DNA of 32,418 nucleotides from an uncultured Pseudomonadota bacterium (lineage in GTDB: Bacteria; Pseudomonadota; Alphaproteobacteria; UBA9219). Positions 1 through 32,418 of this stretch are shown in pieces (the first letter of the stretch is position 1; the number at the start of each line of letters is the position of its first letter). The notes beneath the pieces were generated by a model that saw only the letters and a list, made by a program, of their open reading frames with translations, was not told where the DNA came from and did no database searches. The DNA lies in contig CAIQVS010000078.1 of assembly GCA_903875345.1 (NCBI GenBank), positions 1 through 32,418 on the forward strand, read 5' to 3'. A program made the translations under genes and the position numbers.

Positions 1-20
1 AAATTTATGCCCGACAAAAC

Positions 21-1559
21 TCATGACGACGCTCCCGATTCAAATCCGCCCTGCGTCCGGCGAGCCAGAACGACCCCAATCAGCAGCAACCAAAAGCCCC
101 ACCCCGTAGGCGCAAACACTTCTTCCTGAAAAAGCGCATTGACAAGCAAAATCGCCAGTACCGCTGGCAAAACAATCACCGTGACCTTCCCCACTTGTTG
201 CTGTTGCGTTTCGATCGCGAACGCCCGAGCCTGACGCGATATCCAGCGCCAGAACAACAAAAACGACAGCAGCCCTGCAGCGCCCGCTTGATACATCAGA
301 ACACCGATCGCGCTTTCGACAGGAAAATCGCCCACCGCAGCCATGAGGTCACGTCCGGCTTGTTGTGCCTTGGTACTCGTGTCGGACATATTTCCGCCAA
401 CGCCAACCCCATGTCCCAACGGATTGCCGAGGAACCCTCTGACACAGCTCATGAAGCCGTCGAAATGGTTGTCATGCGATGCGATACCATAGGCGATGAC
501 CGCGCACGCGTAGAGAACAAGGACAACATTCAGCGTCTTAAGCGTTTTGGAAACGTCCGGAAAAACCCGGTTGATCAGCAACGCCCCAAGCGTGAAAAGG
601 ACAAGCATGATCGGTCCCTTGGCGCCGATCATCACGAACACCGGAACCATAAGCAGGCCAACCCAAAGTCGTCCCGAAATAACCCCGATCAGAAAAAAGA
701 AAGCGAGCGCATAGCCATAGCTGATGAAATGGAAAAGCGGACCGACCAAGCGCAAAGCCGACACACTTAACCCAAAAGTCCCCGACAAATTGAGAAAGGG
801 AACTGTAAGAAAATCCATAGTATCTTCAATGCCATAAAAGACCAGATTAGCATGGCCATTGCTGATCGAGGCAAACTTCATGTGCAAAAAATCGGTCAAA
901 TGGACAAAGGCGTACAGATCATAAGGGTAAAGCATCTCGACATAACCGTAGACGGCAAGAAGAAGACCAAACGGAGTCAACAACTTGAGAACACTGGCAA
1001 AAGGCAGACGCAACCCAAACGCCGCGCCAAGAACCAGATATATCAAGGCGCCCGAATAGGTTCGCAGATATAAAAAGGCGCTGTTAAAGGATTCCCGCGC
1101 CGCGCCCAAAACAAAGAAGACCGCGCAAACTCCAACAAAAATTGCTCCCAGAACAAAAGCGCGCTTCAGTCCATACGGCAATCCCTTCCAACGCTGCGCA
1201 AGATACAAGCAGGAGCATAGAAACAGGACATTTGTCACCATCGGGTTGGTCAGGCTCATCGCCTGCATCTCGCTTTCACCAGTGATCCTGTCCATAAAAA
1301 CACCGATCCAGAAATACTGGAACAACGACCCCGCCATCAGCAGGCATAGCGCAAAGCGTGGCCAGACAATGAAGCTGATCACCGTCAGCGGCAGCAGCAA
1401 CGCCAAAGCGAAATGAGCCGAGACGATAGACGCCAGATAAAAATGCAGCCCCAGCACAAGAACAGACGCAAGCGGAAGAATAACCGCGATAAGATCGCCG
1501 AGTGCTAGGCCACGACGCGCCGGGGATGATGAGAGAGGAGGAACGGAATCAAGGGACAT
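21..1559 (-). CDS. polytopic membrane protein, O-antigen ligase/polymerase (Wzy/WaaL-like)
   Basis: 512-aa ORF with many hydrophobic segments and a long central loop containing 'NPLGHGVGVGGN'-type polymerase signature; neighbours a polysaccharide hydrolase. Confidence 0.7.
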   Translation of the reverse strand: MSLDSVPPLSSSPARRGLALGDLIAVILPLASVLVLGLHFYLASIVSAHFALALLLPLTVISFIVWPRFALCLLMAGSLFQYFWIGVFMDRITGESEMQAMSLTNPMVTNVLFLCSCLYLAQRWKGLPYGLKRAFVLGAIFVGVCAVFFVLGAARESFNSAFLYLRTYSGALIYLVLGAAFGLRLPFASVLKLLTPFGLLLAVYGYVEMLYPYDLYAFVHLTDFLHMKFASISNGHANLVFYGIEDTMDFLTVPFLNLSGTFGLSVSALRLVGPLFHFISYGYALAFFFLIGVISGRLWVGLLMVPVFVMIGAKGPIMLVLFTLGALLINRVFPDVSKTLKTLNVVLVLYACAVIAYGIASHDNHFDGFMSCVRGFLGNPLGHGVGVGGNMSDTSTKAQQAGRDLMAAVGDFPVESAIGVLMYQAGAAGLLSFLLFWRWISRQARAFAIETQQQQVGKVTVIVLPAVLAILLVNALFQEEVFAPTGWGFWLLLIGVVLARRTQGGFESGASS

Positions 1560-1568
1560 GACAACCGA

Positions 1569-2684
1569 TCACGCCTTGGCCATCTGCTTGATTTCGTCAT
1601 AGAGAGTGAGCCACATCAGCTTGCGCTGACAGTCGACATCAAGAGGAAGCGGGCGCACAGGATCGCCGGAAGGATTTTCATCCGGCATGGCAAGCCACGT
1701 CGCGCGGTCGCTCAGCCCCCAAGTCAAAATCTGCGTCGGCTTCACCACGCTGCAAACCACGTCCAGAAACTCGTGTGTTTTGTCGGCGACCCGTTGATCC
1801 GCTTGCCCTACATCCTCGGGAGCATTTTCGTCCTTGACGTCCAGCTCGGTAATCAACAGATCAAGCCCCATGCGTTTAACCTCGCAGCAAAACGCGCCAA
1901 GATTGTCACGATCAATGTCGCTACCGACCTTGAGATGAGCCTGCATGCCAACGCCGTGTATCGGAACCTTGCTGTCCTGCAAATGATGCAGAAGCGCCAA
2001 AATCGCTTTTGCTTTCTCGCCGCCCGGATATTCCTGACCATAATCGTTATAGACCAGTTTAGCGCCCGGATCAGCCTCTGCCGCAAAGGTAAAGGCGGAG
2101 TCGATATACGAAGGACCAAGAGCGCGCAACCACGGCGTTTTTCTCATCTGCCTGTCGTGCCCGCTTTTGTTATCAATCGCTTCGTTAACGACATCCCATA
2201 CGATCAGCTTGCCGCGATAGCGTTCGACAACCGTGTGGATATGCTCTTCAAGCATCCCCAAGCCATCATCTTCATGCAGCTGCCGTCGCGCCCAACGCGG
2301 AAAAGATTCGTGCCAAACAAGCGTATGCCCCCGGACTTTCATGTCGTTCTTTTCGGCAAAGGCCAGCAGACGATCGACCGGATCGAAGTTCCAGCTCTCC
2401 GCCGTCGGCCTCAGGGCTTCCCATTTCAGATCGTATTCCGGAACGACGATGTTGCATTCCTTGGCGATCGCGGCGGCCAAGTCTGGCATGTCCCTAAGCC
2501 CATCGGCGGATGTCGCCGTGCCATAATAGATGCCCGCGCGTTCGGCCACAACGCGAAGGGGTTCAAGATTTTTATCCGTGGCTATTATCGACTGGGCTAA
2601 ATCCTGAACCCAAGCCGAGGCAGGCCAAAGCGCCAAACCAGAAACCAAGCCGGCCAGAAACCCACGTCGGGTCAAACGATCCAT
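1569..2684 (-). CDS. glycoside hydrolase family 10 (endo-1,4-beta-xylanase-like), Tat-exported
   Basis: N-terminal TRRGFLAG Tat motif; GH10 motifs HTLVWHE, WDVVNEAID (acid/base Glu) and LLITELDVK (nucleophile Glu). Confidence 0.9.
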   Translation of the reverse strand: MDRLTRRGFLAGLVSGLALWPASAWVQDLAQSIIATDKNLEPLRVVAERAGIYYGTATSADGLRDMPDLAAAIAKECNIVVPEYDLKWEALRPTAESWNFDPVDRLLAFAEKNDMKVRGHTLVWHESFPRWARRQLHEDDGLGMLEEHIHTVVERYRGKLIVWDVVNEAIDNKSGHDRQMRKTPWLRALGPSYIDSAFTFAAEADPGAKLVYNDYGQEYPGGEKAKAILALLHHLQDSKVPIHGVGMQAHLKVGSDIDRDNLGAFCCEVKRMGLDLLITELDVKDENAPEDVGQADQRVADKTHEFLDVVCSVVKPTQILTWGLSDRATWLAMPDENPSGDPVRPLPLDVDCQRKLMWLTLYDEIKQMAKA

Positions 2685-2728
2685 TGAGGAAACCCTTCGG
2701 GGACTAGTACCCTTTGGTCCGCACAGAC

Positions 2729-3307
2729 TTAATCGTTGCTCGGCACGATCGCGCCATGCACGCCGGCCAAGGGAGCAATCGGCTGCTGTGCCAACGAAAT
2801 CTGATCATCCAAAGAGTCGGTTTCGCAATCAGAGTTGGACTTGATCGCAGTTTGCGCCGACGAAAGAGCCGTACCGCGTAACCCTGACGATTGGGCAGAA
2901 ATATTAGCTTGCGTCGACATCCCTATGCCCGAAGTGAAAATCTTGGATGCACCCGCGCACCCTGTTCCACCGGCACTCGCCACATCGGCTGCGTTCAACA
3001 TGACCGTAATCAGCTGAACCGCCTGACCGACGCCGTCGGCAGGAATCTGGCTGACGAACGGAGTCGCGGTCGCAAAAATATCCGCAGCCTTGTCAAAGTT
3101 GGACGAAGACAGGCTTTGAGCCTGCTGCAACAGGTAAAGGGCTATGGCACCCTGCGCACCGGGATTATTCGCCGCAATGCGGTCAACATCCTCATACTTG
3201 CCGTTTTGAATAGCGGTATTGACTCCCGCCATCCACGCCTGAGCGCGAGCTAAATGAGGTGCGAGAATAATGGCACAAACAGCCAATGTAAAAACGAGTT
3301 TTTTCAT
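2729..3307 (-). CDS. hypothetical secreted protein
   Basis: 192-aa ORF with clear signal peptide MKKLVFTLAVCAIILAPHLARAQA; no recognised domain. Confidence 0.7.
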   Translation of the reverse strand: MKKLVFTLAVCAIILAPHLARAQAWMAGVNTAIQNGKYEDVDRIAANNPGAQGAIALYLLQQAQSLSSSNFDKAADIFATATPFVSQIPADGVGQAVQLITVMLNAADVASAGGTGCAGASKIFTSGIGMSTQANISAQSSGLRGTALSSAQTAIKSNSDCETDSLDDQISLAQQPIAPLAGVHGAIVPSND

Positions 3308-3479
3308 AGCAGTCCTCTCCGTAAATCAGGCCGCCACTTTAACACCAGAAATGCCCGATGTTCAATATATCATGTTTTAATTGCAGAGAAAAAAGTTCCG
3401 ACCTCTGGATTATCCGGTTAAACGATCGGTTGGTTTATAGATTTGGAGAGCAGGCCGGAACAGCCAGATATTAAAAATG

Positions 3480-3992
3480 CTAACCTTCACAACTGGATAG
3501 ACGGTTAATCCAGCCTTCGCTAACGATCGGTTCCTCGCCATGGTCGGTCATCCACTGGTTTTGCAGGGTATAGGCCTCGCGCTCCTTGGCGTTATGGCAA
3601 GCGTAGGTGCGTCCGCTCAATAATTGCGCATGATGAACCAGCTCATGCACCAGATAGCTCTGGGCGCTTAACGATTCCGGGTCCCAGATGATATTGTTAA
3701 TGATAATCTGCCCCGGCAGATAGGCCGCCATCGACCGCGCCGCCTGAACGCCCTCCAACCCCATCGAAGTCTTAAGAACCCGTCCGCTCGCCGTAATGAT
3801 TGGAGCGACCGGGATATTGACGCTCATCGCCTTTTCAACCCAGACGATCAGCGAAGCGACTTCGGCGCCAGAAATACGCGTTCCATCCGGAACGGCGGCG
3901 CGGCCAGACATCGGCAGGGATATAAGAATAAGAAGAACGATGATTTTGTAAAAGTATTTCATGATATGACAACCTCGACTTACAGTTGTCAT
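3480..3992 (-). CDS. small secreted protein with zinc-metallopeptidase-like motif
   Basis: Signal peptide MKYFYKIIVLLILISLPMSGRAA (likely start at internal Met, 3962); HELVHHAQ motif. Confidence 0.7.
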   Translation of the reverse strand: MTTVSRGCHIMKYFYKIIVLLILISLPMSGRAAVPDGTRISGAEVASLIVWVEKAMSVNIPVAPIITASGRVLKTSMGLEGVQAARSMAAYLPGQIIINNIIWDPESLSAQSYLVHELVHHAQLLSGRTYACHNAKEREAYTLQNQWMTDHGEEPIVSEGWINRLSSCEG

Positions 3993-4150
3993 TATGGATT
4001 ATTATCGATAATCGACTTTTAATTATGCTGAACGTTCGAGTAAAAATTACCCCGTATTTTACCGAGTTTGTTTTCAACCGGCTTGTTTTCATAGCTTTTT
4101 TCTGACATGACGACGACTAAGGGATCTGCGTTCGGAAAAATATTACGCCC

Positions 4151-4903
4151 ATGCAAAAAAACGTTCAGCAAAACCCCGAAAAAAACCGCCCCACCGTGCC
4201 GGAAGGATTGCGAATTTACGCGATTGGCGACATTCATGGCCGAATCGACTTGCTCGACGCGCTTCTGGCCAAAATCGACCGCGACGCCTCAACTACCAAA
4301 AAACGGGCGATACGGGTTTTTCTCGGCGATTACATTGATCGCGGCGCGCAAAGCCGACAAGTTCTCGACCGCTTGATCGGCTTGCAGCAAAAAGACGCCG
4401 AAGCCAACATCTTCCTGATCGGCAATCACGAGCTGGTCATGCGCGAACTTCTAGAAAAAGGCGATCCCTTCTTGCTGCAGGATTGGCTGCGTTTCGGCGG
4501 ACGCGAAACCCTGCTCAGCTATGGGATCGAGCTGTCCCAATTCACGAAAGCGCCCGAAACGCTTCTTCCCGCTCTGGCCGCCGCTTGCCCACCCGAACAC
4601 AGGCAATTCCTGAACAGCCTCAAATTATCGACGGAATTCGGCAGTTATTTTTTCTGTCATGCCGGAGCAAGGCCGGGAGTTGCCCTGAATAAACAAGCCG
4701 AAAAAGACCTGATCTGGATCCGCAATGAGTTTCTGAATTACACGGGTTCTTTCGGCAAGATCATCGTCCACGGCCACACAATTTGCGAAAAGGTGGAGCG
4801 CCACACCAACCGCATCAACATCGATACGGGCGCTTACGCCACGGGATGCCTGACGGCGCTAGGACTCGAAGGCTCGCGCTGGTGTTTGTTGCAAACCCGA
4901 TAA
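4151..4903 (+). CDS. serine/threonine phosphatase-type metallophosphoesterase (PPP/ApaH family)
   Basis: GDIHGR, GDYIDRG and GNHE motifs in order. Confidence 0.9.
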   Translation: MQKNVQQNPEKNRPTVPEGLRIYAIGDIHGRIDLLDALLAKIDRDASTTKKRAIRVFLGDYIDRGAQSRQVLDRLIGLQQKDAEANIFLIGNHELVMRELLEKGDPFLLQDWLRFGGRETLLSYGIELSQFTKAPETLLPALAAACPPEHRQFLNSLKLSTEFGSYFFCHAGARPGVALNKQAEKDLIWIRNEFLNYTGSFGKIIVHGHTICEKVERHTNRINIDTGAYATGCLTALGLEGSRWCLLQTR

Positions 4904-5992
4904 TCACTTCACATCAACGCCGACGGCCTCGCTGACCGATTTCAGCCCGTCGCGCTCCAGCAATGCCGCCAATTCCCGATTGATGTGCGACACGAGAAAC
5001 GGACCTTTGTAAATGAGAGCCGTGTAAATCTGCACCAACGAAGCTCCGGCGCGAATTTTTGCATAGGCGTCCGCGCCGCTGCTGACGCCGCCGCAACCGA
5101 TCAGCGGAATTTTGCCCCCCGTCAACCGGTAGATGGAAGCAAGCACCTGCGTTGACAACGCAAAGAGCGGTTTACCCGAAAGCCCGCCTTCTTCCTTGGC
5201 CAAATTCTGGGGAATGGAATTGGGGCGAGTCACGGTCGTGTTGCCGATAATCAACCCGTCGATGCCGGAGGACACCACGATTTCGGCAATCTCATGTTGC
5301 TGCGGCTCGGTCAAATCCGGCGCGATCTTGACGAAAACCGGCTTGGGCTTGCCGCCGGCATCGCGCGCCGCGACGACGTGCTTCAGCAAATTCGTCAGGG
5401 CTTCGCCCGCCTGCAAGTCACGCAGCCCCGGCGTATTCGGCGAAGAAATATTCACCACCAGATAGTCGGCATAGGACTTGAAGGTCGCGATGCCTTTCAC
5501 ATAATCGGCGACGGCATCCACGCTGTCCTTGTTCTTACCGATATTGATGCCGATAATGCCAGCCTTCTTTTTCATGCCCGCATCGCGGAAAGCGGCAATG
5601 CGCCGCAAGCACACCGCCGCACCGTCGCTGTTGAACCCATAACGGTTAATAACGGCTTCCGCCGAAACGACGCGAAAAATGCGCGGCTTGGGATTGCCGG
5701 GCTGCGGCTTCGGGGTAATCGTGCCGAGTTCGACGAAACCAAAACCGAGATCAATCGCGTCAGAGATCACTTCGGCGTTTTTATCGAACCCCGCCGCCAA
5801 ACCGACGGGATTGGAAAACGGAATGCCGCAAACCTTGGTTTGCAGGGATGGATATACATCACACTTAAAGCGTGGAACGAGACCGCGCCGCATCAAAGCT
5901 ATTGTGAACGCGTGCGCTGCTTCGGGATCCATTTCAAACAGAAAAGGTCTCGCGAGGCCATAGAGATTAGGCCACAAATCGGATAACGCCAT
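4904..5992 (-). CDS. pyrD: dihydroorotate dehydrogenase (quinone), class 2
   Basis: NPVGLAAGFDKNAE, VNISSPNTPGLRDLQ, IGNTTVTRP, LIGCGGVSSGADAYAKIRAGASLVQIYTALIY motifs. Confidence 0.97.
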   Translation of the reverse strand: MALSDLWPNLYGLARPFLFEMDPEAAHAFTIALMRRGLVPRFKCDVYPSLQTKVCGIPFSNPVGLAAGFDKNAEVISDAIDLGFGFVELGTITPKPQPGNPKPRIFRVVSAEAVINRYGFNSDGAAVCLRRIAAFRDAGMKKKAGIIGINIGKNKDSVDAVADYVKGIATFKSYADYLVVNISSPNTPGLRDLQAGEALTNLLKHVVAARDAGGKPKPVFVKIAPDLTEPQQHEIAEIVVSSGIDGLIIGNTTVTRPNSIPQNLAKEEGGLSGKPLFALSTQVLASIYRLTGGKIPLIGCGGVSSGADAYAKIRAGASLVQIYTALIYKGPFLVSHINRELAALLERDGLKSVSEAVGVDVK

Positions 5993-6152
5993 AACCCCTT
6001 ATTCCTCAACACCGTTGCAAGATGGGAATGTGAAGCATTTTTTCGCAAATTGCAATGCCTCGCAAATATATCGCAACGCAGCAAACCGCAAAGCGTCTTG
6101 TTTTTCATGCGGTTAAAAAATTGGCAGCGCGACCCCGCATATGGCACGGCTT

Positions 6153-6181
6153 TTGCTAAAACATACCTGTTAAGTTATTTT
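6153..6181 (+). promoter_or_regulatory. candidate sigma70-type promoter for the 55-aa ORF
   Basis: TTGCTA (6153-6158), 17-nt spacer, TATTTT (6176-6181). Confidence 0.4.
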
Positions 6182-6201
6182 CATTTTCATAGGAGCATTT
6201 T

Positions 6202-6369
6202 ATGACACAATCTAAAAAGCTTACGGACAGCGTCAAGGGTAACGCGCAAAAAACCCCGCATGAAGGCTTGCCGCAAGATAAAATCAGCCGACCCTTCCTC
6301 CACGCCTTGCAAGCCGTCCGCGCCATGAAGCAACCGACCAATAAAAAAGACGACAAGAACAAGAAATAG
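6202..6369 (+). CDS. small basic protein (55 aa), unknown function
   Basis: MTQSKKLTDSVKGNAQKTPHEGLPQDKISRPFLHALQAVRAMKQPTNKKDDKNKK*; AGGAG RBS at 6191-6195, plausible promoter upstream; shorter than the ORF track cutoff. Confidence 0.55.
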   Translation: MTQSKKLTDSVKGNAQKTPHEGLPQDKISRPFLHALQAVRAMKQPTNKKDDKNKK

Positions 6370-6392
6370 ACCTCTTGCGGTGTGCGATAATG

Positions 6393-6408
6393 TAGGATAA
6401 TGATCCTA
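6393..6408. promoter_or_regulatory. palindrome TAGGAT-AATG-ATCCTA, candidate operator overlapping TATACT (6407-6412)
   Basis: Perfect 6-bp inverted repeat upstream of the HTH regulator start at 6436. Confidence 0.45.
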
Positions 6409-6435
6409 TACTCACAACGCAACTAGGGTTGACTA

Positions 6436-7065
6436 ATGTCTCTGAAACACGCCGATGTCTGGCGGGCGATTGATCGCCTCGCCGAACTGAACGGATTGTC
6501 GCCTTCGGGTCTCGCGCTCAAGTCCGGTTTAAGCTCGACCGCCTTTAATCCAAGCAAGCGCTTTTTCGGCAAGCGCAAGCGCTGGCCGTCAACCGAGAGC
6601 ATCGCGCAAATCCTGAAAGCGACCAACGCCACGCTGGACGAATTCGTCGCGCTGGCCTCGCCCGACGGTCACGCGCGAAAAACGACCCTGCCCCTGCTCG
6701 GCTACGCGCATGCGGGACGCAAGGGATTCTTCGACGATGCCGGTCATCCGACCGGCAAAGGCTGGGACGAAGTTAGCGCTCCCGCCATCAACGATCCGCA
6801 CGCTTTCGTGCTGGAAATCAGCGGTCGCGGTATGGAGCCGATCTACCGCGAGGGCGATCGCATCATCGTCGCGCCTGCGGAAAAAGCGCGCCGTGGCGAC
6901 CGCGTCATCGTTCGCACCGCACAGGGCGAAGTCATGATCAAAGAGCTTGGCCGCCAGACCGCGCAAAAGACCGAGTTCCTTTCGATCAATCCCGGCGCGG
7001 CAGCGATCGAACTCGCCACGCGCGACATCGAATGGATGTACCGGATCGTGTGGGCGAGTCAGTAA
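6436..7065 (+). CDS. HTH / S24 (LexA-peptidase-like) transcriptional regulator, catalytic Ser apparently replaced by Gly
   Basis: HTH N-terminus; C-terminal ISGRGMEPIYREGDRIIVAP and GEVMIKEL correspond to S24 GDSMEP...K signatures. Confidence 0.85.
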   Translation: MSLKHADVWRAIDRLAELNGLSPSGLALKSGLSSTAFNPSKRFFGKRKRWPSTESIAQILKATNATLDEFVALASPDGHARKTTLPLLGYAHAGRKGFFDDAGHPTGKGWDEVSAPAINDPHAFVLEISGRGMEPIYREGDRIIVAPAEKARRGDRVIVRTAQGEVMIKELGRQTAQKTEFLSINPGAAAIELATRDIEWMYRIVWASQ

Positions 7066-7090
7066 CCAAGCGCGGAAACGGGGGGGGCTT

Positions 7091-7801
7091 GTGACGAATG
7101 GCAAAGACCTCTGCCACAAATGGCACGTTGAATATGAACGCGGCGGGATTCCGTCCTCGGTGCGAACGACGCCGTCAACCTCGGTCGTCTGGGCGTTCGG
7201 CGAGCTGAAAAAATCCCACCAGATTTTGCGCACGGCGATGGATGTCGGCTGCGGCAAAGGACGCAACAGCCTCTATCTCGCCGAAAAAGGTCTGCAGGTC
7301 ACGGCGATGGATTTCACGCCGAACGCGATCGAGTTTCTGCAGCACGAAGTCGAGACGCGCGGCATGACGGATAAAATCCGCCCCATCGTCAGCGACGCCA
7401 CCGAGCTTTGGCCGGTCGCCGAAGCCAGTATGGATTTCATTATCGACGCCTTCTGCTTTAAGCACATCACGCTGCACGCGGCGCGCATGACCTATAAACG
7501 GCAGTTGTTGCGCGCCCTGCGCTCGCACGGGCATTACATGATTTCCTTCGCCAGCGTCGGCGACGGCTATTACGGCCAGTATGTCGTCGACCGTATCGAC
7601 GGCGAGGAAATGCTGGTGTCCGATCCGGTCAACGGCATCGAATCCGTGCTGTATTCGCGCAACCGCGTGCTGCGGTTTTTCGGGCCGGAGCTTGTTCTGT
7701 TCCGTGAAATCGAGAACACCAAACCGTCAACGATGCACGGCACCGAATACCACCGCCAGACATACGCCCTGCTGCTGCAGCGCAATCCGCATTTGATATA
7801 G
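7091..7801 (+). CDS. class I SAM-dependent methyltransferase
   Basis: MDVGCGKGRNSLYLAEKGLQVTAMDFTPNAIEF motif; likely GTG start at 7091, inside the longer track ORF 6947-7801. Confidence 0.85.
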   Translation: MTNGKDLCHKWHVEYERGGIPSSVRTTPSTSVVWAFGELKKSHQILRTAMDVGCGKGRNSLYLAEKGLQVTAMDFTPNAIEFLQHEVETRGMTDKIRPIVSDATELWPVAEASMDFIIDAFCFKHITLHAARMTYKRQLLRALRSHGHYMISFASVGDGYYGQYVVDRIDGEEMLVSDPVNGIESVLYSRNRVLRFFGPELVLFREIENTKPSTMHGTEYHRQTYALLLQRNPHLI

Positions 7802-7872
7802 CGGGGTTTTCCTTCCCCTTGCCGGACAGGGTGGAGAAAGGCTAGAAAGGGCGACACTTTGTGCCATCGCCG

Positions 7873-7910
7873 GATGAAGCGGTTTGCGCCGGACGCAGAG
7901 CCGCTTCATC
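7873..7910 (+). promoter_or_regulatory. strong hairpin in the lysS 5' leader
   Basis: GATGAAGCGG ... CCGCTTCATC perfect 10-bp arms with inner TGCG/CGCA pairing. Confidence 0.4.
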
Positions 7911-7951
7911 GCCCCTTGCGCGCCAAGCCCCCGTTTTTGCGAGAGTCCCGA

Positions 7952-9445
7952 ATGACCGAACCTGTTGTTGCCTTACAAGCCGAAGACGAATCCGCACGCC
8001 GCTCGGCACGGCTGGAAAAATTCACGCAGCGTTTCGGCGATCCGTTCCACATCACGCATTTTCCGAAGACCCATTCGGCGACCGCGATCAAGGCGTCCCA
8101 CGAAGCCTTGCCCGCCGGAGAAAAAACCGCCGACCGCGTCGCGGTGGCGGGACGCATCATGGCGATCCGCAACGGTGGCATGTTCATCGTCATTCTTGAC
8201 GACACCGACCGGCTGCAAATCTTTCACGACCTGAAGCATATCGCGCCGGAACGCGCCGAGCTGCTCGATTTGCTCGATCTCGGCGACATCGTCGGAGTCA
8301 CGGGTCTGGTGCGGCGCACGCCGCGCGGCGAGATCACCGTCGATGCCGAGGAGATCACGCTGCTGTCGAAGGCGCTGGAGCCGCCGCCCGAAAAATTCCA
8401 CGGGCTAAAGGACGTGGATTCGCGTTTCCGCCACCGCGAGCAAGACCTCGTCGCCACGCAAACCACGCGCGACACGCTGCGCGCCCGGTACAGGATGATC
8501 GCCGCCATCCGGCAGTTCTTGAACGATGATGGATTTCTTGAGGTCGAAACGCCGATGCTGCACGTGCTGGCGGGTGGCGCAATCGCCAAGCCGTTTGTCA
8601 CGCATCACAACAAGCTCGATATGCCGCTGTATCTGCGCATCGCGCCGGAGCTGCATCTGAAGCGCCTCGTCATCGGCGGCCTGTCGGAGAAGCTGTTCGA
8701 GATCAACCGCTGTTTCCGCAACGAAGGCATAAGCCCGCGCCATAATCCGGAATTCACGTCGCTGGAACTCTATCAATCCTACGTCGATTTCACGGCGATG
8801 ATCGAGCTGACGGAATCCATCGTCGCGCATGTCGCCAAGACCTTGCACGGCACGACGAAAGTCAAATTCGGCGAGATCGAATTGGATTTCACGCCGCCTT
8901 GGCCGCGCAAGGGCATGGCCGAGCTGGTGCGCGAACAGACCGGCCTTGATCTCGACAAGCATCCCGACGCGGCGGAAGCGCGGGAGCAAGCCGCGATCCT
9001 CGGCGTCAAAACGGAACCCGGCCTGAGCTGGGGTCAGATCGTCGAAGCCGTGTTCGGCGAGAAGGTCGAACACAAGCTGATCCAGCCGACGCATGTGATC
9101 GATCTGCCGAAGGAAATCTCGCCGCTGGCGAAAGCGTGGCCGGATCGCCCGCAAGTGGCGCAGCGTTTCGAGACTTATATCAACGGCTGGGAAATCGCGA
9201 ATGCGTTCAGCGAGCTGAACGATCCGCGCGAACAACGCGCGCGCTTTCTGGAACAGGCCGAGCAGAAGCGCGGTCCCGACGATCCCCCGCATCCGATCGA
9301 CGAGGATTTCATCAAGGCTCTGGCCTTCGGCATGCCGCCGATGGGCGGACTCGGCATCGGCATGGATCGGCTCGGCATGTTGATGACCGACAGCCCCTCG
9401 ATCCGCGAGGTCATCGCCTTCCCGACCATGAAACCGGTGGAGTGA
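7952..9445 (+). CDS. lysS: lysyl-tRNA synthetase, class II
   Basis: OB-fold N-terminus, FRNEGISPRHNPEFTSLE, GLGIGMDRLGMLMTDSPSIREVIAFPTMKP; ATG at 7952 preferred over the upstream start. Confidence 0.95.
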   Translation: MTEPVVALQAEDESARRSARLEKFTQRFGDPFHITHFPKTHSATAIKASHEALPAGEKTADRVAVAGRIMAIRNGGMFIVILDDTDRLQIFHDLKHIAPERAELLDLLDLGDIVGVTGLVRRTPRGEITVDAEEITLLSKALEPPPEKFHGLKDVDSRFRHREQDLVATQTTRDTLRARYRMIAAIRQFLNDDGFLEVETPMLHVLAGGAIAKPFVTHHNKLDMPLYLRIAPELHLKRLVIGGLSEKLFEINRCFRNEGISPRHNPEFTSLELYQSYVDFTAMIELTESIVAHVAKTLHGTTKVKFGEIELDFTPPWPRKGMAELVREQTGLDLDKHPDAAEAREQAAILGVKTEPGLSWGQIVEAVFGEKVEHKLIQPTHVIDLPKEISPLAKAWPDRPQVAQRFETYINGWEIANAFSELNDPREQRARFLEQAEQKRGPDDPPHPIDEDFIKALAFGMPPMGGLGIGMDRLGMLMTDSPSIREVIAFPTMKPVE

Positions 9446-9472
9446 GAGATCACCGGCTTGTTTAGTCAGCAC

Positions 9473-9841
9473 TCATTTTTTGCTGTCCTGACCGCCCGGT
9501 TTCCGCTCTTGAAAAAAATGATGCAACATACGGTGCAGCCACGGCGCCAACAGCATCCCTGTCGCGCCGATAACGAACAAGCCGCTTAGCAAGGCATACG
9601 CCGAAGCAAAAAGTTTGATTGCGTCTCCGATCAACGGCGCAACCGGCCCCATGCCGCCGAGGATCATCGACGCCTCAAGGATCGCATCAACCCAAGACAG
9701 ATGCCCGATCACATGATAGCCAACGATCCCCACCGCCAGCATGAAACCCGCGAACAGAACAGCCAGACCGGCTGAATGCGCGACGCGGCGCAGCCATTTC
9801 CGGAACGGCAGGATCGGTTGGGTATAATGTTCGTACAGCAA
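9473..9841 (-). CDS. small membrane protein, unknown function
   Basis: 122 aa with two to three hydrophobic helices; divergent from mgtA. Confidence 0.65.
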   Translation of the reverse strand: MLYEHYTQPILPFRKWLRRVAHSAGLAVLFAGFMLAVGIVGYHVIGHLSWVDAILEASMILGGMGPVAPLIGDAIKLFASAYALLSGLFVIGATGMLLAPWLHRMLHHFFQERKPGGQDSKK

Positions 9842-10008
9842 CGCACTCTCCTCAAAAGCAATTGAACTTAACCTTTAGCATGCAAATATCGTGGCTTCCC
9901 GCTCAAATCGCAACAAGCACACTGTCACCGGCGCAAAGGCAAAAGAATCTTGACTTACAGCATCTTCGGAGTGTACAGGGCGTTCAGCTGAATGGTTCGG
10001 CTAACTTT

Positions 10009-10105
10009 AACATGCGAGACGACAATGGACGGCGACAGGTGTCGGTGCGGCTTCGGCCCTGACGGCAGCGTGAGCAAGATGCGCCCCTAGGCCATCGTCC
10101 TCACC
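10009..10105 (+). promoter_or_regulatory. structured 5' leader candidate upstream of mgtA
   Basis: Long-range arms GACGacaATGG / CCATCGTC enclosing CGAC-AGGT-GTCG and GGC-TTCG-GCC hairpins. Confidence 0.3.
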
Positions 10106-10143
10106 TTCCGAAACGGGCTAAATCCGCATTCCGGGAGGTAAAA

Positions 10144-12876
10144 ATGGTCGTGCAAACCCCACAAGACAACACTGGATGGATGAAGCGCGCGATGACGGCT
10201 GTGCTGCACGTGCTGCATCCGTCGCAGGTTGCGCGCGCCCAGACGCAACGAGTCGCAGAAACGTTTCAGGACATCGCCCATCTTGAGCCGGACGCCGCCG
10301 TCTTGCGGATGAACAGCCGCGCCGAGGGCTTGTCCGACGAAGAAGCCGTCGAACGGCGCGAAGTGAACGGCAAGAACATTATCGCCCGCGAGCCGCGCAA
10401 AAGCGCCGCAGAACAAATTGTACGGCTTCTCATTAATCCGCTGAACGTCATGCTGCTTGTGTTGGCGGGAACGAATTTCTTTTTTCTCAACGACTTCGAG
10501 TCCGGCGGCATCGTGACCTTGATGATCGTCCTCAGCGTCACGCTCTGTTATGTGCAGGAATACCGCTCGAATAACGCCGCAGAAAAGCTGCGCGCCATGG
10601 TCAGCAACACGGCTTCCGTCCTGCGGCTGAAGCCACGCGAAGACAACGCGGAACAGCAGACCGAAAACGACGCGCGGCGTTCGCTGCGCATGGAAATTCC
10701 GGTTGAGGACCTCGTTCCGGGCGACATGATCTGGCTGTCGGCGGGCGACATTATTCCCGCCGATGTGCGTATTCTTTCGGCGCGCGACATGTTCGTCAAT
10801 CAATCGGCGCTAACCGGCGAGTCGCTTCCGGTCGAAAAATTCTCCGGCCTGACCGATCCGACGGCGCAGAATTTCCTCGACTTCAGCAACATCGCGCTGA
10901 TGGGCAGCCACGTCACCAGCGGCACGGCGCAAGCCATCATAGTCTCTACCGGAACCAACACCTATTTCGGCGCTTTGGCCGGTTCCATCGTCGGACGCAG
11001 GGAACAGACCAGTTTTGAAAAAGGCGTGACGCGGTTCACATGGCTGATGATCCGATTCATGCTGGTGATGGTGCCGCTGGTCTTCCTCATCAACGGGTTC
11101 ACCAAACACAACTGGATGGAAGCGTTTATCTTCGCGATGTCGGTCGCCGTCGGCCTGACGCCGGAGATGCTACCGATGATCGTTACGGTCAATCTCAGCA
11201 AAGGCGCGCTGGCAATGTCGCGCAAGAAGGTGATCGTCAAGCGCCTGAACTCGATCCAGAATTTCGGCGCGATGGATGTGCTTTGCACCGACAAGACCGG
11301 CACGCTGACGCAAGACCGGGTCATCATGAAGCGCCACGTCAATTTGAACGGCGACGACGACGACACGGTTCTGAACTACGCCTATCTCAACAGCTTCTAT
11401 CAATCCGGCCTCAAAAACCTGCTCGACATCGCGGTGCTTGAGCATGTGGAGGTGCGACAGGATTTGCATATCGACGATCAGGCCTACGCCAAGATCGACG
11501 AAGTGCCGTTTGATTTCGTGCGTCGCCGCATGTCGGTAGTCGTCGCCAAAAAAGAAACCAGCCAGCACATCCTGATCTGCAAAGGCGCGGTCGAGGAAAT
11601 CCTCGCCATTTGCAGCAAGGGCGAACTGGACGGCAAGGTTTTCGACATCACGCTGGCGCAGCGGGACGAGATGCTGAAGCTCGCACGCGACCTGAACGAA
11701 GACGGATTCCGCGTCATCGCCGTCGCGCATAAAGATATGCCTGCGGAGCAAACCGTATACGGCGTGGCGGACGAATCCAGCCTGACCTTGATTGGCTATG
11801 TCGCTTTTCTCGATCCGCCGAAGGAAAGCGCGCGCGCCGCCATCGCCGCTCTGGAAGGCCACGGCGTCAAGGTCAAGATCCTGACCGGCGACAACGACAT
11901 CGTCACGCGCCGCGTCTGCAAGGACGTCAATCTGCGCATCGACGGGCTTCTTCTCGGCAGCGATGTCGAACACATGACGGATCAAGACCTCGACCAGAAA
12001 GTCGAAGCGACAACCGTCTTCGCCAAGCTGTCGCCCGCGCAAAAGGCGCGCGTCATCGCCGCCTTGCACCGCAAGGGGCATGTCGTCGGCTTTCTCGGCG
12101 ATGGCATTAACGATGGCCCGGCGCTGAAGGCCGCCGATGTCGGCGTCTCCGTCGATACCGGAGCCGACATCGCCAAGGAATCCGCCGATATTATCCTGCT
12201 GGAAAAAAGTCTGATGGTGCTGGAGGAAGGCGTTTTGGAAGGCCGCAAGGTCTTCGGCAACATCTCGAAATACATCAAGATGGGCGCAAGCTCGAACTTC
12301 GGAAACATGTTTAGCGTGCTGGGCGCGAGCGCCCTGCTGCCGTTCCTGCCGATGATGCCGATCCAGATTCTGGCCAACAACCTACTCTATGATTTCTCGC
12401 AAACAGCGATTCCGACCGACACGGTCGACGACGAATATCTGACCGCGCCGCGCAGCTGGGACATTCGACATATCGGCTGGTTCATGGCGGTACTCGGCCC
12501 GATCAGTTCGATCTTCGACTATATCACCTACGCTGTTATGTATTTCGGCTTCGGCGCGAACACAATGGCCACGGCACCGCTGTTCCAAACCGCATGGTTC
12601 GTCGAGTCGATCCTGACGCAGACGCTTATTATCCACATCATCCGCACCAACCGGATTCCCTTCCTGCAAAGCCGCGCCAGTTGGCCATTGATCATCACGA
12701 GCCTGTCGATCTGCGCCATCAGTATCTGGCTGCCGTTCTCACCCTTCGCGCACAGCCTTGGCTTCGTCGCCCTGCCGGAGCATTTCTGGTTGGTCGTCAC
12801 GACGATCATTCTTGCCTATCTCGGCCTTGCCCATATCGTAAAACAATGGTTCGTTAAGCGGTTTGGCTGGGGATGA
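10144..12876 (+). CDS. mgtA: magnesium-translocating P-type ATPase
   Basis: TGESLPVEK, CTDKTGTLTQD, GDGINDGPALKAADVGVSVDTGADIAKESADIILLEKSL; GGGAGGT RBS before ATG. Confidence 0.95.
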   Translation: MVVQTPQDNTGWMKRAMTAVLHVLHPSQVARAQTQRVAETFQDIAHLEPDAAVLRMNSRAEGLSDEEAVERREVNGKNIIAREPRKSAAEQIVRLLINPLNVMLLVLAGTNFFFLNDFESGGIVTLMIVLSVTLCYVQEYRSNNAAEKLRAMVSNTASVLRLKPREDNAEQQTENDARRSLRMEIPVEDLVPGDMIWLSAGDIIPADVRILSARDMFVNQSALTGESLPVEKFSGLTDPTAQNFLDFSNIALMGSHVTSGTAQAIIVSTGTNTYFGALAGSIVGRREQTSFEKGVTRFTWLMIRFMLVMVPLVFLINGFTKHNWMEAFIFAMSVAVGLTPEMLPMIVTVNLSKGALAMSRKKVIVKRLNSIQNFGAMDVLCTDKTGTLTQDRVIMKRHVNLNGDDDDTVLNYAYLNSFYQSGLKNLLDIAVLEHVEVRQDLHIDDQAYAKIDEVPFDFVRRRMSVVVAKKETSQHILICKGAVEEILAICSKGELDGKVFDITLAQRDEMLKLARDLNEDGFRVIAVAHKDMPAEQTVYGVADESSLTLIGYVAFLDPPKESARAAIAALEGHGVKVKILTGDNDIVTRRVCKDVNLRIDGLLLGSDVEHMTDQDLDQKVEATTVFAKLSPAQKARVIAALHRKGHVVGFLGDGINDGPALKAADVGVSVDTGADIAKESADIILLEKSLMVLEEGVLEGRKVFGNISKYIKMGASSNFGNMFSVLGASALLPFLPMMPIQILANNLLYDFSQTAIPTDTVDDEYLTAPRSWDIRHIGWFMAVLGPISSIFDYITYAVMYFGFGANTMATAPLFQTAWFVESILTQTLIIHIIRTNRIPFLQSRASWPLIITSLSICAISIWLPFSPFAHSLGFVALPEHFWLVVTTIILAYLGLAHIVKQWFVKRFGWG

Positions 12877-13130
12877 AAGCATTTCATGCGGTATTGCATA
12901 CGATAGTAGCGTTCCCCACGCATGCTTCAAAGCCGTCGCAGCTTAAAACAAGGTTAATGACTTGTTTGGCACAATTTCAAAGCGCTTTGATATACATAGG
13001 CAACTAAACGTCGACTATTAACTATGGATTCACCTTAGCTTGATAGAGTGTGGTTTCATCGTCGCATATTCGTAGACTGCGCCAAGCAGAAGATAATTTA
13101 ATACACCACTCATTTTAGCGGAGATATTAT

Positions 13131-13631
13131 ATGACTTCCCACGATCATCATGGTACCGGAGCCGAAGCTAATGGACACACAACGCATGGGCATGCGGGGC
13201 CACATGCAGCATCCGGTCAGGCTGGCGCATCAGCCCAAAAGCTAAAAGCTGCTCAGCCCCAAGTTCCCGATAGCGAAATATCAACAGCGGCCTTGAATGA
13301 TTTGTCTTTAGGTTTAGCCCGGCATGCACACACGATCTCGGTTAGTCCAAAGGTGTTGATGCCGTATCTAAGATTGGATGACCACATAAACGAATCCAAC
13401 GAGGGTGCTCAGAGGTACGCAGATGAGCAAGCGGGTAGAGCGAGCGCACAAGCTCATAGTGCTGCGCAAACCGCAAAAACGGATGGGGGGACTTTGCACG
13501 GTAGCGGAGGAACAATCGCCGTCGAAACACTGGCACCACCTACTGCGGCAAAACCTGCAGTTACGGCCAGCGCTACTGGACAAGCATCCCCTGCGAAACC
13601 CATATCGTTGACGCAGTTTTTACCTCGATGA
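13131..13631 (+). CDS. hypothetical protein, His-rich N-terminus, Ala-rich, low complexity
   Basis: 166-aa ORF with upstream GGAGAT; composition differs from neighbours; no recognised domain. Confidence 0.55.
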   Translation: MTSHDHHGTGAEANGHTTHGHAGPHAASGQAGASAQKLKAAQPQVPDSEISTAALNDLSLGLARHAHTISVSPKVLMPYLRLDDHINESNEGAQRYADEQAGRASAQAHSAAQTAKTDGGTLHGSGGTIAVETLAPPTAAKPAVTASATGQASPAKPISLTQFLPR

Positions 13632-13888
13632 TCGCGCACCCCGTTTGATAAAGTCAGATAAAATTCTGCGGCTGAATTGGCCACGCGAATTCTGACCGGT
13701 GAACCGCCCCCAGATTCATGCCCCCTTGCGCAGTATCAGCATCCTAGCGCCACTACGCAATTTCGATGGACAGCACTGCGTCTTAACCATAATTAGATTG
13801 ATTTTAAGGGCTGTCTGTTGTACCCAAGTCGTTGGGCAATCCGTTTCCTTCCGCCCGTTTTTCACGCATACATAACTTCGGGGTTGTC

Positions 13889-15229
13889 ATGGCTGGACAG
13901 AACGATAGCGACATCAGCGCGCGAATCTCCTTTATGAATGTCTCCTCGGAAACGCGCCGTCTGCTCGCCGAATTTTGGCCTGTCGTTTTGACCGAATTGC
14001 CGGATATTCTGACCGGATTTTATGAGCATGCCGCCGCCGTCCCCGCCCTCGCTAAATTGGTCGGCACCCAAGTTCCGCGCCTGAAGAAAGCTCAGGAAAC
14101 GCATTGGGGGCGCTTGTTTTCGGGGCGTTTCGACGACGACTATTACACCGGCGTAAAAACCATCGGTATGGTGCATAACAAGATCGGCCTCGAACCCCGC
14201 TGGTACATCGGCGGTTATAATTTCGTCTTGAGCCGCCTGACCGATCTGGCCGTGCGCACCTATCGCTGGACGCCGAAAAAGATGAGCGCCGTCATTCAGG
14301 CCGTTAACAGCGCCGTGATGCTCGACATGGACATCGCGATTTCCGTTTATCAGGAAGCGCTCGTGGCGGATCGCATGCGGCGCGGCGAAAAACTGGAAGC
14401 CCTGATGAAGGAATTCGAGTCGAAGGCCAGCCATATGGTCGGGCAAGTCGCGGGAGCCGCAACGGAGTTGCAAGCGACGGCGCAATCCATGACCGGCATT
14501 GTCTCCAAGACCAATGACCAGACGACGGCGGTCGCCGCCGCCGCCGAACAAGCCAGCGCCAACGTGCAGACTGTGGCCGCCGCCGCTGAAGAATTGTCCA
14601 GCTCGGTCACCGAAATTTCCCGTCAGGTTACGGAATCGTCGAGTACGGCGGGTCGCGCTGTCGCCGAGGCCGAGCGCACCAACAAGATCGTCGCCGAGCT
14701 TGCGGAAAGCGCCGACAAGATCGGCACGATTCTCCAGCTAATCAGCACCATTGCCGGGCAGACCAACCTGCTGGCGCTGAACGCGACGATCGAAGCCGCG
14801 CGCGCGGGCGATGCCGGAAAAGGATTTGCCGTCGTCGCGTCGGAGGTCAAGAGCCTCGCCAACCAAACGGCCAAGGCGACGGACGAAATCGGGCAGCAGA
14901 TCAACCAGATCCAAGGCGCGACGAAGGAAGCCGTAACCGCCATTCAAGGCATCAGCGCGACGATCGGCGACATCAGCAAGACCGCAGCCGCCATCGCGGC
15001 GGGTGTCGAGGAACAGGGCTCGGCCACCAAGGAAATCGCGCGCAACGTTCTGGAAGCCGCTTCTGGCACGCGGGAAGTCACCGTCAACATCACCGGAGTC
15101 AGTCAGGGCGCGAACGATACGGGCTCGGCGGCCTCGCAGGTTCTCGCGGCGGCCAGCGTTCTTTCAAAGGAAGCCGAAGAGTTGAACGCCGAAGTGCGGC
15201 GCTTCATCCAAAGCGCGAAAGAGATTTAA
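13889..15229 (+). CDS. protoglobin-coupled methyl-accepting chemotaxis protein (HemAT-like, soluble)
   Basis: Protoglobin segment with [16 protein letters not shown] (proximal His), no TM helices, then MCP signalling hairpin [47 protein letters not shown]. Confidence 0.93.
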
Positions 15230-15251
15230 GCCGCGTTGTCGGGGAAAGACT

Positions 15252-16236
15252 TTACAAAAACCCCAACTTCTCCACAGGCGACAAAGCTGGATGCTGCAGA
15301 AGCTTTTTAAGATAGGCCTGCACATGCGCCAGATAAGGCAACTTATCAGACCTGCCGCCAAGCGCCAAGCGCGCGATGATGCCGAGTATCCGCGTGTGGC
15401 GTTGCGCCGACAGAACCACGGCGGCGCGCTTCAGATCCTCCGGCGATAAATCCGTTTGCGTCTCCTGACGGTATACGTTCAGCACATCGTCCAGAAGCGC
15501 GTCGCCGCCGTCACGCCGCACGACTTCGCACAGCGACGCGAGATCGTAGGCGATCGAACCGATGCCGCCGTCCTGAAAATCAAGCGTTCCGATCCGCCGC
15601 CACCCCTCGCGCTGCGGCAGAAGCATCAAATTGTCCGGCATGAAATCGCGCAAGATCAGGCTGCGCGGCAAGGCATCGATCGGTCGCAATACAGCATCCC
15701 ACGCGGCGCGGAAATCCTCGCATTCGCCCGCCGTCGCCTCACGCTTCAGCGCGAACGGCACATAGGAGTCGAGGAACATCGCGGCCTGTTCGATCAGAAG
15801 ACGGCTATCGAAGACGGGCAGATCGACACCGACTATCGAATCCCTATCAAAATGCCGGTGTAGATGCGCCAGCAGCCGCGCCGCATCGGCGAAAAGCGGC
15901 AGCGCTTCCGCGCCTTCGTCGAGCATCCTGCCGACATTGCCGTCGCCGAAATCCTCCATCAGCACAAGGCCGCGCTCCGGCACGGCGGCGTAGATCACCG
16001 GCGCGCTGATGCCGAGCGCGCGCAACGCGCCCGCCAGCGCGACGAATTGCGGGGTTTTCTGATTCAGGTCGGCGTCCATCAGAATGGCGCGAGCGCCGTC
16101 GGCGCGTTCGAGACGAGCGAAATGACGCGGCGAAAAATCCGCTTCGCAGGGGCGTCTGTCGCGCGTCGCCCCAACCCGCCGCATCGATAAAATCGGTGAT
16201 TTCAAGAACGCGATCAATCAACGGGCGTTCTCCCAT
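15252..16236 (-). CDS. amgK: AmgK-like aminoglycoside-phosphotransferase-family sugar kinase, frameshifted near 16140-16152
   Basis: C-terminal ORF 15252-16217 has LILRDFMPDNLMLLPQ and LDFQDGGIGSIAYDL; N-terminus MGERPLIDRVLEITDFIDAAGWGDARQTPL lies in another frame and overlaps the tsaE stop. Confidence 0.8.
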
Positions 16237-16736
16237 CGGCCTTGCCACGCGCCCTTCGGTTTCACGGCACAATGACGCGTCGCGGCATCGTCCATCGCAA
16301 AGTGAAGTTCCAATCGATCCTCCGGTAAAAATCCCGCCGCGCGCGTCGGCCATTCGACAATCGTCACCCCGTCGGCCAACGCCTCGTGCCAACCAAGCTC
16401 ATCCAGCTCGATCTCGATCTTCAAGCGATAAAGATCGAAATGATGCACAGGGAACGTCGCCGTTTCATAGCTCTGCAGCAGCGTAAAAGTCGGACTTGGA
16501 ACTTCGCCCGTCACACCAAGAACCCGGAGCAAGGCGCGAGCGAATGCCGTTTTTCCGGCTCCAAGATCGCCCTCAAGCGCGAGCAGATCGCCGCGCCGCA
16601 GCAAAGGCGCAAGCCGCGCCGCGAGCCGTTCCGTCGCGGCGAGATCGGGCAAGGGAACATGGAACGCGTCACCTGTTGTCATGCGCATAGTCCGCGTTAT
16701 CTGAAATGACGGGGCGGGCGAATTTCCCGTCCACAC
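16218..16736 (-). CDS. tsaE: tRNA threonylcarbamoyladenosine biosynthesis ATPase TsaE
   Basis: GDLLALEGDLGAGKTAFARALLRVLG Walker A, EVPSPTFTLLQSYE, HFDLYRL, IVEWPTRAAGFLPEDRLEL. Confidence 0.93.
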   Translation of the reverse strand: MWTGNSPAPSFQITRTMRMTTGDAFHVPLPDLAATERLAARLAPLLRRGDLLALEGDLGAGKTAFARALLRVLGVTGEVPSPTFTLLQSYETATFPVHHFDLYRLKIEIELDELGWHEALADGVTIVEWPTRAAGFLPEDRLELHFAMDDAATRHCAVKPKGAWQGRWENAR

Positions 16737-16823
16737 GGAGGAGAAACCCGTTTACTATCAATTCGAGCCCCTGATTTCCTCGTGATTTACATCGTTTTGA
16801 CCTTCCCACTCCCAGAACGCAAC

Positions 16824-16848
16824 AAAAAAGAAGAGGCGCCTCCTCGGC
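16824..16848 (-). terminator. Rho-independent-like terminator of the candidate sRNA
   Basis: GAGGAGGCGCCTCTTC hairpin then TTTTTT on the minus strand. Confidence 0.5.
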
Positions 16849-16992
16849 AGGCCTCGCAGCCCATTGTCGGCGGCGAACGAGGCCAGCGGCATACCGCTTT
16901 GTTTGTCTCGGCTGGCGACTTTAACCCGAATTCCGTAGGTGCACCGGGACCCGCTGTCTCTGACAAACCCTACCCCTTTGCGACGAGGTAGT
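16824..16992 (-). ncRNA. candidate independently transcribed structured sRNA (~170 nt)
   Basis: Minus-strand promoter TTGCAA-N17-TAGGAA (17027-16999), paired elements GTTTGTC/GACAAAC, AGCGG-TATG-CCGCT, GGCCTCG/CGAGGCC, and GAGGAG-GCGC-CTCTTC hairpin followed by TTTTTT. Confidence 0.5.
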
Positions 16993-17067
16993 ACGATATT
17001 CCTATCACAACGGGTGATGGATTGCAAGAGGAATTTTTGACTATTTTTTTGGGCGGCGATCATTCCC

Positions 17068-17217
17068 TTAACGTCATTCCGGGGCGCGCCTTTAGGCGCG
17101 AACCCGGAATCCAGTTATAGGATCGGATAAAATGTGTTTGCGGGAACGCAAACTGGATTCCGGATAAAATCGCGTTTTTGCAAGGGCAAAAAGGCGATTT
17201 TTCCGGAATGACGTTAA
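17068..17217. repeat. MITE-like element, copy A (150 bp)
   Basis: Perfect 15-bp TIR TTAACGTCATTCCGG / CCGGAATGACGTTAA; nested GGAATCCAGTT / AACTGGATTCC; homologous in inverse orientation to 18518-18664. Confidence 0.8.
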
Positions 17218-17251
17218 GAAGAAACGGAAAAGGAATAAAAAGGGAACCGCC

Positions 17252-18151
17252 TCAATTCCGCCGATCGACCACGAAGCGCGCCACGTCTTCAAGATGCTTG
17301 GCGCGGCCATCGAACACGGAGAGATGCTGGATCGCCTGTTCCGACAGCAGTCCCGCCTGATTGCGCGCGCGTTCCGCACCCAAAATCGTGACGAAGGTCG
17401 CCTTGCCCGCTTTGGCGTCGCGGCCAACTGATTTGCCGGTTTCCTCTTCGGTGCCTTCGGCGTCGAGCAGATCGTCGATGATCTGAAAGGCGAGGCCGAG
17501 ATCATGCGCATAGGCGCGCAGCGCGTTGTGATGCTGCAACGACGCCTTGCCGAGAATGGCGCCCGCTTCGGCGGAGAACGCGATCAGCTCGCCGGTCTTC
17601 ATGCGTTGCAGGCGCGTGATCGCGCCGATGTCGAGCTGGGTCGTCTCGGCGATGAGGTCGAGCATCTGCCCGCCCACCATGCCGTTCGCGCCCGCCGCGC
17701 GCGCCAGCGCCGCGATCAACTTGCAGCGCACCTGCGGGTCTTCGTGGGTGCGCGGATCGGCGAGGATTTCAAAGGCCAGAGTCAACAAGGCGTCGCCCGC
17801 GAGAATGGCGGTGGCTTCGTCGAATTTTTTATGCACCGTCGGATTGCCGCGCCGCAGGTCGGAATTGTCCATCGCCGGCAGATCGTCATGCACCAGCGAA
17901 TAGCAATGCACGCATTCGACCGCAGCGGCGGCGCGTTGGGCGCATTCGTCGGCGACGCCGAAAATCCGCGCCGAACTCATCACCAGAAACGGGCGCAGCC
18001 TTTTGCCGCCGTTCAAGGCGCTGTAGCGCATCGATTCGAACAGCTTGCTTTCGGGATAATCCGATTTCGGCAGGATGCGTTCGAGCGTATCGCCGACGGC
18101 TTTGACGGCATCGGCCATGGCAGCGGCAAGAGAGGGGCTGATGGAGGGCAT
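17252..18151 (-). CDS. ispA: polyprenyl synthetase (farnesyl/geranyl diphosphate synthase)
   Basis: LVHDDLPAMDNSDLRRG and FQIIDDLLDAEGTEEETGKSVGRDAKAGKATFV; ATG at 18151. Confidence 0.93.
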   Translation of the reverse strand: MPSISPSLAAAMADAVKAVGDTLERILPKSDYPESKLFESMRYSALNGGKRLRPFLVMSSARIFGVADECAQRAAAAVECVHCYSLVHDDLPAMDNSDLRRGNPTVHKKFDEATAILAGDALLTLAFEILADPRTHEDPQVRCKLIAALARAAGANGMVGGQMLDLIAETTQLDIGAITRLQRMKTGELIAFSAEAGAILGKASLQHHNALRAYAHDLGLAFQIIDDLLDAEGTEEETGKSVGRDAKAGKATFVTILGAERARNQAGLLSEQAIQHLSVFDGRAKHLEDVARFVVDRRN

Positions 18152-18174
18152 GGGAACTCGGCAGGGGTTGGGGG

Positions 18175-18432
18175 TTAAGAAGCGAACGGAGTGGTCGAAA
18201 CTTTGCCGTCGGGACCGACGGCGATCTGGTCGATGCGCGCCTGAGCCTCGCGCAGCTTGGCCTCGCAATGACGACGGAGATTCATGCCGCGCTCATAGGC
18301 CGACATCGCGTCGTCAAGCTTGGCCTTGCCGTCTTCGAGCTGGCGCACCAGTTTTTCCAACTCGGTCAACGCGTCCTCGAAGCTGAGCTTCAGGATGTCC
18401 GGCGGCAAGGGGGAAAGAGCGGGTTTGGTCAT
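18175..18432 (-). CDS. xseB: exodeoxyribonuclease VII small subunit
   Basis: LSFEDALTELEKLVRQLEDGKAKLDDAMSAYERGMNLRRHCEAKLREAQARID. Confidence 0.93.
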   Translation of the reverse strand: MTKPALSPLPPDILKLSFEDALTELEKLVRQLEDGKAKLDDAMSAYERGMNLRRHCEAKLREAQARIDQIAVGPDGKVSTTPFAS

Positions 18433-18517
18433 GGTCGGCGACATTAAGCCGATTTCCCGCATCGGAGCAAGGGTTGCGATTGTTGTCCCGACTCTTGCCG
18501 GTCAAAATGCAAAAAAC

Positions 18518-18664
18518 AACGTCATTCTGGAAAAATCGCTTTTTTGCTCTTGCAAAAATGCGATTTTATCCGGAAGCCAGTTTGCGTTCCCGAAAGCACG
18601 TTTTAGCGGATGGCGTAACTAGATTCCGCATAAATTTGCTGCGCAAATTTTGCGGAATGACGTT
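18518..18664. repeat. MITE-like element, copy B (147 bp), inverted relative to copy A
   Basis: Ends AACGTCATTC / GGAATGACGTT; reverse complement aligns across most of 17105-17215 (e.g. CGGGAACGCAAACTGG, TTCCGGATAAAATCGC). Confidence 0.8.
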
Positions 18665-18712
18665 ATCTTTTCGGCAATCTCAAGAATTTTGGCGGGACCG
18701 CCTCGTCTGCAA

Positions 18713-19033
18713 TCAGCCGCACGTCGTTCCAGGTGGCAGCTGTATCGGTTGCTCAAAAAGGCGGTCCCCCGTCACCACACTTTTCCCATCCGGACCAACC
18801 CGCACGTTGACAGCATTTGCTCTGTTTGGTCCGTCACACGTAACCCGATACTGAGATCCACGAAAATCAAAGACTATTTTTTTTGCTTGCGCTGCCCTTA
18901 TCAGCTCACCGGTTTGATGCTGCTTATCGATGCCGTCTGCCACTACCCCGAAGCCAACCACGGCGACACATACACCACAAACTGTACCAGCTCCGATGAG
19001 CCAGCCGCGAAGGTTAGATGACTTCTTCTCCAT
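18713..19033 (-). CDS. hypothetical membrane-anchored protein
   Basis: 106 aa, single N-terminal hydrophobic helix. Confidence 0.6.
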   Translation of the reverse strand: MEKKSSNLRGWLIGAGTVCGVCVAVVGFGVVADGIDKQHQTGELIRAAQAKKIVFDFRGSQYRVTCDGPNRANAVNVRVGPDGKSVVTGDRLFEQPIQLPPGTTCG

Positions 19034-19076
19034 AATATATCTCCCAAATAATGTTGCGTTGGCAGTTCAACTACTC

Positions 19077-19502
19077 TTATGAAATTTTTTCGTCAAGGGC
19101 TGCTCCATCGCCTCTTTCCGCATCAAAATCCGCGCGGGATTTCTGGATGTCCGGCCAGTGGCCTTCGACCCATGTCACCAACGATTCAACGGGGGTCAGA
19201 AGGCTTAACCCGCGCTCGGTCAGTTGATATTCGACGCGCGGCGGTATTTCCGGATAAATGTGCCGCGAGACGATGCCGTCACGCTCCAGATTGCGCACCG
19301 TCGTCGTCAGCATGCGTTGCGAAATACCATTGACGCCGCGCATCAATATCGAGAAACGGGCGCGATTACCGTCGGCCTTGGCCAAAGCCATGATGACCAG
19401 CAGGCTCCATTTGTCGCCAAGCCGGGACAAAAGATCGCGCAAGGGGCAGCGAACATGGTCTTCCGCGCCCTGTTTTTTGCAGTTTTCCTGATGATTTTTC
19501 AT
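19077..19502 (-). CDS. HxlR-family transcriptional regulator
   Basis: CPLRDLLSRLGDKWSLLVIMAL ... GISQRMLTTTVRNLERDGIVSRHIYPEIPPRVEYQLTERGLSL. Confidence 0.93.
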   Translation of the reverse strand: MKNHQENCKKQGAEDHVRCPLRDLLSRLGDKWSLLVIMALAKADGNRARFSILMRGVNGISQRMLTTTVRNLERDGIVSRHIYPEIPPRVEYQLTERGLSLLTPVESLVTWVEGHWPDIQKSRADFDAERGDGAALDEKIS

Positions 19503-19503
19503 A

Positions 19504-19521
19504 ACTTACCTTTGGGTAACT
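19504..19521. promoter_or_regulatory. palindrome ACTTACC-TTTG-GGTAACT, candidate HxlR operator
   Basis: Near-perfect inverted repeat immediately upstream of the HxlR start, in the divergent intergenic region. Confidence 0.4.
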
Positions 19522-19626
19522 GTATGATGTTTTTGTGCCTTCTTTTATTCGACAAAGTTATTATATATTATCAGGTATAGAAATACAACCTACCTAACGA
19601 AATCACCCCGCCACAGGAGCAACAGC

Positions 19627-20193
19627 ATGAAAATTTCCGTCGTTTACCACAGCGGCTACGGCCACACCGCCGAGCAGGCCAAAGCCGTCCTGCGCGGCGT
19701 TCAGTCCGTCAGCGGCGCCGAAGCCTTGCTGATTCCGGTGGCCGAGATCGAGCAGCATTGGGATAATCTGGAGCAATCCGCCGCGATTATTTTCGGCAGC
19801 CCGACCTATATGGGCAGCGTCAGCGCCGAGTTCAAAAAATTCATGGACGCAAGTTCCAAGGTCTGGTTCACCCGGAAATGGCAGGACAAACTCGCCGCCG
19901 GATTCACCAATTCCGCCAGCCAAAACGGCGACAAGCAAAACACGCTGACGACGCTCGCGGTCTTCGCCGCGCAGCACGGCATGATCTGGGCCAGCCTCGG
20001 CTTGCCGCCCGGCAACCATGACAGCAAGGGATCGGCCAACGATCTGAACCGGCTCGGCAGCGCGCTCGGCGCCATGGCGCAATCGAACGCCGATCAGGGG
20101 ACGGAGTCCGGACCGTCGCCCAGCGACTTGAAAACCGCAGAATATCTCGGTCAGCGCGTGGCGACCCTCGCGGCGCGTTTTGTCCGTAGGTAA
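19627..20193 (+). CDS. flavodoxin-fold NAD(P)H-dependent oxidoreductase (WrbA-like)
   Basis: MKISVVYHSGYGHTAEQAKAVLRG, IIFGSPTYMGSVSAEFKKFMD, LGLPPGNHD. Confidence 0.85.
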   Translation: MKISVVYHSGYGHTAEQAKAVLRGVQSVSGAEALLIPVAEIEQHWDNLEQSAAIIFGSPTYMGSVSAEFKKFMDASSKVWFTRKWQDKLAAGFTNSASQNGDKQNTLTTLAVFAAQHGMIWASLGLPPGNHDSKGSANDLNRLGSALGAMAQSNADQGTESGPSPSDLKTAEYLGQRVATLAARFVRR

Positions 20194-20227
20194 TCTATCC
20201 CCCGTCAGCTGAATGGAGATTCTCGCT

Positions 20228-20848
20228 ATGTTGAAACAACCCCTCGCCACCCGTCTCGTTCTTGCCGCTACCCTGCTGTTGCCGTTGTCGGCTCCGGCCT
20301 TCGCGGCGGACAGCTATACGCTCGACCCGTCGCATACCGCCGTCGTTTGGCACATCAATCATTTCGGCTTTTCCAAGCCGTCGGGAAAATTCACCAACAT
20401 CACCGGCACGCTGACGCTCGATGTCAAAAACCTCGCCGCCAGCACGATCACGGCGACCATTCCGGTCGATAGCCTCGTGACCGGCATCGCCAAGCTCGAC
20501 GAGCATTTGAGGAGCAAGGATTTCTTCGACCTCGCAACCTATCCGACCGCCAGCTTTACCAGCACCAAGGTAACCTTTCGCGGCAGCAATGCGTCAACGC
20601 GGGATGGCGGCGGATCCATTGCAACGGTTGAGGGAACCCTGACTCTGCACGGCGTCACCAAGCCCGTGACGCTGGATGTTGTGCTGAACAAAATCGGCGT
20701 GAACATGTTCAAGAAGAAAACAGCGGGTTTCAGCGCCACCACGACGATCAAACGTTCGGATTTCGGCATGACGACCTACCTGCCCGGTCTCGGCGACGAA
20801 ATCCGTCTGGAGATCGAAAGCGAAGCGAATATCGCGGCGGGAGATTAG
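20228..20848 (+). CDS. YceI-family periplasmic protein
   Basis: Signal peptide, YTLDPSHTAVVWHINHFGFSKPSGKF, LRSKDFFDLATYPTASFTSTKV, SDFGMTTYLPGLGDEIRLEIE. Confidence 0.93.
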   Translation: MLKQPLATRLVLAATLLLPLSAPAFAADSYTLDPSHTAVVWHINHFGFSKPSGKFTNITGTLTLDVKNLAASTITATIPVDSLVTGIAKLDEHLRSKDFFDLATYPTASFTSTKVTFRGSNASTRDGGGSIATVEGTLTLHGVTKPVTLDVVLNKIGVNMFKKKTAGFSATTTIKRSDFGMTTYLPGLGDEIRLEIESEANIAAGD

Positions 20849-20907
20849 ATCGAGCTTGCGCAGACAAAGCCGTCCCTTACTATGAAGACCCATAGAATGC
20901 GATCAGA

Positions 20908-21363
20908 ATGTCTGTGCCAAGAAAATACATGGCGGCTTCGGTGCCGCGCTTTCTGCGTCAGTCGCGTCTGGCTTATCTGCCGTTGAAGTGCGTCATCGGC
21001 AGTCGCTTGATTCAGGGCGAAGGGTCGAATTTGTATTTCGACATCGTCATGCTGCCCGTTCCTGAATTCCAGCGCATGCGCGGCAATGTCGGGCTTCAGC
21101 ATGTGAACGCCCCCGCCTTGAAGGCCGGACCGACCTTCAATCCCGGCTTTGTGCTTACCGATGCCAAACAGGTCATCGTGCCCGATAACGAGCCCAATCC
21201 TGAAGCTTTTGCCAAAAACCATTTTCTGGTACTGTTCGGGCTTATCGCACCCGATGTTCCGACCGAAACGACGGAGCAGCCACAATTCGAAAGTTTTTCA
21301 GAAATCGCCAAAAAATGCACGGCGCAGATCGATAAATATAATACTAGACTAGCCAAGTCCTGA
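20908..21363 (+). CDS. hypothetical protein
   Basis: 151-aa ORF immediately upstream of the suf operon; no recognised domain. Confidence 0.55.
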   Translation: MSVPRKYMAASVPRFLRQSRLAYLPLKCVIGSRLIQGEGSNLYFDIVMLPVPEFQRMRGNVGLQHVNAPALKAGPTFNPGFVLTDAKQVIVPDNEPNPEAFAKNHFLVLFGLIAPDVPTETTEQPQFESFSEIAKKCTAQIDKYNTRLAKS

Positions 21364-21365
21364 TT
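21337..21365 (+). promoter_or_regulatory. suf promoter with IscR/Rrf2-type operator
   Basis: TATAAT at 21337-21342; ATACTAGACTAGCCAAGTCCTGATT at 21341-21365 closely fits the type-1 IscR layout ATA-N3-GACT-N5-AGTC-N3-TAT. Confidence 0.65.
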
Positions 21366-21379
21366 GCTACGCTGATCCC

Positions 21380-21847
21380 ATGATTAAAATTAGCCGTCTG
21401 ACTGACTATGCGATAGTCCTACTATCTCAAATGGTAGCGGGCAGCAAGAGCGTATTTTCCGCCTCGGATCTGGCGGAGCGCAGCAGCCTACCTCTGCCGA
21501 CAACGTCCAAGATACTGAAGAAACTGGCGAAAAACGGCATCGTCTCGGCGTTGCGCGGCGCGGCGGGCGGATACCGTCTGGAGCGACCCGCCGGAGCCAT
21601 TTCAATCGCCGCCATTATCGAGGCGATGGACGGCCCGATCTCCATCACCGACTGCGCCGATCCTGCGCCAAAGCGCGAGACCTGTCGCATCAAATCGATC
21701 TGTCCGATGAGCGCGAACTGGGGCAGCGTCAATCGCGTCGTGCGCGCCGCGCTCGAAGAAGTGTCCCTGACCGACATGCTTGCCGATTCGAGAGGCGATT
21801 TCGAAGACATTTTTGCGTCTGCGCCCGAACTGCGGAAGCGGGCATGA
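21380..21847 (+). CDS. Rrf2-family SUF regulator
   Basis: [18 protein letters not shown], winged HTH, three Cys [26 protein letters not shown]. Confidence 0.92.
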
Positions 21848-23305
21848 GCGTCCTGACCAAGACGCTGGCGAGTGAACTCGCCACCCAAACGTACAAGTAT
21901 GGCTTCGTCACCGCGATTGAATCCGAGACCGCGCCGAAGGGCTTGAACGAAGACACCGTCCGTTTCATCTCGGCGAAAAAGAGCGAACCGGAATGGTTGC
22001 TGGAAGGACGGCTGAAGGCCTTTCGCCACTGGCTGACGATGAAGGAGCCGGACTGGGCGAAGCTGAAACATCCGCCGATCGATTATCAGGATGCCTTTTA
22101 TTACGCAGCGCCGATGCAGAAGAAAAAACCCGGCAGCCTCGACGAGGTCGATCCCGAATTGCTGCGCGCTTATGAAAAGCTCGGCATTCCCTTGCGTGAA
22201 CAAGAGGTCTTGGCAGGGGTCAACCCGCGCGTCGCCGTGGACGCCGTGTTCGACAGCGTCTCGGTCGCCACGACTTATAAGAAAACGCTGGAGGATCAGG
22301 GCATTTTGTTTTGCCCGATTTCGGAAGCGGTGCAAAAATATCCGGAGCTGGTGAAAAAATATCTTGGCTCGGTCGTGCCGGTAACGGACAATTTTTTCGC
22401 CGCGCTCAATTCCGCCGTCTTCACCGACGGATCGTTCGTGTTCATTCCGAAAGGCGTCCGTTGCCCGATGGAGCTTTCGACCTATTTCCGCATCAATGCC
22501 GAAAACACCGGACAGTTCGAACGCACGCTCATCATCGCCGAGGAAGGGGCTTACGTCAGTTACCTCGAAGGCTGCACCGCGCCGAAGCGCGATGAGAATC
22601 AACTTCATGCGGCGGTGGTCGAGCTGATCGCGCATGACGATGCGCAGATCAAATATTCGACGGTGCAAAATTGGTATCCGGGCGACGAAAACGGCAAGGG
22701 CGGGATTTACAATTTTGTGACCAAGCGCGGCGCCTGTCGCGGCAAGCGTTCGAAAATCTCGTGGACTCAGGTCGAAACCGGATCGGCGATCACGTGGAAA
22801 TATCCGAGCTGCGTATTGCAGGGGCGATGATTCCGTCGGCGAGTTTTATTCGGTCGCCATCACCAGCCATCACCAGCAAGCCGACACCGGCACCAAGATG
22901 ATCCATATCGGCAAGAATACGCGCTCGACCATCGTCTCGAAGGGCATCAGCGCGGGCAAGGCGCAGAACACCTATCGCGGCTTGGTCAAAATCTTACGCA
23001 CCGCCAAGGGCGCGCGCAACCACACGCAATGCGACAGCCTGTTGATCGGCGACAGGTGCGGCGCGCATACGGTGCCGTACATCGAATCCCGCCAGCCTTC
23101 GGCGCGCGTCGAGCATGAAGCGACGACGTCCAAAATCAGCGACGACCAACTGTTCTATTGCCGCCAGCGCGGCCTGTCGCAGGAAGACGCAATGGCGCTG
23201 ATCGTCAACGGATTCTGCAAAGAAGTGCTGGCCGAACTGCCGATGGAATTTGCCGTCGAAGCGCAAAAGCTGGTGGGGGTTAGTCTGGAGGGAAGTGTGG
23301 GATGA
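21844..23305 (+). CDS. sufB: Fe-S cluster assembly protein SufB, frameshifted at GGGG near 22823
   Basis: ORFs 21844-22830 and 22898-23305 are halves of one SufB; removing one G restores [36 protein letters not shown]. Confidence 0.95.
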
Positions 23306-23402
23306 CTGCGCTGCCGGAGTTCAATGATTATTTGGTTTTCGCTGATGAAGCGGAGGGGTATTCGTGGCTATATTGCACCGATTTAGGTGGCCGAAAAAAC
23401 GG

Positions 23403-23579
23403 TCGTCATTCCCGCGAAAGCGGGAATCCAAGGACGCGCTTTCATCAGCGTCCTTTGCCGCGAAGCGGCAAAACGCCGCAAGAACTCATCGGTAGTTTTT
23501 ATGGCGTTTTGATGCTTCGCATCAAGCGCCCCCTGAAGAAAGCGGGGGCGCTGGATTCCCGCTTTCGCGGGAATGACGA
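23403..23579. repeat. palindromic intergenic element between sufB and sufC (177 bp)
   Basis: Perfect 28-bp TIR TCGTCATTCCCGCGAAAGCGGGAATCCA (23403-23430) and its complement (23552-23579); internal short palindromes. Confidence 0.9.
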
Positions 23580-23753
23580 ACCCCTTTTCGGGCTTTCAAA
23601 TCAACGCCGTAGAAAAAATGAAAGGACTCCGAGCTTCCCCAGAAGCCTGTCACCGACAGGGTTCCCTTGTCCTGAGTGCGCTGTAGCTCTTTTGTGCGAA
23701 AACAACAGCTTTGTTGTGCCTGTTAAACCTTAACCCATTGAGAAGTATCGAAG

Positions 23754-24506
23754 ATGCTTAAAATCACCAACCTTCACGCCGCGATTGACGGCAAGGATAT
23801 TCTCAAAGGCATCGACCTGACCATCGGCGCGGGCGAAGTGCATGCGATCATGGGTCCGAACGGGTCGGGCAAGAGCACGCTGTCCTATGTGCTGGCGGGG
23901 CGCGAGGGCTATGCCGTCACGCAAGGCTCGGTCACGTTCAAGGGGCAGGATTTGCTGAAGCTGGAGGCCGAGCAACGCGCCGCCGCCGGAATTTTTCTGG
24001 CCTTTCAATATCCGGTCGAGATTCCGGGCGTGACCAACATGAATTTCCTGAAAACCGCGCTCAACGCCCTTCGCAAGACGCGCGGCGAGCCGGATCTGGA
24101 CGCGATGCAGGTATTGAAAATCCTGCGCGAAAAAGCCAAGAAACTCGGCATGTCCGAGGAGATGCTGAAACGCGCCGTCAATGTCGGCTTTTCCGGCGGC
24201 GAGAAAAAACGCAACGACATTCTGCAAATGGCGGTGCTGGAGCCATGCTTCTGCATCCTTGACGAGACCGACAGCGGCCTCGATATCGACGCGCTGAAGA
24301 TCGTCGCCGACGGCGTCAACGCCCTGCGCGCGCCAGCCCGCTCGATGCTCATCATCACGCATTACCGGCGCTTGCTCGATTACATCAAACCCGATCGCGT
24401 GCATGTGCTGGCGCATGGAAAGATTCAGCGCTCCGGCGGCGCGGAACTGGCCGAGGAATTGGAAAAAACCGGCTACGCCGAATTCACTCCGCCGAAAGCC
24501 GCATGA
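23754..24506 (+). CDS. sufC: Fe-S cluster assembly ATPase SufC
   Basis: GPNGSGKSTLSYVLAGREGY, FSGGEKKRNDILQMAVLEPCFCILDETDSGLDIDALK. Confidence 0.97.
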   Translation: MLKITNLHAAIDGKDILKGIDLTIGAGEVHAIMGPNGSGKSTLSYVLAGREGYAVTQGSVTFKGQDLLKLEAEQRAAAGIFLAFQYPVEIPGVTNMNFLKTALNALRKTRGEPDLDAMQVLKILREKAKKLGMSEEMLKRAVNVGFSGGEKKRNDILQMAVLEPCFCILDETDSGLDIDALKIVADGVNALRAPARSMLIITHYRRLLDYIKPDRVHVLAHGKIQRSGGAELAEELEKTGYAEFTPPKAA

Positions 24507-24507
24507 G

Positions 24508-25191
24508 ATGAAACCGTCCGAACGCCATATCGTCTTTGACTGGAACAGCACGCTGCTGGACGACATCGCCTATCTGCACGGCGCGACCAACCATTTATTG
24601 ACGTTGGAGGAAGTCGAGCCGGTCAGTCTCGACTTTTTCCGCTCGCATTACGACGTGCCGTTCCGCCAGCTTTATTACAATCTGGGCTTGCCAGACGAGC
24701 GGGTGCAACGGCTGATCGACCGCGAAAACAGCACCTTTCATGATTACTATGAGCCGATGGCGCTGCGCGACGGTTTGCGCGACGGCGCGACCGAAATTCT
24801 GGATCACGCGCGAACGCATGGCGTCAAGACCTATATCCTCAGCAATCACATCGTCGAGCCGATCCGGACGCAGTTGCGGCGGCTCGAAATCGAGCATTTC
24901 TTCGCCGAAGTCCTTGCCTATGCCAACCGCACGACGCAATTCCGCGATATGACCAAGGGCGAACGCTTGCGCCGTTTCCGCGCCGAGCACGGCTGGAGCG
25001 ATCATAGCGCCATCATCGTCGGCGATTCCGTCGAGGAGATCGACATCGCGCGCGAGCAGGACATGGTCGCCGTCGCGATCACGGGTGGGTGCGTATCGGA
25101 GGAACGGTTGCGCGACGCTAGGCCGGATTACGTCATCCATTCGCTGCATGAGCTGCAACCCATTCTTGAAAAGGAAGGGTTCGTGTCATGA
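24508..25191 (+). CDS. HAD-superfamily hydrolase
   Basis: HIVFDWNSTLLDD (motif I), YILSNH (motif II), IIVGDSVEEIDIAREQD (motif IV); internal start at 24508. Confidence 0.88.
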   Translation: MKPSERHIVFDWNSTLLDDIAYLHGATNHLLTLEEVEPVSLDFFRSHYDVPFRQLYYNLGLPDERVQRLIDRENSTFHDYYEPMALRDGLRDGATEILDHARTHGVKTYILSNHIVEPIRTQLRRLEIEHFFAEVLAYANRTTQFRDMTKGERLRRFRAEHGWSDHSAIIVGDSVEEIDIAREQDMVAVAITGGCVSEERLRDARPDYVIHSLHELQPILEKEGFVS

Positions 25192-26306
25192 CGCTTGCCG
25201 CGACTCTCGAACGCAGCCGCCACGACCGCGAAGACTGGCGCTACACCGATCTTGAGAAAATTCTGGCATCGTCGTTTGCGCCAAAACCCGCAGCGAAGGT
25301 CGCGTCCGGCAACGCCTCGGCAAAGCAGGCTTTGGCGGATTTGAACCTGCGCCGCGACAATGTGTGCCGTCTGGTTTTTATCAACGGCGCTTGGCAGGCC
25401 GATTTGTCCGAGTTCGCCTCGCTGTCGCGGGATATTGTGAGCGACGATGCGCGGCAAGGCTTCCGCCTCGCTTTCGCCGATCAGGCCTGTCTTGTCACCA
25501 CGCCGATTGAGCTGGTGTTTATCAACGATGGTCGCGCCGCCGAAACATCAACCACATTGACGATCGACATCGGCGCGTCGGCGAGTCTGACGATCACCGA
25601 ACATCATGTCTCAACCGCCGCTGCCACGCAAATCCTCGACGCCGAAATTCGCCTCGGCCCGCAGGCCAAGCTGGAACACAACAAAATTCTTCATGCCAAT
25701 ACGCGCGCCGCTCATCTTGCGCGAACGGAGGCGCAGGTCGGCGCAGGCGCGTATTACCGCAATTTCGCGCTGATCAAAGACACGAAGCTGGTACGCAACG
25801 AAATCGAGGTGACGCTGCAGGATCGCCGCGCCCAATGCGCGTTGAACGGAGTCATGCTGCTGCGCGGCGAGGAGCATGCCGACACCTTTACGCGCATCAC
25901 GCATGCCGCGCCGCACGGCACCAGCCGCCAGTTTTACAAATCGGTCGTGGCCGGACGGGCGAAATGCGCGTTTCAGGGCAAGATCACCGTCGCCAAGAAT
26001 GCGCAAAAAACCGACGGGCGGCAAATGAGCCGCGCCTTGCTGCTGTCCGATCAGGCCGAGATGAACGCCAAGCCGGAGCTGGAAATTCACGCCGACGATG
26101 TGACCTGCAGCCACGGCAGCACGGTCGGCGATCTCGACACGGAGGCGTTGTTTTATCTGCGCACGCGCGGATTAAGTCTTGCCGAGGCGCGCGCGCTGTT
26201 GCTGCGTGGATTCGTCAATGAGGTTATCAATCAAACCGCCGAATCCCAAAACCACGACGGCGGCATCCGCGCCGTCGCCGAAAGGTGGCTCGATGAACAG
26301 CGCTGA
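25188..26306 (+). CDS. sufD: Fe-S cluster assembly protein SufD
   Basis: EDWRYTDLEKIL, QKTDGRQMSRALLLSDQAEMNAKPELEIHADDVTCSHGSTVGDLD. Confidence 0.95.
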   Translation: MTLAATLERSRHDREDWRYTDLEKILASSFAPKPAAKVASGNASAKQALADLNLRRDNVCRLVFINGAWQADLSEFASLSRDIVSDDARQGFRLAFADQACLVTTPIELVFINDGRAAETSTTLTIDIGASASLTITEHHVSTAAATQILDAEIRLGPQAKLEHNKILHANTRAAHLARTEAQVGAGAYYRNFALIKDTKLVRNEIEVTLQDRRAQCALNGVMLLRGEEHADTFTRITHAAPHGTSRQFYKSVVAGRAKCAFQGKITVAKNAQKTDGRQMSRALLLSDQAEMNAKPELEIHADDVTCSHGSTVGDLDTEALFYLRTRGLSLAEARALLLRGFVNEVINQTAESQNHDGGIRAVAERWLDEQR

Positions 26307-27585
26307 ATCCGCAAGCCCCGTTTGCGCCGCGCCGGGGGACGAATTGTTCGCCTGCGCCGCGCCGCGCATGTACGCCGTCGACCAATACCGCAAGGATTTC
26401 CCGATCCTGTCGGAGAGCATCCACGGACATCCTCTGGTCTATCTCGACAACGCCGCCAGCACGCAGAAACCGCGTATGGCGATCGAGGCGATGACGCGCT
26501 TTATGGAACATGATTACGCCAACATCCATCGCGGCGTGCATGAACTCAGCGTCCGCGCAACCGACAAGCACGAAGCAGCGCGTGAAACCGTGCGACGCTT
26601 CATCAACGCCGAACGCAGCGATGAAATCATCTTCGTCCGCAACGGCACCGAGGCGATCAACCTTGTCGCCGCCAGTTGGGGGCGCAAATTCCTGAAGCAA
26701 GGCGACGAAATCGTACTTACCATTCTTGAGCATCATTCCAACATCGTGCCGTGGCAAATGCTGCGCGATGAAATCGGCGTCGCTCTGCGCGTCGTGCCGA
26801 TGACGGCGGACGGGGATATACGGCTTGAGGATGTCAAGGCGCAATTATCGCCGCGCACGAAACTGGTCGCGGTTACGCATGTGTCCAACACGCTCGGAAC
26901 CGTTTTGCCGGTAGCCGAGATTGCGCAACTGGCGCATGGCGTCGGCGCGAAAGTTTTGTTCGACGGCTGTCAGGCCGTGGCGCGGATGCCGGTCGATGTG
27001 CGCGCGCTTGACGCGGATTTCTACGCTTTCTCCGGACACAAGCTTTACGGTCCGACCGGTATCGGAATTTTGTACGGCAAGCACGATCTATTGGAATCCA
27101 TGCCGCCTTATCAGGGCGGCGGCGGCATGATCGCCAGCGTCACGTTTGATGAAACAACATACCGCGAGCCGCCCTATCGCTTCGAAGCCGGAACGCCCGC
27201 GATCACCGAAGCGGTCGGGCTTGCCGCCGCGATTGACTATATTACGACGCTTGGATTGAACCGCATCGCGCGGCATGAAGATGAACTCATGAGCTACGCC
27301 GTCGAGCAACTGCGCCACGTCAACAGCCTGAAAATTCTCGGCAATCCAAAACATCGCGCCGGAGCCCTGTCGTTCACGATGCAGAACGCGCATCCGCACG
27401 ACATCGGCACGATCCTCGACCGCCACGGCGTGGCGATCCGCGCCGGGCATCATTGCGCCCAGCCGCTGATGGAGCATCTGGGGGTTCCGGCGACGGCGCG
27501 GGCTTCGTTCGGATTGTATAACAGCAAGGCCGACATCGACGCGCTGGTTAGTGCAGTTAAAGACGTGCGGAGGATTTTTGCATGA
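26293..27585 (+). CDS. sufS: cysteine desulfurase SufS
   Basis: YLDNAASTQKP, TILEHHSNIVPWQ, FSGHKLYGPTGIGILYGK, RAGHHCAQPLMEHLGV. Confidence 0.95.
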   Translation: MNSAESASPVCAAPGDELFACAAPRMYAVDQYRKDFPILSESIHGHPLVYLDNAASTQKPRMAIEAMTRFMEHDYANIHRGVHELSVRATDKHEAARETVRRFINAERSDEIIFVRNGTEAINLVAASWGRKFLKQGDEIVLTILEHHSNIVPWQMLRDEIGVALRVVPMTADGDIRLEDVKAQLSPRTKLVAVTHVSNTLGTVLPVAEIAQLAHGVGAKVLFDGCQAVARMPVDVRALDADFYAFSGHKLYGPTGIGILYGKHDLLESMPPYQGGGGMIASVTFDETTYREPPYRFEAGTPAITEAVGLAAAIDYITTLGLNRIARHEDELMSYAVEQLRHVNSLKILGNPKHRAGALSFTMQNAHPHDIGTILDRHGVAIRAGHHCAQPLMEHLGVPATARASFGLYNSKADIDALVSAVKDVRRIFA

Positions 27586-28058
27586 CCGACACGCTCGATA
27601 ACGACCTCCGCGACCTGTATCAGGATTTGATCCTCGATCACAGCAAGCATCCGCATAATTTCCATGTTGTGCCTGATGCCAATCGCGAAGCGCTCGGCCA
27701 CAATCCGCTCTGCGGCGACCGGTTGTCGCTGACATTAAAGGTCGATGCCAAGGGCGTCATTCAAGACATCGGCTTTCAGGGCAGCGGCTGCGCGATCTCG
27801 GTCGCCTCGGCTTCGATCATGACCGACATGCTGAAAGGCAAAACCGTCGATGAAGCCAACGCCCTGTTCCAGCACATCCATGCGGCGTGTACGGGAGCGC
27901 CCGCCGTTGTCGCGGTTGTGATTAGCGAAGACGACAACGACCGGCTTCAGGCTTTGGCGGGCGTACGGCATTATCCCATGCGGGTCAAATGCGCGACGTT
28001 GGCGTGGCATACCATGCAAGCAGCGCTGAAGGACGAGAAAAAGGTATCGACCGAATGA
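27582..28058 (+). CDS. sufU: SUF-system NifU/IscU-like scaffold or sulfur-transfer protein (SufU)
   Basis: LYQDLILDHSKHPHNF, NPLCGD, FQGSGCAISVASASIM, MRVKCATLAWHTM (three conserved Cys). Confidence 0.9.
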   Translation: MTDTLDNDLRDLYQDLILDHSKHPHNFHVVPDANREALGHNPLCGDRLSLTLKVDAKGVIQDIGFQGSGCAISVASASIMTDMLKGKTVDEANALFQHIHAACTGAPAVVAVVISEDDNDRLQALAGVRHYPMRVKCATLAWHTMQAALKDEKKVSTE

Positions 28059-28426
28059 ACGACACGCCTGAAATTATCGCTTTGCAGCCTGAAACCTTGA
28101 CGACAACCCTCCAAGCCATCGGCGAAAAGATTGTCGAGCGCCTGCGCACGGTCTTTGATCCGGAGATTCCGGTGAACGTTTATGACCTCGGCCTGATTTA
28201 CAAAATCGACATCAAGCCGCTTGAAGACGGCACGTTCGATGTCCATATCCAGATGACGCTGACGACTCCGAATTGCCCGATTGCCGAACAAATGCCGGCG
28301 ATGGTGCGCAACGCGGCCATCAATCTGGATGAAGTCCACGACGTCACGGTTGAGCTGGTCTGGGATCCGCCTTGGGACAAAACTCGCATGTCGGACGAGG
28401 CGAAGTTGCAGTTGAATATGTTTTAG
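28055..28426 (+). CDS. sufT: SufT / DUF59 (MIP18-like) Fe-S assembly factor
   Basis: VFDPEIPVNVYDLGLIYKIDI, MTLTTPNCPIAEQMP, VWDPPWDKTRMSDEAKLQL. Confidence 0.92.
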   Translation: MNDTPEIIALQPETLTTTLQAIGEKIVERLRTVFDPEIPVNVYDLGLIYKIDIKPLEDGTFDVHIQMTLTTPNCPIAEQMPAMVRNAAINLDEVHDVTVELVWDPPWDKTRMSDEAKLQLNMF

Positions 28427-28482
28427 GAATTGGGGGCGCGTCAGATAAAAGGTAGGAATAAGGGTGAAGAAAGAACCGAGGA

Positions 28483-28587
28483 ATCCCCCTCCCGCTTGCG
28501 GGAAGGGTTAGGGGCGGGCAAAATGTTGATGCAAAACCAGACGACACCGGCCATCACCCAACCTCTCCCGCAAGCGGGAGAGGGGCT
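28483..28587. repeat. palindromic intergenic element between sufT and sufA
   Basis: Arms CCCCCTCCCGCTTGCGGGAAGGGTTAGGG and ACCCAACCTCTCCCGCAAGCGGGAGAGGGG; each arm also forms a hairpin. Confidence 0.75.
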
Positions 28588-28660
28588 CCTCCGCTCTCGC
28601 TTCAAAGCGTATTCTCTACGATTAGGCTGATGCAGCCCTCTGGAAACACGGAACCCACCC

Positions 28661-29068
28661 ATGTCGCTTGATCACGTCTCAGGACCGGAAAACCACAATC
28701 CCGCACCGCCCTCCGGCGGCGCGATCCTGACGATCACGCCCGCCGCCGCCGAACGCATTAATGTCCTGCTGCGGAAAAAGATTCCGCAGCCGGAAGCGGT
28801 GCTGGTGTCGGTGACGAGCAAGGGATGCTCCGGCCACAGCTATGATTTGCAATATCTCGACCGCCTGTCCGACAAGCCGCCCTTCGCCGACGTGATCACC
28901 GAACATGGCGTGACGGTCGTCGTCGATCCGAAGGCGACGCTCTATATCGTCGGCTCGGTCATGGATTACAAGGAAAGCCCCACCCGCTCCGGCTTCGATT
29001 TCATCAATCCGAACGAAACCGGACGTTGCGGCTGCGGCGAGAGTTTCACGGTTGACCAGAAACCATGA
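28661..29068 (+). CDS. sufA: A-type Fe-S carrier (SufA/IscA/HesB)
   Basis: ITPAAAERINVLL, SVTSKGCSGHSYDLQYLD, GRCGCGESFTV. Confidence 0.92.
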   Translation: MSLDHVSGPENHNPAPPSGGAILTITPAAAERINVLLRKKIPQPEAVLVSVTSKGCSGHSYDLQYLDRLSDKPPFADVITEHGVTVVVDPKATLYIVGSVMDYKESPTRSGFDFINPNETGRCGCGESFTVDQKP

Positions 29069-29586
29069 ACCTTACGTGCCACATATTGGCCTTCCTCGCC
29101 CTTTATTTTGTCTGGTCCGGAGATGCCGTGGCTGATACGTATCACTTGCTGCCCGTCGCCAGCGAAAATTTGAATGAAGAAGACGTCAAATTGCCCACCG
29201 ATCTGCCCTCAGAACGGACATTGCTGATCCTCGCCTTTCAGCGCGAGCAACAGGACAATATTGACACTTGGATCAACGGCATGGCGCTGCGCCAAAGCAA
29301 CCTGCCTTGGCTTGAACTTCCGGTTATCGATAATCCGGGACTGCTGGGGCGCTGGTTCATTAATTCCGGCATGCGCAACGGGATTCCCGATACCGACATG
29401 CGTTCCCATGTCGTGAGTCTTTACACCGATAAAGCAGCGTTCTTGTCGGCTCTCGGCATCGTCGATGAGAAGTACTGCTACGCGTTGGTCGTTGACCGGT
29501 CTGGCCGCGTTCTGGAAAATGTGCGGGGAGATTATACCGCCGAAGGCGCGAAAAAGATTTTGCGTAAATTGAATAGCGAAGAATGA
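29065..29586 (+). CDS. secreted thioredoxin-fold-like protein of unknown function
   Basis: Signal peptide; LLILAFQREQQDNIDTW ... YALVVDRSGRVLENVRGDYT; ATGA overlap with sufA stop. Confidence 0.65.
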   Translation: MNLTCHILAFLALYFVWSGDAVADTYHLLPVASENLNEEDVKLPTDLPSERTLLILAFQREQQDNIDTWINGMALRQSNLPWLELPVIDNPGLLGRWFINSGMRNGIPDTDMRSHVVSLYTDKAAFLSALGIVDEKYCYALVVDRSGRVLENVRGDYTAEGAKKILRKLNSEE

Positions 29587-29649
29587 GATCGCCACACTTT
29601 GTTAACATTCACCTGCTGAAGTCTCATGGTCGTATGTGAGGACCAAGTC

Positions 29650-32265
29650 ATGAAAAAGCCCGTTGACGTTTTTCTTTCGGACTATACCGTTCCTGATTTC
29701 CTGATCGATCATGTCGATCTGGATATCGATATTCGCGGCGATCATGCCCGCGTCACATCGAGCCTGAAACTTCACCGCAATCCGGCAAGTAAAAAGAAAT
29801 CCGCGCCGTTGTTCCTGAACGGCGAGAGTCAGCATATTCTCGGCGTCGTGCTGAATGGCCGCGTGCTTAGCGCACGCGATTACAAACTGACCGCGCAGGG
29901 GCTCACTATCCCCGATATGCCCGCCAAGGCGGTGCTGGAGATCGCCAGCACTCATAACCCCTATGCCAACACTGCTTTATCCGGCCTCTATGCCGCCGGT
30001 CCTATGCTGAACACGCAATGCGAAGCCGAAGGTTTCCGCCGCATCACCTATTACCCCGACCGTCCCGACGTGATGGCGAAGTTCCGCGTCACGATCCACG
30101 CCGACAAAACGAAATTTCCGGTGTTGCTGGCGAACGGCAATCTGATCGGCAAGGGCTCTGAACGCGGCGGCCGACACTTCGCCGTCTGGGAAGACCCGTT
30201 TCCTAAGCCCTGCTATCTGTTCGCGATGGTAGCGGGCAAACTGGACAAGGTTAACGATCATTTTCGCACCCGATCGGGTCGCAAGGTTTTGATCGAGATT
30301 TACGTCGAGCCGGGCAAGAAAAACGAAACTGGATTCGCGCTCGTGGCGCTGAAAAAGGCGATGCGGTGGGATGAGCAACGCTTTGGTCTCGAATACGATC
30401 TCGACCGCTTCATGATCGTCGCGACGCCGTTCTTTAACATGGGCGCAATGGAGAACAAGGGGCTCAACATCTTTAACGACGCTTGCGTCCTTGGCCGCGT
30501 CGAGACCGCAACCGACGCGACAATTAGTTTTATCGAACGCGTCGTCGCGCATGAATATTTCCACAACTGGACGGGCGATCGTATCACCTGCCGCGACTGG
30601 TTTCAGTTGAGTTTGAAAGAAGGCTTGACCGTCTTTCGCGAACAGGAATTTATGGGCGCTATGAACTCCGTCGCCGTCGAACGGTTGGACAGCGTACGCG
30701 ATCTACGTCGCTCGCAGTTCGCCGAAGATGCGGGGGCCATGGCGCACCCCGTCCGTCCTGACCGTTATCAGGCCATCGACAATTTCTATACCGCGACCGT
30801 GTACGACAAGGGCTCGGAAGTCGTGCGCATGATCCAGACTCTCGTCGGCATCGACAGATTTAATCGTGGCATGAAGCTGTATGTCAAACGGCATGACGGG
30901 CAAGCCGTCACCTGCGACGATTTCGTCCGCGCCATGGCCGACGCCAATAGAATCGACCTGTCGCAATTCATGAACTGGTATCGACAAGCGGGAACGCCCG
31001 TGATCAAGGCCACGAGCCGTTACGACGCGAAAGCCAAGGTTTTGCGCCTGACGCTGCGCCAATCGACTCCGCCGACGCCCGAACAGAAAACCAAGAAGCC
31101 GTTGCATATTCCGTTTGCGGTCGGATTGCTTAATGAACAGGGGCGCGAGATTTTGCCAACGCAAATTCTGTCGATCAAAAAGCCGCGCCAAGAATTTGTT
31201 TTCCGCAACATTCCGAGCAAGCCGATTGTTTCTCTGCTGCGCGATTTTTCGGCTCCGGTACGGCTGGACTATGCGGCGACGGATGACGAATTATTATTAC
31301 TGCTCGCGCACGACACGGATGCGTTCAACCGTTGGGAAGCCAGCGTTAAACTGCTGACCAAATATCTGCTGCTGCTCGCCGACGGCAAGAAACCTGCGGC
31401 CAACGCTCTGGCGAAATTAACGGCGGCGCTCGGCTCGGTTCTGCGCGACGCGAAAACCGACGCCGCTTTCAAGGCGATGACCCTCGCGCTGCCAAGCGAA
31501 GGCGAGCTTGGCCTGACACTGAACGCCGCCGGACGGAAGATCGATCCCGATGCGCTGATCGCGGCGCGCAAGACGATGATCAAAATGATCGCAACAGCAT
31601 TACGGGATGATTTCGCTTCGGCTTTTGTCAAGCTTGCAAAACTCAGCCCCTCGGCCACCGACGGCGCGAGCATGGGCAAGCGTAGCCTAAAAAACCTGTG
31701 TCTGTATTATCGCGCCGTCTCGGACGACAAAACCATACTGGATCAGGTTTTCCGGCAAGCGACGGAATCCGGAAACATGACCGACCGCATCGCCGCGCTC
31801 GGCATTCTGGCGGAGAAAGATACGCCGCTGCGCGCCAAAGCTCTGGCGAAGTTCGAAAAAGACTGGAAGGCGATGCCGACCGTCATGGACAAATGGCTGG
31901 CCTTGCAAGCGGGGGCGAAACGCGCGGGCGTTCTGAAGGACGCGCAGCGCCTAATGAAACATCCGGCCTTCGACATCACGAATCCGAACCGCGTCTCGGC
32001 CTTGATTGGCGCGTTCGCGGGGAACATCGCCGGATTTCATGCCAAGGACGGCGCTGGATACCGTTTTATCGCCGACATGATTTTGCGCATCGATCCAATC
32101 AATCCGCACAAGGCGTCCGCCCTTACGAAGGCCTTCGCCCGTTGGCGCGATTACGAACCCAAACGGCAGAAGCTGATGCAACGCGAACTGAAACGCCTCG
32201 CGGCACAGAAAACCCTCTCGGCCAACACGCGCGAGATTGTGGTCAAGAGTTTGAAATCACTTTGA
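29650..32265 (+). CDS. pepN: aminopeptidase N (M1 family)
   Basis: GAMENKGLNIFN, VVAHEYFHNWTGDRITCRDWFQLSLKEGLTVFREQEF. Confidence 0.96.
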   Translation: MKKPVDVFLSDYTVPDFLIDHVDLDIDIRGDHARVTSSLKLHRNPASKKKSAPLFLNGESQHILGVVLNGRVLSARDYKLTAQGLTIPDMPAKAVLEIASTHNPYANTALSGLYAAGPMLNTQCEAEGFRRITYYPDRPDVMAKFRVTIHADKTKFPVLLANGNLIGKGSERGGRHFAVWEDPFPKPCYLFAMVAGKLDKVNDHFRTRSGRKVLIEIYVEPGKKNETGFALVALKKAMRWDEQRFGLEYDLDRFMIVATPFFNMGAMENKGLNIFNDACVLGRVETATDATISFIERVVAHEYFHNWTGDRITCRDWFQLSLKEGLTVFREQEFMGAMNSVAVERLDSVRDLRRSQFAEDAGAMAHPVRPDRYQAIDNFYTATVYDKGSEVVRMIQTLVGIDRFNRGMKLYVKRHDGQAVTCDDFVRAMADANRIDLSQFMNWYRQAGTPVIKATSRYDAKAKVLRLTLRQSTPPTPEQKTKKPLHIPFAVGLLNEQGREILPTQILSIKKPRQEFVFRNIPSKPIVSLLRDFSAPVRLDYAATDDELLLLLAHDTDAFNRWEASVKLLTKYLLLLADGKKPAANALAKLTAALGSVLRDAKTDAAFKAMTLALPSEGELGLTLNAAGRKIDPDALIAARKTMIKMIATALRDDFASAFVKLAKLSPSATDGASMGKRSLKNLCLYYRAVSDDKTILDQVFRQATESGNMTDRIAALGILAEKDTPLRAKALAKFEKDWKAMPTVMDKWLALQAGAKRAGVLKDAQRLMKHPAFDITNPNRVSALIGAFAGNIAGFHAKDGAGYRFIADMILRIDPINPHKASALTKAFARWRDYEPKRQKLMQRELKRLAAQKTLSANTREIVVKSLKSL

Positions 32266-32320
32266 AATTCATTGATACTTACCACCCCATGATTTTTAGT
32301 GGATATGGGATTTTGAGGGA

Positions 32321-32418
32321 TTGAGCACAGAAGATGAGATAACGCAGGCCTTGTTTACAAAGGGAAAGAGCGGATCGGACGATTTGTTTCAGACTGCCCG
32401 TGAGCGTGGTTTTTTTTG
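32321..32418 (+). CDS. possible start of a CDS running off the window
   Basis: Open frame from TTG (LSTEDEITQALFTKGKSGSDDLFQTARERGFF) with GAGG just upstream; truncated. Confidence 0.3.
   Translation, partial: MSTEDEITQALFTKGKSGSDDLFQTARERGFF

Follow-up and report, generated by a model that had tools for sequence, protein, structure and literature searches.

The 25-bp inverted repeat in front of the suf operon of an uncultured alphaproteobacterium is probably (at a rough probability of 0.75) the operator of the adjacent TIGR02944/RisR-like regulator, which would repress its own promoter and with it the whole suf operon. We infer that this regulator binds an Fe-S cluster and acts as a repressor, so that its holo form would block the -35 element and the spacer and cluster loss would permit leaderless transcription. 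The mechanism of the system in the window (the whole stretch of 32,418 nucleotides that was analysed) is a known one, ordinary autorepression; what is added here is the correct regulator family, the conservation of a half-site, the geometry of the promoter and the near-uniqueness of the site. The elements around the operator, all on the + strand, are the following.

20908-21363, +: upstream hypothetical gene, whose last eight codons (YNTRLAKS) and stop codon lie within TATAAT plus operator
21337-21342, +: TATAAT, singled out by the sequence-only reading; it overlaps the AT-rich outer edge of the operator (sequence, promoter scan)
21341-21365, +: operator, a RisR/TIGR02944-type box, 25-bp inverted repeat ATACTAGACT-AGCCA-AGTCCTGATT, at a position conserved in relatives
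21345-21350, +: predicted -35 element TAGACT, within the left half-site of the operator, with a 17-bp spacer to the -10 element
21365-21373, +: predicted extended -10 element TGC-TACGCT, six bases before the ATG (12-locus alignment)
21380, +: putative transcription start, placed on the A of the ATG from the distance between -10 and ATG; the mRNA would be leaderless
21380-21847, +: Rrf2 regulator gene, TIGR02944 (SUF system Fe-S cluster assembly regulator), with Cys92/102/108

The operator 25-mer reads ATACTAGACTAGCCAAGTCCTGATT, with the half-sites GACT at 21347-21350 and AGTC at 21356-21359. The sequence-only reading had reported this palindrome at 21341-21365, the TATAAT at 21337-21342, the ATG at 21380 and the upstream ORF at 20908-21363; all of them proved exact, and the GACT-N5-AGTC half-sites are intact. 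It had also ascribed to the 25-mer the architecture of the E. coli type-1 IscR site, of which the consensus is ATASYYGACTRWWWYAGTCRRSTAT. The window 25-mer matches this consensus at 16/25 positions, compared with 24/25 and 22/25 for the best two sites of the E. coli iscR promoter in the MG1655 sequence. Thus, the core is type-1-like but the outer arms are not, and identity of the full 25-mer with an E. coli type-1 site is ruled out by the 16/25 match. The half-sites were also rejected as evidence on their own, since the 3.12-Mb assembly has 15 copies of GACT-N5-AGTC vs 26 of a reversed-pattern control, so that the motif is no rarer than expected by chance.

The evidence for an operator comes from conservation. 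We collected 103 regulator orthologs from relatives and named genomes, with duplicate contigs removed, and searched the 150 nt before each start codon. KACY-N5-RGTM was found there in 72/103 orthologs, compared with 1.9 on average and at most 7 in 300 dinucleotide-shuffle sets, a comparison that gauges conservation and gives no strict probability because the orthologs are not independent. The palindrome is therefore conserved at the orthologous place upstream of the regulator, and this position-specific conservation supports the earlier proposal that the suf regulator gene has a Rrf2-family operator at its promoter. The orthologs bearing the box are mostly alphaproteobacterial, and the rest are in records labelled gamma-/deltaproteobacteria, Myxococcales and Eisenbacteria. 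The consensus of 70 sites has the core G[GT]ACY-N5-RGT[AC]C with outer arms AAW / WWT. The 12 loci of the window's group have conserved a longer unit, AATCTRKACT-N5-RGTMCWGATT, at a constant distance to the ATG; the operator arms stand out in the footprint of these loci and most columns farther upstream carry about zero information. Because this upstream flank is near background, the conservation of the operator reflects constraint rather than recent ancestry. Several orthologs (L042, L050, L057, L091) carry two or three boxes before the regulator, and those of L042 overlap by two bases (TACTTAAAGGGTACTGATTTGGTC).

Moreover, the site is nearly alone. A position weight matrix (PWM) built from the 11 relatives, with the window excluded, ranked the window site 2nd of 64,784 window positions, and the same matrix extended by the downstream -10 ranked it 1st in the window. 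The window operator is more degenerate than any other in its group (PWM score 16.4 vs 25-41 in relatives), with a left outer arm ATACT where the 12-locus alignment has AATCT in relatives. Across 23 family genomes the group profile, which includes its own source sites and was scored on a limited number of candidates, matched in 11, and the best place was before the regulator gene in 10 of the 11; two further weak matches lie elsewhere in the family genomes (G007, G005). With regard to the own genome, a scan for the palindrome at the level of bare half-sites stays at chance, but the group profile found the window operator and no other match among 150 of 290 first-pass candidates scored. The refined pattern gave one match at 0 mismatches and one more at 1 mismatch on contig C49. 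A wider regulon was rejected on this near-single occurrence by refined pattern and profile, although further weak targets may exist, and the regulator is thus predicted to be a local autoregulator.

The regulator passed NCBIfam TIGR02944 (139.5 bits, curated cut-off 110.65) and failed the IscR model TIGR02010 (71.4 bits, cut-off 207.55) as well as the RirA and NsrR models. In a gap-free alignment through the recognition helix, it has P40/S43/K44 at the E. coli IscR positions S40/E43/Q44, and P40 and K44 are invariant across 16 relatives. The cysteines C92/C102/C108 are spaced C-X9-C-X5-C, and the first loop is shorter in E. coli IscR. This spacing had been presented as setting the protein apart from IscR with its C-X5-C-X5-C; the count is correct, but the loop between the first two cysteines varies from 6 to 14 residues in orthologs (mode 7), and C-X9-C was therefore rejected as a notable feature. 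The regulator's model score, cysteine spacing and recognition-helix residues together rule out membership in IscR. The label IscR-type is therefore to be abandoned, and the box and Cys spacing fit the RisR of Myxococcus xanthus better. Two more Rrf2 genes of equal length are present in the assembly (G000:C398:15738-16121, G000:C430:3174-3557), nearest to the RirA/NsrR models but below cut-off, and they may be two copies or a strain mixture because the bin is 8% contaminated.

Judged by its published features, RisR (MXAN_1152), a member of phylogenetic group IS6, is the closest known system. It has Cys92/102/108 and its holo form represses suf (PMC9973013); its DNase I footprint, T(T/G)GAC-N7-GTCC(T/A), overlaps -35/-10, and the E. 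coli IscR recognition residues S40/E43/Q44 are unconserved in it as well (PMC9973013). The window regulator is likewise an Rrf2 protein at a suf operon with the three cysteines in the same numbering (C-X9-C-X5-C), and TAGAC-N7-GTCCT lies over its predicted -35 with one departure, at the second base, the family consensus being GKAC-N7-GTMC. Myxococcota homologs of the window protein (L107, L114, L098) also pass TIGR02944. On the other hand, the window operon is alphaproteobacterial, its left arm is AGAC vs GGAC in RisR, and its promoter is predicted to be leaderless with a half-site serving as -35. E. coli IscR resembles the window regulator as an Fe-S Rrf2 autorepressor (as we suppose the latter to be) with three cysteines, and the GACT-N5-AGTC core is common to the window and one E. 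coli iscR-promoter site (GACTAAATCAGTC); it differs in having 23% identity, in the recognition residues and in the outer arms (ATASYY/RRSTAT vs AATCT/GATT of the window's group). At the suf promoter of E. coli the site is of type 2 (PMC12594620). From suf_reg_Xantho, the TIGR02944 protein that is likewise the first gene of a suf operon, the window regulator differs by sequence divergence alone; the literature searched held no experimental study of a Xanthomonas-type TIGR02944 member. Caulobacter IscR at the isc-suf operon is an alphaproteobacterial Rrf2 repressor with a binding peak over -35 (PMC11475020), similar to the site predicted in the window, but it has an A-rich type I motif and iscS next to iscR (PMC11475020), and no protein of the Caulobacter control genome was above the TIGR02944 cut-off.

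The 12 loci of the group point to a promoter built around the operator. A TA two bases past the right arm is present in 12/12 loci and begins -10 elements such as TATAAT, TATAAC, TATAGT, TAGAAT, TAAGAT, TAATTT and others, among them TACGCT of the window. TGn precedes the -10 in 7/12 loci, window included; the TATAAT loci do without it, so that the pattern fits the extended -10 promoter class. The TAGACT of the window, for which the relatives have TGGACT/TGTACT or TAGACT at the same spacing to a TATAAT-like -10, fits a -35 at 4/6. The -10 stands six bases from the ATG in 9/11 loci including the window, with five in L024 and seven in L013. In L017 the distance from operator to -10 is unchanged and the ATG lies farther downstream behind GGAGG, the arrangement to be expected of a -10 that is anchored to the operator rather than to the start codon. 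Since six bases separate -10 and ATG, transcription is predicted to start on or next to the ATG, and the promoter of the window's group would yield a leaderless suf mRNA. Such mRNAs are no rarity in Alphaproteobacteria (PMC7566282).

According to our model, as long as Fe-S clusters are abundant, the regulator dimer with its cluster would occupy 21341-21365, cover the -35 TAGACT and the spacer and keep RNA polymerase off the promoter with the extended -10 TGC-TACGCT. Under iron shortage or cluster damage, the regulator would lose its cluster and leave the operator. Transcription could then proceed from or beside the A of the regulator ATG as a leaderless suf mRNA, and this derepression would raise both the regulator and suf expression.

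A variant of this model, not exclusive of it, is that two promoters are active, a TATAAT promoter of recent origin besides the conserved leaderless one, with the operator over both, as a case of promoter turnover in the lineage. The window has the weakest downstream -10 of its group (TACGCT, 3/6 to consensus), the sole perfect TATAAT at the upstream edge (6/6) and a changed left outer arm, and in Zymomonas a single gene can have leadered as well as leaderless starts (PMC7566282). However, the upstream TATAAT has no -35 above 2/6 at a spacing of 16-18 bp, and we consider this variant rather unlikely.

Less probable still is the original proposal that TATAAT is the -10 of the promoter, with a start near 21349 inside the operator, an IscR-like block at a type-1 site and a leader of about 31 nt. 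The hexamer is perfect, and in other branches (for example Azospirillum L060, and also L049, L056, L057 and L091) a TTGAC...TAA promoter-like pair does stand immediately upstream of the operator. Against this stand the lack of a -35 and of an evident ribosome-binding site in the short leader, and the promoter scan, which called neither this TATAAT nor the downstream -10. Moreover, the place of the TATAAT is occupied in relatives by WWTAAT, the operator edge, and not by TATAAT (12-locus alignment), and the -10 conserved in the group is downstream of the operator. The perfect -10 at the operator edge thus exists as a sequence but not as a conserved element, and may at best be a second promoter specific to the window.

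The predicted promoter geometry differs between branches around a constant box. Other branches show an accumulation of TTGA[CA] at 33-36 nt upstream of the core, and in a sister family (L023, L029) the operator is flanked by TTGNAT and TACANA, which are 17 bp apart. We tentatively suggest, at somewhat under even odds, that TIGR02944 regulators of several phyla keep one autoregulatory box, GKACY-N5-RGTMC, around which promoters have been repeatedly rebuilt: TTGAC/TAAT-like elements before the box in many branches, the box in the spacer in another family of the same order, and the left half-site as -35 of a leaderless promoter in the window lineage, where the window may have been caught with an extra TATAAT at the upstream edge. 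The RisR-type operator, studied before in one myxobacterium, is hereby extended to many Alphaproteobacteria suf operons, uncultured and cultured, and beyond, and a concrete box is now usable for annotating suf regulation. With regard to Rrf2-DNA specificity, the comparison suggests that a GAC...GTC palindrome much like that of IscR can be combined with different recognition residues, PTxxK vs SxxEQ of IscR.

The regulator adjoins a suf operon, in which models for sufB, sufS, sufU, the SUF-associated protein and the sufA-type carrier were matched downstream.

21844-23305, +: sufB, in two frames (21844-22830 and 22898-23305), offset by one base within a G run near 22820-22826
23754-24506, +: sufC, assigned by eye from ABC-ATPase sequence and position
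25188-26306, +: sufD, assigned by eye and position
26371-27585, +: sufS (family model); the listed ORF starts at 26179 and the homologous part begins near 26371
27582-28058, +: sufU-type scaffold (family model)
27989-28426, +: SUF-associated protein TIGR02945, 138.8 bits, just under the cut-off of 143.4
28661-29068, +: sufA/iscA-type carrier (family model)

The true start of the SUF-associated protein is probably downstream of 27989. The split of sufB at 22820-22830 is most simply explained as an error of sequencing or assembly. An insertion of about 223 bp (23380-23602) between sufB and sufC has 51-nt inverted ends, 82% complementary and of the TTCCCGCGAAAGCGGGAATCC type; it is MITE- or REP-like, and its translation reads HSRESGNP/LDSRFRGND. 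The ORF at 24403-25191 between sufC and sufD looks by eye like a HAD-type phosphatase, an unusual member of a suf operon.

The degenerate operator, the weak -10, the two frames of sufB and the insertion might together indicate that operator and operon are decaying. We regard this as very unlikely, because the sole sufB and the sole close sufS of the assembly sit in this operon, the remaining suf genes are open and the sufB break amounts to one base in a G run. A chance palindrome with no regulatory role is highly improbable: the bare half-sites do occur at chance frequency in the genome, but the box is conserved at the orthologous place and the PWM and profile ranks favour the site upstream of the regulator.

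Finally, the upstream ORF extends with its 3' end into the operator, as had been stated and as the coordinates confirm, and the TGA stop codon lies inside the right arm. The further claim that the operon promoter is intragenic holds for the operator and the predicted -35, which are inside the upstream gene, but not for the predicted -10 and start, which are past the stop codon. We rejected the idea that this ORF is spurious, since it has homologs that make up a small real family: one of 72% identity on another contig of the same assembly (G000:C36:6983-7399) and weaker ones in five relatives. No Pfam or NCBIfam match was found for the small protein family (20908-21363, G000:C36:6983-7399). In the relatives examined, no ORF of the family is at the operator and the homologs are on other contigs; because the operator of the relatives is intergenic and the homologs lie elsewhere, the overlap appears peculiar to the window lineage. 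The genes of the upstream family are scattered among family members and do not stand beside suf elsewhere. The homolog on C36 ends ...KECTKADK, without the YNTRLAKS tail of the window copy.
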